Source: an uncultured Bacteroidia bacterium
GTDB taxonomy: Bacteria; Bacteroidota; Bacteroidia; Bacteroidales; F082
Length of the DNA stretch: 55,394 nucleotides
Direction of reading: 5' to 3'
Assembly (NCBI GenBank): GCA_902799345.1
Contig: CADBZW010000016.1
Span: 1 to 55,394, forward strand
Part shown: in pieces, positions 1 to 55,394 of the stretch
Position numbering within the stretch: position 1 is the stretch's first letter
Layout: each line of letters opens with the position of its first letter
Translations under genes and position numbers: made by a program
The notes under the pieces: generated by a model
Database searches by the model: none
Told to the model about the DNA's origin: nothing
The model's input: the letters and a program-made list of their open reading frames with translations, nothing else

Positions 1-553
1 TCTTATAAACGCCGTAGTACATGGGAAGCCTATAGGAGGCAAAGGGATGATAGTTAAAGTAATACATGTATTCTTCCCTAAACTGCACCAGGAGGTTTTT
101 CTCACCGCTGTAGTTAAATGGCGTACCGAAACTGATTTCCATCGTCTCGCCGTGAGCATCCAAGTAATCCGCAAAAACAACCGTGGAGTTGGTCATGTCG
201 GATGTTGGGATGAAATTATCGTTCGACAACTCGGAGGCATCCACTTCGGCCAGCATCACAATAGTGCGTCTCTTTGTCGTCCACTCGTAATCGGCCGGCA
301 CGGAGTTGGCGAGGTGTAAGGTCATTTTGGTGATTTCCTTTCCAGCCAGGCCTGCCGCTTGCAGCACGCTCTTGTCCATAATGAACTGGCTTATAGAAAG
401 ATCATCCATACGGGTGACGTTGCCGTAGAGCGGCACATGACACTCCGTGTCCTTTCCGTTATACACGGTGACAGTGCGCTCCACTTGCGCGAAGGCTGCC
501 AGCGGCACCACCAGTGCCAGCAGCAGCGTCATGAGTAGTTGTTTTCTTTTCAT
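1..553 (-). CDS. Secreted protein of unknown function, 3' end cut by the window
   Basis: The frame is open from an ATG at 553 to the window edge, giving 184 residues without a stop. It starts MKRKQLLMTLLLALVVPLAAFAQ, a clear signal peptide with an AFA-Q cleavage site. The rest looks like a beta-rich exported domain with runs such as TVTVYNGKD and PMYYGVYK. The start is supported by a hydrophobic leader directly after the ATG and by a TAnnTTTG box about 135 bases upstream. I do not recognise the family. Many Bacteroidales exported proteins begin this way and end in a T9SS sorting domain, but the end is outside the window, so the export route is unknown. Confidence 0.75.
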   Translation of the reverse strand, partial: MKRKQLLMTLLLALVVPLAAFAQVERTVTVYNGKDTECHVPLYGNVTRMDDLSISQFIMDKSVLQAAGLAGKEITKMTLHLANSVPADYEWTTKRRTIVMLAEVDASELSNDNFIPTSDMTNSTVVFADYLDAHGETMEISFGTPFNYSGEKNLLVQFREEYMYYFNYHPFASYRLPMYYGVYK

Positions 554-611
554 CGTTTTTCGTTTTTAATTAATACTATTGTTATTTTGTTGATTTTCAA
601 ATTTTTGACAA

Positions 612-645
612 AGGACGGAAGACGTAGGACTTAGGACGGCGGGAC
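612..645. repeat. Short degenerate GGACG-type tandem repeat in a 5' leader
   Basis: Units of about seven bases (aggacgg, aagacgt, aggactt, aggacgg, cgggacg) follow one another in the untranslated leader of the gene ending at 553. They look like a degenerate extragenic tandem repeat; no function is visible. Confidence 0.45.
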
Positions 646-688
646 GCGCGATGGCGAAGCCCTGAAGCGAGCGCACTCTTCATCGGTG

Positions 689-696
689 CAAAAATA
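689..696 (-). promoter_or_regulatory. Promoter -7 box (TATTTTTG) for the truncated secreted gene
   Basis: On the minus strand the sequence reads TATTTTTGCACC and matches the Bacteroidota TAnnTTTG element. No clear -33 TTG is present. The leader to the start codon would be about 130 bases and contains short GGAC-type repeats. Confidence 0.4.
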
Positions 697-750
697 TAGG
701 GAAAAATCGAAAGGAAATGAGGAGAAAACTCCTGAATTTTGGTTTTTTTC

Positions 751-784
751 AAAAAAAGAGCCGACAGCTGGCGCCGTCGGCTCT
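751..784 (-). terminator. Rho-independent terminator after the lipoprotein gene
   Basis: An 8-bp stem GAGCCGAC/GTCGGCTC (758-765 with 776-783) is followed on the minus strand by seven T residues (751-757). It lies 23 bases past the stop of the lipoprotein gene. Confidence 0.85.
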
Positions 785-806
785 CATACTATAATTAATG
801 TGCTTG

Positions 807-1835
807 CTATTTCCTCAGCTCCTGCCCTATCATGTCGTTCAGCTTTTTGGCGGCATCCAGCAGCAGGCTCTCGTCGGTGGGGACTGGGACGGAGCGCCCA
901 CCGAGGCGTCGCTGGGTCTCCTCCGAGCAAGCCGTCTGGTCGCCACTGACGGTGGTGTATTCGTGCTTGAAGGTGGACTTGGCCTCAAAGGGCACCTTGC
1001 CGAGTGTCCGGCCTTCAGCATCATGATAAACGAGACGGCCCTTGAGGACGGCACTCTTCTGCTGCGTATAGTCGGTCACCGTTGCGGTCTTGCCTCCATT
1101 CTCTTCCTTGAAGGTCACCTCGTCGAGACGGATGGGCGACAGCGTCACATCGTCAATGACGACAAGCACCATGGCCGACTGCTTTCTGCTTGGCTCCATC
1201 TTGAAAGGCACCTCACCCTCGGCGAAGTCGAAGATGGCATCGATGACCTCATCCGGCAAGTCGAGCTTGTCGTAGAGGGCCATCGTCACCTTGTCAGCCA
1301 GACAAAACATCTGCTTTTTCCTGAGATTCAACAGATTGCTATTCTCACTATTGGTGTTCTCCAACTGATAAATATAGGTCTCGGCTTCCATGGCATCGGC
1401 CTTCGAGCCGGTGCCGAGGAGTTGGTTGGCCTTGGCCACCAAGTAGTTCTCGGCTTTGTTGCGGGCGGCCATCAGGTCGTCGTCGAGGTCAAGCTTCCTA
1501 TAGTCAATGCCGTTTTTGACCTTGGTGGGGAAGCACTTCAATGCGTCGTTGCGGCCTTTCATGCTGCAATAGCGCTGGTAAATCTCGGGCCACACGTCGG
1601 GTTGACCCGTGGCTTTCAGGGCCTGGATGCGCTCGTGGTCGGCTTGGTTGGCCCTGTGATAGGAAGCCGCCACATAGTTGATGCGGTTGGCGTTCATGTC
1701 GCCGTCGCAGATGTCGGGCGCATATCGCTGTATCACTTGGTCGTACGCTTGGGCTTCATAGAGTTTCTTTGGCGTGTTGCAGGCGGTCAGCATCGCGCCG
1801 AGCAACAAGGTCGGGATAATTCGGAGATATTTCAT
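807..1835 (-). CDS. Lipoprotein of unknown function
   Basis: This encodes 342 residues. The N-terminus MKYLRIIPTLLLGAMLTAC is a signal peptide with lipobox LTAC, so Cys19 is the predicted lipidated residue and the protein should be anchored in the envelope. The rest is mostly helical up to about residue 200, with TPR-like stretches (YQRYAPDICDG, AASYHRANQADHERI), and more beta-like afterwards. A downstream terminator at 751-784 suggests a single-gene unit. I do not recognise a named family; a TPR-like solenoid is a guess from helical periodicity. The matching long frame on the opposite strand is a shadow. Confidence 0.8.
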   Translation of the reverse strand: MKYLRIIPTLLLGAMLTACNTPKKLYEAQAYDQVIQRYAPDICDGDMNANRINYVAASYHRANQADHERIQALKATGQPDVWPEIYQRYCSMKGRNDALKCFPTKVKNGIDYRKLDLDDDLMAARNKAENYLVAKANQLLGTGSKADAMEAETYIYQLENTNSENSNLLNLRKKQMFCLADKVTMALYDKLDLPDEVIDAIFDFAEGEVPFKMEPSRKQSAMVLVVIDDVTLSPIRLDEVTFKEENGGKTATVTDYTQQKSAVLKGRLVYHDAEGRTLGKVPFEAKSTFKHEYTTVSGDQTACSEETQRRLGGRSVPVPTDESLLLDAAKKLNDMIGQELRK

Positions 1836-1894
1836 TGATTCAATTATTGATTACTTTACACATATTGCGATAAACTCGGATGCGTGACTCCATG

Positions 1895-2075
1895 CCTTCG
1901 TCGTCATGGCGGAGGGACCGTCATTCCGCGAAAGCGGAACGCCATCTCCTGAACAACAGGGATGACCTTTATGTTCAGGAGATTGCGGGTCAAGCCCGCA
2001 ATGACAGCGGGTCAAGCCTGCAATGACGGCAGTTGAGTCTCGTAGTCTCGCCGTCTCGTAGTCTCGCGTCAATAA
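1895..2075. repeat. Cluster of palindromic extragenic repeats
   Basis: This intergenic block (gap 1836-2155) is built from several palindromic units. ATCTCCTGAACA (1944-1955) is inverted as TGTTCAGGAGAT (1972-1983). GATTGCGGGTC...CCGCAATGAC follows at 1981-2005, with a diverged copy at 2006-2029. A GTCATTCCGCGAAAGCGGAA hairpin lies at 1920-1939. Tandem TCTCGTAGTCTCG units lie at 2037-2070. The GATTGCGGGTC unit recurs inside hemW and the dihydrouridine synthase gene. A frame running through the block encodes the CHCGLDPQS-type peptide typical of such repeats and is not a gene. Confidence 0.85.
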
Positions 2076-2103
2076 AATAAAAACCACAAATTTCGCTCCA
2101 AAA

Positions 2104-2134
2104 TTGTCCAAACGGGAATAAATCTTTACTTTTG
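2104..2134 (+). promoter_or_regulatory. Promoter for the polyprenyl synthase gene
   Basis: TTG at 2104-2106 is followed after 20 bases by TACTTTTG at 2127-2134, a good match to the Bacteroidota -33/-7 pattern. The start codon follows 21 bases later. Confidence 0.65.
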
Positions 2135-2155
2135 TGCCACTAAAACCGCACTTCC

Positions 2156-3127
2156 ATGGAAAAAATCAAGCAACTGCAACAGGATTTCGCCGCGTTTCTG
2201 GCGCAAACCGACTTCGGTGGCAACCCGAAGGAGTTATACGAACCCATCGCCTACACCATCTTGCAAAGCGGCAAGCGCCTCCGCCCCATGCTCTGCCTCC
2301 TGGCCAACGACATGTTTGGCGGTGAAGAACAAGAGGCCCTCTGGCCTGCCTTGGCCCTCGAGACCTTCCACAACTTCACCCTCATCCACGACGACATCAT
2401 GGACAAGGCACCCATGCGCCGCGGAATGCCGACGGTCTACCAAAAATGGAACGCCGACATCGCCATCCTCTCCGGCGACGCCATGCTGGCCAAGGCCTTC
2501 CAATATGCCTTGCAGCCCAAGAAAGGCGCCGACCTCGCCCACCTGTTGGGCAAGGTGGCCATCGAAATCTGCGAGGGACAGCAGATGGACCTCAACTTCG
2601 AGACCCTCGGCAACGTCACCATCCCCGAATACCTTGAGATGATACGCCTGAAGACCGCCGTGCTGCTGGCCACCGCCTTGCAGATGGGCGCCACCGTGGC
2701 AGGAGCGGACGAAGCCGACATCCGTCATCTCTACGACTTCGGCATCAACCTGGGCATGAGCTTCCAGCTGCAAGACGACATCCTCGACCTCTACAGCGAC
2801 GTGGCCACCTTCGGCAAGAAACACGGCGGCGACATCGCAGAGAACAAGAAGACCTACCTCTATCTGAAGGCGTTGGAGCTGGCCTCGGAAAAAGACCGCC
2901 GTCGCCTCGAACATCTCTTCACCCTCCGCATGGACCACGACGAAGAGGAGAAGATAGAAGAGGTGCAGGCCCTCTACGACTGCCTCCACGTGAAGGAAGC
3001 CGTCGAAAAGGTCATGCTCGACTACGACCGCCGCGCCTTCGAGGAACTCGACGCCGTCGGACTGCCCGAGGAGAAGAAAGCGCATCTGCGCACCTACGCA
3101 GAGCTGCTTTCAGGCAGGAAGAAATAA
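2156..3127 (+). CDS. Polyprenyl (isoprenyl) diphosphate synthase
   Basis: This 323-residue enzyme condenses isopentenyl diphosphate with allylic diphosphates in the cytoplasm, supplying chains for quinones, undecaprenyl precursors or other isoprenoids. Both aspartate-rich motifs are intact: DDIMD at residues 79-83, followed by MRRGMPT, and DDILD at 207-211. The GKRLRP substrate-binding motif lies near residue 39. The length is normal for all-E chain synthases. The chain length of the product (geranylgeranyl, octaprenyl or other) cannot be told by eye. The gene has its own promoter and is closed by a hairpin terminator, so it appears monocistronic. Confidence 0.93.
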   Translation: MEKIKQLQQDFAAFLAQTDFGGNPKELYEPIAYTILQSGKRLRPMLCLLANDMFGGEEQEALWPALALETFHNFTLIHDDIMDKAPMRRGMPTVYQKWNADIAILSGDAMLAKAFQYALQPKKGADLAHLLGKVAIEICEGQQMDLNFETLGNVTIPEYLEMIRLKTAVLLATALQMGATVAGADEADIRHLYDFGINLGMSFQLQDDILDLYSDVATFGKKHGGDIAENKKTYLYLKALELASEKDRRRLEHLFTLRMDHDEEEKIEEVQALYDCLHVKEAVEKVMLDYDRRAFEELDAVGLPEEKKAHLRTYAELLSGRKK

Positions 3128-3132
3128 AAAAA

Positions 3133-3163
3133 CGAGGCTCCTTACTTCAAGGGGCCTCGTTTT
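3133..3163. terminator. Terminator between convergent genes
   Basis: The stem CGAGGCtCC/GGggCCTCG (3133-3141 with 3151-3159) has T's on the plus side (3160-3163) and an A run upstream (3126-3132), so it can serve both the polyprenyl synthase gene and the convergent small gene. Confidence 0.8.
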
Positions 3164-3180
3164 CGTCATAGGCAATCGGA

Positions 3181-3663
3181 TTACTTCTGGATATCACCAG
3201 CTTCCTTTTGTTCCTTCTTCACCTGACCTTCAGGCTTGGTGGCGTGTTTGGGATGCTTGTGGTCTTTCTTGCCGTCATACTTCATCTTCTTACCCTCAAG
3301 CTTGAGGTTCTTTTCGTCGGATTTGACGTTCTTTTCGCCCTCATGCTTGACGTCTTTCTTCTCGGCGCAGCAGTCGCCCTTCTTCATGTCTTTCTTCTCA
3401 GCGCAGCAATCGCCTTTCTTCACGTCTTTCTTCTCGGCACAGCAGTCGCCTTTCTTGACGTCTTTCTTCTCGGCGCAGCAGTCACCCTTCTTCTCTTTCA
3501 CAGGTTCTTGCATGGTAGCGGCCGGGGCTTGTTCCTTCTCGGCCATCTTCACGGCCTTTTTGGTTTCTTGTTTCTCTTCTTTGACTTGGGCATTCACGTT
3601 CTGGATGCTCATGGCGCTGATGGCGAAGAAAGCCAGGGCGCCCAATAAGATTGATTTCTTCAT
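3181..3663 (-). CDS. Small secreted Lys/Cys-rich protein with four 12-residue repeats
   Basis: This encodes 160 residues. MKKSILLGALAFFAISAMS...NVNAQ is a signal peptide, so the product is exported. The mature chain is extremely rich in Lys and Glu. Residues 58-105 hold four near-identical units KKGDCCAEKKDV, each with a Cys-Cys pair, eight cysteines in all. The C-terminal part (KLEGKKMKYDGKKDHKH) adds histidines. Adjacent Cys pairs in a charged, disordered chain suggest metal or redox binding, but this is inference. No catalytic domain is visible and I do not recognise the protein. The repeat number is likely to vary between strains. Confidence 0.8.
   Translation of the reverse strand: MKKSILLGALAFFAISAMSIQNVNAQVKEEKQETKKAVKMAEKEQAPAATMQEPVKEKKGDCCAEKKDVKKGDCCAEKKDVKKGDCCAEKKDMKKGDCCAEKKDVKHEGEKNVKSDEKNLKLEGKKMKYDGKKDHKHPKHATKPEGQVKKEQKEAGDIQK
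3349..3492 (-). repeat. Four 36-bp tandem repeats inside the Cys/Lys-rich gene
   Basis: The unit encodes KKGDCCAEKKDV. The four copies differ at a few bases and one residue (V to M in the third), consistent with recent duplication by slippage or unequal recombination. Confidence 0.85.
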
Positions 3664-3718
3664 GTTGATATGGTTTTAATTGCTTACGATCAATACTAAT
3701 CAAATACCGTTCCAAAAA

Positions 3719-4930
3719 TCAAGGCAGGAACAGGCAGCTGTCGCCATAGCTGAGGAAACGGAAGCCGTTGTCCAAGGCGAAGCGATAGCAGTCGTGCCAA
3801 CGCTCGCCGATGAGGGCGGAGACCAACAGCAGCAAGGTGCTCTTGGGTTGGTGGAAGTTGGTGATCAGCCCCGTGATGACGCGCATCTTATAACTCGGTG
3901 CAATCATCAGGGCGGTGCTGGCTTCGAGTCGCGTCAGGCCATGCTTGTCGAGGTAATCCACGATGTTTTGCAAGGCTTCGGCTGCCATCAGCGGCGCGTG
4001 GTCCTCGTAGGGGTACCACTGCTCCACATGGAGCGGCCTCAACTCCATCCCTTGTTCCTTCAGCATCACGCCAATCCAATACAGGCTCTCCAAAGTGCGT
4101 GTGCTCGTCGTCCCGACAGGGATGATGGGCTTGCCGAAATGGCTGATTAGATTCTGTATCAACGACTTGCGAACTACGATAGTCTCGGAGTGCATGGCAT
4201 GTTCGCCGATGGTGTCGGTGGCGACGGGCTTGAAGGTGCCTGCCCCGACGTGCAGCGTGACCTCGTCGAACACGAAGCCTTGTTCACGTAAGGCGGCGAT
4301 GAGGGGCTGGGTGAAATGCAGTCCCGCCGTGGGGGCGGCCACCGAGCCGTCGTAACGGGCGAAGACGGTTTGGTAACGGTCGCGGTCGTCGGGCTCGGCG
4401 TCACGGTGGAGGTAGGGCGGCAAGGGAATCTCGCCGGCGGCCTCCAGCACCGAGGCGAAAGGCAAGGTCGCGGGTGTCCACGAAAACTCGATTTCAGCAT
4501 ACTGGTCGTTTTGGAACACACGTTCCGCATTCAGCACCACGGGCTTCCCTCCTACCGTCAGTTCCATCGAAAGCAGGCCTTCTTTCCAGCGTTTCGAGTT
4601 GCCAATCAAGCACTTCCAACGGACGGGCGAGGTGGCGCTGAAGGCCACCTGATAGTCTTTTTCAGGCTCCAGGCAGAAAATCTCGATGCGTGACCCCGTG
4701 GCCTTATGGAACTGCAAGCGGGCGCGGATGACCTTAGTCTCGTTGAAGACCAACAAGGCATCTTGGGGCAAGAAGTCGCCAATATGCTTAAACTGCGACT
4801 TCTTTATCTTGTTGTCTTTCAGCACCAATAGATTTGAAGCATCCCGTTCCGGCAATGGGTATTTGGCAATGCGTTCCTCAGGCAAGGGGTAGTCGTATTC
4901 CTCAATGGAGATGTCTTTTACTGTGGTCAT
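3719..4930 (-). CDS. queA: tRNA preQ1(34) S-adenosylmethionine ribosyltransferase-isomerase QueA
   Basis: This 403-residue cytoplasmic enzyme transfers and isomerises the ribosyl group of S-adenosylmethionine onto preQ1 at tRNA position 34, making epoxyqueuosine. Family hallmarks are YPLPEERIAKYPLPERDAS near the start, FNETKVIRARL, PLPPYLHRDAEPDDRDRYQT, APTAGLHFT, HVGAGTFKPV and TSTRTLESLYW. The start at 4930 (MTTVKDISIEEYDYPL) is preferred over the upstream ATG at 4948, because the -7 box at 4946-4953 would place the transcript start inside that extension. It is a little longer than many QueA proteins but typical of Bacteroidota. No other queuosine genes are adjacent. Confidence 0.95.
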   Translation of the reverse strand: MTTVKDISIEEYDYPLPEERIAKYPLPERDASNLLVLKDNKIKKSQFKHIGDFLPQDALLVFNETKVIRARLQFHKATGSRIEIFCLEPEKDYQVAFSATSPVRWKCLIGNSKRWKEGLLSMELTVGGKPVVLNAERVFQNDQYAEIEFSWTPATLPFASVLEAAGEIPLPPYLHRDAEPDDRDRYQTVFARYDGSVAAPTAGLHFTQPLIAALREQGFVFDEVTLHVGAGTFKPVATDTIGEHAMHSETIVVRKSLIQNLISHFGKPIIPVGTTSTRTLESLYWIGVMLKEQGMELRPLHVEQWYPYEDHAPLMAAEALQNIVDYLDKHGLTRLEASTALMIAPSYKMRVITGLITNFHQPKSTLLLLVSALIGERWHDCYRFALDNGFRFLSYGDSCLFLP

Positions 4931-4945
4931 CGTTGAAAATTTGCG

Positions 4946-4953
4946 CAAAAGTA
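4946..4953 (-). promoter_or_regulatory. Promoter -7 box (TACTTTTG) for queA
   Basis: TACTTTTGCGC on the minus strand fits TAnnTTTG and lies 15 bases before the chosen ATG at 4930. No -33 TTG is obvious. Confidence 0.5.
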
Positions 4954-4963
4954 GGAATTTTTA

Positions 4964-5088
4964 GATTCCCTTCGGGAATGGAGAGCAGGTAATATCGTAA
5001 AAACGGCGGCAAGGGAAATCTACATACAGCAAGTGCTACATGCCGCCGCCAATTGATATGGAAATAGAATCCATTCCCGAAGGGAATC
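4964..5088. repeat. 125-bp element bounded by 19-bp perfect inverted repeats
   Basis: GATTCCCTTCGGGAATGGA at 4964-4982 is matched exactly in inverse orientation at 5070-5088. Each arm is itself nearly palindromic. A second nested inverted pair, GGCGGCA (5005-5011) and TGCCGCC (5041-5047), lies inside. The architecture resembles a miniature inverted-repeat element or paired REP sequences. No target-site duplication is evident. Confidence 0.6.
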
Positions 5089-5098
5089 TCCATAAATG

Positions 5099-5131
5099 TT
5101 GTCGAAATCTTATCAATTATTACTACTTTTG
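5099..5131 (+). promoter_or_regulatory. Promoter for the GtrA-family gene
   Basis: TTG at 5099-5101 and TACTTTTG at 5124-5131 are separated by 22 bases, slightly long for the Bacteroidota pattern. The start codon at 5151 follows 19 bases later. Confidence 0.5.
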
Positions 5132-5150
5132 CACCGTAAATGGAAAAGAG

Positions 5151-5561
5151 ATGAGCCTAACGCCATTGAAAATCGAACTAACCCATGAATTCCTGCTGAA
5201 GTTCCTGAAGTTCGGCGTGGTGGGCTTTTCGGGCGTATTCGTCAACTTCGGCGTCACCTACGTCTGCAAGGAATGGCTGAAATGGAACAAATACCTGAGC
5301 AACATTTTGGGCTTCATCGTGGCGGCCACCTCCAATTACATCCTCAACCGCATCTGGACCTTCCAAAGCACCAACCCGCAGATTGGCACGGAATACGCCA
5401 AGTATTTCGTCATCGCGCTAATCGGCATGGGCATCGACACGCTGACGGTGTATGTGCTCAACGGCAAGCTGAAATGGAATTTCTACCTCAGCAAGGTGTT
5501 TGCCGTGGGCGCTTCCACGCTGTGGAATTTCTTTGGAAATCTGTTGTTTACGTTCGCGTAA
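5151..5561 (+). CDS. GtrA-like family membrane protein
   Basis: This encodes 136 residues with about four hydrophobic segments: FGVVGFSGVFVNFGVTYV, a segment around NILGFIVAATSNYILNRIWTF, YFVIALIGMGIDTLTVYVL, and a C-terminal segment ending LWNFFGNLLFTFA. The N-RIWTF and W-NF--NLLFTF signatures are typical of GtrA-like proteins, which are thought to move lipid-linked sugars across the inner membrane. The ATG at 5151 is chosen because it follows the promoter and begins the conserved domain; upstream in-frame codons run back into the inverted-repeat element. The substrate is unknown and no glycosyltransferase is adjacent. Confidence 0.85.
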   Translation: MSLTPLKIELTHEFLLKFLKFGVVGFSGVFVNFGVTYVCKEWLKWNKYLSNILGFIVAATSNYILNRIWTFQSTNPQIGTEYAKYFVIALIGMGIDTLTVYVLNGKLKWNFYLSKVFAVGASTLWNFFGNLLFTFA

Positions 5562-5566
5562 AACCT

Positions 5567-5645
5567 GTAGAGACGCGATTCATCGCGTCTCAAAAAACAA
5601 ATTGGCGTATTGTATTTGAGGAGACGCGATAAATCGCGTCTCTAC
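5567..5645. repeat. Paired palindromic repeat, GTAGAGACGCGAT family
   Basis: GTAGAGACGCGAT-TCATCGCGTCTC (5567-5591) and its inverse GAGACGCGATAAATCGCGTCTCTAC (5621-5645) each form a hairpin and together a larger inverted repeat. They sit between the convergent GtrA and cdd genes and may act as a bidirectional terminator. A related hairpin follows tRNA-Phe at 19061. Confidence 0.8.
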
Positions 5646-5650
5646 AACGA

Positions 5651-6136
5651 TTACAGGAATTTATCCAAGAAGATAAACGGCATCAACGACTCGATGCCGT
5701 CGAAGACCATGACGGGTCCCGTCTCGCCTTGACACATCACGCGCAACGCCTTTTTCGACTGCTGCTCCACCTCCACCATCACCTGACGGCAGGCGCCACA
5801 GGGAGCCACAGGCTCGTCGATGGTCTTGGTGGCCGAGTGGGCCGTCACCGCAAGGGCTTCGAGGGCCACGCCGGGATACTGGGCCATGGCCGCAAACATC
5901 GCCACGCGCTCGGCGCAGAGGCCGCTGGGATAGGCCGCGTTCTCGACGTTGCTGCCCGTCACCACAACGCCGTTGGCAAGGCGAACCGCCGCCCCGACAC
6001 AGAATTTGGAATAAGGCGCGTATGAATTTTTGGTGGCTTCGTGCGCACAACGCATCAGTTCGGCATCCTGGGGAGCCAGCTCGTCCAAACAGTCGTAGAC
6101 CTTATATGGACAGACAAAACGTTCTTCCTTGACCAT
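5651..6136 (-). CDS. cdd: Cytidine deaminase
   Basis: This 161-residue zinc enzyme hydrolyses cytidine and deoxycytidine to uridine forms for pyrimidine salvage. The zinc site is clear: GLCAERVAMFAA carries the first Cys and catalytic Glu, and APCGACRQVM supplies the other two Cys. The substrate signature SNVENAAYPSGLCAE is present, as is YAPYSKFCVGAAV. The start at 6136 (MVKEERFVCPYK) lies 22 bases after the TATCTTTG box, whereas the longer in-frame start at 6196 would precede it. Residues and length fit the homotetrameric class. Confidence 0.94.
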   Translation of the reverse strand: MVKEERFVCPYKVYDCLDELAPQDAELMRCAHEATKNSYAPYSKFCVGAAVRLANGVVVTGSNVENAAYPSGLCAERVAMFAAMAQYPGVALEALAVTAHSATKTIDEPVAPCGACRQVMVEVEQQSKKALRVMCQGETGPVMVFDGIESLMPFIFLDKFL

Positions 6137-6157
6137 AGTGGATGGGATTTGATTCGG

Positions 6158-6165
6158 CAAAGATA
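6158..6165 (-). promoter_or_regulatory. Promoter -7 box (TATCTTTG) for cdd
   Basis: TATCTTTGCC on the minus strand matches TAnnTTTG, 22 bases upstream of the cdd start. The -33 element is weak. Confidence 0.5.
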
Positions 6166-6210
6166 ATGAAAAAATATTGAAGAAAAGATGGCTCACCTTT
6201 GATTATTTCG

Positions 6211-6218
6211 TACATTTG
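6211..6218 (+). promoter_or_regulatory. Promoter -7 box (TACATTTG) for the aquaporin gene
   Basis: TACATTTGCAG fits TAnnTTTG. It implies a leader of roughly 80 bases before the start at 6305. No convincing -33 TTG. Confidence 0.45.
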
Positions 6219-6304
6219 CAGTGTTTGAAGGACTCTTTTCCGAAAGAAACCACAAAGGACAACTGAACAAACTTAAACAATAACTAACTAAAATTTAAAA
6301 AGTT

Positions 6305-7042
6305 ATGAAAACATCCAACAAATTCTTCGCCGAACTGTTCGGCACATTCGTATTGGTATTTGGCGGTTGCGGTACCGCTTTATTCGGACATGTCGGTTTC
6401 CTTGGCGTAGCCATCGCCTTTGGTCTCACCGTGATTGCTATGGCCTACGGCATCGGTCACATCTCGGGTGCACACCTCAACCCTGCTGTCAGCTTTGGCG
6501 TGTTCGTCAATGGCCGCATGAGCTTTAAAGAAATGCTGTGCTACTGGGCTGCCCAATTCATCGGCGGCATCATCGCCGGCGCATTGCTCCTCGTGGTCTT
6601 TAAGGCCATCGGTGGCGAAACCACGGGCGTGTTTGCCTCCAACGGCTATGGTGAAATGTTCCAGAAGGCTTGCGGCGGTCCCGAGACGGGCTACCAAGCC
6701 ATCTCGATGGGTGGTGCCTTCCTCGTGGAATGCCTGCTGACCTTCGTGTTCCTGATGGTCATCCTCGGCGTCACCGACAGCAGCCACGCCAACGGCAAGT
6801 TCGGCGGTCTGGCCATCGGTCTCACCCTGGTGCTCATCCACCTCATCAGCATCCCGCTGACCAACACCTCGGTCAACCCCGCCCGTTCGCTCGGCGTTGC
6901 CCTGTTCTCCAACACCAACGGCGTTTGGAGCGCCATGAGTCAAGTGTGGCTCTTCATCGTTGCTCCGCTCGTCGGCGCCTGCCTCGCTGGTCTGGCCTAC
7001 AAGTGCCTCGCCGGCTGCTGCAAAAATTGCAAGAAAGACTAA
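6305..7042 (+). CDS. aqpZ: Aquaporin (MIP family), AqpZ-like
   Basis: This 245-residue inner-membrane channel has six transmembrane segments and the two half-helix motifs of the family: NPA at residues 59-61 (HLNPAVSFG) and NPA at 191-193 (SVNPARSLGVALF). The Arg after the second NPA belongs to the selectivity filter. The short, glycerol-excluding architecture favours a water channel over GlpF; GlpF proteins carry longer loops and Asp after the second NPA Arg. The C-terminus is Cys/Lys rich (CLAGCCKNCKKD), which is unusual but harmless. It is followed by a strong terminator and appears monocistronic. Confidence 0.92.
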   Translation: MKTSNKFFAELFGTFVLVFGGCGTALFGHVGFLGVAIAFGLTVIAMAYGIGHISGAHLNPAVSFGVFVNGRMSFKEMLCYWAAQFIGGIIAGALLLVVFKAIGGETTGVFASNGYGEMFQKACGGPETGYQAISMGGAFLVECLLTFVFLMVILGVTDSSHANGKFGGLAIGLTLVLIHLISIPLTNTSVNPARSLGVALFSNTNGVWSAMSQVWLFIVAPLVGACLAGLAYKCLAGCCKNCKKD

Positions 7043-7062
7043 TTACAGTTAGAAGTCAACAG

Positions 7063-7103
7063 TTGGGAGTTGAACAGCCTCACGCTTTCAACTCCCAATT
7101 TTT
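7063..7103 (+). terminator. Terminator after aqpZ
   Basis: A 12-bp perfect stem TTGGGAGTTGAA/TTCAACTCCCAA (7063-7074 with 7087-7098) is followed by TTTTT at 7099-7103. Confidence 0.85.
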
Positions 7104-7110
7104 ATAACTA

Positions 7111-7146
7111 TCAACTGAACAACTGACAACTAGCAACTGACAACTG
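7111..7146. repeat. CAACTGA-type low-complexity tandem tract before hemW
   Basis: Units CAACTGAA, CAACTGA, CAACTAG, CAACTGA and CAACTG run directly into the hemW start codon, so they form its ribosome-binding region. A related tract lies at 21972-22008. Confidence 0.7.
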
Positions 7147-8358
7147 ATGCCCGGCATCTACATCCACATCCCTTTCTGCAAGTCGAAATGCGGCTACTGC
7201 GGTTTCTATTCGCTGCCATCATTGAAGCTAAAAGAGCGCTTTTTGGAGGCGTTGAAAAAGGAAATTATTGAACGAGGAGTGTCCTTAAGCGCAGGGGATT
7301 GCGGGTCTTCGCCCGCAATGAGGCCTGCGCTTAAGGACAACATCCACACCCTCTATTTCGGGGGCGGCACCCCTTCCCTGCTCTCCATTGACGAAATCGG
7401 CGACATACTGCACCTTATTAAAGATACGTACACCGTTGCCGAAAACGCCGAAATCACCCTTGAGGCCAACCCCGACACGCTGTCTCCCGAATACCTCGAA
7501 GGCTTGCGCCGACTTGGAGTCAACCGACTGAGTATAGGCATCCAGAGCTTCTTCGACGACGACCTGCAGTATCTAGGTCGTCGCCACGACGCCCATCACG
7601 CCCGGCAATGCCTCGACTGGGCCAAACAAGCCGGTTTCAGCAACATCAGCATCGACCTCATCTATGGCCTGCCCACCTCCAATGCCGAACAGTGGAACAA
7701 GAATTTGGATGTTTTCTTCGCCTACGACCTGCCTCATCTCTCGGCCTATGCCCTCACCTTGGAACCCAACTCCATCCTCACCAAGCAGATCGAATTTGGG
7801 AAAGCCAGGCCCATCAGTGATGACGACGCGCTCCGTGACTATGGGATTCTTTGTCAACGCACCAAGGAAAACGGCTTTTTACATTATGAGATCTCGAACT
7901 TCTGCCGCCCTGGAATGCACTCGAAGCATAATGCCAGCTATTGGTTCGGCACGCCTTACATAGGCTTCGGCCCCTCGGCACATTCCTACGACGGGACTTC
8001 ACGGCAGTGGAATGTTTCGAGCGTTGAGAAATACATTGACACGAGACGCGAGACTGTGAGACTGCGAGACCTGGAAGTCCCGTGTCCCGAAGTCCCGTGT
8101 CCCGCGTCCGAAAAAGAACAACTCTCCCCCGAGCAATGTTATGATGAATACGTCATGCTGCGCCTGCGCACCCATTGGGGCATCGACCTGAAATGGCTGA
8201 AACGCGAGATGGGGGAACGCTTTTCGAGCTATTGTGAGCAACACGCACAGCCGTTAATTGCCCAAGGCCACCTCTCACAAACACGAGAATTCCTCTACCT
8301 CACCGACGAGCAGATGCTCTTCGCCGACGGCGTGGCGGAAGAATTGTTTTGGGAATAA
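7147..8358 (+). CDS. hemW: Radical SAM heme chaperone HemW, with repeat-derived insertions
   Basis: This encodes 403 residues. The radical SAM cluster motif CxxxCxxC is at C11, C15 and C18 (FCKSKCGYCGFYS). It is followed by TLYFGGGTPSLLS, RLSIGIQSFFDDDL, LGRRHDAHHA, SIDLIYGLPTS and the C-terminal HemN-like domain ending TDEQMLFADGVAEELFWE. HemW binds heme and is implicated in loading it into apoproteins; older annotations call it oxygen-independent coproporphyrinogen oxidase. Two stretches are foreign to the family. Residues about 46-64 come from a 58-bp perfect-armed palindrome (7281-7338), and residues about 300-323 come from tandem repeats (8043-8113). Both keep the frame and avoid the cluster motif, so the enzyme is probably functional. 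Confidence 0.92.
   Translation: MPGIYIHIPFCKSKCGYCGFYSLPSLKLKERFLEALKKEIIERGVSLSAGDCGSSPAMRPALKDNIHTLYFGGGTPSLLSIDEIGDILHLIKDTYTVAENAEITLEANPDTLSPEYLEGLRRLGVNRLSIGIQSFFDDDLQYLGRRHDAHHARQCLDWAKQAGFSNISIDLIYGLPTSNAEQWNKNLDVFFAYDLPHLSAYALTLEPNSILTKQIEFGKARPISDDDALRDYGILCQRTKENGFLHYEISNFCRPGMHSKHNASYWFGTPYIGFGPSAHSYDGTSRQWNVSSVEKYIDTRRETVRLRDLEVPCPEVPCPASEKEQLSPEQCYDEYVMLRLRTHWGIDLKWLKREMGERFSSYCEQHAQPLIAQGHLSQTREFLYLTDEQMLFADGVAEELFWE
7281..7338. repeat. 58-bp palindromic element inserted in frame in hemW
   Basis: Perfect 15-bp arms GTCCTTAAGCGCAGG (7281-7295) and CCTGCGCTTAAGGAC (7324-7338) enclose a second hairpin GATTGCGGGTCTTCGCCCGC. The core matches the intergenic repeat at 1981-2005 and two copies at 25710-25788. 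Confidence 0.9.
8043..8113. repeat. Direct repeats inside hemW
   Basis: GAGAC-rich units (8043-8080) precede a perfect 15-bp tandem duplication GAAGTCCCGTGTCCC (8084-8098 and 8099-8113). The first part resembles, in inverse orientation, the TCTCGTAGTCTCG units at 2037-2070. It encodes a Val/Pro/Cys/Glu-rich loop with VPCPE twice. Confidence 0.75.
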
Positions 8359-8432
8359 GTAGATTTTTGCTCCCAAACCTTCAAACCTACCATTTTCTTT
8401 CCTATTTTTGGACTCCTAAAACAAAAGTTAAG

Positions 8433-8470
8433 GTCCCTGAGCCCTGAGCCTGTCGAAGGGTCGAAGGGCC
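8433..8470. repeat. CCCTGAGCCTGTCGAAGGG-type extragenic repeat
   Basis: GTCCCTGAGCCCTGAGCCTGTCGAAGGG followed by TCGAAGGG is a partly palindromic unit (CCCTGAGCCTG/CGAAGGG) in the gap between hemW and the dipeptidase gene. This sequence type is widespread as a dispersed repeat in many bacteria. Confidence 0.6.
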
Positions 8471-8496
8471 GATTCAATTATCAACTCTGCTTTATC

Positions 8497-10098
8497 ATGT
8501 TTAAATTCAAATCATTACTTCTATCCGCCCTGCTGCTCATCGGCTTGAACACGATGGCACAGGACGAAAACGAACGCCTCGTAGGCGCCAACTGCACCAG
8601 CATCATGGTGGGTAAGAAAGCCACCACCGACGGTTCCGTCATCACCTCACACACCTGCGACGGTCGCTACCGCACCTGGATGCGTTGGGAAGCCGCCGCC
8701 GACCACGAAAAAGGTGAGATGTACAAGGTCTACAAAGGCACCATGCACACCGAAGACCCCTTCGACAACCGCAAGGTGGAACTGGCGGGCGAAATCCCAC
8801 AGGTGGCACACACCTACGCCTACCTCAACACGGCCTACCCCTGCCTCAACGAGAAACAGCTGGCCATCGGCGAGACCACTTTCTCGGGTCCCGACACGCT
8901 GGTCAACCACAAAGGCATGTTCATGATCGAAGAGCTGGAGCGAGTGGCCCTCATGCGCTGTGACAACGCCCGCGACGCCATCCAACTCATCGGCAAGCTG
9001 GTGAAGGAATACGGCTACGGCGACGGCGGCGAGTGCATTACCATCGCCGACAAGAACGAAGTGTGGCAGATGGAAATCCTCGGCGAAGGTCCCGACAAGA
9101 TCGGTGGCGTGTGGGCCGCCAAGCGCATCCCCGACGACGAAGTGGGCGTCAGCGCCAACATCGCCCGCATCGGCAAACTCGAACGCAAAAGCAAGGACTT
9201 CTACTGCTCCGACAACTGCGAAGCCGTGGCCAAGAAATACGGCCTCTGGGACGGCAAGGGCGACTTCGTCTTCTGGAAGGCCTTCCGCGCCGAATATGGC
9301 GGTGGCAAGAACTACAGCGACCGTGAGTTCTTCATCCTCAGCCAGCTGGCACCCTCGTTGAACCTCAACCGCGACATGCCCGAACTGCCCTTCTCGGTGA
9401 AACCCGACGAGAACGTCGACGTGCGCAAAGTGATGGAGCTCTTCCGTAGCACCTACGAAGGCACCGACATGGACATGACACGCAACGTGAAGATGGTGGC
9501 CAAGAAACGCACCGACGACGGCGTGGTCAACGACACCATCATCAGCCCCGTGGCCAACCCCTGGGTGGGCAGCGCGATGATGAACACACTCAACTACCTC
9601 GCCCCCGGCACCATCAACTTCCAACGCACCGTGGCCGTGGCTTGGAGCAGCTACCACCACATCATCCAATGCCGTAGTTGGATGCCCGACGAAATCGGCG
9701 CCATCTGCTGGATGGCCTGCGACAACCCGGGACAAAGCCCACGCATCCCCATCTTCTCAGGCTCCACCACCCTGCCCGATGGCTTCGACAAATGCGGTCA
9801 GCTGCGCTACCGCGAGGAAGCCTGGATTTGGCACTACCGCAAAGCCAACAAACTGGCTACTGTACAATGGGGCCGCTGCAAGGAGACCCTTCTCGGCACC
9901 GCCAACCGCTTCGAGCAAAAGGCCTTCGACGAAATCCCAGCCCTTGAGAGCAAAGCCAAAGCCTTGATAGCCGAAAACAAGACCAAGGAAGCCACCGAAC
10001 TTCTCAACCAATACACCTCCGACTTCGCCGCCTCCACACGACAAGCCTGGAAGGAGATGGAAAACAAGTTCTGGTACTGGTTCAGCTTCGGGTTCTAA
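8497..10098 (+). CDS. C69-family dipeptidase (PepD-like Ntn hydrolase), exported
   Basis: This encodes 533 residues. MFKFKSLLLSALLLIGLNTMAQ is a signal peptide, so the enzyme should act in the periplasm or outside. Cys33 in LVGANCTSIMVGKKATTDG is the expected N-terminal nucleophile of the C69 dipeptidase family, followed by the conserved DGS-I-SHTCDGR. Other family stretches include GGECITIADKNEVWQMEILG and the C-terminal WAYRK-like WIWHYRKANK. Such enzymes cleave dipeptides and feed amino-acid uptake. The gene stands alone, closed by a terminator at 10117-10147. No propeptide beyond the leader is obvious, so the exact processing that frees Cys33 is inferred. Confidence 0.88.
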   Translation: MFKFKSLLLSALLLIGLNTMAQDENERLVGANCTSIMVGKKATTDGSVITSHTCDGRYRTWMRWEAAADHEKGEMYKVYKGTMHTEDPFDNRKVELAGEIPQVAHTYAYLNTAYPCLNEKQLAIGETTFSGPDTLVNHKGMFMIEELERVALMRCDNARDAIQLIGKLVKEYGYGDGGECITIADKNEVWQMEILGEGPDKIGGVWAAKRIPDDEVGVSANIARIGKLERKSKDFYCSDNCEAVAKKYGLWDGKGDFVFWKAFRAEYGGGKNYSDREFFILSQLAPSLNLNRDMPELPFSVKPDENVDVRKVMELFRSTYEGTDMDMTRNVKMVAKKRTDDGVVNDTIISPVANPWVGSAMMNTLNYLAPGTINFQRTVAVAWSSYHHIIQCRSWMPDEIGAICWMACDNPGQSPRIPIFSGSTTLPDGFDKCGQLRYREEAWIWHYRKANKLATVQWGRCKETLLGTANRFEQKAFDEIPALESKAKALIAENKTKEATELLNQYTSDFAASTRQAWKEMENKFWYWFSFGF

Positions 10099-10116
10099 AG
10101 CCAACCTATAGAAACG

Positions 10117-10147
10117 AAAAAAGACGGCCTGTTGACCGTCTTTTTTT
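10117..10147. terminator. Bidirectional terminator between dipeptidase and BACON genes
   Basis: AAAAAAGACGG and CCGTCTTTTTTT form an 11-bp stem around the loop CCTGTTGA, with A and T runs on both sides of the GC core, suited to both convergent genes. Confidence 0.88.
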
Positions 10148-10164
10148 CGTTGTCCAGATCTATC

Positions 10165-11571
10165 TCATGGATTTTGACGCACCATTATAGTAACGGTAGA
10201 GCCATATTCGCCCTTGATGGTAATCTCCGCCTCTCGCGGTTCTGTACTATGCCATTGGGACACCTTCAGGAGCACCTCGGTATCACCACTGCCTACGCTT
10301 GGATAGCAAGCTATCCATTCAACTTCATAAAGAGCCTCCCACGATTGGTTGGCCGTTATGTTGAAATACCGCGTCCCGCCTTCAGCGGCCATGGTAATTT
10401 CGGTTTCGTCAACGGACAAAATGTTTTCTCTCCCTTCTTGCACCACCACTATGTTGGCCAGGACTTGCCCTTCGTGTTTCACCAAGACATAACCTATCCT
10501 TGTGGAAAACAGGCCGTTGTATCCGACCATAAAATCAATTGTGGCATTATGCGAGCCAGCCGCGGTTGTCAAGGATATCCATGAGGGAGCCTCAATGGTC
10601 CAGTCGCAGTTAGAAGTTATGGCAACTGTCTTGGCACCTCCGCCATAGCCTAAAAACAAGGAGTCGGGGGCGACACTGGCCATGTAAGGGTCCTCTCCTG
10701 GTTCTTGCGTGACATTTACGGTTTTCTCCAGGTTTCTCGAAACCACCTTCACGACAGCTTGCCTGCCAACAAAAATCTCATTGGGTTCAACTGTCACTAC
10801 GATGGTGCCATTGCCAGAGCCGCCTTCTGTCGACAGGTTCAACCAATCGCAGTCGTATCTCACACTCCAATCCTCGTCGGTCTCAACGGCAATCTCGTGC
10901 GTCCCGCCTTCTTTGGGAAAAGAAAGGCTCTCGGGACTGACATTCAAGTAATGCGAGTCGGGAGCGCCATCTTGCCTCACGAAAAGAACGGCAACGCATT
11001 GCGAGGCAGAGGCAAACTTGATTTCAACTTGGCGCGCAGTGAATGAGGTGTTTTGAGTCACCGTCAACGTAATCTGGTCATTGCCGTTGCCTTCGGTCCT
11101 GTCGAACCTGACCCAGTCGACTCCTGTTTCCGTCATCCATTCCTCATCACACTCTATGTCGATGGTCGTAGTTCCGCCTTGGTAGCCCACTTCATACTCG
11201 GTAGGCGTGATGGTCAGGTAATGTTCTTCGGGATGGACGTTAGGTATAAATTCCTGGTTTACGGTCAGCATGGCAGTATTGTCCTTGGTGGTAGCCTTTA
11301 TCTCCGTGCTACGGGCCTCATGGGTGGCGTTGCGTTGTGCCACAAGGGTCAGCGTGGCATCGCCATTGCCCGAAGTCGGCGACACCGTGAGCCATTCGGC
11401 CGTGGTGCCGATACTCCAGTCACCATTTGATTTTAATTCTACCGTATAGGTACCTCCTTCAGCCGCTATGGTCTGCGACTGAATGTCAAACGACACCTCA
11501 ACGGGCTTACGGCAGCCCACCAGGAGGCAGGCTATAGCAACGACAAACAAGGATAAGTGTAATCTTTTCAT
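10165..11571 (-). CDS. Lipoprotein with about five BACON domains
   Basis: This encodes 468 residues. MKRLHLSLFVVAIACLLVGC gives a lipobox LVGC with Cys20. The rest is a chain of about five BACON-type beta-sandwich repeats of 85-95 residues (about 25-115, 116-205, 206-295, 296-380 and 381-468). Each shows the pattern A-GG...I.. ..W.......W......G.G......V..N....R.A.I, for example AAEGGTYTVELKSNGDWSIG and SVRYDCDWLNLSTEGG. BACON domains occur in Bacteroidota surface proteins and are thought to bind glycans or mucin. No catalytic domain is attached, so a binding or spacer role is likely. No SusC/D neighbours are present to suggest a substrate. Confidence 0.88.
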   Translation of the reverse strand: MKRLHLSLFVVAIACLLVGCRKPVEVSFDIQSQTIAAEGGTYTVELKSNGDWSIGTTAEWLTVSPTSGNGDATLTLVAQRNATHEARSTEIKATTKDNTAMLTVNQEFIPNVHPEEHYLTITPTEYEVGYQGGTTTIDIECDEEWMTETGVDWVRFDRTEGNGNDQITLTVTQNTSFTARQVEIKFASASQCVAVLFVRQDGAPDSHYLNVSPESLSFPKEGGTHEIAVETDEDWSVRYDCDWLNLSTEGGSGNGTIVVTVEPNEIFVGRQAVVKVVSRNLEKTVNVTQEPGEDPYMASVAPDSLFLGYGGGAKTVAITSNCDWTIEAPSWISLTTAAGSHNATIDFMVGYNGLFSTRIGYVLVKHEGQVLANIVVVQEGRENILSVDETEITMAAEGGTRYFNITANQSWEALYEVEWIACYPSVGSGDTEVLLKVSQWHSTEPREAEITIKGEYGSTVTIMVRQNP

Positions 11572-11642
11572 GGGTTATTCTAATTATGTGTTCAACTTTA
11601 CTATGAACGGATTTTCGTGTCGATTAGTATTTCATCAAGCAG

Positions 11643-11672
11643 AAAAGGTGCGTTTTTGCGACGCACCTTTTC
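11643..11672. terminator. Terminator downstream of the SurA/PpiD-like gene
   Basis: An 11-bp perfect stem AAAAGGTGCGT/ACGCACCTTTT (11643-11653 with 11661-11671) flanks a short loop. On the minus strand it follows the foldase stop by about 25 bases and ends in a T run. Confidence 0.8.
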
Positions 11673-11696
11673 ATGTTAATACCGATAGGCCACCAA

Positions 11697-13817
11697 TTAG
11701 AAGATGTCGGTTCTGTTGTCCTTGATCTTAGCTAGATTTCTCAGGGCGCTATAGACGCCAGAGGCCTTGTTGGTGAACTGGCTGGTCTTTTCCCTGATGA
11801 CTTCGGTGTAGTCGGTGGTGGGAGCCGGTTGTTCAATCTTCACATTCTTGATGATGAATGCGCTTGAGTTGCCAGCGATGGGACCCACTTCCTCACCTTC
11901 CTTCATGCCGAGGATGGTGCCGATGATGTCGGCCTCAACACCGAAGTTGCTGAGCACGCGTGAATCGATGGTGACATCGGTCACAGTGGCCGACTCAGCA
12001 CCCAGCTCGTTGATCATCCTGTTGACGTCGTTGCCACAAGCCTTCATCTTTTCGACGGCTACCTCACCCTTCTTCTTGTTGAGGATTTGGTACTTGGCCT
12101 GGTCGGCGACGATGTTCAAAGGAGCATAGCCTTCTTTGACGATGCCCGTCAGGGCAGCCACGACAAACATGTTGTCGAGTTCGAAAATCTTCTCGGAGAC
12201 GTCGCCTTCTTTTCTGTTCTTGTCGAACGCCCAACGGACAATCTCACGCGGGTTCTCGATACCGGCGATTTGCGTGGTCGACTTGCTCATTCTAGGCATC
12301 GTACGCTTGGTGAGGCCTTGCTCTTCGATGGCTTGGTTGAACTTGTCGTAGGTTCTGTTTTCGATGACGAACTTGTTGGCTTCGGCGAAGATGTTCTTGT
12401 AAGTCTTGGTGCTAGGTGTGAGTTCGTGCTTCAGGTAAGCGAGACGCACTTTGGGTTGCGGTTCAGTCTTGCCGGTGACCTTGACGATATGGTAACCGAA
12501 GATGGTCTTCACCACATCCATGGCACCCAAGGGGTTGTTGACCACAAACTCATTGAACTCATTCACCATCTGACCATCGGTGAACCAATCCAGGTCGCCG
12601 CCCTTGCCTTTGCCCGACGGGTCGTCGGTGAACTGATTGGCGAGCTCGGCAAACAACTCTTCATTCTTAGGATTGCTCTTCAGCACGTTCAGGATGCTGT
12701 CGGCCTTGGCCTTGGCTTGTTCCTCGGTCAGGGTGGATTCGCTTCTGAGGGCACCCTCGTAGCCAATCAGGATGTGGCTGGCCTTCAGGGAGTCGGGGCG
12801 GTTCATCTGGTCGACGATGCGCACCAGGTTGATGGTCTCGTTATCCTCATAGGGGCCAAACACGAAGCCCACGCCATTGCCATCTTCGAAGATGGCCTTT
12901 TCGATGATCTGAGGCACGTCTTTCTGACCCACCCAAGTGCTGTCGTAACGCTGGTCGGAGTTGGCGTTGACGAAGCTGATCACGTTTTCGGTGTTAACGA
13001 AGTCGTTTCTCATGTCGGCCACCTGCTTGAAGGCCTCTTGACGGTCTTCCTGCGACGGTTTGATGTCGAACACGACATACTCTATGTCGCGGCGTTCGTC
13101 TGTTTCAAAGCGGTATTTGTTCTCCTCGTAGTAAGCCTTGTTGTCGGCATCGGTGACGACCACTGTTGAATCGGGAATGCTGGTATAACGCAACACGATA
13201 ACATCGGCAGAAGCCTTCGTATTCTTGTTTTGGTAGTATTTCTCAGCCAAAGCGGTGGGCAGGAAATAGGAAGCCTTCACCAGGTTGAGGAACTTGTTTT
13301 CCAAGCGGTCCTTCTTCATGCTCTTCTCGAAGTCGAGCCAACGATCGTAGTACTCGGGCGGGAGCTGGTCGAGGTTCTGAAGGTAATTCAGGGCGTTTTC
13401 CTTGTTGAAGGTACCATCGGGGTTGCTGAAGCTCTGCACCATCCACTGATGCGGGTGGTCGCCCGTCATCTGGTCGTAAAGCTCCTCAGAGGTGATACCC
13501 ACGCCAGCGGCCTCGTATTCCTTGTTCATAAGGTTGTCCTTAATCATGTCTTCCAGCGTGTTGTTGTAAATGTTGTAAGTCTCAGCGGAAGAGAGGTTGC
13601 CATTGCCGGTCTGAGCTTTTCTGTTTTCAAGGTTCTTGTCCTTTTGCTGCTCAAAGTCCCTCACTGCGATCTTGTCACCATCAACCGTAGCAACGACGGG
13701 GCCGGTGTTTCTTCCCTGACTTTGGAAAAGGTCTTGTAAGACAAACGCTAACAATGCAATACCGATAATTGCGATCAACAATCCGGAATGTCTTCTGATT
13801 TTTTCAATTGCTGCCAT
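11697..13817 (-). CDS. Membrane-anchored peptidyl-prolyl isomerase (SurA/PpiD-like)
   Basis: This encodes 706 residues. A short cytoplasmic start, MAAIEKIRRHSG, is followed by one membrane segment LLIAIIGIALLAFVLQDLF, after which the chain is periplasmic. A SurA-type N-terminal chaperone region (VATVDGDKIAVRDFEQQKDK onward) precedes a parvulin rotamase domain around residues 340-460, with KASHILIGY, ELANQFTDDPSGKGKGGDLDWF and IFGYHIVKVTG. A second parvulin-like or chaperone region may follow up to residue 700. This layout is that of PpiD, which assists folding of outer-membrane and secreted proteins. It has its own promoter and follows the lptC/CorC operon. Confidence 0.9.
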   Translation of the reverse strand: MAAIEKIRRHSGLLIAIIGIALLAFVLQDLFQSQGRNTGPVVATVDGDKIAVRDFEQQKDKNLENRKAQTGNGNLSSAETYNIYNNTLEDMIKDNLMNKEYEAAGVGITSEELYDQMTGDHPHQWMVQSFSNPDGTFNKENALNYLQNLDQLPPEYYDRWLDFEKSMKKDRLENKFLNLVKASYFLPTALAEKYYQNKNTKASADVIVLRYTSIPDSTVVVTDADNKAYYEENKYRFETDERRDIEYVVFDIKPSQEDRQEAFKQVADMRNDFVNTENVISFVNANSDQRYDSTWVGQKDVPQIIEKAIFEDGNGVGFVFGPYEDNETINLVRIVDQMNRPDSLKASHILIGYEGALRSESTLTEEQAKAKADSILNVLKSNPKNEELFAELANQFTDDPSGKGKGGDLDWFTDGQMVNEFNEFVVNNPLGAMDVVKTIFGYHIVKVTGKTEPQPKVRLAYLKHELTPSTKTYKNIFAEANKFVIENRTYDKFNQAIEEQGLTKRTMPRMSKSTTQIAGIENPREIVRWAFDKNRKEGDVSEKIFELDNMFVVAALTGIVKEGYAPLNIVADQAKYQILNKKKGEVAVEKMKACGNDVNRMINELGAESATVTDVTIDSRVLSNFGVEADIIGTILGMKEGEEVGPIAGNSSAFIIKNVKIEQPAPTTDYTEVIREKTSQFTNKASGVYSALRNLAKIKDNRTDIF

Positions 13818-13868
13818 AACTTATAAATTCTCTATTTTTATTACTATTAGACTTCAATTTTGAGCGTG

Positions 13869-13876
13869 CAAATTTA
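13869..13876 (-). promoter_or_regulatory. Promoter -7 box (TAAATTTG) for the foldase gene
   Basis: The minus-strand TAAATTTG lies about 52 bases before the start at 13817. It overlaps a 16-base string (13858-13873) also found upstream of the outer-membrane protein gene at 18793-18808. Confidence 0.45.
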
Positions 13877-13971
13877 GTAAAGATTTCAACGCGTCCGATT
13901 AAATGTTTGATTTTTATTTTAAAAAATGGCTAAATTGGAGATTTGTTAATCAATAACAATCTCACAATCAA

Positions 13972-15258
13972 CTATTTATCGTTAACCCTCAATTCCACTT
14001 CATCCAATTTCATGTTGGAGGCTTTCAGCACTTTGACCTGATATTTGCCTATGGTCAGCTCCTGTCCTTGCTCGGGGATGCTCTCGCAGTAGTGAAGCAC
14101 CATGCCTGCAAGGGTTTCGTAGTCGTCGCTGGTGGGCAAATCGAGCTTGTAGGTGTCGTTGAGGTAGTCGATTTCGAGGCGGGCCGAGAAGACGAAAGTG
14201 TTGTCGTCGATGACGCGCTCCACCTCTTCTTCCACGTCGTATTCGTCGTCAATCTCGCCGAAAATCTCCTCCACCACGTCTTCCATGGTGACGATGCCTG
14301 CCGTTCCGCCAAACTCATCGACGACGGCAGCCACACCTTGACGTTTTTGGATGAAGTGCTTCAACAGCCGGTCGGCGGTATAGGTCTCGGGGAAGAAGTC
14401 GATAGTACGCACTAGGTCTTCCATGGTCACGTCGAGATGCTCGGCGATGGCACGCACCACGTCGTTGAGGTGGACATAGCCCACGATGTCGTCGATGCTC
14501 TCGCCTATCACGATGAGCTTGGAGTGTTTGGTCTCCTCGAAGCGTGCCTTGACGGTGTCGATGCTGTCGGTGAGCTTCACGGATTCGATTTCGTTGCGGG
14601 GTCCCATGCACTCACGGAGTTTCACGGAGCGAAATTCCATGACGTTTTGGAAGAGCTGTATCTCCTGCTGCATGTCTTCGTCGGCTTCCTCGGGGTCGGC
14701 ATATTCAGCGATATAGTCGTTCAAGTCGACGGTGCTGAACTTGTACTCCTGGCTGTCGACCTTGAGTCGCAGCACATAACGGATGATAAACTCCGAAATG
14801 CCCGTGTAGATTAATATCAGCGGATAGAGCAGGCAATAACAGAGGAAGGTCGGGAAAGCAAAAAACGACAAGATGGCGTTGGGGTTGATGCGGAACAGCA
14901 TCTTGGGCAGAAATTCACCCGCCAGCAGCACCAGCAGGGTGGCGAGGATGGTCTTCACCAACAGCACCATGAAGTCGTTGTCGAACGAGATGGCCTGCAG
15001 CCAATGGTTGACGGGCGCATCCAAGATTTGCGACATGCTCATGCCATAGATGATGAGCGCGATGTTGTTACCGAGCAGCAGCGAGGTGATGAATCGCGCC
15101 TGGTTCTTGTAGAACAGGCTGATGATTTTGGCGGAGAAGGTGTTTTTCGTCAGTTCCACCTCCAGTTGCAGGCGGTTGATGCTGCTGAAGGCAATCTCCA
15201 GGCCTGAGCAGAGGGCCGAGAAAAACAGGGTAATCGCTACGACAAGCCAACTATTCAT
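13972..15258 (-). CDS. CorC/HlyC-family membrane protein (DUF21-CBS-CorC)
   Basis: This encodes 428 residues. Residues 1-195 form a DUF21/CNNM membrane domain with several hydrophobic segments (SWLVVAITLFFSALCSGLEIAFSS, ITSLLLGNNIALIIYGMS). Two CBS domains follow (about 205-320), including DIVGYVHLNDVVRAI and VAAVVDEFGGTAGIVTMEDVVEEIFGEIDDEYD, the family signature. A CorC_HlyC FAD-like fold closes the chain (about 340-425). Relatives are Mg2+/Co2+ efflux or resistance proteins, often mislabelled hemolysins; a Bacteroidota relative, GldE, assists gliding. Start 15258 lies four bases past the lptC stop, so it is cotranscribed with lptC. Confidence 0.9.
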   Translation of the reverse strand: MNSWLVVAITLFFSALCSGLEIAFSSINRLQLEVELTKNTFSAKIISLFYKNQARFITSLLLGNNIALIIYGMSMSQILDAPVNHWLQAISFDNDFMVLLVKTILATLLVLLAGEFLPKMLFRINPNAILSFFAFPTFLCYCLLYPLILIYTGISEFIIRYVLRLKVDSQEYKFSTVDLNDYIAEYADPEEADEDMQQEIQLFQNVMEFRSVKLRECMGPRNEIESVKLTDSIDTVKARFEETKHSKLIVIGESIDDIVGYVHLNDVVRAIAEHLDVTMEDLVRTIDFFPETYTADRLLKHFIQKRQGVAAVVDEFGGTAGIVTMEDVVEEIFGEIDDEYDVEEEVERVIDDNTFVFSARLEIDYLNDTYKLDLPTSDDYETLAGMVLHYCESIPEQGQELTIGKYQVKVLKASNMKLDEVELRVNDK

Positions 15259-15261
15259 CCC

Positions 15262-15822
15262 TCATTCCTCCTCGTCGACGTCGAGCAGGGCGCTGCCCGA
15301 ATACATGGTATATTCCGAAAAATCTTCCCGCGCCACCAGGCTGTCGGCCTCGATTTGCTTGTCGGGGGTGACGATTTTCACGTGCGAACGGGTATAGATC
15401 ATCTTCAGGTCCTGATACCAGAAGAGCTTGTCGGAGTACATGGTCTCCTCGCTGCCGAAGTTCTGTACGATGACGTTGCCTTGGGCTTCGATCATCTTGG
15501 ATTTGCCATAGCTTTTGCCATAGTCGGCGTGGAGTTCCGTAGTTTGCTTATTGTGGTCGAACATATAGACGGCGAAGCCGAGCGGGAACTCCATAATGTC
15601 GTCATCGGTCTCCATACGCACCATGCGGGGCGTGCGAAGCTCGAGGGTGACGTAGCCGGAGTCGCTACGATAGAAAACGACGCTGTCGGCGACGATGCCC
15701 GACAGCGTGTCGTCCGATCCCATCTCCATCACCACGGCATCGGGGTTCGAACACGAAAACAACATCACAGCCACGAAGGCTGTGATGTTGAGTGTCAGTC
15801 CTATTTTCAGTAGGCGTTTCAA
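15262..15822 (-). CDS. lptC: LPS export ABC transporter periplasmic protein LptC
   Basis: This 186-residue bitopic or lipid-anchored protein links the LptBFG transporter to the LptA bridge during lipopolysaccharide transport. The start MKRLLKIGLTLNITAFVAVMLFSC is hydrophobic and ends with a lipobox-like FSC, so lipidation is possible. The OstA/LptC-type beta-jellyroll follows, with SDSGYVTLELRTPRM, KMIEAQGNVIVQNFGSEETMYSDKLFW and KQIEADSL. The gene abuts the TPR gene (stop 15823) and overlaps no other frame. The gene order TPR-lptC-CorC is common in Bacteroidales. Confidence 0.88.
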   Translation of the reverse strand: MKRLLKIGLTLNITAFVAVMLFSCSNPDAVVMEMGSDDTLSGIVADSVVFYRSDSGYVTLELRTPRMVRMETDDDIMEFPLGFAVYMFDHNKQTTELHADYGKSYGKSKMIEAQGNVIVQNFGSEETMYSDKLFWYQDLKMIYTRSHVKIVTPDKQIEADSLVAREDFSEYTMYSGSALLDVDEEE

Positions 15823-17394
15823 TTATTTTCTGGCTCTGATGGTCGTCGTTTCGCCGATCCAGCCACCGACCTGGAAGGACTGGTTCTCGTGGTAGTCGTT
15901 GAAGAAGATGGTCTCAATCGACGGGAAGGCGGCGGTGTAGGCGCGAATCAAGCCATTGGCCTTGTCGGCGCAGCTCGGGTCGATGGCCTTGGCTCTGTTG
16001 CACTTGTCGACGGCGGCCCAGAACACGGCCTTGCTTTCGATTTCACCGCTGAACTGCTTGGCGCTTCCAGCATACAGCATGGCGATGAGGAGGTAAGGCT
16101 CGCCGTTGGTCGGGTCAACCTGTGCGGCTCTTCTGTAGATTTCGCGGGCGCGGCTCATGTTGCCCATGTTCTCGTAGCACATGCCCAAGTTACGGTAGGC
16201 ACGATACTTACGGTCGTTGTTCGTAGTATTCGTAGCTTGATCGAAGAAGGTGGCGGCTTCGCTCCACTTCTTATCCTTGAAGAACTTGATACCCAAGCTG
16301 TAGGAAGCCTCCGGGCTGGGCTCCAGTTCGTTGAGGCGTACGGCGGCGTCGAGGAAGAGCTTCGATTCCGTGCAGTCCTTCTTATCGAGGATGGTGGTGA
16401 TGCGCTTGAGGAGCACGACGTCATCCGGAGTCTCGGCCATCTTGGCGCTGAACACCTTGATCAGGTCTTCGCAGGAGGCGTAGGGCTGGAACAGGTTGTC
16501 GAGGTTGCTCTTCACACCTTTATTAATAGTGATGGACTTGGTGTTCTTGGCAAAACGCTTTCCAACCTCGTTGTTGGCGTCGAGGAAGGATTCCACACGG
16601 CCGTTCACGACGCTGACGACGATCGTACCGTAGGCTAATGATTTGGTGGCAACACCTTCCTCCTCCGATTCTTCCACGTTGTCGGGGTTACCCCAAGCGG
16701 TAATCAGCTCCTCTTCGGTCAGGCCTTCGGGGTCGGAGACCTCTTGTGAGGCGGCTTCGGCCAGTGCCTCGATGTTGTTATCGACCACTTCCGAAAGCTC
16801 CTGGTAGACGTTGATGATAGTCATCTTCTCAGCCTTGCCGTTGTTCACCATGTCGATGGTGGCCTTGAAGTAGGCGTCGATGTAGGCACCCTGCAGCTGC
16901 GAGGGGTCGAGTTCGACGGCGCTCTTCAGCACGTTGTAGGCCTGTTCATAACGGTTCTTGTTATACGTGTAGATCAACAGGCCCTTGCGACCCATGATGT
17001 TGGCGACTTGTGAAGCACCGGTCTTCGGGTCGTTCGGAAAGGCCTCCATGCGCTGGTCCATCAACATGCAAAGCGTGTCGATGTAGGCGTCCTTGTCCTT
17101 GGGGTTGGTGCGGATGAAGTAGTCCATGATCTTCTCACCGTTGGTGTAGGTATACTGGCTGGCGCGCGGGCAGTTGAGAAACACCTGTCTCCATGCAGCC
17201 ACCATTTCCATACTGATGGCATCGGGAGCGTACCTGGCGGCCTCCCATTGCTTGAAGTACTCGCGGTAGGTGGAAAGGTTGGTCACGCAAGCCACGCTGT
17301 CGGCTCCGTACTTCGATTCCTTTGCCTCTTGGGCTGAAACGCTCATTGCCATTCCGATCATGACGGCAATCAACACAAATCTTTTAGTTTTCAT
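15823..17394 (-). CDS. Exported TPR protein
   Basis: This encodes 523 residues. MKTKRFVLIAVMIGMAMSVSAQ is a signal peptide. The chain is an alpha-helical solenoid; a clear TPR lies around residues 385-430 (YRAYRNLGMCYENMGNMSRAREIYRRAAQVDPTN). It ends with a basic tail. The gene follows the outer-membrane protein gene by about 76 bases and immediately precedes lptC, so it belongs to the envelope operon. A scaffold role in envelope assembly is plausible but inferred; no direct functional motif is present. Confidence 0.85.
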   Translation of the reverse strand: MKTKRFVLIAVMIGMAMSVSAQEAKESKYGADSVACVTNLSTYREYFKQWEAARYAPDAISMEMVAAWRQVFLNCPRASQYTYTNGEKIMDYFIRTNPKDKDAYIDTLCMLMDQRMEAFPNDPKTGASQVANIMGRKGLLIYTYNKNRYEQAYNVLKSAVELDPSQLQGAYIDAYFKATIDMVNNGKAEKMTIINVYQELSEVVDNNIEALAEAASQEVSDPEGLTEEELITAWGNPDNVEESEEEGVATKSLAYGTIVVSVVNGRVESFLDANNEVGKRFAKNTKSITINKGVKSNLDNLFQPYASCEDLIKVFSAKMAETPDDVVLLKRITTILDKKDCTESKLFLDAAVRLNELEPSPEASYSLGIKFFKDKKWSEAATFFDQATNTTNNDRKYRAYRNLGMCYENMGNMSRAREIYRRAAQVDPTNGEPYLLIAMLYAGSAKQFSGEIESKAVFWAAVDKCNRAKAIDPSCADKANGLIRAYTAAFPSIETIFFNDYHENQSFQVGGWIGETTTIRARK

Positions 17395-17470
17395 CTCTCT
17401 CTTTATTTTAAAGGTTTAACTTGTTTTCTCTCTATTCAAATATCGTTCCAAAATGAATTCGGGCCTGAAA

Positions 17471-18766
17471 TCATCTGTATTTACGCTTCATGAACCAATG
17501 CTCGAACACCGAAACGCCAATGCTCAATTTGGCATATTGCTCTTGTATCAACCCAGCCTCGCGCGTACCGTATTGTCCGACTTCAAAGGCCAACTCCATC
17601 TTCGACAGGCTCTTGGGCAGGGGGAACGACATGCCGACCGTCGCACCCAGCCTATTAATGCTATGTTGCTCGCCATCGTTGCCCAAAAGGGAAATCATGC
17701 CATGCTCATAGAAGCCGCCAACACGATACGACATCTTCCTGAAATAACTCGAGATGGAGGAATGGGAAGGTGTGTACTCGAAACCTGCCGTTATGCTCCA
17801 AGAGTCCTGCAAGGCATCCGTAACACCCTCGCGGGAAAACTTCGACCACTGGTTCCAGTTGAAATCGGCGCCGATCGTCCAATGATTGTTTTTCTGCAAG
17901 GCCACGCCAAAGCCGAAGCCTTGATACATGTGCGTCTTGACCTTCGTGGTCGTGTTGACCAAGGTATCAATCACATATTCGATATCTGAGTCCTCGTCCA
18001 CCTCAACGGAGCGGATGAACAAGGTTTGATTGCCCCTCAACGCGACCGGCTGGGTATAGGTGAGGCCAAGACTCAGCTTCAGGTCATTGCCCAGGTTGGT
18101 GTCAAACAACAAACCATAGTCGAACATGAAAGAGCTTACCATCAAATCCAGGTTACGCCGCGAGCCAATCATATAGAGTGAGTCGGGGAAGTAGAGGGTG
18201 GTTTCGGTCTTCGTATTGCCAAACACGTAATAGACATTGGCGCCGAGGGCAAAATGCTTGCCCAGTTTGAAAGCGGTGCCCACATAAGCTTGGTTGAGGC
18301 CGCCCGAGCCTTTGAAGCGCGTGGCGTAGTTGCCGACGTCAGGGTCGTTGTCATTCACCACCATAGTATAGCCTGCGGTGCTATAAGGTTGCGCACCCAA
18401 TGCCAACTTCCACCATGAGGTGAGGCCAAAAGCCATCGAGATGTGGTCGAACGAGGCATTGGCTGATCTCTCGGAGAGCGAGGAGGTCCTGAAGGTCGAA
18501 GCCTTGAAGTAGAGGCCGGCATCGAAGAGGAAGGCCAACGAGTCGATTTTGGCATAGGAAGCCGGATTCTCGGCATTAATACCGACGCCAAACATGGCAT
18601 TTGTCGTGCCGCCCATGCCTTTCAGTCTGACATTCATGGCTTTGTCTCTCACCTGCCCCATGCCAAACAGGGAATATGGCGAATCCACGTCGGCCTGTGC
18701 GAAGGCCACGCCGCTGAGGCAAACCAGCAAAAACGCCATTATGCTTTTAATCATTGGTGTTCTCAT
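17471..18766 (-). CDS. Outer-membrane beta-barrel protein, unknown function
   Basis: This encodes up to 431 residues. The N-terminus has a signal peptide, MIKSIMAFLLVCLSGVAFAQ; the start may be 18766 (MRTPMIKS) or 18754 (MIKS). The mature part begins DVDSPYSLFGMGQVRDKAMNVRLKGMGGTTNAMF, which resembles FadL/OMPP1-type barrels, and alternates polar and aromatic residues as membrane strands would (AFKLGKHFALGANVYYVFG, LKLSLGLTYTQPVAL). It is first in the operon with the TPR protein, lptC and the CorC-like protein. The substrate is unknown. Confidence 0.82.
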   Translation of the reverse strand: MRTPMIKSIMAFLLVCLSGVAFAQADVDSPYSLFGMGQVRDKAMNVRLKGMGGTTNAMFGVGINAENPASYAKIDSLAFLFDAGLYFKASTFRTSSLSERSANASFDHISMAFGLTSWWKLALGAQPYSTAGYTMVVNDNDPDVGNYATRFKGSGGLNQAYVGTAFKLGKHFALGANVYYVFGNTKTETTLYFPDSLYMIGSRRNLDLMVSSFMFDYGLLFDTNLGNDLKLSLGLTYTQPVALRGNQTLFIRSVEVDEDSDIEYVIDTLVNTTTKVKTHMYQGFGFGVALQKNNHWTIGADFNWNQWSKFSREGVTDALQDSWSITAGFEYTPSHSSISSYFRKMSYRVGGFYEHGMISLLGNDGEQHSINRLGATVGMSFPLPKSLSKMELAFEVGQYGTREAGLIQEQYAKLSIGVSVFEHWFMKRKYR

Positions 18767-18792
18767 AACTATATCATCTTGGGCAAGCCCAC

Positions 18793-18808
18793 TTTTGAGC
18801 GTGCAAAT
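18793..18808 (-). promoter_or_regulatory. Leader string shared with the foldase gene
   Basis: The minus-strand ATTTGCACGCTCAAAA is identical to the string at 13858-13873. Both lie 25-45 bases upstream of the start of an envelope-protein gene. It may be the downstream part of a promoter, since the ATTTG resembles the end of a -7 box, or a shared leader element. Confidence 0.35.
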
Positions 18809-18935
18809 ATCCGATTTTTTAACTCTTTAGGCAAGTTTTTATTGTCTTAATTACGAAAACAAAGTGTTATTCTGCTGAATATCAACCATAAACAAATCGA
18901 AAAATAAAAAAATATCAAAATTTTGAAGATTTTTT

Positions 18936-18966
18936 CTTGTCGATATGGATTTTTGTCGTATTTTTG
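18936..18966 (+). promoter_or_regulatory. Promoter for tRNA-Phe
   Basis: TTG at 18937-18939 and TATTTTTG at 18959-18966 are 19 bases apart, a good Bacteroidota promoter. The tRNA starts 16 bases downstream. Confidence 0.7.
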
Positions 18967-18982
18967 CAGCCACAAATACGGA

Positions 18983-19055
<73 letters not shown>

Positions 19056-19060
19056 CCCTC

Positions 19061-19092
19061 GTAGAGACGCATTGCATGCGTCTCTTTTTTTA
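19061..19092 (+). terminator. Terminator of tRNA-Phe, member of the GTAGAGACGC repeat family
   Basis: GAGACGCA/TGCGTCTC forms a short hairpin followed by at least seven T residues. The GTAGAGACGC start matches the repeats at 5567-5645, so a dispersed palindrome appears to supply this terminator. Confidence 0.8.
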
Positions 19093-19116
19093 TGTCGTTC
19101 CGGACCAACCGGAAAC

Positions 19117-19150
19117 AAAAAAGCACCTCCCTTTCGGGAAGTGCTTTTTT
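19117..19150 (-). terminator. Terminator after the fimbrillin-like gene
   Basis: AGCACctCCC/GGGaagTGCT forms a stem with one weak pair. It is flanked by A's and T's on both sides and is able to stop minus-strand transcription from the lipoprotein gene. Confidence 0.8.
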
Positions 19151-19171
19151 TATTATTGTATCGGTCAATTC

Positions 19172-20209
19172 TTATTGAATCAGGCCAGTAGCAGTAGCCA
19201 GGTCGATAGAGACATTGGTGTAGTAACCAGGGATGGAGATATATCTCTTGTCAGCCGGGACTTTCACATCTCTTGAACCATCGGTGTAAGTCAGAGTCAC
19301 AGTGAAGTTATCCATCAAAGCACCTGGGCGGAGAGGTATGAGGAAGAACTTGTAGTTACGATCGATGGTAACACCATTGGCGGCGGAGCAGTCGAGGGTG
19401 ACGCTATAACCAGTGCCGTTGGGCATATAACCAATCTCATGGAGTCTGTTATTCATTGCAGTCCAATAATCATCGGCGTTTCCATTAGCCTTATAATTGA
19501 CGCCAAGTTGTTTCATGGCATCGAGGTCGGCGCTCTTCAGTGCAGGAATCTCGATTGACATGCTGCCGGTGAGGTGCATGTTACTGTCGGTGATGGTAAC
19601 GCTGGACACCTTCTTACCGCTGTTGTTGCTATCCTTAACTCTCACATTGATATAGCCAAAGATATGCTTGAGGTTAGCGACAACATTAGGTTCAATGACA
19701 TCGCAAGTGGCGGCACCCACAAAGCCCCTAGGATCCATGAAAATCATGCCTGCACGAGCCGTGTTGGCAAACAAATCCGTCACATAGGTCTGGGTCTCAC
19801 CCACATTGAAATAGGCGCGATTGCCTTCTGTGATTTGAGTGGTGGCCTTCGAAGCTGGATAGAAAGCGAAGAAACCTTCACTGCCTTCTTGCATAGAGGC
19901 TCCTGAGAAATGAGCTTGAGAAGCACCCGTAATACCGGATTCAGCAGTAAATGCGGCAGCCTTCGACTTGGTGTAATCCTGGTCGATGCTGTAAATCATT
20001 ATCTCATCACCCTCATACCATTTCATTTGGCCAGCAATCATGTCGATGTAGGCCTTTGACTCGTCGAGACCCGATTCGCCTTCAATGGCTGGCAACGTAA
20101 AATCGAACGAAGCGACCGTCTTGGCATTGTCCTTTTTGCAGGACGTGGCACCGATTGCCAGCAAGGCAACCATGCTCATCATACCGATAATTTGACTTAC
20201 TTTTTTCAT
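19172..20209 (-). CDS. Fimbrillin-like lipoprotein
   Basis: This encodes 345 residues. MKKVSQIIGMMSMVALLAIGATSC ends in a lipobox TSC (Cys24). The body shows features of FimA/Mfa-type fimbrillin-like proteins: a beta-rich domain with KWYEGDEIMIYSID near the N-terminus, then FFAFYPASKATTQ and later NVRVKDSNNSGKKVSSVTI. In Bacteroidales such lipoproteins are processed and polymerised into fimbriae, or act as surface adhesins. The gene lies 51 bases downstream of the 44-residue peptide gene and has no clear promoter of its own, so the two may be cotranscribed. No full fimbrial operon (anchor, tip or adhesin genes) is nearby. Confidence 0.72.
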   Translation of the reverse strand: MKKVSQIIGMMSMVALLAIGATSCKKDNAKTVASFDFTLPAIEGESGLDESKAYIDMIAGQMKWYEGDEIMIYSIDQDYTKSKAAAFTAESGITGASQAHFSGASMQEGSEGFFAFYPASKATTQITEGNRAYFNVGETQTYVTDLFANTARAGMIFMDPRGFVGAATCDVIEPNVVANLKHIFGYINVRVKDSNNSGKKVSSVTITDSNMHLTGSMSIEIPALKSADLDAMKQLGVNYKANGNADDYWTAMNNRLHEIGYMPNGTGYSVTLDCSAANGVTIDRNYKFFLIPLRPGALMDNFTVTLTYTDGSRDVKVPADKRYISIPGYYTNVSIDLATATGLIQ

Positions 20210-20260
20210 TTTTCGTTTTTTTATCTGATTAATACTATTTCAAATTATAAGCTGGTTCCA

Positions 20261-20395
20261 TTAAGCCCAAGGATTATCGCCACCAGGTGTTTCACCGCTA
20301 TGAACATCGGCACCGCTAATCATCAGCACGGTAGGCATTTGCATTTCGAACACTTCAGCTACAGGAGCTTCGTAAGTTTTGTTCATCTTTTTCAT
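20261..20395 (-). CDS. 44-residue peptide, candidate precursor of a modified peptide
   Basis: An ATG at 20395 opens a 44-codon frame ending in TAA at 20261. The N-terminal half is MKKMNKTYEAPVAEVFEMQM and the C-terminal half is PTVLMISGADVHSGETPGGD followed by NPWA. Tyr8 and Pro11 form the Y-x-x-P spacing known from lasso-peptide leaders, where a PqqD-like domain binds; a PqqD-like gene lies 1.3 kb upstream. The tail is rich in Gly, Ser, Thr and Asp and ends GGDNPWA. The upstream A-rich sequence is typical of Bacteroidota start regions, and a -7 box lies at 20475-20482. Similar short Gly-rich peptides ending in NPWA-like tails are, from memory, common in Bacteroidales. A precursor role is inference. 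Confidence 0.7.
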   Translation of the reverse strand: MKKMNKTYEAPVAEVFEMQMPTVLMISGADVHSGETPGGDNPWA

Positions 20396-20474
20396 TTCGT
20401 TTTAGTTTTTTAATTGATTGATTTATTGTTAATTACTTTATTTTCTTACTTTCTTTTCATGCCATTTGACGCTG

Positions 20475-20482
20475 CAAAAATA
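20475..20482 (-). promoter_or_regulatory. Promoter -7 box (TATTTTTG) for the 44-residue peptide gene
   Basis: The minus-strand sequence TACTATTTTTGCAGC fits TAnnTTTG. A TTTC string about 20 bases upstream is a weak -33. The leader would be about 80 bases. Confidence 0.5.
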
Positions 20483-20537
20483 GTAAATTATTTCATACGC
20501 ACGAAAGAATTTTATTTTTTTGAAATTAATTCCTCTA

Positions 20538-21650
20538 TTAATGGTCGCCCAGCTTTCTTACTTTGCCAAACATCTGCCTCAATGAGGAACCCATTTCCCT
20601 GAATGCCACCGAAGGAAACACGCGGACACGATAGAAGAAATCAACAAAGATGCCGAAGAATGAATGCATCCAACGCATCAGTCTGCTCTTGGGTCGGCGC
20701 TGCTTGAAACGGCTGTGGCGTTTGAAGTTGCCCACTTCCATCACTTTATGGTAAAGCCTTTGCGCCGTGCGCCGACACTGCGCGTCAAAGAACGGCATCT
20801 CGGCTTCGGGTAGGCCAAGTTGCTCCACCATCAGATAGCCGAAGGCCTGCCAAGGTTTCATCAGGTGCATGTCAGTCAACCACAGTCTCAATTTTTCCAA
20901 GTCAAGCTGGCCATGATAGGCATGCAAGGCCACGGCCACGTCTGAGATTTGTCGCCAACCCACACCCGAGGTCAGGAGATGGTGCCAAGCATGATAGAAG
21001 GTGTAAAACACCACGAACTCCTTAGAGGGAAGAGTGATTTCGAGACCTTCATAGTCAACACGTTGCGTATGATCATGCAGTCCATCACGCTCGATGGCGG
21101 TGTAAATCCTGGCCACCTTGGGGTCGTCCATGTCGGCACTCACACGGTGTATCTCCATGGGATATTGGCCGAACTCTATATTGTATTGGTGGCCTTTATC
21201 AACTTCTTCTCCCCAGTTGTAGCCGCCCGGCAAGGTGCGCAACAACCGGCAGGCTTCATGGAAATGATCGAGGCCCACGTAGAGGTCGATGTCGCCAAAC
21301 TGCCGCAGGCTCGGGTTGGGATAAAACATGGCCAAGCCAAAACCCTTAAGCAGCACCGGCTCAATGTCGTGTTGGTGCAACAAGGTCACCGCCGATGCCA
21401 GTATTCGCCTCAGATTCATCTGGTTGATCAAGCTGCCGCGCATCACCGCTTGCATCTTGTCAAGCATGGCCTCAGAAGGACGGTTGTCGCCCGCCATCCG
21501 CGAAGCCACACCACACAACAACGCCTGGTTGGCGTGATGCTTGGCCACTTTCATCACACCGTTCCAGTCAATGGGGCCGTCGATAGCGACAGGCGTGTCC
21601 CATAAGGCGGAGCGAAGCAGGGCAAAATATTGGGTTTCGGAGGCGGTCAT
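20538..21650 (-). CDS. Nucleotidyltransferase family protein (NTP_transf_5-like)
   Basis: This encodes 370 residues. The core motif is LLKGFGLAMFYPNPSLRQFGDIDLYVG, with Lys102-Gly103 and the metal-binding GDID at 119-122. This is the pattern of the nucleotidyltransferase superfamily members found in peptide-modification and polysaccharide gene sets. A helical C-terminal half (AWHHLLTSGVGWRQISDVAVAL) completes the family length. The start at 21650 (MTASETQYFALL) is preferred because the longer frame overlaps the PqqD gene and AAAAGGT lies just upstream. The substrate is unknown; nucleotidylation of a peptide or partner protein is a guess from context. Confidence 0.8.
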   Translation of the reverse strand: MTASETQYFALLRSALWDTPVAIDGPIDWNGVMKVAKHHANQALLCGVASRMAGDNRPSEAMLDKMQAVMRGSLINQMNLRRILASAVTLLHQHDIEPVLLKGFGLAMFYPNPSLRQFGDIDLYVGLDHFHEACRLLRTLPGGYNWGEEVDKGHQYNIEFGQYPMEIHRVSADMDDPKVARIYTAIERDGLHDHTQRVDYEGLEITLPSKEFVVFYTFYHAWHHLLTSGVGWRQISDVAVALHAYHGQLDLEKLRLWLTDMHLMKPWQAFGYLMVEQLGLPEAEMPFFDAQCRRTAQRLYHKVMEVGNFKRHSRFKQRRPKSRLMRWMHSFFGIFVDFFYRVRVFPSVAFREMGSSLRQMFGKVRKLGDH

Positions 21651-21667
21651 GACATACCTTTTATTAA

Positions 21668-21937
21668 TTAATCCTCGATGACACCCGCCTTGTTCCATGT
21701 CTGGAGCAAAGCCGTCACGTCTTTCTCAGCCACTTCCATGGATATACCATATTCATCCACAAGGAGTTTTGCCAGCGCCTCGGTGTCAAATGTCTTGCCT
21801 TCCACCGCTTCCCAAAGGAAAGCAGCCGTTTCGTTCATGGAAATCATCTGGTTGGCACCCATGACTTCAAGTCCTTCGGCAACAAGGATGTATTCTTTGC
21901 CCAACTGGCGCAATCTATAACCCTTTTTCGTTTTCAT
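21668..21937 (-). CDS. PqqD-like peptide-binding protein (RRE fold)
   Basis: This encodes 89 residues. The sequence shows the PqqD winged-helix pattern: a beta-hairpin start (YRLRQLGKEYILVAEG), MNETAAFLWEAVEGKTFD, LAKLLVDEYGIS and a final helix EKDVTALLQTWNKAGVIED. PqqD-like domains bind the leader of ribosomally made peptides and hand it to modifying enzymes. Here it lies between a peptidase gene and a nucleotidyltransferase gene, all on the minus strand. The gap to the peptidase gene is 66 bases of AACTGAACA-type repeats. The precursor is not in the same frame cluster but 1.3 kb downstream. Confidence 0.85.
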   Translation of the reverse strand: MKTKKGYRLRQLGKEYILVAEGLEVMGANQMISMNETAAFLWEAVEGKTFDTEALAKLLVDEYGISMEVAEKDVTALLQTWNKAGVIED

Positions 21938-21950
21938 ATAGTATAGATTT

Positions 21951-22008
21951 AAAGATTCAAAGATTTAACTGAACAACTGAACAACTAAACAACTGAACAA
22001 CTGCTAAC
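21951..22008. repeat. AACTGAACA low-complexity tract inside the cassette
   Basis: Units AAGATTCAAAGATTTAA and then AACTGAACAACTGAACAACT repeat between the PqqD and peptidase genes. The same kinds of units occur before hemW (7111-7146) and before rocD (28119-28165). Confidence 0.7.
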
Positions 22009-22414
22009 TAAGTTTCCTATGTATTTTCAACAAGTATCTCCTCATGGGCAAGAGATGGCGCCACAGCCAGGCTTTCTTGGGTTTGAGGTGTCGTCCGTCG
22101 TGAACGATTTCAACCACCGTGCCCATGACATCGTCCGCAGCGACCTGCTCAGTGCCTTCCAAGTTACCATCACCCATCAACGTCATCTTTTCTCCATCAA
22201 CGGCATACACGCGATGAAGTATATGTTTGCCATGGTACTCTACCAGCACAATGTCGCCCACTGCCACCCTGTCTTTCTTCAGCAGATACACCTGGTCCAC
22301 GCCTCCTTTGATGAAAGGCAGCATGCTGATGCCTTGTGGGACTAGGGCTATCACCTTACCGTCTTTCAGCGCATCCAAATCCCTATGTACCACGACATTC
22401 TCCTGTTCCATCAC
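22004..22414 (-). CDS. S24/S26-type peptidase with Ser/His dyad
   Basis: This encodes 136 residues. The signature PQGISMLPFIKGG places the nucleophile at Ser30 (motif G-x-S-M-x-P). The second catalytic position, normally Lys in bacterial leader peptidase, is His67 in KHILHRVYAV, as in the SipW/eukaryotic type; the GDIVLVEYHG before it and MGDGN after it match the S26 fold. There is no strong transmembrane segment at the N-terminus, so it is probably soluble or peripheral. The start overlaps the stop of the kinase-like gene by ATGA. Leader cleavage of the peptide at 20261-20395 is a plausible role but is inferred. Confidence 0.82.
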   Translation of the reverse strand: MMEQENVVVHRDLDALKDGKVIALVPQGISMLPFIKGGVDQVYLLKKDRVAVGDIVLVEYHGKHILHRVYAVDGEKMTLMGDGNLEGTEQVAADDVMGTVVEIVHDGRHLKPKKAWLWRHLLPMRRYLLKIHRKLS

Positions 22415-23280
22415 TGCGAGACGGTTTTATAGCAAAGCCAAGCCGCCTCGGCATCTGGCAAACAATCAAGGGCATAGCAGGGCACCGTACCGACTACTTT
22501 TTCGTTGGTGGCATGCAAACCGTCAGCCATCTCCTTGATGAAGCGATAGCCCGAGAACGAGACGTACATGGCCGCATAAGCCTCCACCAGCGACATCCTC
22601 CTGATGGTATTCTTCTTGGCCTGACGCAAGTTGACGATGGCACCTACCGGAACCTCAATATTCTGGTAACAAGGCGTCTTGCCGCTCCAAGGCGAGCCGA
22701 AGACGTGCACCTCCCCATCCTCCATGACACGCAGCACTGGGTTGTCGTCGTTCAATAGGGAACATCCTTCTATATTATTGATCCACAGTTGACTATGTGT
22801 ACTCTTACCCGTACCGCTCTTACCCAAAAACAGATATCCTTTGCCGTCTTTCACGGTCACCGATGAATGCATCAATAAAGTGTTTTTGCGTGCCGTGGCG
22901 AAGGCAAACATCAGCATAAGCGAGGTCCCTAAAGAAAAACGGATGCTACCCAAGATGCGGAACTTGGCCTCATAGAAGGTCTTGTCGGTCAAGAGATAAG
23001 CCCTCACCGGTGCTTCAAGCAGAGGCGCCATTTCCATCAGCCATTGTCCACGCCATTCGTATAGCTCGATACGGGGCATGTCGGGCCCTTCGCAACTCAC
23101 CGTAACTTTCTGTTTGTCGGAGGTGTCAGGCATGGCATCCAACAATTCGGCCGTAAAGAGGCAGTCGCTGGCATCCACGCAAACAAACGGCTCGTAGGGA
23201 CCCATCTCATTCCAAGCCGCGTCATTGTCGGGCATGACAACAGCGAACTTGTGACCTGCTACTCGATACGTTTTTTTCAT
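22411..23280 (-). CDS. HPr-kinase-like P-loop protein
   Basis: This encodes 289 residues. The P-loop GKSGTGKST is at 153-161, preceded by LLMHSSVTV (HprK-like His-Ser motif near 138), followed by LLNDDNPVLR at about 176 and GSPWSGKT at about 196. These are features of the HprK/P-type serine kinase C-terminal fold, but the N-terminal HprK sensor domain is replaced by an unrelated region (1-130). Stand-alone HprK-like proteins occur in lasso-peptide and related gene sets, where characterised members phosphorylate the peptide. The start at 23280 lies 17 bases after the TATCTTTG box; the longer frame upstream is ruled out by that box. It heads the cassette. Confidence 0.82.
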   Translation of the reverse strand: MKKTYRVAGHKFAVVMPDNDAAWNEMGPYEPFVCVDASDCLFTAELLDAMPDTSDKQKVTVSCEGPDMPRIELYEWRGQWLMEMAPLLEAPVRAYLLTDKTFYEAKFRILGSIRFSLGTSLMLMFAFATARKNTLLMHSSVTVKDGKGYLFLGKSGTGKSTHSQLWINNIEGCSLLNDDNPVLRVMEDGEVHVFGSPWSGKTPCYQNIEVPVGAIVNLRQAKKNTIRRMSLVEAYAAMYVSFSGYRFIKEMADGLHATNEKVVGTVPCYALDCLPDAEAAWLCYKTVSQ

Positions 23281-23296
23281 CGGATTAAAATTTGTG

Positions 23297-23304
23297 CAAA
23301 GATA
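23297..23304 (-). promoter_or_regulatory. Promoter -7 box (TATCTTTG) for the HprK-like cassette
   Basis: The minus-strand TATCTTTGCAC precedes the start at 23280 by 16 bases. Divergent to the lnt promoter. Confidence 0.5.
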
Positions 23305-23376
23305 GGAATTATTGTTGATTGTTGAGTTGTTGAACCGTTTAATTGTTGGATGAGAGGCTGAAAAAAAGATTTTCTG

Positions 23377-23384
23377 TATTTTTG
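23377..23384 (+). promoter_or_regulatory. Promoter -7 box (TATTTTTG) for lnt
   Basis: TATTTTTGCAGGG lies 21 bases before the start at 23406, and excludes the longer in-frame start at 23343. Confidence 0.5.
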
Positions 23385-23405
23385 CAGGGATTTTTTCAGA
23401 AAGAT

Positions 23406-25064
23406 ATGGCAAAGAAAAAAACACACGATAAAGTAGCACAAGGGCCACGGTTTCGTAATATACTCCTGGCTGTTTTGACGGGTGGACTGCTCACTGCGGC
23501 ATGGCCTACCTGGGGCATCGCATCATTGGCTTTCGTGGGCTTCGTCCCGCTGCTGATGCTGGAAGACCGCATCGCACAAGGCGGAAAAGGCAGGCTGTTT
23601 TGGCTGTCCTTCCTTGCCTTCCTCATCTGGAACGCTGGCACCACCTGGTGGGTGTGGAACGCCACTCCTGCCGCCATTCTGGCTTGGGTGCTGAACGCCC
23701 TCTTCATGACCATCGTCTTCATCGTGTTTCACCTCACGAAGAAAAAAGTATGCAACAACCCTTGGGGCAACTTCTTCCTCATCCCCTACTGGATCGCCTT
23801 CGAATACCTCACCTATCACTGGTCCATCAAATGGCCTTGGCTCAACTTGGGCGGCGTCTTTTCGAGCACCGTCAGCTGGGTGCAGTGGTACGAATACACG
23901 GGCTTGGTGGGAGGAACGCTGTGGGTATTGCTCGTCAACATCTTGATTGCCAATATCATCCAGTTTTTCAACTCAAAAGAGACGAAGAACATTTTGGTCA
24001 ACATTGGTCTGGAAGCAGTCGTTCTGCTGGTGCCCATCCTCGTCAGTAAGGCGATGTACAAACACTACGAAGACCAAGGCGAGGACACCGAGGTCATCGT
24101 GGTGCAGCAGAATTGCGACCCTTGGAACGAGCAGTTCGACAGCCATTTCTACGACCAAGTGATCCAAAACAACATCAACCTGTCACTGCCTCTGGTCACA
24201 CCCAACACACGTTTTGTGGTGAGCAGCGAGTCGGCCATCCAAGAGGGGATCTGGCTGCATGAGGTGGACAAGGCCCATGCCGTCAACACCCTGCGCGACT
24301 ATGTGAAACGCTTCCCTCAGATGGCTTTCGTCATCGGTGGCACCACCTTCGAATGGGTGCCCAAAGGCATGGAGGACGACTTCCCTGCGCGACAAATCGG
24401 CGACTCCGACAAATACTACTATTGCCACAACTCGGCCCTGCTCATCGACAGCGTCGGCATGCAACACCGCAACAAGTCGCAGCTCACGCCAGCGGTGGAA
24501 GCCATCCCCGAATGGATGGGGTTCTTGCGCAACTTCAGCCTCACCATGGGCATCGCGCGCGGCACCTTGAAAGGCGACCCCGAAGCCCAGGTGATGACCT
24601 TTGGCGGACATAAGATAGGCGCTGCCATCTGCTACGAGAGCGTCTTCGGAGAATATGTCAGCTCGTTCTGCAAGAAAGGCGCCGACCTGCTCTTCGTCAT
24701 CACCAACGACGGCTGGTGGGGCCACACCCCTGGCTATCGTCAGCATTTCGAGTTCTCTAAGCTTCGCGCCATCGAAAACCGCCGTTGCATCGCCCGCTCC
24801 GCCAACACGGGACGCTCGGGATTCATCAACCAACGCGGCGACGTGCTACAACAGACCCATTACTGGGAGCCCGACGCCATCCGCGAGACCTTGAAAGCCA
24901 ACGACAAAGTGACGTTCTACGCCCAACACGGCGACTACCTCAGCCGCATCGCGGTGTATCTCACCTTCGTTTTGCTGCTTACCTGGGGTGCCATCAGCCT
25001 CATCAAGTGGAACAGGTCGGGCGAAAAACCCACCAAGAAAACCGCCAAGCGCAAGAAGAAATGA
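23406..25064 (+). CDS. lnt: Apolipoprotein N-acyltransferase Lnt
   Basis: This 552-residue inner-membrane enzyme adds the third acyl chain to lipoproteins, which fits the many lipoproteins here. The N-terminal part (up to about 200) has several membrane segments, among them a WPTWGIASLAFVGFVPLLML stretch and a WALWNATP-like WWVWNATPAAILAW stretch. The C-terminal nitrilase-like periplasmic domain carries the catalytic Glu in VVSSESAIQEG, a conserved Lys region and the catalytic Cys in GAAICYESVFGEYV. A last membrane segment (VYLTFVLLLTWGAISLI) and a basic tail follow. The start at 23406 (MAKKKTHDKVAQG) fits the promoter. The ATGA overlap with the next gene suggests translational coupling. Confidence 0.93.
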   Translation: MAKKKTHDKVAQGPRFRNILLAVLTGGLLTAAWPTWGIASLAFVGFVPLLMLEDRIAQGGKGRLFWLSFLAFLIWNAGTTWWVWNATPAAILAWVLNALFMTIVFIVFHLTKKKVCNNPWGNFFLIPYWIAFEYLTYHWSIKWPWLNLGGVFSSTVSWVQWYEYTGLVGGTLWVLLVNILIANIIQFFNSKETKNILVNIGLEAVVLLVPILVSKAMYKHYEDQGEDTEVIVVQQNCDPWNEQFDSHFYDQVIQNNINLSLPLVTPNTRFVVSSESAIQEGIWLHEVDKAHAVNTLRDYVKRFPQMAFVIGGTTFEWVPKGMEDDFPARQIGDSDKYYYCHNSALLIDSVGMQHRNKSQLTPAVEAIPEWMGFLRNFSLTMGIARGTLKGDPEAQVMTFGGHKIGAAICYESVFGEYVSSFCKKGADLLFVITNDGWWGHTPGYRQHFEFSKLRAIENRRCIARSANTGRSGFINQRGDVLQQTHYWEPDAIRETLKANDKVTFYAQHGDYLSRIAVYLTFVLLLTWGAISLIKWNRSGEKPTKKTAKRKKK

Positions 25065-26137
25065 GCGAGGTGCTGCTTTCCCTAGGTCCCTTTCAAGGCA
25101 TCACCGACGCGCCGTTCCGCAACGTCTTCAAGCGGCATTTCGGCGGCATCGACAAGTTCTACACGCCATTCTTCACGGGCATCCACAAAGAAGAAAACGC
25201 CAAGAACCTACAAGGCGAGGAAATCGACCCAAGATGCAACGATGTCAACACGCTGACACCGCAAATCCTCAGCACCGACGCGGAGGAAATCCTACGTTTC
25301 GCCAAGCAATGCAAGGAATTAGGCTACAAGGAAATCAACCTCAACATGGGTTGCCCATTCCCCAGGGTGGCCAACAAGAAACGCGGGAGTGGCCTCCTGC
25401 CCTATCCAGACAAGGTGGAGACGATGCTGGAAGGCGTTTTCGAGCACATTGGCGACATGAAATTCAGCGTGAAATGCCGCTTGGGGTATTTCAGCCCCGA
25501 GGAAATCGACGCCATCATACCGATTTTCAACCGCTTTCCACTCAGTGAATTAATCATCCACCCACGCATCGGGAAGCAACTCTACAAGGGCGAGGCGGAT
25601 GTGGAACGGTTCAAGAGCCTTATACCTTATATTAATGCGCCGCTGGTGTATAACGGGGATATTTTTTCGGTGGAGAGCTATGAAAGGATTCGGGGAGTTA
25701 TATGTGGGGGATTGCGGGTCAAGCCCGCAATGACACCCATAGAAGAAACGTCACCCAAAAGTGTCATTGCGGGCGAAGACCCGCAATCTCCTGCGCTTAA
25801 AGGCTATATGCTGGGACGGGGGATTTTGGCGAATCCGTTTTTAGCAGAGGACATCAAGACTCTGGATTGCTTCGTCGTTCCTCCTCGCAATGACGCAAAG
25901 CGTCGAATCGAACGGCTGCACACTTACGTCCTCGACCTATACGAAGACCGTCTGCACCATGCGGGAGGGAGTCCCAAGGTGTTGGGGCGCATGAAGGAAC
26001 TGTGGTCGTATCTGATGTATTCTTTCGACGAGCCACAAGACATCTGGCGCAAGATTAAGAAAATCAATGCGCTAAAGGAATACGAGGAAGCGGTGGAAAC
26101 GGTTTTCCGGTCTCACACCCTCCGACGCATCACTTAA
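25061..26137 (+). CDS. tRNA-dihydrouridine synthase family protein with repeat-derived insertions
   Basis: This encodes 358 residues of a FMN-dependent TIM-barrel enzyme that reduces uridines in tRNA. Motifs are LGPFQGITDAPFRNVF at the start, LNMGCPFPRVANKKRGSGLL (catalytic Cys98), FSVKCRLGYFSPEE, LIIHPRIGKQLYKGE, APLVYNGDIFS and GYMLGRGILANPFLAED. Start 25061 overlaps the lnt stop by ATGA. Between NGDIFS and GYMLGRG lies a foreign stretch of about 30 residues encoded by two palindromic copies (25710-25788), and a second foreign piece of about 12 residues follows GILANPFLAEDIKTLD (25862-25896). The frame survives all of them. The last eight bases overlap the convergent nitroreductase gene. 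The specific Dus class cannot be assigned by eye. Confidence 0.88.
   Translation: MSEVLLSLGPFQGITDAPFRNVFKRHFGGIDKFYTPFFTGIHKEENAKNLQGEEIDPRCNDVNTLTPQILSTDAEEILRFAKQCKELGYKEINLNMGCPFPRVANKKRGSGLLPYPDKVETMLEGVFEHIGDMKFSVKCRLGYFSPEEIDAIIPIFNRFPLSELIIHPRIGKQLYKGEADVERFKSLIPYINAPLVYNGDIFSVESYERIRGVICGGLRVKPAMTPIEETSPKSVIAGEDPQSPALKGYMLGRGILANPFLAEDIKTLDCFVVPPRNDAKRRIERLHTYVLDLYEDRLHHAGGSPKVLGRMKELWSYLMYSFDEPQDIWRKIKKINALKEYEEAVETVFRSHTLRRIT
25710..25804. repeat. Two opposed palindromic repeats inside the dus gene
   Basis: GATTGCGGGTC...CCGCAATGAC (25710-25734) and, inverted, GTCATTGCGGGCG...CCGCAATC (25763-25788), then CTGCGCTTAAAGG resembling the arm of the hemW element. The family is that of 1981-2005 and 7297-7322. 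Confidence 0.88.
25862..25896. repeat. GGATTGCTTCGTCG-type repeat inside the dus gene
   Basis: CTGGATTGCTTCGTCGTTCC then TCCTCGCAATGACGC is a dispersed palindromic sequence seen in many bacterial genomes. Read on the other strand it encodes the familiar HCEEERRSNP peptide. It is read in frame here as DCFVVPPRNDAK. Confidence 0.75.
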
Positions 26138-26768
26138 TCCAATAGACGTAGTTGTCCTTGCGCGGCTTAGCCTCGGGATACTCGCCCGCGGTATAGCCGA
26201 GGATGCAGTTGCCAATGCCCACAAGATTTTCGTTCTCGATGCCGGCGTCCTTCAAGATGGCTTTGCCTTCCTCGGTCTCGAAGACCTCCTTGGCGCGATG
26301 TATCCAGCATGAACCCAAGCCTTTGGCATGGGCGGCATTCAGCAGGTTACCCATCACGAGAGAGCCGTCTTCCTTCCACGTCCTAGCGGCAGTGGTGTCG
26401 GCGAGTACCACCAACACTACGGGAGCGCCATAGAACGGGTCCATGTCGTTGTCGGGACCAAAGACGGCGGCGTTAAGCTTGCTTAAACGGTCGCGCACTT
26501 CGCGGTTGGTGACGGCGACGATGACAGGGGATTGGCGGTTCATGCCCGTCGGGGCATAGGTGCCGGCTTTGCAGATCTCTTCGATGACCTCCATGGGAGG
26601 CACTTCGTCGGTGTAGCTGCGCACGCTGCGGCGCGTCAGCAGGTCGTTCATGGTAGTGTTCATGGTCTTCTCTTCGTTGTTGGTGTTGGTGTTGGCATTG
26701 TCGTTTGGGCCACAGCTAGTCAGGAACAGGGCAACGACCAATGTCATAATCAGTGAGGTTTTGTTCAT
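26130..26768 (-). CDS. Nitroreductase family lipoprotein
   Basis: This encodes 212 residues. Residues 1-19, MNKTSLIMTLVVALFLTSC, form a signal peptide and lipobox (LTSC), followed by an Asn/Thr/Glu linker. A nitroreductase domain fills the rest: DLLTRRSVRSYTDEVP (FMN-phosphate Arg pair), AGTYAPTGMNRQSP, LVMGNLLNAAHAKGLGSCWIHRA and IGNCILGYTAGEYPEAKPRK. These FMN/NAD(P)H enzymes are normally cytoplasmic, so a lipid-anchored copy is unusual. The start at 26768 is chosen because the -7 box at 26790-26797 lies just before it; an upstream ATG at 26792 would precede the transcript start. Confidence 0.85.
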   Translation of the reverse strand: MNKTSLIMTLVVALFLTSCGPNDNANTNTNNEEKTMNTTMNDLLTRRSVRSYTDEVPPMEVIEEICKAGTYAPTGMNRQSPVIVAVTNREVRDRLSKLNAAVFGPDNDMDPFYGAPVVLVVLADTTAARTWKEDGSLVMGNLLNAAHAKGLGSCWIHRAKEVFETEEGKAILKDAGIENENLVGIGNCILGYTAGEYPEAKPRKDNYVYWIK

Positions 26769-26789
26769 AATGGTGTTATTTTTGTCGGA

Positions 26790-26797
26790 CAAAAATA
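26790..26797 (-). promoter_or_regulatory. Promoter -7 box (TATTTTTG) for the nitroreductase gene
   Basis: The minus-strand GACTATTTTTGTCC fits TAnnTTTG and sits 22 bases before the start at 26768. Confidence 0.5.
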
Positions 26798-26814
26798 GTC
26801 AAAATAATGTTTCA

Positions 26815-26855
26815 CCGAAAAAAACAATGCCCACCTGAAAGCAGGCAGGCATTGT
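26815..26855 (-). terminator. Terminator after rocD
   Basis: AATGCCTGCCTGCTTTCAGG and the matching TGGGCATT form a hairpin on the minus strand (outer stem CAATGCC/GGCATTG, 26825-26854), followed by a T run. Confidence 0.8.
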
Positions 26856-26876
26856 TTCAGTGAATCGCGCATCAAA

Positions 26877-28109
26877 TCATTCGAACGAGGCGATGGCCTT
26901 CTTGATGATTTCGATGGCTTCGCGGAGTTCGGCCTCGGTGATGACCAAGGGCGGGGCGAAGCGGATGATGTGCTGGTGGGTGGGCTTGGCCAGCAGGCCG
27001 AGGTCACGCATCTTGAGGCACACGTCCCAAGCTTCCTTGCCGTCTTTGGGTTTGATAATCACAGCGTTGAGCAAGCCCTTACCACGGACTTTCTCAATCA
27101 TCGGGCTCTTGATCTTGCCGATCTCCTCACGGAAGATTTTACCGAGACGCTCGGCGTTCTCCATCAGGTGTTCTTCCTTGATGACTTCAAGGGCGGCGAT
27201 GCTCACGCGAGCAGCAATCGGGTTGCCGCCGAAGGTCGAGCCGTGTTCACCGGGCTTGATGTTCAGCATGATGTCGTCGTCGGCCAACACGCAGCTCACC
27301 GGCACCACACCGCCACCGAGGGCCTTACCCAGGATGAGGATGTCGGGGCGCACGCCTTCGTGGTCACAAGCCAGCATCTTACCCGTACGGGCGATACCGC
27401 ACTGCACCTCGTCGGCCATGAACAGCACGTTGTACTTCTTGCAGATGTCGTAGCACTTCTTCAGGTAGCCCTCATCCGGCACGTAGACGCCAGCCTCGCC
27501 TTGGATGGGCTCCAGCAGGAAACCAGCGATCTCCTTGCCTTCCTTAGCCAGCACTTGTTCCAGTGCGTCGGGGTCGTTGTAGGGGATGCGGATGAAACCG
27601 GGAGTCATGGGGCCGTAGTTGGCGTAGCTCTCGGGGTCGTTACTCATCGTGATGATGGTGATAGTGCGGCCGTGGAAGTTGCCTTCGCAGCACACGATCT
27701 TCACCTTGTCGTTCGGGATACCTTTCTTGACGACACCCCAACGGCGGGCGAGTTTCAGGCCCGTCTCGTCGGCTTCGGCGCCCGAGTTCATGGGCAGCAC
27801 CTTGTCGTAGCCGAAATATTCAGTCACATATTTCTCCCACACGCCGAGTGCGTCGTTATAGAAGGCGCGGCTGCTGAGGGTGAGGCGCTCGGCCTGGTCG
27901 GTCATGGCCTTGATGATCTTGGGATGGCAGTGGCCTTGGTTGACAGCGGAATAAGCCGAAAGGAAGTCGAAATACTCTTTGCCTTCGACGTCCCACACCT
28001 TGGCGCCCTTACCTTTGGCGAGGACGACCGGCAGCGGGTGATAGTTATGGGCACCGTACTTGGCTTCCAGGTCCATAGCTTGTTGTGATGATGTGATTTT
28101 CTCGATCAT
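26877..28109 (-). CDS. rocD: Ornithine aminotransferase
   Basis: This 410-residue PLP enzyme converts ornithine and 2-oxoglutarate to glutamate semialdehyde and glutamate, linking arginine and proline metabolism in the cytoplasm. Signatures are [77 protein letters not shown] and [14 protein letters not shown], with the PLP Lys at 262. [11 protein letters not shown] follows. The length and motifs match ornithine aminotransferase better than acetylornithine aminotransferase. It has its own promoter at 28173-28180 and terminator. Confidence 0.95.
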
Positions 28110-28118
28110 GGTTTGTTA

Positions 28119-28165
28119 TTTAAGGATTTAAAGATTTAAAATTTAAAATTCAAAGATTTGAAAAT
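28119..28165. repeat. AAGATTTAAA low-complexity tract upstream of rocD
   Basis: AT-rich units (TTTAAGGATTTAAAGATTTAA and AAATTCAAAGATTTG) fill the rocD leader. They resemble part of the tract at 21951-21968. Confidence 0.6.
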
Positions 28166-28172
28166 TGAACTG

Positions 28173-28180
28173 CAAAGTTA
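28173..28180 (-). promoter_or_regulatory. Promoter -7 box (TAACTTTG) for rocD
   Basis: The minus-strand CCTAACTTTGCAG matches TAnnTTTG, 63 bases upstream of the rocD start. Confidence 0.5.
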
Positions 28181-28185
28181 GGGTT

Positions 28186-29634
28186 TTATTTCATCATTTC
28201 ACATTTTTTCCGATTTTTCCGAACAATTTTGTAGGCTATGTACAAAACCGCAGCGGCGAGGTAAAGGCAAAGCAATCCGTAAAACGCCATGCGGTAGTGG
28301 TTGCGCTGGGATTGGAGGGTTTGGATTTGGGCGTTTTGGGAGTCGTGTTGTTGGAGGAGATCCGAGAATTTCGTTTTTAGCTCACCGTTTTCGTCCGATA
28401 GGCCATTGTTTTCACGCTGTAATTCCGAAATAGAAGAATCAAAAATCGACAATTCAGCCTCCAACTCTTTCATCATGCCTAATCGCGCATAGTCGAGAGA
28501 CAGTGCCTTACGGAAAGTGGGGCGCAATTGGAGAAGGCCTGACTTCTGTTCCAGTTCAAAATAACGATTAAAATACTGAAACGACTTTGAGGCTTGGCCT
28601 AACTTACTTAAAATCTTCCCCAAGCCCACACACGCCTCCATCTGACCGTACAAGTAGCCGCTATTTTCAGCCAAAGCTAGTGCTTCCTCATATTTTGCGA
28701 CAGCTTCTGCATGATTGCCCTGATGCTCCATGACATTGCCCATTTCCACCAAGGCCCCTGAAATCTCATTATTTAAAGAAACTGCGTTTTCCTTATATGC
28801 CAAAGGACTTTCCCCATAGTCAATGGCTTTTTGGAAATAAAACAAAGCGGAATCATAGTTGACATAGGTGTTTTCATATATCACTCCCATGTTTTTGCAA
28901 ACAAGGAATGAATAATAATTCTCACCGTAAGCTTCGAATCGGGGCAAGATATCCCAGTAAATCCATCTTGCCTCATCATAACGGCCTCTATCAAGATAAA
29001 TCGTTGCAATGTTAGATTTCAGGCGCAACACATTCAAGCTGTCATCGACAGCCTCAAACAAGCCCTTGGCCTCAGTATTGTACTGCAATGACATTTTAAG
29101 GTCACCCCGTTTATACCATAGCAAGCCCATATTTGATATAACCGATGCATAAGCCGAGGTGTCGTTCAGCTGTTTGGCCATCGGCAAGGCCTCTTCATAC
29201 ACCAGGTAAGCTGTGTCTATGCTGCCGAAAGACATCTCATAAGTGGCTAAATTCCAAAGAGACTCAAATGCGTTTTTTGTATCCGCCAACGCCGTAAACT
29301 GAGCATGGGCTTGTCTCAGATATATTTTAGCCAAATCCATATCACCATGAAAAGCATATTGGACGCCCAACGCATAATTCGCCTTAGCCTCCAGGTCCGC
29401 AAAGCCTTGATTTTGTGCTTCTTTTATGGCCTTTTCACCCCAATCGATGCAATCATCGTAGGAAACGTCATAGAACTCCCAAGTCAGTTCTATCATCGTC
29501 AGCACTTTCTCACGACCTTCTTGAGACGGCAGAACGTTTAACAGGCTATCCACAATCCTCGTCTCCTCCTGAGCAAAGCCCACCAAGGACAAAAGCAACA
29601 ATACAACAACCCCTATTTTAAACTTGACACCCAT
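28186..29634 (-). CDS. TPR protein with a C-terminal membrane segment, no output domain
   Basis: This encodes 482 residues. MGVKFKIGVVVLLLLSLVGFAQ is a signal peptide. TPR units occupy about 45-400 (for example YALGVQYAFHGDMDLAKIYL, SNMGLLWYKRGDLKMSLQYN and ALVEMGNVMEHQGNHAEAVA). A coiled coil (SELQRENNGLSDENGELKTK) and one membrane segment (YGLLCLYLAAAVLYIAYKIV) come next, then a short basic cytoplasmic tail ending CEMMK. The layout equals the sensor half of TPR-type histidine kinases and LuxR-type regulators in Bacteroidota, but the effector domain is absent. It follows the MBL gene by 12 bases and is probably cotranscribed. Confidence 0.82.
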   Translation of the reverse strand: MGVKFKIGVVVLLLLSLVGFAQEETRIVDSLLNVLPSQEGREKVLTMIELTWEFYDVSYDDCIDWGEKAIKEAQNQGFADLEAKANYALGVQYAFHGDMDLAKIYLRQAHAQFTALADTKNAFESLWNLATYEMSFGSIDTAYLVYEEALPMAKQLNDTSAYASVISNMGLLWYKRGDLKMSLQYNTEAKGLFEAVDDSLNVLRLKSNIATIYLDRGRYDEARWIYWDILPRFEAYGENYYSFLVCKNMGVIYENTYVNYDSALFYFQKAIDYGESPLAYKENAVSLNNEISGALVEMGNVMEHQGNHAEAVAKYEEALALAENSGYLYGQMEACVGLGKILSKLGQASKSFQYFNRYFELEQKSGLLQLRPTFRKALSLDYARLGMMKELEAELSIFDSSISELQRENNGLSDENGELKTKFSDLLQQHDSQNAQIQTLQSQRNHYRMAFYGLLCLYLAAAVLYIAYKIVRKNRKKCEMMK

Positions 29635-29646
29635 TAAACTGCCAAC

Positions 29647-30288
29647 TCATAGAAACATATTGTATTTTCTTTCATCGAAAATCGTGGTGCTTTCGCCATG
29701 GCCGGAGTAGACCTCGGTATCGTCGGGCAGATGGAACAAGCGCTCGATGATGTTGGTGCGGAGCTGCTCGTAGTTGCCCCCAGGGAAGTCGGTGCGGCCA
29801 ATGCTGCGGCAGAAGAGCGCGTCGCCGGTGAAGACCCACCCTTCGATTTCGGCGTAGAGGCTGATGCTGCCCATGGCATGGCCCGGCGTGCTGATGACCT
29901 CCAAGGTGCTCTCTCCCACCTTGATGACTTCGCCGTCCTCAAGGTCGCGGTCAGGCAGCTCGCCCTCACCCATAAACGACATTCCAAACAATTGCGCCTG
30001 CTGACGCGAACGCAAGAAGTCGTCTTTCACATTGGGATGCGCCGCCACGGGGATGCCGTAACGCTTTTTCACTGCCGTGTTACCTACAATATGGTCGATG
30101 TGGCCGTGCGTGTTGATGGCCATCAGCGGCTTGAGGCGATGACTGTCGATGAAGCCGAAGAGTTCATTCTCTTCGCCCGCAGTGGAGCAGCCCGGGTCAA
30201 TGATGACGCATTCCTTGGTATCGTCGTCGTAAACGACATAGGTGTTTTCTGCGAAGGGATTGAAAACGAAAGAATCAAGTTTAAGCAT
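29647..30288 (-). CDS. MBL-fold metallo-hydrolase (glyoxalase II-like)
   Basis: This encodes 213 residues. The zinc motif HxHxDH is at 61-66 (NTHGHIDHIVGN), followed by STPGHAMGSISLYAE, FTGDALFCRSIGRTDFPGG and VYSGHGESTTI, the standard pattern of small glyoxalase II-like hydrolases. The likely reaction is thioester or related hydrolysis in the cytoplasm; the precise substrate is not determinable. Its promoter is divergent from that of the large TolB-like gene, and it leads the two-gene unit with the TPR protein. Confidence 0.9.
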   Translation of the reverse strand: MLKLDSFVFNPFAENTYVVYDDDTKECVIIDPGCSTAGEENELFGFIDSHRLKPLMAINTHGHIDHIVGNTAVKKRYGIPVAAHPNVKDDFLRSRQQAQLFGMSFMGEGELPDRDLEDGEVIKVGESTLEVISTPGHAMGSISLYAEIEGWVFTGDALFCRSIGRTDFPGGNYEQLRTNIIERLFHLPDDTEVYSGHGESTTIFDERKYNMFL

Positions 30289-30305
30289 AACGATGTTTTT
30301 CGGTG

Positions 30306-30313
30306 CAAAGGTA
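30306..30313 (-). promoter_or_regulatory. Promoter -7 box (TACCTTTG) for the MBL-TPR unit
   Basis: The minus-strand TACCTTTGCACC fits TAnnTTTG, 18 bases before the start at 30288. Confidence 0.5.
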
Positions 30314-30346
30314 AGGATTTTTCCGCAGTATTCTAAAGATTTTGCC

Positions 30347-30354
30347 TATCTTTG
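30347..30354 (+). promoter_or_regulatory. Promoter -7 box (TATCTTTG) for the TolB-like gene
   Basis: TATCTTTGTCGG lies 18 bases before the chosen ATG at 30373 and rules out the TTG start at 30352 inside the box. Confidence 0.5.
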
Positions 30355-30372
30355 TCGGCTAATTTGGTATTC

Positions 30373-33300
30373 ATGTTGCCGAAAACGAAATACACCATCC
30401 TGTTTCTGCTGCTATTTGCCCTGGCGCCGCTGTCCCATGCCCAGTTTTACAACGGCATGAACATGCCTTTCGGCAAGAACCGCGTGCAGTGGGGCAACTT
30501 CCATTGGTCGTATTACAGGAACGACAACTTCGACGTGTATTTCTACCAAGGCGGCGACGACCTTGCCCGTTATGCGCAAGCCTACGCCAAAGACCAGATC
30601 CCGCAACTTGAAGACCGTCTCAACAGCCGCTTCAGCAAAAAGATCCAGTTCATCGTGTTCAACAGCATGGGCGACTTCAAACAGAGCAACATCAACCTCG
30701 ACGACGAAGAAAACGGCAACACGGGCGGCATCACCAAGATCATCGGCTCGAAAGTCATTCTTTACTTCGACGGCGACTACACCCACTTCGAGGCCCAGAT
30801 TCGCGAGGGCATCGTCCGCCTGCTCTTCAGCCAGGTGATGAATGGCATCAGCATAGGTTCACAAATCCGCAACTCCTACCGCTACGACATCCCTCAGTGG
30901 TTTCGCGACGGCTTGGTGGCCTTCATCGCAGGCAACTGGGATAGCTACAAGGAAAGCCAGCTGCAACGAGGCATCACCTCCGGCACCTACAAGAAAATCA
31001 ACCATCTGCACGACGAAGACGCCGCGGTTGCAGGGTACTCATTTTGGAATTTCATCGACGAAAAATATGGCAGCAAGGCATTCAACGATATCTTGACGTT
31101 GGCCGAAAACACCAAGAACGTCAGAAGGGCACTGCTTTACGTCACAGGCAAGGAATACAAGAACCTGGTGGAAGAATGGTACGCCTACTACAAGGCACGC
31201 TACGAGACCATCATGGTCAAGCAGCCCACCGACCTGATGAAGCTGAAATACAAGAAGTACCGCACCTTCACGCAACCCAGCATCAGCCCGAACGGCAAGC
31301 ACATCGCCTACGTCAGCAACGACGAAGGCAAGATACGCCTGTGGCTCGAAGACCTTCAGACAGGCAAGCGGCAACAGCTTTATAAGGCCGGCTACCACTC
31401 CGACGAGAACATCGACACCAGCTTCCCGCTCTTGGCCTGGCATCCCAACAGCGAAATCCTGTCGTTCATCATTGAAGAGAAAGGTAAAATCCAGCTCTAT
31501 AACCTAGATGTCAGAAGCGGCAAGCAAGCCAGCACCTATCTCTTTGACTTCCAAAAGGTCAGCGCCTTCTCATACGCCCACAAGAGCCGTAAAATCGTGC
31601 TCGCTGGCACACGCATGGGTAAGCCCGACATCTATGTCTACAACCTGTTTTCCAACACCTTGGAGCAGATTACCAACGACTACCACACCGACCTCAACCC
31701 CGTCTTCACCTACGACGACCACCAAATCGTGTTCAGCTCGAATCGCGACAACGACACCCTGAAGGTCGATGACATAATCGGCTTCCAAAACAAACAATTC
31801 GACCTCTTCGCCTACAACTACAGCACCAAAGACTATGTGCTCCAGAACCTGACGCAGCAACGCTTCTCCAACAGCATCATGCCCGAGCCGCTGAAAGACG
31901 GTAGCATGCTCTACCTCAACGACACCAGCGGTTACTATAACCTCTACCAGATACGCTTCGACAGCGCCATCAGTCATATCGACACCATCGTCCATTACCG
32001 CTATTTCGCCAAGAAAGAACAACTCACGGATTACGCTGCCAACATCATCGACTATTCCTACATGCCCCGCGACCACAAGGCCGCCCTGCTGATGGCTGAC
32101 AAAAACGGGGAGAAAGTCTTCATCTCGCCCATCCTGCGTGGCCACGAGGAAAACATCGGCCAGATGAGCCCCTACGCGCAAAAGAGGCTTCTAACCGAAC
32201 TAATCCAAAAGGAAAAAGACACAATCATCGAGCCCATCTCGAAGCACCGTTTCTCGTCCAGCTACCGCTATGCCAGGCGCAAACGGCAGATAGCAGGGGC
32301 CTTGGGCGACGACTCGACACAAGTCGTGCAACAAGGCAACGGCCCCGCGCCAAAGCCACGGCCCAAAGACACCATCGAACGCCCCAACAACTACTACGTG
32401 GAGCTTTATACCGACCAGCTGATGACCCAAATCGACTTCACCAGCATGAACTATAGCTACCAGCCTTTCACTGGCGGCAACTCGCCTATCTATCTCCACC
32501 AAGGCCTCAATGTCTTCCTCGGTACCAAGATGAAAGACCTGATGGAAGACTACAAAATCGAACTCGGCGTGAAACTCAACACCAGCCTCGTCAACAACGA
32601 GTACATGTTACGTTTCAGCGACTTCAGCAAACGACTCGACAAGAGCCTCACCTTGCACCGCTATGTCACCGACAACTACTCAGGATATTACTACCGCACC
32701 TTCACCAACGAAGGTTTCTACACGCTAAGCTATCCTTTCAGCGAAATTCTAAGCTTAAGAGGTACGGTCATCTACCGCCTCGACCACAGGGTCAACCTGG
32801 CCGTCGACGACTACAGCCTTGCCGACAAGGACATCTACGTAAACTGGGGCGGGTTGCGTGCCGAGCTGGTCTACGACAACTCAAAGAAAATCGGCACCAA
32901 CCTGCGTGTGGGAGCACGCGGTAAAATCTTCGCCGAATACCACCAGAAAATTGCGAGAAACACGGCCAATTTGGTGGTGGCGGGCTTCGACTACCGACAC
33001 TACACCCGCATCAGCCGCAACTTCATCTGGGCCAACCGCATCGCAGGCAGCACCTCGTTTGGGCAAAACAAACTCATCTATTACATGGGTGGCGTTGACA
33101 ACTGGATCTTCGCCTCGTTCAACAACGGCACGCCCGTCGACTACGAGCAAAACTACGCCTACCAGACCTTGGCCACCAACATGCGCGGTTTCCAGCAAAA
33201 CATCCGCAACGGCAACAACTTCGTGGTGCTCAACAGTGAATTGCGCTTCCCCTTGTTCAGCTACTTCATGGATCGTCCCATCAACCTGAGGTTCATCAGG

Positions 33301-33576
33301 GACTTCCAAATCGTGGCTTTCGGCGACGTGGGCACAGCATGGACAGGCTGGAATCCCTACGCGCCCACCAACTCCCTTTTCAACCATTACATCACCGACG
33401 GCAACCTCAACATCAGCGTGACAGAAATGAAAAACCCGTGGGTAGGTGGCATCGGCGTGGGATTGCGCACCACCTTGTTAGGCTATTTCATTAGAGGCGA
33501 CGTGGCTTGGGGCATTGAAGACGGGCATATCAGCAACAAACCGAGATTCTATTTTTCATTCAATCTGGATTTCTAA
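30373..33576 (+). CDS. Large outer-membrane protein: degenerate peptidase MA-like domain, TolB-like propeller, C-terminal beta-barrel
   Basis: This encodes 1067 residues. A signal peptide (MLPKTKYTILFLLLFALAPL, then SHA-Q) leads into a region resembling gluzincin (peptidase MA-like) domains. The usual HExxH is not there; REGIVRLLFSQ stands in its place, followed by IPQWFRDGLVAFIAG, which matches the family's P-W-EGLA stretch. So the domain is probably non-catalytic. A TolB/PD40-type beta-propeller follows (about 290-640), with SPNGKHIAYVSNDEGKIRLW and VFSSNRDNDTLK. The final third is rich in alternating aromatic strands and ends RFYFSFNLDF, as Omp85-like barrels do. It likely sits in the outer membrane. 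Its role is unknown. Confidence 0.8.
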   Translation: MLPKTKYTILFLLLFALAPLSHAQFYNGMNMPFGKNRVQWGNFHWSYYRNDNFDVYFYQGGDDLARYAQAYAKDQIPQLEDRLNSRFSKKIQFIVFNSMGDFKQSNINLDDEENGNTGGITKIIGSKVILYFDGDYTHFEAQIREGIVRLLFSQVMNGISIGSQIRNSYRYDIPQWFRDGLVAFIAGNWDSYKESQLQRGITSGTYKKINHLHDEDAAVAGYSFWNFIDEKYGSKAFNDILTLAENTKNVRRALLYVTGKEYKNLVEEWYAYYKARYETIMVKQPTDLMKLKYKKYRTFTQPSISPNGKHIAYVSNDEGKIRLWLEDLQTGKRQQLYKAGYHSDENIDTSFPLLAWHPNSEILSFIIEEKGKIQLYNLDVRSGKQASTYLFDFQKVSAFSYAHKSRKIVLAGTRMGKPDIYVYNLFSNTLEQITNDYHTDLNPVFTYDDHQIVFSSNRDNDTLKVDDIIGFQNKQFDLFAYNYSTKDYVLQNLTQQRFSNSIMPEPLKDGSMLYLNDTSGYYNLYQIRFDSAISHIDTIVHYRYFAKKEQLTDYAANIIDYSYMPRDHKAALLMADKNGEKVFISPILRGHEENIGQMSPYAQKRLLTELIQKEKDTIIEPISKHRFSSSYRYARRKRQIAGALGDDSTQVVQQGNGPAPKPRPKDTIERPNNYYVELYTDQLMTQIDFTSMNYSYQPFTGGNSPIYLHQGLNVFLGTKMKDLMEDYKIELGVKLNTSLVNNEYMLRFSDFSKRLDKSLTLHRYVTDNYSGYYYRTFTNEGFYTLSYPFSEILSLRGTVIYRLDHRVNLAVDDYSLADKDIYVNWGGLRAELVYDNSKKIGTNLRVGARGKIFAEYHQKIARNTANLVVAGFDYRHYTRISRNFIWANRIAGSTSFGQNKLIYYMGGVDNWIFASFNNGTPVDYEQNYAYQTLATNMRGFQQNIRNGNNFVVLNSELRFPLFSYFMDRPINLRFIRDFQIVAFGDVGTAWTGWNPYAPTNSLFNHYITDGNLNISVTEMKNPWVGGIGVGLRTTLLGYFIRGDVAWGIEDGHISNKPRFYFSFNLDF

Positions 33577-33584
33577 ATGACTAT

Positions 33585-33624
33585 CGGCTGCCGCATTGCG
33601 ACTGAACGGCTGCCGCACTGCGAC
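33585..33624. repeat. Tandem 18-bp repeat, 22-bp period
   Basis: CGGCTGCCGCATTGCGAC (33585-33602) and CGGCTGCCGCACTGCGAC (33607-33624) differ at one base. They lie between the convergent TolB-like gene and nadD. Confidence 0.75.
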
Positions 33625-33635
33625 AGCCCTACATG

Positions 33636-34211
33636 TTATTCGTAAAAATGGCGTTCCTGCATGTATTGAAACACCTTTTCGGGCACAAAATGCCGCACAT
33701 CCCGTCCTTCCTTTATGCTATGGCGGATAAAGGTCGAAGAAATCTCCAAAACCGGGGTTTTCAGGATATTCACCGAAGGGTAATTGGCCAGCTCGCCGCC
33801 ATCATAGCCCTCGCGCGGAAAGACCAACAACTCGTAATTGTCTAGGATTTTCTGGTACTCGCGCCAGTTTTTCAGGTTCTGCAGGCTGTCCATGCCGCAG
33901 ATAAACACAAACTCGCAGTCAGGATACTGTTCCGACATGGCCGTCAATGTATTAATGGTATAGGACGGTGTGGACAGGTGCATCTCGACATCGCTGACAA
34001 AAAAGCGCGGGTCGTCACCCACGGCCAGCTGTACCATCTTCAGGCGCTCGTCGTCGTCGAGCAGGTCCTCCTTGTTCTTCAAGGGGTTTTGCGGCGTCAC
34101 CACAAACCACAGCTCATCCAAGTCGGAAAACTCGACCAGATAATTGGCCAGCATCACATGACCGTGATGAATGGGGTTGAAGGACCCGGAATAGATGCCG
34201 ACTTTTTTCAT
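33636..34211 (-). CDS. nadD: Nicotinate-nucleotide adenylyltransferase NadD
   Basis: This 191-residue enzyme makes deamido-NAD from nicotinate mononucleotide and ATP in NAD synthesis. The nucleotidyltransferase signature GSFNPIHHGHVML carries the HxGH-type motif at 15-18. FICGMDSLQNLKNWREY and the late ISSTFIRHSIKEGRDVRHFV motif confirm the family. It overlaps gmk by ATGA (34208-34211), part of the conserved yicC-gmk-nadD order. Confidence 0.94.
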   Translation of the reverse strand: MKKVGIYSGSFNPIHHGHVMLANYLVEFSDLDELWFVVTPQNPLKNKEDLLDDDERLKMVQLAVGDDPRFFVSDVEMHLSTPSYTINTLTAMSEQYPDCEFVFICGMDSLQNLKNWREYQKILDNYELLVFPREGYDGGELANYPSVNILKTPVLEISSTFIRHSIKEGRDVRHFVPEKVFQYMQERHFYE

Positions 34212-34786
34212 TCTTCCTCAAGAAAAGCTTTAACCACTTCGAGAATCTCACGCTTGGCGGTGTCAAGGTCATCGTTGATGACGGTGCGGTCGAACTTGCC
34301 TTGAGCGAACTCCATCTCCCAAGCGGCCTTGGCAAGACGTTTCTCGATTTCTTCCATCGAGTCGGTCTGACGATTGATAAGACGTTCGCGCAACACCTCG
34401 ATAGAAGGTGCTTGGATGAACACCGACAAGGCCTGGTCACCATAATGGTGCTTGATATTGACACCACCGCAGACGTCGACGTCGAAGGCCACGTGCTTGC
34501 CCTCTTCCTGCATCTGTGCCACCACGGAGAGCAGAGTGCCGTAGCAACGGCCGGGATATACCTCTTCCCATTCGAGGAACTCGCCATTTTCGACGCGCTG
34601 CTTGAAATCTTCCATCGTGAGGAAATAATACTCGCGACCGTTCACTTCCTCGCCACGGGGCGGACGTGTGGTGGCCGACACCGAGAAAGCCATCTCGGGG
34701 ATGTTGGCCATGACATGGTTCAACAAGGTGGTTTTGCCCGAACCTGAGGGGGCGCTGAAAATGAGAAGTTTTCCTTTCATAGTCAT
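34208..34786 (-). CDS. gmk: Guanylate kinase
   Basis: This 192-residue enzyme phosphorylates GMP to GDP. The P-loop is in APSGSGKTTL (about 12-20). SATTRPPRGEEVNGREYYFL, GEFLEWEEVYPGRCYGTL and the lid region RLINRQTDSMEEIEKRL are all typical. Translation may begin at 34786 (MTMKGK) or 34780 (MKGK). The stop overlaps the nadD start. Confidence 0.95.
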   Translation of the reverse strand: MTMKGKLLIFSAPSGSGKTTLLNHVMANIPEMAFSVSATTRPPRGEEVNGREYYFLTMEDFKQRVENGEFLEWEEVYPGRCYGTLLSVVAQMQEEGKHVAFDVDVCGGVNIKHHYGDQALSVFIQAPSIEVLRERLINRQTDSMEEIEKRLAKAAWEMEFAQGKFDRTVINDDLDTAKREILEVVKAFLEEE

Positions 34787-34797
34787 GTTTTTTTGCT

Positions 34798-34866
34798 TTC
34801 AGCAGTCAGCCGTCAGCTATCAGCATCAGCAATTGCTGACCGCTGACGGCTGATAGCTGATAGCTA
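34798..34866. repeat. CAGCNRTCAGC palindromic tract between gmk and yicC
   Basis: CAGCAGTCAGCCGTCAGCTA on one side and CGCTGACGGCTGATAGCTGA on the other pair into an imperfect long hairpin around AATTGC. It resembles widely dispersed GTCAGC/CTGATAGC extragenic repeats and lies between two genes of the same operon. Confidence 0.75.
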
Positions 34867-35736
34867 TAAAATATTACATACCTGTTCCTTGATTTTCTCC
34901 AATTCGTCCTTCATCTTGACGACGATTTTCTGGATGTTCACCTCGTTGGCCTTCGAGCCTAAGGTATTGATTTCGCGACCCATCTCTTGGGCTATGAAGC
35001 CGAGTTTCTTGCCCGCCTGGTCGTCGTCGCAGCTCTCGTTGAAGTAGTTGCAATGCTGACGCAGACGCACCTTCTCTTCGGTGATGTCGAGCTTCTCGAG
35101 ATAGTAGATCAGTTCCTGCTCGAAGCGGTTTTCGTCGTACTGGCCCGAAGTGGTCAGATCGGCGAGGTTCTTCGTGATGCGTTGCTTGATGACCTCGTGA
35201 CGGCTCTTTTCGTAAGGTTCGACTTGCTCCAAGAGTCCAAGGATCAGCTCCACGCGATGCAGCAGGTCCTTTTTCAAGGTCTGGCCTTCCTGGATGCGGA
35301 AGCCGTCCACCATGTCCAAAGCTTGGTCGAGGGTCTCGCCTACCTTGGCGACAAAGGCCTCGTCGTAGTTCTCGGCAGGCACATTGAAGATGCCGGGCAT
35401 CCTGAACAGGATGCTGGCCATGTCGTCGGCAGGCGCTATCGAGAGTTGGGATGAGATATGCTCAATCTGTTCCTTGTAGGCCTTCACGATATCGGCATCG
35501 ATGTGGTAGGTCTGGCTCAAGTCGGTGTCGGCAATCGTAATCACGACGTCGACCTTGCCGCGCTGCAGCTTGGCGCCGATGCTGTTGCGGAAATCCAGTT
35601 CGGCAAACCGCAACTCATTGGGCAGCTTCACTTGAAGGTCCAATTGTTTGCTGTTCAACGTCTTAATCTCGACGGTGATTTTCTTTTGGTTAAACGTCTG
35701 TTCGGCTATGCCATAGCCAGTCATGGAACGTATCAT
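34864..35736 (-). CDS. yicC: YicC-family endoribonuclease
   Basis: This encodes 290 residues. It opens with the family signature MIRSMTGYGIAEQTF and VEIKTLNSKQLDLQVKLP, and ends with the conserved block EMGREINTLGSKANEVNIQK and VVKMKDELEKIKEQVCNIL. YicC proteins are stand-alone endoribonucleases; in E. coli, YicC affects small-RNA turnover. Adjacency to gmk and nadD is conserved in Bacteroidota and many other bacteria. Confidence 0.92.
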   Translation of the reverse strand: MIRSMTGYGIAEQTFNQKKITVEIKTLNSKQLDLQVKLPNELRFAELDFRNSIGAKLQRGKVDVVITIADTDLSQTYHIDADIVKAYKEQIEHISSQLSIAPADDMASILFRMPGIFNVPAENYDEAFVAKVGETLDQALDMVDGFRIQEGQTLKKDLLHRVELILGLLEQVEPYEKSRHEVIKQRITKNLADLTTSGQYDENRFEQELIYYLEKLDITEEKVRLRQHCNYFNESCDDDQAGKKLGFIAQEMGREINTLGSKANEVNIQKIVVKMKDELEKIKEQVCNIL

Positions 35737-35760
35737 AAAAACCGATTGTTAGTTAATGAA

Positions 35761-36804
35761 TTACTGCTGAACAAAGCCCCAAGGCTTGTCATACAAATCA
35801 ATCTGTGTACGACTCGAAATCTTGAGCTGCTTGGTCTTGTTGACTCGCGACGAGAACACGCCATATCCACCGTAAATATTGGTATAGTCAGGAACCGTCT
35901 GCGAATAGCCCGAAACGGAGTTCACCTGAATATAATTGTACAGCTCTTCGCCTCCCGCCGCAATCATGATGTCAATGGGATAGGTATCGAAATAACGCTG
36001 CACTTGTGGATTGACAGAATTGACCACCGTATCGCTGCCAATAGCATCCGAAAGAAGCTCGAACAAGGAATTTTGGGTATATGAAATAGAATAGTAGCCA
36101 TCCTCATAACCAAGTTCGTCAGCGCTCTTGGTACCGAAATCCCACCTCACCTGTTTTGCTTCTACAACATTACCATGCTTTTCCGTGTAATTGAAAACCA
36201 TGATAATGTTATAAAACACGGCATTTTCGGCTTGCTTGAAGGTTATCTTCGATGTATTGTCGCTCGGGTCCGACCTAAATGTAGCCATCTCGGTGAGAAT
36301 TCTAAAATCAGCGCCCCCAACCAAGCCTGTCTCAGCACTGACAGTGTCGTTGTCTTTGAGGACCTCCAAACGGTATTTAAAACGGGTATTGGGAACGTTT
36401 ATGTTAAAATGCTCGGTAGTGAAATATACCTTCTGTTCGGGAGCATAGAAAATACCCATGTCCTTGTTGTGAATGGTAATCGTGTCAAGAAATATCGGAG
36501 CCCTACTTGTGCGATAGTATTCATTTCCATAGGTATTCTTATATTCCAACAAATAGGCGGTCAGTTTGCCGGGGTAATTGCACGAATCGGAAATCAAGGC
36601 CACCTCGTTGGCATTGATGGGATGGTCGTTGCTGCTGGAGAAAGCCCTATTGATTCTCACATAGTTAGTGTCCGCCGTGGCATCAAGCAAGCCATAAATC
36701 ACGGGGATGTCCTTGTAGTCGGCATAAAGCTCCACATCGGTGCTGCAAGCATTGAACATAGCCATACAAGCCAGCACGGAAAGGGTAAGAAACAGTTTTT
36801 TCAT
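35761..36804 (-). CDS. Lipoprotein, paralogue of the upstream gene
   Basis: This encodes 347 residues. MKKLFLTLSVLACMAMFNAC gives the lipobox FNAC (Cys20). The first third is nearly that of the next gene: STDVELYADYKDIPVIYGLL, DATADTNYVRINRAF, PINANEVALI and YYRTSRAPIFLDTITIHNKD. Later both share SLFELLSDAIGSDTVVNS and a C-terminal PWGFVQQ. The start at 36804 follows a -7 box at 36829-36836. Function unknown; the Ig-like beta pattern is suggestive only. Tandem duplication with 36873-37931 is clear. Confidence 0.82.
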   Translation of the reverse strand: MKKLFLTLSVLACMAMFNACSTDVELYADYKDIPVIYGLLDATADTNYVRINRAFSSSNDHPINANEVALISDSCNYPGKLTAYLLEYKNTYGNEYYRTSRAPIFLDTITIHNKDMGIFYAPEQKVYFTTEHFNINVPNTRFKYRLEVLKDNDTVSAETGLVGGADFRILTEMATFRSDPSDNTSKITFKQAENAVFYNIIMVFNYTEKHGNVVEAKQVRWDFGTKSADELGYEDGYYSISYTQNSLFELLSDAIGSDTVVNSVNPQVQRYFDTYPIDIMIAAGGEELYNYIQVNSVSGYSQTVPDYTNIYGGYGVFSSRVNKTKQLKISSRTQIDLYDKPWGFVQQ

Positions 36805-36828
36805 CGTTCGGTTAGTTATTAGAAAAGG

Positions 36829-36836
36829 CAAAAATA
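36829..36836 (-). promoter_or_regulatory. Promoter -7 box (TATTTTTG) for the second lipoprotein copy
   Basis: The minus-strand CACTATTTTTGCC fits TAnnTTTG and lies 24 bases before the start at 36804. No -33 match. Confidence 0.4.
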
Positions 36837-36872
36837 GTGTTTTTTTTGCTACTATCGTTCTTTTCTCAAGAT

Positions 36873-37931
36873 TTATTGTTCTATAAAGCCCCAAGACTGT
36901 TTCCTATAGAGGTCTAGGAGCGTCCCATAGGAAAAGCGAATTTTCTTTTCGATGGTGGTTCGTGAAGAAAAAAGCCCATAGCCGCCTTCAATGTTGGAAT
37001 AGGCAGTAAATGGTCCTCCAAGGCTACTCTCTATGGCTTCGTTGGCAAGATAATAGTAGTATAAATCGTCGCCAGCAGCGCTGATGGTAACGACAAAATC
37101 ATCGATGTAACGGACCACGTTGGGGTTGTTGGAGTTGACCACCGTGTCGCTACCGATGGCGTTGGCAAGCTCAGAGAACAGCCAGTTAAGTGAATAGCTC
37201 TCATAATACGTGTTTTCCGTGCTCTCTACTTTGGTGAATTCAGATAAAGACTTTGTGCCAAATGACCGGCTGACACTCTTATTTAGGATTCCTTGGCCGC
37301 TATGGTGCTCGCGGTAATTGAACTGCATTTTAACTTCATACACGCCCGCCGCGCCATCGGCCCTGAAAAGGATGGACCCCATCGCATCGGTTTGTTCCAT
37401 TTGAAAACTCACGTTTCCTGACACAATGGCAAAATCTTCGCTGCCCACCATCGTTGTAAGTGCCGTGACCGTGTCGCCATCCGGTTTGGAGACAACAAGC
37501 TCATACCTATATTTATGATGGTTTGAGCCTGTAAGAAGAGGCTCAGCAGTGTAATAGAGGATTTGGTCGGGCGAATAAAACACGCCCGCTTCCTTATTGT
37601 GGATGGTTATTGTGTCAAGAACCAATTCGCGATGCGTAGGTTCGTAATGATTGCCATAGGTGCTTTCGTATTCGTAAAGTCTGGCATCCAGCTTTTCATC
37701 ATAGTTGCTCGAATCATAAATCAAAGCCACTTCGTTCGCATTAATAGGGTTTTCATCGGTGCCACAAAATGCCTTTGTAATCTTGACATAGTTAGTGTCT
37801 GCACGCGCATCAAGCATGGCATAAATGATTGGAATATCTTTGTATTCGGCATAAATATCCACGTCAGTACTACATGAGTAAAAACAAGCAACCAAAACAC
37901 CAAAGTAAAGGATAAAACGTATATTTTTCAT
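36873..37931 (-). CDS. Lipoprotein, paralogue of the downstream gene
   Basis: This encodes 352 residues. MKNIRFILYFGVLVACFYSC ends in a lipobox-like YSC (Cys20). The core reads STDVDIYAEYKDIPIIYAML, DARADTNYVKITKAF, INANEVALIYDSSNY and LVLDTITIHNKEAGVFYSPD, closely matching the neighbour. The C-terminus is RKQSWGFIEQ, again like the neighbour's PWGFVQQ. It has a good promoter at 37955-37985, divergent from the T9SS protein gene. Function unknown. Confidence 0.82.
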   Translation of the reverse strand: MKNIRFILYFGVLVACFYSCSTDVDIYAEYKDIPIIYAMLDARADTNYVKITKAFCGTDENPINANEVALIYDSSNYDEKLDARLYEYESTYGNHYEPTHRELVLDTITIHNKEAGVFYSPDQILYYTAEPLLTGSNHHKYRYELVVSKPDGDTVTALTTMVGSEDFAIVSGNVSFQMEQTDAMGSILFRADGAAGVYEVKMQFNYREHHSGQGILNKSVSRSFGTKSLSEFTKVESTENTYYESYSLNWLFSELANAIGSDTVVNSNNPNVVRYIDDFVVTISAAGDDLYYYYLANEAIESSLGGPFTAYSNIEGGYGLFSSRTTIEKKIRFSYGTLLDLYRKQSWGFIEQ

Positions 37932-37954
37932 GTTGAAATGAATTTTTTACGCCA

Positions 37955-37985
37955 CAAAAATAGGGCATTTCCAAAAACTTCCAAA
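37955..37985 (-). promoter_or_regulatory. Promoter for the tandem lipoproteins
   Basis: On the minus strand TTTG (37985-37982) and TATTTTTG (37962-37955) are spaced by 19 bases. This is one of the best promoter matches in the window. Confidence 0.7.
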
Positions 37986-38004
37986 TTATTTTCATGGATT
38001 TTTC

Positions 38005-38012
38005 TATTTTTG
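38005..38012 (+). promoter_or_regulatory. Promoter -7 box (TATTTTTG) for the first T9SS PNGase F-like gene
   Basis: TATTTTTGTCCC, 27 bases before the ATG at 38040. It is back to back with the divergent lipoprotein promoter, so both share one short control region. Confidence 0.5.
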
Positions 38013-38039
38013 TCCCAAAATTATGAAAAACCAACATAG

Positions 38040-40583
38040 ATGAAAAGACTTACCTTATTAATCGCGACTATTCTGATGGCCTTATCATTGACGGCCCAAG
38101 TGGAATATCTCTACGACTTCAACAGCCTTACAGAAGGCTCCAAAAACCTCAATGGTCAAGACGGATGGGTGACGCACTACCAGACCGCCGCCTCGTCGCA
38201 GGACTTCGATGTCAGCTATGTGTGCGGCTCCGACATGGCACCCGACGAGAGCATCGCCATCTGGTATCCCTACGGCGGCTCGGGCGTGGGGCGCACCGCC
38301 ACGCGCAAGGCCTCGTCCAACTTCAACTTCAACTTCCAGAACGGCGGCATCATGGACCTCGAAATCGACATGAACCGCACCTGGTGGGGCAGCTTCTTCG
38401 GCGTGGGATTCGACGCTGACGGCGACGGCCACATCCTGCCCGGCATGACCGACCCTGACGGCGGCGTGTATGTCTTCATCAAGAGCCAAGGCGACAGCGG
38501 TCACGCCAAGGTGTGCCTGCCCGATGGCAGCAGCGTTCCCTTCGACTACGAACAAAGTGGCTGGACGCGCTACAAGATGTCGTTTGACTTCACGGCCTAC
38601 GACGGCGCCGGTGCCGTGACGGTGTTCGTGAAGCCCGGCTGCACAGGCGAATGGATACAGATGGCAGGCTGCACCAACGTCTGCATGAACCTCACCCCTG
38701 GCAGCGGCGACATGAAAGACTACCATGTGTGGGACGGCGTTTTCTTTCACTCACAAGGCGGCACAGGCGGCTTCGACAACCTCCTCGTGCGCCAGCAGCC
38801 CGACGGCAACGCCCAACTCATCGAGATGGCCGACATCCCCAACCAACTGATATTCAACGAGCCTATCACCCTTGTGGCTACCGCCTCATCGGGACTGCCC
38901 GTCAGTTTCGAGATGATGGAAGGCCCTGCCACCATCAACGGGAATATCCTCACTTTGACGGGTGAAACGGGCGTAGTCAAGTTCAAGGCCACGCAATCTG
39001 GCAACGCCGACTGGCTGCCTGCCCCTGATGTGGTGAAGACCTTTGAGGTCGTCGACCCAGATGCCTATGACCCCGTGGTGACCATACGTCGCCCCTACGA
39101 TGGCCAAGCAACCTATATGGACGCCCTTCATCCCCTGATGATTGTGGTGTCGGCCTACATCGAACATCCAGAAGTGGTAAAGTTCACCGAAATCAAAGCC
39201 ACCATCGATGGTGACGAGATCATGTTGAAGACCGACTATCCCGACGACCCCGACAATGGCTATTATTATGGTTTTTGGACCCCTAACGACTTTGGATTAT
39301 TCGACATGAACGTCAGCGTCACCCAGTCGGGAGGAAAAACGACGACCTATCACAATAATGTGCACTTGATCAATCAGCTTGAAGGTTTTGATGTGGTCAC
39401 CATGCAGGGCGATTTGGTGTGTACGCCAACCCAACACAGTGACCGTGGCGAGTATGCCTTCCCTTCCCATGTGGGAACGGTCAACAAAATCATGGCGCAT
39501 TTCGATTACTTTTGCGTTGACGGCAACTGCGACACTTACGACCGTGTGGGCGGTGTGAGGGTACGCAACTACCGTGGCGAATGGATCGAGTTGTTCCGCT
39601 ATATCACCCCCTTTGGCGTAGAATGCGAGGACGATGTGGACGTGAGCGACTACACCTCCGTTCTGCAAGGCTTGGTGGAGATGGAGTATTATCTGGAGAC
39701 TTGGAACGGCAGCGGCTCCAATCCCTTTTTGACCTTTACCTTCACCCCTGGCACGCCTGAATACCTTTATACCGATGTGGACGAGATTTGGTTTGGCACC
39801 TTCGCCTTTGGTGACTATGCCAACCAGCAACCCGTGCCCGTCGTGGATTATTCCTTCAGCGAGCAGGCACAGTCCGCCAAGCTGAAAATCACGACGACCG
39901 GCCACAACTGGAGCAGCGGCACTGCCAACTGCTACAACACGGGCAATGCCGCCGAGTTCTATGAAGCCACACACCACATCTTCGTGGACGGCCAAAGCAA
40001 ATATGACCAACACCTGTGGCGCAACTGCGTCCCCAACCCAGCGGGCTGCCAGCCTCAGAATGGCACATGGACCTACCCCCGCAGCGGATGGTGCCCAGGC
40101 AGCATCGGGCTGGTGTGGGACTTCGACCTGACGGACTACCTCGCTGCAGGACAGGCCGAGCTCTTCTATCAGTTCGACCCGACCTACCTCGACTATTGCC
40201 ATCCCAACCATCCCGACTGCGTCGACCATGTGACCTGCGAAGAATGTGCCGCCCCCGACAACCCAGTATTGCGTGTGTCGGGCAAGGTGATCACCTACAG
40301 CAACGACGAAGACCTGTTGGTGAATGTCCACGAAGGCCATACCGAATCAGCATTCAACGCTGAAATCTATCCCAACCCCGCCAACAGCCAAGTCACCCTC
40401 CGCACCGACTACGACAAAGGTGCCATCAGCGTGATGGTGCTCAACATGCAGGGACAGATCGTGGCCACCTTCACCATGGAAGGCCAGCGCACCCTCGACG
40501 TGAGCCATTGGCCCTCGGGCGTCTATACCGTGCAGATGCTGGGTGGTAGCGTCGTCACCAAGAAGATTCTTATTAACCATTAA
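38040..40583 (+). CDS. T9SS-exported peptide-N-glycosidase F-like protein (copy 1)
   Basis: This encodes 847 residues: signal peptide (MKRLTLLIATILMALSLTAQ), a beta-rich N-terminal region to about 260, and an Ig-like piece to about 440. Two jelly-roll halves of PNGase F type then follow (about 450-770). In PNGase F the catalytic residues are Asp60, Glu118 and Glu206. Their counterparts are visible as Asp501 in NCDTYDRVGG, Glu553 in YYLETWNG and Glu639 in NAAEFYEATHH. PRSGWCPGS matches the RAGWCPG stretch. A T9SS type A sorting domain closes the chain (about 775-847: IYPNPANSQVTL). Such enzymes remove N-glycans from glycoproteins. Confidence 0.85.
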   Translation: MKRLTLLIATILMALSLTAQVEYLYDFNSLTEGSKNLNGQDGWVTHYQTAASSQDFDVSYVCGSDMAPDESIAIWYPYGGSGVGRTATRKASSNFNFNFQNGGIMDLEIDMNRTWWGSFFGVGFDADGDGHILPGMTDPDGGVYVFIKSQGDSGHAKVCLPDGSSVPFDYEQSGWTRYKMSFDFTAYDGAGAVTVFVKPGCTGEWIQMAGCTNVCMNLTPGSGDMKDYHVWDGVFFHSQGGTGGFDNLLVRQQPDGNAQLIEMADIPNQLIFNEPITLVATASSGLPVSFEMMEGPATINGNILTLTGETGVVKFKATQSGNADWLPAPDVVKTFEVVDPDAYDPVVTIRRPYDGQATYMDALHPLMIVVSAYIEHPEVVKFTEIKATIDGDEIMLKTDYPDDPDNGYYYGFWTPNDFGLFDMNVSVTQSGGKTTTYHNNVHLINQLEGFDVVTMQGDLVCTPTQHSDRGEYAFPSHVGTVNKIMAHFDYFCVDGNCDTYDRVGGVRVRNYRGEWIELFRYITPFGVECEDDVDVSDYTSVLQGLVEMEYYLETWNGSGSNPFLTFTFTPGTPEYLYTDVDEIWFGTFAFGDYANQQPVPVVDYSFSEQAQSAKLKITTTGHNWSSGTANCYNTGNAAEFYEATHHIFVDGQSKYDQHLWRNCVPNPAGCQPQNGTWTYPRSGWCPGSIGLVWDFDLTDYLAAGQAELFYQFDPTYLDYCHPNHPDCVDHVTCEECAAPDNPVLRVSGKVITYSNDEDLLVNVHEGHTESAFNAEIYPNPANSQVTLRTDYDKGAISVMVLNMQGQIVATFTMEGQRTLDVSHWPSGVYTVQMLGGSVVTKKILINH

Positions 40584-40594
40584 ATAATCCTAAA

Positions 40595-43240
40595 ATGAAA
40601 AGAGTACTTCTACTTCTAACCATGATGGCCTTTGCCATCGGCCTAACGGCCCAAACTGAGGTCACCTTCGACTTCAACGACTATCAAGACACTGGTGACG
40701 AAAACAATCGTCCCGCTCTCAACGGCCAAGACGGCTGGATCACCAGACCGCACAGCGCCGGCAATGGCGGCAGGTATCTGTACACAGGTTATTTCGCCTA
40801 CTTCTTCAACAACACGCCTTGGCAACCCACGCCTGACGAGAGCATCGGTGTGTTCTCAACCTGTTCAGGCACGAGCTACGGCGACATCGCCACGCGCAGC
40901 ATCGCCGAATACGGCTTCGATTTCAGCACAGGCGGCATCATCGAAGTGGAATGTGACATGTGGCGCGAACACTGGGGCGACCTCTTCGGCATCGGCTACG
41001 ACGGCAACGGCGATGGCTTCGTGCTTCCCCCAATCAAAGGCAACCATGAGCCCATCATCCCCGACTCCACCAGCACATCACCCGATGGCGGCATCTACAT
41101 GCTGACCACCAACGTGCCTGGCACCGACCCGCGTTTCACGAGCGGCGTCGTACTGCCCAACAACAAGTTGTCGGCCAACATCAACTTCGAGCCGTCGCAC
41201 CAATGGTATCGCTGGCGCATCTCCATCGACCTTGATGCCAACGACGGTGCCGGCGCAGTCACTCTCTACATGAAACGCGATGTGCTGCATGGCGAGTTTG
41301 AGCCAGTGCCCGAATGTCAAGGCCTGCCCATCGGCCTCACCCCGGGCAGCGGCGACAAGTTCGACCCTGCCATGTGGAATAAGATTTTCCTGCTCAACAG
41401 CGGCTGGGGTTGCTTCGACAACTTCACCGTCCGCCACTTCCCTGGAGGCTTGACCCAGCAGTTCATCGACTTTGACGCCATCCCTGACCAACTGATTACA
41501 GCTGCCCCTATCACCCTGAACGCTACTGCCACATCGGGTCTGCCCGTGAGCTTTGAGGTGGTGTATGGCCCTGCCACTTTAGACGGCAACACCCTCACCC
41601 TCACTGGTGAAGAAGGCGAAGTGAAAGTGCGCGCCATTCAACCTGGCGACGGCACCCAGTGGATGGCCGCCCCCGCACTCAGCCGCACGTTCTATGTCGT
41701 AGACCCCGAAAACTACGCCCCTGAAATCACCATCCGTCGTCCCTACGAAGGCACCAAAGTCTACATGCCCGACTTCGAGAACCCCGTGATGGTGGTACTG
41801 AGTGCCCACATCGAGCACCCCGATGTCCTCAAATTTGAAACGGTAGCTGCAAGTGTTGACGGGCAGACGCTGACCTTGAAGACCGAACATCCCGAGGATC
41901 CCAGCAACGGCTATTGGTACACCACTTGGACACCCTCTGGCGAAGGCAACTACAACATGACCGTCAGCATCACGCAAACGGGCGGAAAGACCACGTCAGT
42001 CTCCAACACCTTTGAGGTGACCACCAACTACAACGACATGGCCGTTACCGCCTTCGATGGTGACTTGGTGGTAAGTCCGACCCAACAGACGAACCACGGC
42101 GAATATGCCTTCCCGACCCATGTGAACGCCTTCAATGCCATCAACATGCACTATTACCACAACTGTGTGAACAGCAACTGCGACCCCTACGACCGCATGG
42201 GCTACTGCCGCGTGAAGAACTACCGTGGCGAATGGGTGGAGCTGTTCCGCTACGTCAGCCCCTTCGGCGTGCAATGCGAAGACGAACTCGACGTGACCGA
42301 CTTCACCTCGTTGCTGCAAGGTCTGGTTGAGTTTGAGCTTCATTTCGATGTTTGGGGAGGCAACGGCTACAATCCTACAGCCGTGTTCGAGTATGCCAAG
42401 GGCACACCTGAGTATACCTACATCGACATGAAGGAGCTGTGGTTTGGCGGCTATGCCTTCGGCGACTATGCCAACCTATGCCCAGTCCCCGAGCGCACCG
42501 TCGAGTTTGACCCCTGCGTTGAGAAAGCCAACCTGCGCATCGTCACTACAGGCCACAACTGGAGCGACCCACAATACAATGCCGTAAATACGGGTAACGC
42601 CGCCGAGTTCTATGAAGCCACACACAACATCAAGATCAATGGTGCACAAGCCTACACGCAACACTTGTGGCGCACCTGTTCACCCAACCCCTCCGGGTGC
42701 CAACCCCAAAACGGCACTTGGACCTACAGCCGTTCAGGATGGTGCCCCGGCAGCATCGGCATGGTGTGGAACTTCAGCTTAGACGACTATCTCGCCAACG
42801 GCTCAGCCAACCTAATCTATGAGTTCAGCCCCGACTACGTCGACCAATGCCACCCCAACTATCCCGACTGCGTGAACGGCCAAAACGGCTGCACCGACTG
42901 TCAAAACACCTACAATCCTGTCTTGAGAGTTTCGGGCAAGTTGGTGACCTACAGCCACCACACCGACATCCTTATGGACACGCCAGAATGGCCCGATGTG
43001 GACAAGGACCCGTTCAACGTGACCATCACACCCAACCCCGTGAAGAACAACATGACCATCACCACGGACTATGAGTTGGGCCGCATGGGCGTCCACATCC
43101 TCAACTCACACGGTGTCGAAGTGCGCAACTTCAGCATGGATAAGCAAGCTACTGTCGACATGAGCGACCTGCCGGCTGGATTGTATTTCGTCAATATCGT
43201 CGGTGGAAAAGTTGTGACCAAGAAGGTCATCGTGGAATAA
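40595..43240 (+). CDS. T9SS-exported peptide-N-glycosidase F-like protein (copy 2)
   Basis: This encodes 881 residues, about 11 bases after copy 1, so cotranscription is likely. It has a signal peptide (MKRVLLLLTMMAFAIGLTAQ), then the same layout as copy 1, and the PNGase F-like halves at about 475-800. The catalytic-site counterparts are Asp533 (NCDPYDRMGY) and Glu671 (NAAEFYEATHN). The position equal to Glu118 is Asp585 (HFDVWGG), a conservative change that may lower or alter activity. SRSGWCPGS is present. The T9SS type A sorting domain lies at about 810-881 (ITPNPVKNNMTI, then GLYFVNIVGGKVVTKK). The two copies clearly arose by duplication. Confidence 0.85.
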   Translation: MKRVLLLLTMMAFAIGLTAQTEVTFDFNDYQDTGDENNRPALNGQDGWITRPHSAGNGGRYLYTGYFAYFFNNTPWQPTPDESIGVFSTCSGTSYGDIATRSIAEYGFDFSTGGIIEVECDMWREHWGDLFGIGYDGNGDGFVLPPIKGNHEPIIPDSTSTSPDGGIYMLTTNVPGTDPRFTSGVVLPNNKLSANINFEPSHQWYRWRISIDLDANDGAGAVTLYMKRDVLHGEFEPVPECQGLPIGLTPGSGDKFDPAMWNKIFLLNSGWGCFDNFTVRHFPGGLTQQFIDFDAIPDQLITAAPITLNATATSGLPVSFEVVYGPATLDGNTLTLTGEEGEVKVRAIQPGDGTQWMAAPALSRTFYVVDPENYAPEITIRRPYEGTKVYMPDFENPVMVVLSAHIEHPDVLKFETVAASVDGQTLTLKTEHPEDPSNGYWYTTWTPSGEGNYNMTVSITQTGGKTTSVSNTFEVTTNYNDMAVTAFDGDLVVSPTQQTNHGEYAFPTHVNAFNAINMHYYHNCVNSNCDPYDRMGYCRVKNYRGEWVELFRYVSPFGVQCEDELDVTDFTSLLQGLVEFELHFDVWGGNGYNPTAVFEYAKGTPEYTYIDMKELWFGGYAFGDYANLCPVPERTVEFDPCVEKANLRIVTTGHNWSDPQYNAVNTGNAAEFYEATHNIKINGAQAYTQHLWRTCSPNPSGCQPQNGTWTYSRSGWCPGSIGMVWNFSLDDYLANGSANLIYEFSPDYVDQCHPNYPDCVNGQNGCTDCQNTYNPVLRVSGKLVTYSHHTDILMDTPEWPDVDKDPFNVTITPNPVKNNMTITTDYELGRMGVHILNSHGVEVRNFSMDKQATVDMSDLPAGLYFVNIVGGKVVTKKVIVE

Positions 43241-43251
43241 TTGCTATTCCA

Positions 43252-44253
43252 TCATTCCTCATAAACCACGTTCAGCAGTACGTCTCCGACCATGCCGAGC
43301 GTGGTTTTTTCTATGTGTTCAAGGTTGTCGTCCAACGTGTGCCACACCTCGGGGAAACACTCATTACTACTTTCAGGCTGCAGGTCGATGATATCAATGG
43401 TTGGGATGCCTGCGATTTGGTTCATCGGGATGTGGTCGTCGCTGATCATCGTGCCCAACTCATTGTTGAAATAAGGACGATAGCCGAGGTCGTAAGCCGT
43501 GCGCCACACCTTGTTGCTCACCCAAGCGGCATATCCTTGCGAGTAGTACTCCTTGGGAAAGTTGGGGTTGCTGCCGCCCACCATGTCGAGCAAGATGCCA
43601 TAGTAAGCCTTATAACCGTATACATGCGGTGTTTTCGACCAGTATTGCGACCCCAACGCCCAGTAGTTGACTTTGTCGTCGTAATACTTTTCGCTCTCTT
43701 CCTGATGGGGGCCATAGTCTTCGAGGTCAAACAAAATGATGTCGACGCCAAGATGCTCTGGAAGGGCTTGGAGCTTAAACTGACGGGCACATTCCAACAG
43801 CACCCCTACCCCGCTGGCGCCGTCGTTGGCACCATCGATAGGCGTATGGATATTGGCTTCGTCAGGGTCGTGGTCGGCGTATGGGCGCGAGTCCCAGTGG
43901 GCACAGAGGACGACGCGCTTCTTGGCCTCGGGATGAAACACACCCACGATGTTTTGTCCGTCGATGCCTTTACCATTGAACAGACGCGCACGGAAGTCTT
44001 GCACGATGACCGTATCGGCAAACTGGCCCAGTTGGCTGGCAAGCCACACTGCACAGTCGGCATGGGCCTGCGTCTCGGGTACACGGGGTCCGAATTCCGT
44101 TTGACGTGCCACATACTGGTAGGCCGAGTCAGCATTGAACTGCGGCACCGCCACAGTTTTCTTGGGCTTTTCCGTAGTCGTTTCTTGAGGCTGTTTGTCG
44201 CCGCAGGAAGCCAGCAACAGAACCGATATGACGAGGATGAGATATCTTTTCAT
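43252..44253 (-). CDS. M28-family lipoprotein (glutaminyl-peptide cyclotransferase-like or aminopeptidase)
   Basis: This encodes 333 residues. MKRYLILVISVLLLASC is a signal peptide with lipobox ASC (Cys17). The M28 zinc pattern is visible as VVLCAHWDSRPYAD, then DGANDGASGVGVLLECAR and FDLEDYGPHQEES. ISDDHIPMNQIAGIPTIDII and WHTLDDNLEHIEKTTLGMVG close the domain. The QTEFGPRVPETQAH start and the DLED motif suggest the glutaminyl cyclase branch, which cyclises N-terminal glutamine on exported proteins, over a plain aminopeptidase. The start is 44253, possibly 44265; the -7 box at 44274-44281 favours 44253. Confidence 0.86.
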   Translation of the reverse strand: MKRYLILVISVLLLASCGDKQPQETTTEKPKKTVAVPQFNADSAYQYVARQTEFGPRVPETQAHADCAVWLASQLGQFADTVIVQDFRARLFNGKGIDGQNIVGVFHPEAKKRVVLCAHWDSRPYADHDPDEANIHTPIDGANDGASGVGVLLECARQFKLQALPEHLGVDIILFDLEDYGPHQEESEKYYDDKVNYWALGSQYWSKTPHVYGYKAYYGILLDMVGGSNPNFPKEYYSQGYAAWVSNKVWRTAYDLGYRPYFNNELGTMISDDHIPMNQIAGIPTIDIIDLQPESSNECFPEVWHTLDDNLEHIEKTTLGMVGDVLLNVVYEE

Positions 44254-44273
44254 AGTGCTTTTCATTTTGGCTG

Positions 44274-44281
44274 CAAAGGTA
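44274..44281 (-). promoter_or_regulatory. Promoter -7 box (TACCTTTG) for the M28 gene
   Basis: The minus-strand TACCTTTGCAGCC fits TAnnTTTG and sits 20 bases before the start at 44253. Confidence 0.45.
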
Positions 44282-44285
44282 CGCA

Positions 44286-46925
44286 TTATTCTTCTTTGAC
44301 GAGATGCACATCGCATTGCGGGAAGGGAATCGAGATGCCGTTCTCGTTCAAGGTATTGTAGATCAGCTCTTTTGCACGGTCTATATAGCCCACACGCTCG
44401 GCCACAAGTACCTGCTGCTTCACGGCGATGGTGACCGCGCTGTCGTCCATGTTCTCCAACGAGATGGTGACGCCACGATTCGAGTCCACGATGTCGCGCC
44501 CAAATGGGTCTTTGTCTTGCAAGGTCTTCATGGCCTCAGTCAACAGCTCTCTGACATGCTGGATGTCGGTACCGTATGCCACACCCACGATGATCTTTAC
44601 GAACTCATAGCCATGGTTACGGGTGAGGTTGCTGAAGTTCTTGGCGAATAACGTGGCGTTGAGGAACGACATCTCGGCACCATCCACAGTCTCAATCTCA
44701 GTGCTTTGATAACCGATGTGGGTGACTTTGCCGCGGATGCCGTCGCAGACGATCCAGTCGCCGATGCGCAGGCGGCCCGACATCAGCTGGATGCCGTAGA
44801 TGAAGTTATTGAGGGTGTCCTTGAGGGCGAAGCCAATACCAGCGGAGAGACCGCCCGCCACGAGACTCAACGAACTGGTCGGGATATGTAACGTCAACAC
44901 GATGACGACGACATAGGTGAACCACACCAAAACGCTGATGATGCTGTTGCCTAGCGACAGGTTGATTTCGTTGTTGCGGATGGTCTTGCGATTGTGTTTC
45001 TTCATGAAGATCGCATAACGGACCTGCTGCCAGATGGCGTGCAAGGCGCGGTTGATATAGCGGAACACAAAGAACAGGCAGATGAGGATGAGGATTCCGT
45101 GGAACGACAGCCTGAAGGTATCGGCACCGCTGTCGTTAACCAACTGGACGAAGTTGTGGTAATAGATGTTGTTGTACAAATCCTCGAAGTCGAACACGTC
45201 CAAGGCCAGATGGAGGCAGAACGGGATAGAAAGCAGGCCCATCACGGGGAGCACCACTTCCTTGACCAAGTCGTAGAACCAGGTGGCACCAAACATCAAA
45301 GTCTCCTTGCCAGGACCCGTGATGAAGTTGATCCGAGAGCGGTAGTCATTGATACGGGGTTTCATCCGCTTCTCACGGTATTGCACGATAAGCTTGAGGA
45401 TGGTATAGATGGCATGGATGGTGGCCAACTGGAAATACCACCACACCAAGATGAGCAGTGAGGCGAAGATATAGCCTGCAATGGCCACACCCAAAGCCGC
45501 ACCAGTCACCGCCAATGAGAACCAGCCCAAGAAACGGTCGATGCGATTGACCTTCTTGGCATTGTGCAGACAAGCGAAGAGTTGCCACACGAAAAAGGCC
45601 ACCAGCACGGGAGGAAAGATGAAGTTCATCAGTGCATTGGGCATGAAGACCACGCGGAAGCCGATGACCGCCAAGGCCATACAGAAGGTGGGCAGATACA
45701 GCCTCACACCATATTTCAGTTGTTTAGGTTTCAATCTGAAGAACAGTGCCACGAGGATGGCAGCCAGCAGCCACAGGAAAGTATTGGTCAGCTTTGCCGC
45801 GATATGGAGCAGACCGTCGCCTCCGATTTGGGAATTGATGATAATCGTGATGAGGATGGCCACCAGCAAGGAGATGAACCTCCTTTGGTCCTTCTCGACG
45901 TACTCCTTCAAAGGTTTGAAGTATCGGAAAGCCGGAATAAGTAGCAACGAAACGACGAGCCAGATTACCATCAGCTCGATAACGAACAAAACAATGATGA
46001 AGACCTGAAGCGAATACTCCCATCCCATATTGGTCGACTGCTCGGCATGGCCTTTCTTGAACAGCGACGACAAAGATGCAGAGTCGTATTTTTCATGTGC
46101 GTCTTCCATAGCTTGCCTCCAGTAGCGCCCCGGTCGCTGCAGGATGGTATACCAAGGCGTCTGGCCCTCAACAAAGATGCGGTTTTGCAGCACCTGATAG
46201 TATTCATGAGCATAGTCGTAGGTCTCCTTCAGACGCAGGAAGGTCTCATAGTAATGGATGCTGTCGGCCACCACGACGGCTTTGGTCTCGGCATACATCT
46301 TAAGCAGTTCGCCGGCATAGAAGATGCATTGTTCGCGATCCGCCTCGCCTTGTTCGTCAAGCACGAATGGTATGATGGAGAGGGAATCGGCCATGGCCTT
46401 GACTTCCTCATCCAGCTCGAGATGTGCCACGCTGAAATATAATGGGTTGAGGGTGTCGTAATGGATGAGCAAGCTGTCGGGCACGCCAACGATGGTGTCA
46501 AGCTCGGGAGGGAGACGGCGCAACGACTCAAGAAGGCGTGCATGGCGTTCCATCTCCACGTTGAGGTTGCTGACGATGCGGTCAAAGGGGCCACGGTCCT
46601 GATTGAACTCGTTGTATTTCTCTGTGACCCTCTGCAAGGCGTAGCTCACGTCGAAAGTGAAGCCCTGCTTCTGTGAATACAGCATCAGCGAAAGCTCGTC
46701 GCATTGCTTCATCACGTCGATCATCTTCTGGCGTTGTTTCTCATAGTCCTCGGTGAGCCGGTCACGGTTCTTGTCGATCTGCCTATAGTCGGCATTCAAC
46801 TCGTTACGCAGCACACGCAATGTTTGGGCGAGGTTGTGACCGTATGAGATGGCGAAGAGCGGCACCACGATAGCCAAGAAGGCCGCTAGGAAAAGGATTT
46901 TTTTCTGTTTGAAAGGGGTTCTCAT
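44286..46925 (-). CDS. Large MscS-type mechanosensitive channel
   Basis: This encodes 879 residues. A membrane segment (KILFLAAFLAIVVPLFAISY) precedes a long coiled-coil periplasmic region (about 30-330). Several membrane segments follow, then the MscS core with SLSLVAGGLSAGIGFALKDT and LNNFIYGIQLMSGRLRIGDW, VCDGIRGKVTHIGYQSTEIE and AEMSFLNATLFAKNF. The last part holds a cytoplasmic ferredoxin-like domain. The protein is in the inner membrane and is probably opened by membrane tension during osmotic downshift. The start at 46925 (MRTPFKQKKIL) overlaps the pyrG stop by ATGA, so the genes are coupled; the longer frame upstream lies inside pyrG and is rejected. Confidence 0.9.
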   Translation of the reverse strand: MRTPFKQKKILFLAAFLAIVVPLFAISYGHNLAQTLRVLRNELNADYRQIDKNRDRLTEDYEKQRQKMIDVMKQCDELSLMLYSQKQGFTFDVSYALQRVTEKYNEFNQDRGPFDRIVSNLNVEMERHARLLESLRRLPPELDTIVGVPDSLLIHYDTLNPLYFSVAHLELDEEVKAMADSLSIIPFVLDEQGEADREQCIFYAGELLKMYAETKAVVVADSIHYYETFLRLKETYDYAHEYYQVLQNRIFVEGQTPWYTILQRPGRYWRQAMEDAHEKYDSASLSSLFKKGHAEQSTNMGWEYSLQVFIIVLFVIELMVIWLVVSLLLIPAFRYFKPLKEYVEKDQRRFISLLVAILITIIINSQIGGDGLLHIAAKLTNTFLWLLAAILVALFFRLKPKQLKYGVRLYLPTFCMALAVIGFRVVFMPNALMNFIFPPVLVAFFVWQLFACLHNAKKVNRIDRFLGWFSLAVTGAALGVAIAGYIFASLLILVWWYFQLATIHAIYTILKLIVQYREKRMKPRINDYRSRINFITGPGKETLMFGATWFYDLVKEVVLPVMGLLSIPFCLHLALDVFDFEDLYNNIYYHNFVQLVNDSGADTFRLSFHGILILICLFFVFRYINRALHAIWQQVRYAIFMKKHNRKTIRNNEINLSLGNSIISVLVWFTYVVVIVLTLHIPTSSLSLVAGGLSAGIGFALKDTLNNFIYGIQLMSGRLRIGDWIVCDGIRGKVTHIGYQSTEIETVDGAEMSFLNATLFAKNFSNLTRNHGYEFVKIIVGVAYGTDIQHVRELLTEAMKTLQDKDPFGRDIVDSNRGVTISLENMDDSAVTIAVKQQVLVAERVGYIDRAKELIYNTLNENGISIPFPQCDVHLVKEE

Positions 46926-48499
46926 TGGGCGATTTCTTTGATGAAACTCAAGAATAAGGGGTGTGGATGCAAGACAGTACTGGAGTATTCGGGATGGAAC
47001 TGGGTGCCGATGAACCAACGATGGCTGGGGATCTCGACAATCTCGACCAAGTCACTCTCGGGGTTCACTCCGACGCACTTCATGCCGTTTTTCTCGTATT
47101 CGTCTTTATAAAGGTTGTTGAACTCGTATCTGTGGCGGTGACGCTCGCTGATTTGTGGTGTGCCGTAGATCTCGGCCACACGGCTGCCTTCACGAAGATT
47201 GCAACCGTAGGCGCCCAGACGCATGGTGCCGCCCAGGTTGGTAATGGTCTTCTGCTCCTCCATCATGTCGATGACATTGTGCGGGGTATCGGCCATCTCG
47301 CTCGAGTTGGCGTCTTTGTAGCCCAACACGTTGCGGGCAAATTCGATGACCATCATCTGCATGCCGAGGCATACACCGAAAGCAGGCAGGTTGTTGACAC
47401 GCGCATACTCCACAGCGACAATCTTGCCTTCAATGCCACGTTGTCCGAAGCCAGGGCATACCAGGATGCCTGCCACGCCTGAGAGTTGCTCCGCGACGTT
47501 CTCCTTGGTGATGTTCTCGCTATTGATGAAGTCGATTTTCACCTTCACATGGTTGTAAATGCCAGCCAAAATCAGGCTCTCGCGGATGCTCTTGTAGGCG
47601 TCTTGCAAGTCGTATTTGCCCACTAGACCCACATGCACTTCTTTGTTGGCAGTACGTTGCAGTTCGAGGAAACGATGCCAGCCTTCCATCTTGGGGGTCT
47701 CTCCTACCGGCAAGCCGAATTTGCGCAGCAGGGCGGCATCAAGGCCTTGGCGTTGCATGTTGACAGGCACCTCGTAGATGCTCGGCAGGTCTTCGCTCTG
47801 CACCACACATTCGAGGTCGACATTGCAGAAAGAGGCAACCTTCTGGCGTACACCGTCGGAGAGATGTTTCTCGGTGCGCAGCACGAGCACATCGGGTTGG
47901 ATACCAGCGGCTTGCAACTCTTTTACCGAATGTTGGGTGGGTTTGGTCTTCAATTCATCGGCGGCCTTAAGGTAAGGGATATAGGTAAGGTGTACGCTGA
48001 CGGCGCGGTTGCCGAGTTCCCATTTCAGCTGACGGATGGCTTCGAGGAAGGGGGCCGCTTCGATGTCACCAATGGTGCCGCCAATCTCTTGTATGACGAA
48101 ATCGACATCAGTGTTTTGCATGATGCGGTGTTTGATCTCGTCGGTAATGTGAGGCACCACTTGTATGGTCTTGCCGAGGTAGTCGCCGTGGCGTTCCTTG
48201 TCGATGACGGTCTTGTAGATCTTACCCGTGGTCACCGAGTTGGCTTGGGTGGTGCGGATGCCTGTGAAGCGTTCGTAGTGGCCGAGGTCAAGGTCGGTCT
48301 CAGTGCCGTCGACGGTCACATAGCACTCGCCGTGCTCGTATGGGTTCAACGTCCCTGGGTCGATATTGATATAGGGATCGATTTTCTGTATGGTGATGGT
48401 GTAGCCGCGGGCTTGTAGTAGTTTGCCAATGCTGGCTGAGATAATGCCTTTACCAAGAGAGGAAACCACGCCTCCCGTCACAAAAATATAGCGTGTCAT
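46922..48499 (-). CDS. pyrG: CTP synthase
   Basis: This 525-residue enzyme makes CTP from UTP and glutamine. The start MTRYIFVTGGVVSSLGKGI and KIDPYINIDPGTLNPYEHGE belong to the ATP-dependent synthetase half. The C-terminal class-I glutaminase half holds LPAFGVCLGMQMMVIEFARN with the nucleophilic Cys, and TQFHPEYSSTVL with the His-x-Glu. It is preceded by a strong promoter (48534-48564) and overlaps the downstream channel gene by ATGA. Confidence 0.97.
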   Translation of the reverse strand: MTRYIFVTGGVVSSLGKGIISASIGKLLQARGYTITIQKIDPYINIDPGTLNPYEHGECYVTVDGTETDLDLGHYERFTGIRTTQANSVTTGKIYKTVIDKERHGDYLGKTIQVVPHITDEIKHRIMQNTDVDFVIQEIGGTIGDIEAAPFLEAIRQLKWELGNRAVSVHLTYIPYLKAADELKTKPTQHSVKELQAAGIQPDVLVLRTEKHLSDGVRQKVASFCNVDLECVVQSEDLPSIYEVPVNMQRQGLDAALLRKFGLPVGETPKMEGWHRFLELQRTANKEVHVGLVGKYDLQDAYKSIRESLILAGIYNHVKVKIDFINSENITKENVAEQLSGVAGILVCPGFGQRGIEGKIVAVEYARVNNLPAFGVCLGMQMMVIEFARNVLGYKDANSSEMADTPHNVIDMMEEQKTITNLGGTMRLGAYGCNLREGSRVAEIYGTPQISERHRHRYEFNNLYKDEYEKNGMKCVGVNPESDLVEIVEIPSHRWFIGTQFHPEYSSTVLHPHPLFLSFIKEIAQ

Positions 48500-48533
48500 A
48501 GTAGTAGTTAGTTTTTGTTGCTAAATAAAGGGG

Positions 48534-48564
48534 CAAAAATAGAAAAAATGGCATTAACAACAAA
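48534..48564 (-). promoter_or_regulatory. Promoter for pyrG
   Basis: On the minus strand TTTG (48564-48561) and TATTTTTG (48541-48534) are spaced by 19 bases. Start follows 35 bases later. Confidence 0.7.
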
Positions 48565-48683
48565 AAAAGCGAAAGTATAAACCCATTGGATAGTTTGAGG
48601 GTGTTTTCTTGGTTTGTGGGGAAGTGCTAATGAAAAAAGCCGCGACAATGGCGACTTTTTAATGCATTCCATCGATTAGAAGG

Positions 48684-48733
48684 AAATTATTACCTTGGAT
48701 TTTTTCGAATTTTGGCAAATTATTACCTTGGAT
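48684..48733. repeat. 17-bp direct repeat AAATTATTACCTTGGAT
   Basis: Two exact copies at 48684-48700 and 48717-48733, starts 33 bases apart. No function visible. Confidence 0.7.
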
Positions 48734-49032
48734 AATTTCACTTTTTTGTATAAATCGCTGAAACACAAGTTTATATAACTTATCAAAGTTTGAATTATGA
48801 GAATAGATGGAAAATGACAGCCTGAAGCATCATTGTTTCAATAGATTTAGCAGGATTGATAGTGTGTCACTTTTCGGATGATTCAGGCATACGAGCTGGG
48901 CGACCAAGACAATTTGAAAGTCGAAGCGCTGACAGTTTTTGCTTTGGCTATGGTGCTGGTATGCTCAGCTAAGGGGATTTGTGGGTGAAGTAAATCCGTG
49001 ACAGCGGCGGCTTGGTCGGTAAGGGCTAAAGT

Positions 49033-50190
49033 TTAAAAGCCATATACATCACCGTAGCCTCCTTCTATAGCATCTATAATGTCATCGTCGCTTTCACAAT
49101 CAAACATGTTTATGTTGTTTGTGCTATGTTTTTTCGATTCTTCTTTCCTGATCTTTTCTCTATAGATGTTTAGCTCCTCTTCATATTTCTTTTGTAAATC
49201 AGGGGTGAGATTTCCATTAGCGTCAATGGTGACTAAACTGTTGAAAATAGTTATTCCCATATCTTGACTATATCCAAGGAAGTCTTTTCTTTCTGGATCC
49301 AGAGTCATCTTACGCTTTTCTGCGTATGTGAATTCTACTACGGCTATACGATCTCCTCTTAACCGCATAAAGTCTGTTGCATTGGCATATTTTGGCTCGA
49401 TAACAACGTTTCCTTTATAATCCACATATCCATACAAACCACTGTTTTTGTCTTCAAAAACAGCTCTTTCACAAACATAATCTCCTATGTAGTTAACATT
49501 TTCAGGCATGTAATACCTTTGGTTGGCAACAACATCAAGAAAGCCCCAATTACTGTTTTTATCCAAGAATCTACTGTAACCACCAAACGGAGTCCACACA
49601 AATGCCATATCGTCAAGTACAATGTCTTCATCATTCCAGTATTTTTGAACCCGTGATTTAATTCTCCAACGAATGCCATTTTCTCCTCTTTCTTTGATGA
49701 CTTTTTTGTTCTTTTTTACCATTGCGTATTCAAACAAAAATGAAAATGGAAAGCCAGTCTCGTCAATGTATTCGTCTATCATAAGTAACAAATCTTTTCC
49801 GACTCTATCCGAGACCTCTTTAAAAGTCACCATCAATTCGTTGAGTTTTGTTGATTGGCATATGATTTCAAGGTTGTTTTCTAAAAACTCAGGAATATAA
49901 GGCTTGTATCCTTCAGGTACTTTTTTCAGTTGCGCAAAATATGTATTTAAGAAACTTGTTTTTTGGTTAGTTTCATATAGGTTTATGATATCGAACAAAC
50001 TGATGTCAATACCGAATACGGTTTCCTTGTCAAGACAAAACAATATACCGCTAGGCAATTTAACTATATCAGCGAGTTTAAAATCATACTTATAGAGATC
50101 GTATGTTTTGTCCCAGAGGATTTTTGCAGATTCTAAATAAATGGGTTTTCTTATTTCTGCCTTTTCTTCTTCATAACTTAATTTCTTCAT
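49033..50190 (-). CDS. WG-repeat protein of unknown function, AT-rich
   Basis: This encodes 385 residues and is soluble, with no signal peptide. WG/KWG-type repeats lie at about 215-290: NSNWGFLDVVANQRYYMPEN, then SGLYGYVDYKGNVVIEPKYA. The N-terminal 200 residues are helical and unfamiliar. A charged segment near 340-365 and an acidic C-terminus (DCESDDDIIDAIEGGYGDVYGF) follow. The gene is strikingly AT-rich compared with its neighbours and lies in a gene-poor patch, which suggests horizontal acquisition. It has a good promoter at 50230-50259. WG-repeat proteins often accompany stress or toxin-related loci, but no partner is visible. Confidence 0.75.
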   Translation of the reverse strand: MKKLSYEEEKAEIRKPIYLESAKILWDKTYDLYKYDFKLADIVKLPSGILFCLDKETVFGIDISLFDIINLYETNQKTSFLNTYFAQLKKVPEGYKPYIPEFLENNLEIICQSTKLNELMVTFKEVSDRVGKDLLLMIDEYIDETGFPFSFLFEYAMVKKNKKVIKERGENGIRWRIKSRVQKYWNDEDIVLDDMAFVWTPFGGYSRFLDKNSNWGFLDVVANQRYYMPENVNYIGDYVCERAVFEDKNSGLYGYVDYKGNVVIEPKYANATDFMRLRGDRIAVVEFTYAEKRKMTLDPERKDFLGYSQDMGITIFNSLVTIDANGNLTPDLQKKYEEELNIYREKIRKEESKKHSTNNINMFDCESDDDIIDAIEGGYGDVYGF

Positions 50191-50229
50191 GGATTCATTT
50201 TTATAGAGAACATCATACTATTTTGATTG

Positions 50230-50259
50230 CAAAATTACAAATTGGTTTTGATATTCAAA
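50230..50259 (-). promoter_or_regulatory. Promoter for the WG-repeat gene
   Basis: On the minus strand TTTG (50259-50256) and TAATTTTG (50237-50230) are spaced by 18 bases. Confidence 0.6.
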
Positions 50260-50482
50260 GCTTGGATTGGTGTCTTGGCATTATAAAATGCTTTCCGTTT
50301 TGGGTGCGGCTGCTGGTATTGGCCGCGGAGTGGAGTCCACAGGCGTTTTTGGGTGGGTGACGGGCGACCGACTGCGGCAGGTGTGGCTTATTCTCATCAT
50401 AAAGCTTTTAGGCGGTGGTAGAGCCAGCGACCTGACAACGAACCGAAGTAGTGCTGATAAAGAAAAAAACATAATTGAAAAC
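50260..50482. other. Noncoding flank between the WG-repeat gene and dnaK
   Basis: A GC-richer, unannotatable stretch (50265-50430). A frame through it could encode GAAAGIGRGVESTG-like sequence but continues as antisense into dnaK, so it is not a gene. It may be the remnant of an older gene next to the AT-rich insertion. Confidence 0.45.
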
Positions 50483-50518
50483 AAAAAAAGGTGCAACCCT
50501 TTCGGATCACACCTTTTC
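50483..50518 (-). terminator. Terminator of dnaK
   Basis: AAAAGGTG (50486-50493) pairs with CACCTTTT (50510-50517). On the minus strand a T run follows (50483-50489). About 20 bases downstream of the dnaK stop. Confidence 0.8.
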
Positions 50519-50539
50519 GATTGTGCTTTGAGCAGTACT

Positions 50540-52482
<1,943 letters not shown>

Positions 52483-52646
52483 CTATTTTTATTGTTATTT
52501 GTTTGTTGTCTCGTTGAAGTTGCACTTTGCAACGCCCCGCTTTTTGTCAATCTTTATGCCAAAGAAAAAAAACTGACAAAATGGCAATAATTCAGTTTTT
52601 GTTCCGTTTTTCAGACTAAATATCCTTACCCTATCGAGGATTTTTT

Positions 52647-52654
52647 TACCTTTG
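52647..52654 (+). promoter_or_regulatory. Promoter -7 box (TACCTTTG) for the M23 gene
   Basis: TACCTTTGCAACC lies 33 bases before the ATG at 52688. Confidence 0.5.
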
Positions 52655-52687
52655 CAACCTTTATTTTTCAAAAATTGACTCCAAACC

Positions 52688-53797
52688 ATGAAAAAAATAT
52701 TCGCCCTCACAATATGTCTATTGCTCTGTTCCCTTGGATTTTCACAAGAAAAAGGGAATTTTTTCAAAAAGATCAGGGACATTTTTGTCATCCACGACAC
52801 TGTTTATATCTATGCCGACTCGCTTGCCACGGACACCCTTCGCGACCTCGAGCACAATGACGCCATCGATGATGAAGAGGACGATGAAGAGGACGATGAA
52901 GAAGGCGAAATCGAGATTACGGGCGCCATCCCCACACCGTTCGACACGATTGACACAAAGGATAAATTTCGCAAGGTCATTCTTTTCGACAACGGCACAT
53001 GGGCTTACTACAACCTTGACAAGCCCGAGATCCCTGACTCGCTAATCACCGACTATTGGGACACCGAAATGATCCATGTCACCGGCGTCGATTGGAAAGA
53101 CATCCCCGACAACATTGACATCCTTTTGGTCGATTCCGTGCATGGCTATTGCATCCCGCATCCCGGGCCGGTCACGTCAGGATTCAAATATCGCAGAAGG
53201 CATGCACATAAAGGCGTCGACATCGGTTTGAACACAGGCGACGCGGTTTACGCCGCTTTCGACGGCATGGTGCGAGTCAACATGACAACGCGCTACTCCG
53301 GCGGTTATGGCAACGTGGTTGTCATCAGGCACGTCAACGGACTTGAGACTTACTACGGGCACCTTTCCAAATACATTGTGAAGTCGGGCGACATTGTCAA
53401 AGCTGGCGAACTCATTGGCTACGGCGGCTCCACGGGACGCTCCACAGGGCCTCACCTCCACTTTGAGACCCGTTACATGGGACAGGCCTTCGACCCCGAG
53501 CGTATCTTCGACTTCCAAAGCGGCACATTGCGTGACGAAGTCTTCACGTTGAAGAAGCATTACTTCAATGTCAACTCGCACTATGGGATGAGCGACCAGC
53601 AATCGGCTCGCGCATCCAACAAGCCGCCCAAGAACCAAGGCGGCGGTGGCTCTGCTGTATATTATAAGGTAAAATCGGGTGACACGTTGAGCAAGATTGC
53701 AAAGCGTCACGGCACCACGGTGTCAAAGATTTGTCAACTCAACGGCATCAAGTCGACCAAGACACTGCAAATCGGCCAAAGACTTAGAGTGAAATAA
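52688..53797 (+). CDS. M23-family peptidase with C-terminal LysM domain
   Basis: This encodes 369 residues. [20 protein letters not shown] is a signal peptide. An acidic segment rich in Asp/Glu (about 59-75) is followed by a poorly recognisable region and then a LytM/M23 domain (about 155-275). The zinc motif has His174 and Asp178 in HKGVDIG, and HLHFE at 256-260. The C-terminal LysM domain (about 322-369: [20 protein letters not shown]) binds peptidoglycan. The protein acts on cell-wall crosslinks, either as a hydrolase or as an activator. The acidic repeat is unusual. Confidence 0.9.
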
Positions 53798-53819
53798 AGA
53801 AAGCTAACACTTTAAAGCC

Positions 53820-54770
53820 TCATTCGTCGGCAGGGCGGTTTTCGCCCTCGACCTCTTCGGCTTCATTATCTGCGTTTCCAGCTTCTTCTGCATTAGGCAT
53901 TTCGTCTACAACCTCAGTCATCTCCACATTCCCCTCTTCGAGTACTTGGGAAGAAGTCTTTGGCAATCCTATTTTCTCTGCGATTGTCTTTTCGTCTTTC
54001 TCGTCACTGTAACCCGTCTTTTTCTTGATAAACTTACGGATGACAAAAAGAAGTGCGCCAAAGAACAAGGCCACGAAAGAGATCCAGAAAGGCTTGAAAT
54101 ACTTCCAAACCGGATTCCAAATTTCACCCCAATAGTCCACCTTTACCTTAACACGCAACACCTGGGTCGAGTTTTTTCTGAAAGGTGCCCCCAAACAGTC
54201 TTCGTTATCAAACATCTCTATAACCGCTGAGACTTCAATTTCATCCGCTTTTTGAGGTGTTATTGTAAAACTGACCTCCGATCCAACCGAGTCAATCGGC
54301 AGAATGTCCTGCTTCTTATCAATAGTGCAATCTTCAGCGCTAGGAGTGATACGCGCATAGATACCAGAGGTATATAACATGGTGGTGTCACGGACCATTC
54401 CAGTATTCGCTTTCTGCATGTATTTTAACCATCCAACCCAGACTTTAAGCGTTCCAGAATGACCCAATTTGATATTCTCAGTGACTTCTAATGTCGCAGC
54501 ATATTTTTCTTTTGTCCACGACGGAGCAGATTTAGCAGATTTGGGCCCTGCTCCTACCATCGGTTCCTCTCCTGGATTCCCTTTCTGAACGACAATGTCT
54601 TCCTGAACGGAATCATTGACAGCCTTTTCCGTTAGGTTTTCCTCAAGTATGACGGACGTGACTTGATACGTCTCTTGAGGTTCCTTAGGCGTACAGCCGA
54701 CAACGACCATACCTACAAGAACGGCAAAAGCCATCCTTTTTATCAAGCTGAATAGTATGGCTGGATTCAT
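53820..54770 (-). CDS. Lipoprotein with an added membrane segment and acidic tail
   Basis: This encodes 316 residues. The N-terminus has a signal stretch FAVLVGMVVVGC with a lipobox-like VVGC (Cys26). A periplasmic beta-rich region (about 80-215, with EKYAATLEVTENIKLGHSGT) follows. A single hydrophobic segment FWISFVALFFGALLFVI (about 222-240) is followed by basic residues (RKFIKKKTG) and an acidic C-terminus (EEGNVEMTEVVDEMPNAEEA). The combination suggests a protein anchored by lipid and membrane span, with the tail in the cytoplasm. I do not recognise the family. Confidence 0.72.
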   Translation of the reverse strand: MNPAILFSLIKRMAFAVLVGMVVVGCTPKEPQETYQVTSVILEENLTEKAVNDSVQEDIVVQKGNPGEEPMVGAGPKSAKSAPSWTKEKYAATLEVTENIKLGHSGTLKVWVGWLKYMQKANTGMVRDTTMLYTSGIYARITPSAEDCTIDKKQDILPIDSVGSEVSFTITPQKADEIEVSAVIEMFDNEDCLGAPFRKNSTQVLRVKVKVDYWGEIWNPVWKYFKPFWISFVALFFGALLFVIRKFIKKKTGYSDEKDEKTIAEKIGLPKTSSQVLEEGNVEMTEVVDEMPNAEEAGNADNEAEEVEGENRPADE

Positions 54771-54817
54771 AACGGTGTGAATTTAGTTTATTAATACATG
54801 TTGGTTTTTTTTCTGTT

Positions 54818-55394
<577 letters not shown>

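What the first reader, a model, noticed from the sequence alone, without database searches (positions are those of the whole stretch)
20261..23280. A candidate peptide-modification cassette: HprK-like kinase, S26-type peptidase, PqqD-like protein, nucleotidyltransferase and a short peptide
Seen in sequence: a P-loop HprK-like gene, a Ser/His S26-type peptidase overlapping it by ATGA, a PqqD-like gene, a nucleotidyltransferase with GDID, then a 44-codon peptide gene, all on one strand. Known: PqqD-like domains bind leaders of ribosomally made peptides; HprK-like kinases can phosphorylate lasso peptides; nucleotidyltransferases also occur in such sets. Here the ATP-dependent cyclase and transglutaminase-like protease of lasso loci are absent, so the set is not a standard lasso cluster. 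Inference: a peptide made here could be bound by PqqD, modified (phosphorylation or nucleotidylation) and trimmed by the peptidase.
Basis: partly seen in the sequence, partly recalled or inferred. Interest (0 to 1): 0.88.

Follow-up and report, generated by a model that had tools for sequence, protein, structure and literature searches.

The report
Phosphopeptide genes tied to adhesin-like lipoproteins
A gut bacterium carries a small enzyme set that very probably phosphorylates and trims short peptides, and in related species such peptide genes are scattered over the genome, nearly always in front of a gene for an adhesin-like surface lipoprotein, which hints at the unknown purpose of this recently described kind of peptide.

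Summary
In detail: HprK-like kinase, S26 peptidase, PqqD-type leader-binding protein, NTP_transf_5 protein and a 44-codon peptide lie on one strand. The peptide is real: 11 of 11 intact genus loci have it, with a conserved YxxP leader and a hypervariable tail. It is not a lasso locus: the B2 protease is not found in the genome and no full-length cyclase-like protein either (genome 91% complete). The closest known kind is the linear polyphosphorylated peptides (LPP, PMC13381572, May 2026), stated there to be restricted to Bacillota. New here: an LPP-like set in Bacteroidales; precursors encoded in trans (of 99 genus genomes, 34 of 34 with the full-type kinase have the peptide, 1 of 65 others); 55 of 58 dispersed peptides examined precede a fimbrillin/adhesin-like lipoprotein gene; in three genomes enzymes and peptide are missing between lnt and a retained lipoprotein gene. 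A Ser 19 residues after the leader Tyr (70 of 89 peptides) matches a known phosphosite spacing. Likely mechanism: RRE-guided Ser phosphorylation, then S26 leader removal; the role of the lipoprotein is inferred. Nothing was tested chemically.

The parts
22411..23280 (-). HprK-like peptide kinase (LppK-like), 289 aa
   Evidence: H138, G153, G156, G158, K159, D178, D179 invariant in 22 rows, S160 in at least 90%; same residue classes as the BsfK motif in PMC10368454 (passages); profile matches solved HPr kinases 5.9e-7
22004..22414 (-). S26 (signal-peptidase-like) leader peptidase, 136 aa (LppS-like); no membrane segment apparent by eye, no predictor run
   Evidence: S30, H67, D82 invariant in 20 rows; profile best PDB match SEC11A 2.1e-8; model pLDDT 89, Foldseek hits LexA/UmuD, SipA, SpsB
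21668..21937 (-). PqqD-type RiPP recognition element (LppB-like)
   Evidence: Pfam PqqD 2.4e-17; N35 and D73 in at least 90% of 22 rows, aligned with the Asn and Asp of LppB that are 37 residues apart, as N33/D70 are
20538..21650 (-). NTP_transf_5 nucleotidyltransferase-fold protein (LppN/PsmN-like), 370 aa from ATG at 21650
   Evidence: PF14907 1.7e-35; K102, G103, R116, D120, D122, H168, H220, D237 invariant in 20 rows
20474..20482 (-). TATTTTTGC, Bacteroidota -7-like promoter element (TAnnTTTG; consensus recalled) upstream of the peptide gene
   Evidence: TANNTTTGC within 160 bp upstream in 11 of 11 cluster peptides (shuffle mean 0.09) and 8 of 20 dispersed ones (shuffle mean 0.31)
20261..20395 (-). 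44-aa precursor peptide, YxxP leader, variable core
   Evidence: found in 11 of 11 intact genus loci; third-position excess
20315..20317 (-). codon for Ser27, 19 residues after the leader Tyr8; predicted phosphosite
   Evidence: Ser at Tyr+19 in 70 of 89 unique peptides, 57 of 57 of the Cys type; spacing as in BsfA
19172..20209 (-). fimbrillin/adhesin-like lipoprotein, partner gene
   Evidence: kept in the 11 intact loci; profile matches 4k4k putative cell adhesion protein 5.4e-5; model pLDDT 80, best Foldseek hits Bacteroidales cell-adhesion and fimbrial proteins

Best explanation
This is an LPP-like RiPP pathway in Bacteroidales. The PqqD-type protein binds the YxxP leader of short precursor peptides; the HprK-like kinase, helped by it, phosphorylates (perhaps polyphosphorylates) a Ser near the leader/core border (Ser27 in the window peptide); the NTP_transf_5 protein may decorate that phosphate further; the S26 peptidase removes the leader, releasing a short acidic linear peptide. 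One enzyme set serves several precursors: one beside it and others scattered over the genome, nearly all of those examined translated just upstream of a fimbrillin/adhesin-like lipoprotein gene. Shown by comparison: gene set, peptide reality, co-gain/loss of peptide with enzymes, peptide-lipoprotein pairing. Inferred: phosphorylation, cleavage, action on the dispersed peptides, and that the mature peptide works with the lipoprotein at the cell surface.
For: Peptide in 11 of 11 intact loci with conserved leader and variable tail. In 99 genus genomes the full-type kinase (E<=3e-99) is in 34 and the peptide (E<=0.01) in those same 34 plus G160 (Fisher 9e-26, not corrected for kinship). Five kinase-negative genomes keep a close lipoprotein homologue and 0 of 5 have a peptide before it; in three of them it lies 269-362 bp from lnt against 3196 bp in the window, so enzymes and peptide are missing together. 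20 of 21 and 35 of 37 (17 other genomes) dispersed peptides precede such a lipoprotein gene. Catalytic residues invariant. RRE carries the LppB Asn/Asp pair. Ser at Tyr+19 in 70 of 89. S26 and lasso B2 do not co-occur in 20 order genomes (11 B2 only, 7 S26 only, 2 neither). Among 119 order genomes the peptide is in 4, all 4 with S26 (21 have it). LPP biochemistry in PMC13381572 (abstract, sections 6, 7, 12, 16, 35 and passages seen).
Against: No chemistry. No ABC exporter was seen in the window set, although LPP sets have one. 19 of 89 peptides lack Ser at Tyr+19, among them several cluster peptides. The cleavage motif of LPP (FET/A) is absent, so the cut site is unknown. Outside the genus 17 of 21 S26-positive order genomes gave no peptide match, and among 71 distant loci only 4 had a peptide within the fetched stretch. 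NTP_transf_5 was found in 18 of 80 loci only. G160 has YxxP frames without a detected kinase. Four lipoprotein genes in kinase-positive genomes have no peptide before them (L267 second, L270, L271, L272 first).
Confidence: 0.78

Rival explanations
1. The short frame is a regulatory upstream peptide that controls translation of the lipoprotein gene; the enzymes are unrelated neighbours.
For: Most dispersed peptides examined end within about 70 bp of the lipoprotein start.
Against: The peptide is found with the enzymes (34 of 34 against 1 of 65) while the lipoprotein persists without it in 5 of 5 enzyme-free genomes looked at. Its leader carries the RRE-binding YxxP motif and the genus genomes have a PqqD-type protein beside one copy.
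Confidence: 0.08
2. A lasso peptide pathway whose cyclase and B2 protease lie elsewhere in the genome.
For: Lasso loci of other Bacteroidales families use the same kinase and NTP_transf_5 kinds and YxxP-type leaders.
Against: PF13471 in 0 of 17 genomes of this family searched; in G000 Asn_synthase matches only 55 of 354 positions at 4.8e-4. One relative, G182, does have a full Asn-synthase-like protein, on another contig than its peptide set. The genome is 91% complete, so a gap cannot be excluded.
Confidence: 0.04
3. Peptide and enzymes form an LPP-like pathway, but the lipoproteins are bystanders that share operons with the peptides by descent or regulation only.
For: Lipoproteins of the same family occur without peptide and enzymes; the two kinds in G079 (family f80) are not related to the genus lipoproteins.
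Against: The pairing holds for 55 of 58 dispersed genus peptides examined and, with lipoproteins of another family, for both peptides in G079; duplicated pairs travel together (for example L230, L244).
Confidence: 0.25

Closest known systems
Linear polyphosphorylated peptides (LPP; lppA/K/B/S/D/N), Popov et al., Nat Commun 2026, PMC13381572 (abstract, sections 6, 7, 12, 16, 35 and passages seen)
   Same: Signal-peptidase-I-like leader peptidase, discrete RRE with the Asn/Asp pair, HprK-like kinase, NTP transferase, no cyclase; precursor with conserved YxxP leader and variable tail; conserved Ser after the leader.
   Different: Bacteroidota rather than Bacillota (the authors call LPPs restricted to Bacillota); leader consensus differs (YEAPKAEVIE..QGVLCAS type, no HQ or FET; Tyr to Ser 19 instead of 18); no exporter beside the window set; precursors in trans; pairing with lipoprotein genes; RREs not nested with LppB in the tree.
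Phosphorylated lasso peptides (paeninodin, pseudomycoidin, Bsf): PMC9266682 and PMC10368454, passages seen
   Same: Kinase kind, NTP_transf_5 kind, PqqD-type B1, YxxP leader; Ser at Tyr+19 phosphorylated in BsfA.
   Different: No B2 protease (PF13471) and no macrolactam synthetase; S26 peptidase in place of B2.
Fimbrillin/FimA-Mfa-type adhesins of Bacteroidales (3t2l, 3sy6, 3ufi, 4k4k)
   Same: Lipoprotein with a similar predicted fold (best TM by target 0.47-0.57) and sequence profile (4k4k, 5.4e-5).
   Different: Below Pfam significance; always or nearly always preceded by a YxxP peptide in the kinase-positive genomes examined; other C-terminal domains in paralogues (Lcl_C, Fib_succ_major, MucBP).

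Membership tests
LPP | SpI/SipW-like leader peptidase with Ser/His/Asp | tested here: met
   S30, H67, D82 invariant in 20 rows; SEC11A match
LPP | Discrete RRE with Asn/Asp that hold the YxxP motif | tested here: met
   N35/D73 align with LppB residues 37 apart; PbaB1 lacks both in the same output
LPP | HprK-like kinase and NTP transferase in the set | tested here: met
LPP | No macrolactam cyclase in the set (linear product) | tested here: met
   none among the ORFs beside the set; genome:
LPP | MsbA-like exporter in the set | tested here: not met
   no such gene beside the window set; in the distant loci an ABC-exporter family is in 48 of 71 (one member checked by Pfam). Not searched elsewhere in the genome
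LPP | Precursor motif YxxPxVLxHQxIxFETxxS | tested here: inconclusive
   YxxP and a later Ser met; V-L, HQ and FET not
LPP | RRE inside the LPP clade of Bacillota | tested here: inconclusive
   FastTree of 93 short sequences: LppB not nested in the S26-linked Bacteroidales clade; one LPP sequence only
LPP | Polyphosphorylated Ser3 and leader cleavage shown by mass spectrometry | not testable with these tools
   needs bench work
Lasso peptide | B2 transglutaminase-like protease (PF13471) | tested here: not met
   0 matches in G000 and in 0 of 17 family genomes
Lasso peptide | Asn-synthase-like macrolactam cyclase | tested here: not met
   G000: only a 55-position weak match
Fimbrillin-like lipoprotein (20209-19172) | Lipobox Cys and fimbrillin/adhesin fold | tested here: met
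   Cys24 invariant in 28 and 18 rows; Foldseek top hits adhesion/fimbrial proteins, moderate TM; Pfam silent

The most novel reading that the evidence does not exclude
Bacteroidales run a genome-wide phosphopeptide system: one central kinase/RRE/S26/NTP-transferase set matures many short peptides, each made next to its own fimbrillin-like surface lipoprotein, and the matured phosphorylated (or phospho-glycosylated) peptide binds, caps or is displayed by that adhesin, so that the peptide is a swappable part of the adhesin. This would give LPP-type peptides their first function.
Probability: 0.35. Interest if true: 0.87.

Novelty: new variant of a known kind. Interest (0 to 1): 0.76.

Why it matters
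LPPs were published in May 2026 as a Bacillota family of unknown role (PMC13381572, section 12). An LPP-like set in Bacteroidales, found in many ruminant- and herbivore-gut genomes, widens the family by a phylum. The pairing of dispersed precursors with adhesin-like lipoproteins gives a concrete, testable idea of function and a rule for finding precursors that cluster-bound genome mining would miss. It also shows a RiPP layout, one maturation set with many precursors in trans each tied to a partner gene, that is easy to overlook.

Tried and rejected
Rejected: lasso pathway; chance frame; defence system (PADLOC best matches 0.0043 and weaker). Led little further: Pfam and NCBIfam give nothing for the peptide and no lipoprotein family; searches for an earlier description found the LPP paper and lasso papers but none on this set in Bacteroidota; that library holds open-licence PMC papers only. 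PMC7533575 and PMC10352776 (passages), PMC12636315 and PMC13289728 (passages) describe other RiPPs. The RRE tree could not tell shared descent with LppB from parallel origin. The peptide profile is weak outside the genus. Rows dropped: L061 and L124 lipoproteins were left out of alignment A8; one peptide without Y..P (L243) and duplicates were left out of the 89 (94 hits); for the RRE tree two thirds of the distant loci above L152 were thinned out.
Full report
WHAT IS THERE. On the minus strand of the window lie an HprK-like kinase (23280-22411), an S26 peptidase (22414-22004), a PqqD-type protein (21937-21668), an NTP_transf_5 protein (21650-20538), a 44-aa peptide (20395-20261) and a 345-aa lipoprotein (20209-19172). 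The genome holds one PqqD and one NTP_transf_5 match. The lipoprotein was outside the finding but belongs to the picture.

IS THE PEPTIDE REAL? In one search, 15 genus genomes (own included) have PqqD. I fetched all 14 others. Eleven loci (window, L061-L068, L070, L071) keep the order hprK-s26-pqqd-ntp5-[peptide]-lipoprotein; L074 has the genes reordered, L069 and L072 have pqqd-hprK-s26, L073 pqqd-hprK and a distant ntp5. All 11 ordered loci have the peptide: start MKKMNK.YEAPKAEVIE, end variable and mostly acidic. Differences between the 11 over ten leader codons fall mainly on third positions (110/53/246). A TANNTTTGC element, recalled as the Bacteroidota -7 box, lies 73-94 bases upstream in all 11.

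NOT A LASSO LOCUS. PF13471 (lasso B2) is absent from all 17 genomes of this family that I searched and present in 11 of 20 genomes of other families of the order. Asn_synthase gives only a weak 55-position match in the own genome; G182 has a full-length protein of that kind on another contig, G179, G181 and G193 partial ones. In the 20 other-family genomes, B2 and S26 exclude each other: 11 B2 only, 7 S26 only, 2 neither, 0 both (Fisher 4.6e-4). These 20 were picked for strong PqqD matches.

ENZYMES LOOK ACTIVE. S30/H67/D82 of the peptidase (20 rows), H138, the P-loop Gly/Lys and D178/D179 of the kinase (22 rows), K102, R116 and the D120/D122 pair of the NTP transferase (20 rows) are invariant. 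The peptidase model (pLDDT 89) resembles LexA/UmuD and signal peptidases SipA and SpsB. The RRE has the Asn and Asp that align with LppB of the LPP system, with the same 37-residue distance as N33 and D70 in the paper, while PbaB1, which prefers WxxP, lacks both (PMC13381572 passages).

PRECURSORS IN TRANS. A profile of 29 peptides found matches in 35 of 99 genus genomes, up to 8 in one. A kinase profile found the full type (E <= 3e-99) in 34 of the same 99 and a divergent type in four more. The 34 are exactly the peptide genomes minus G160; none of the four divergent-kinase genomes has the peptide. So 34 of 34 against 1 of 65 (Fisher 9e-26; related genomes, so not a true probability). G160 has YxxP frames in tandem on a 4-kb contig and no kinase found: an exception.

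PAIRED WITH LIPOPROTEINS. I looked at 21 dispersed peptides in 20 fetched loci from nine genomes: 20 are followed on the same strand by an SC(N/K)K-type lipoprotein frame, most within about 70 bp; in L136 twice a gap of about 335 bp; L135 has none. With a profile made from these, 35 of 37 dispersed peptides in 17 other genus genomes are followed by such a gene within 375 bp; L240 is not, L257 ends with its contig. Two peptides in G049 (family f50) also precede lipoproteins, weakly matched by the profile (4e-7, 3e-4), and two in G079 (family f80) precede lipoproteins that the profile does not match; G101's peptide-like frame has no lipoprotein after it. The lipoprotein profile matches the solved adhesion protein 4k4k (5.4e-5), and the model of the window lipoprotein (pLDDT 80) finds Bacteroidales cell-adhesion and fimbrial proteins first, with moderate TM-scores. 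Paralogues carry other tails: Lcl_C, Fib_succ_major, MucBP.

LOST TOGETHER. Five kinase-negative genus genomes (G167, G162, G274, G261, G153) have a lipoprotein homologue at E <= 3e-37. None of the five has a YxxP peptide before it. In G162, G274 and G261 the lipoprotein gene lies 269-362 bp from lnt, where the window has 3196 bp holding the five genes: enzymes and peptide are missing as one block while the lipoprotein stays. In kinase-positive genomes four lipoprotein genes looked at have no peptide (L267 second, L270, L271, L272 first).

PHOSPHOSITE. In 89 unique peptides Ser stands 19 residues after the leader Tyr in 70, and in all 57 with Cys two places before it (the set includes the 29 profile rows). 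In BsfA (Tyr-17, phospho-Ser3; PMC10368454 passages) the distance is also 19; in LppA (Tyr-16, Ser3; PMC13381572) 18. By that geometry the cut would fall near Leu16/Cys17 after Tyr, but the LPP cleavage residues are not conserved, so the site is open.

WIDER SPREAD. In them the peptidase is found in 77, PqqD in 71, NTP_transf_5 in 18, a peptide in 14 and the lipoprotein in 10 (stretches are up to 13 kb and many are cut by contig ends). In 48 of the 71 more distant loci an ABC-exporter-like family is present (one member checked). Among 119 genomes of the order, 21 have S26 at 1e-6 and 4 the peptide, all 4 with S26 (7.5e-4). Outside the genus most precursors are thus still unknown.

WHAT IT IS. 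The enzyme set, leader motif and absence of a cyclase match the LPPs of PMC13381572, whose authors showed RRE-dependent SpI cleavage, multiple phosphates on Ser3, and no known role, and who state that LPPs are restricted to Bacillota. It works like an LPP pathway; strict membership is open because the exporter is not beside the window set, the motif differs, and the RRE tree does not nest LppB with this clade. I therefore call it a new variant: LPP-like, in another phylum, with precursors in trans and lipoprotein partners.

Noticed in passing
L075:2160-7999 and 25 further loci (L076-L079, L081-L097, L099, L100, L116, L118): Another PqqD-type locus of the order: ATP-grasp protein, PLP-dependent decarboxylase and a urea transporter-M23 fusion are each found in 26 of 26 loci. 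The decarboxylase begins with a (Y/F)ERPxI motif much like an RRE-binding leader, as if PqqD bound the N-terminus of a whole enzyme.
   Followed up: partly
L276:456-2506 (G160): YxxP frames in tandem on a 4-kb contig in a genome where no kinase of this type was found.
   Followed up: partly
L265, L270, L271 upstream of the lipoprotein; L140:7688-7939: Where the peptide is missing before a lipoprotein gene, a roughly 90-aa secreted-looking protein with a PxGSG...hydrophobic...KK/RK tail stands there instead.
   Followed up: no
L135:3666-3962 and L136:3645-3962: A 98- or 105-aa protein with a hydrophobic stretch stands directly after the peptide, before any lipoprotein gene.
   Followed up: no
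L150-L220: An ABC-exporter-like family in 48 of 71 distant kinase/S26 loci, a likely peptide exporter.
   Followed up: partly
L105:5127-5267, L115:8836-8988, L112:7468-7599, L108:12452-12565: Short frames with (W/Y)xxP-like leaders in loci of other Bacteroidales families whose genomes have the lasso B2 protease; look like lasso precursors beside the same kinase and NTP_transf_5 kinds.
   Followed up: no
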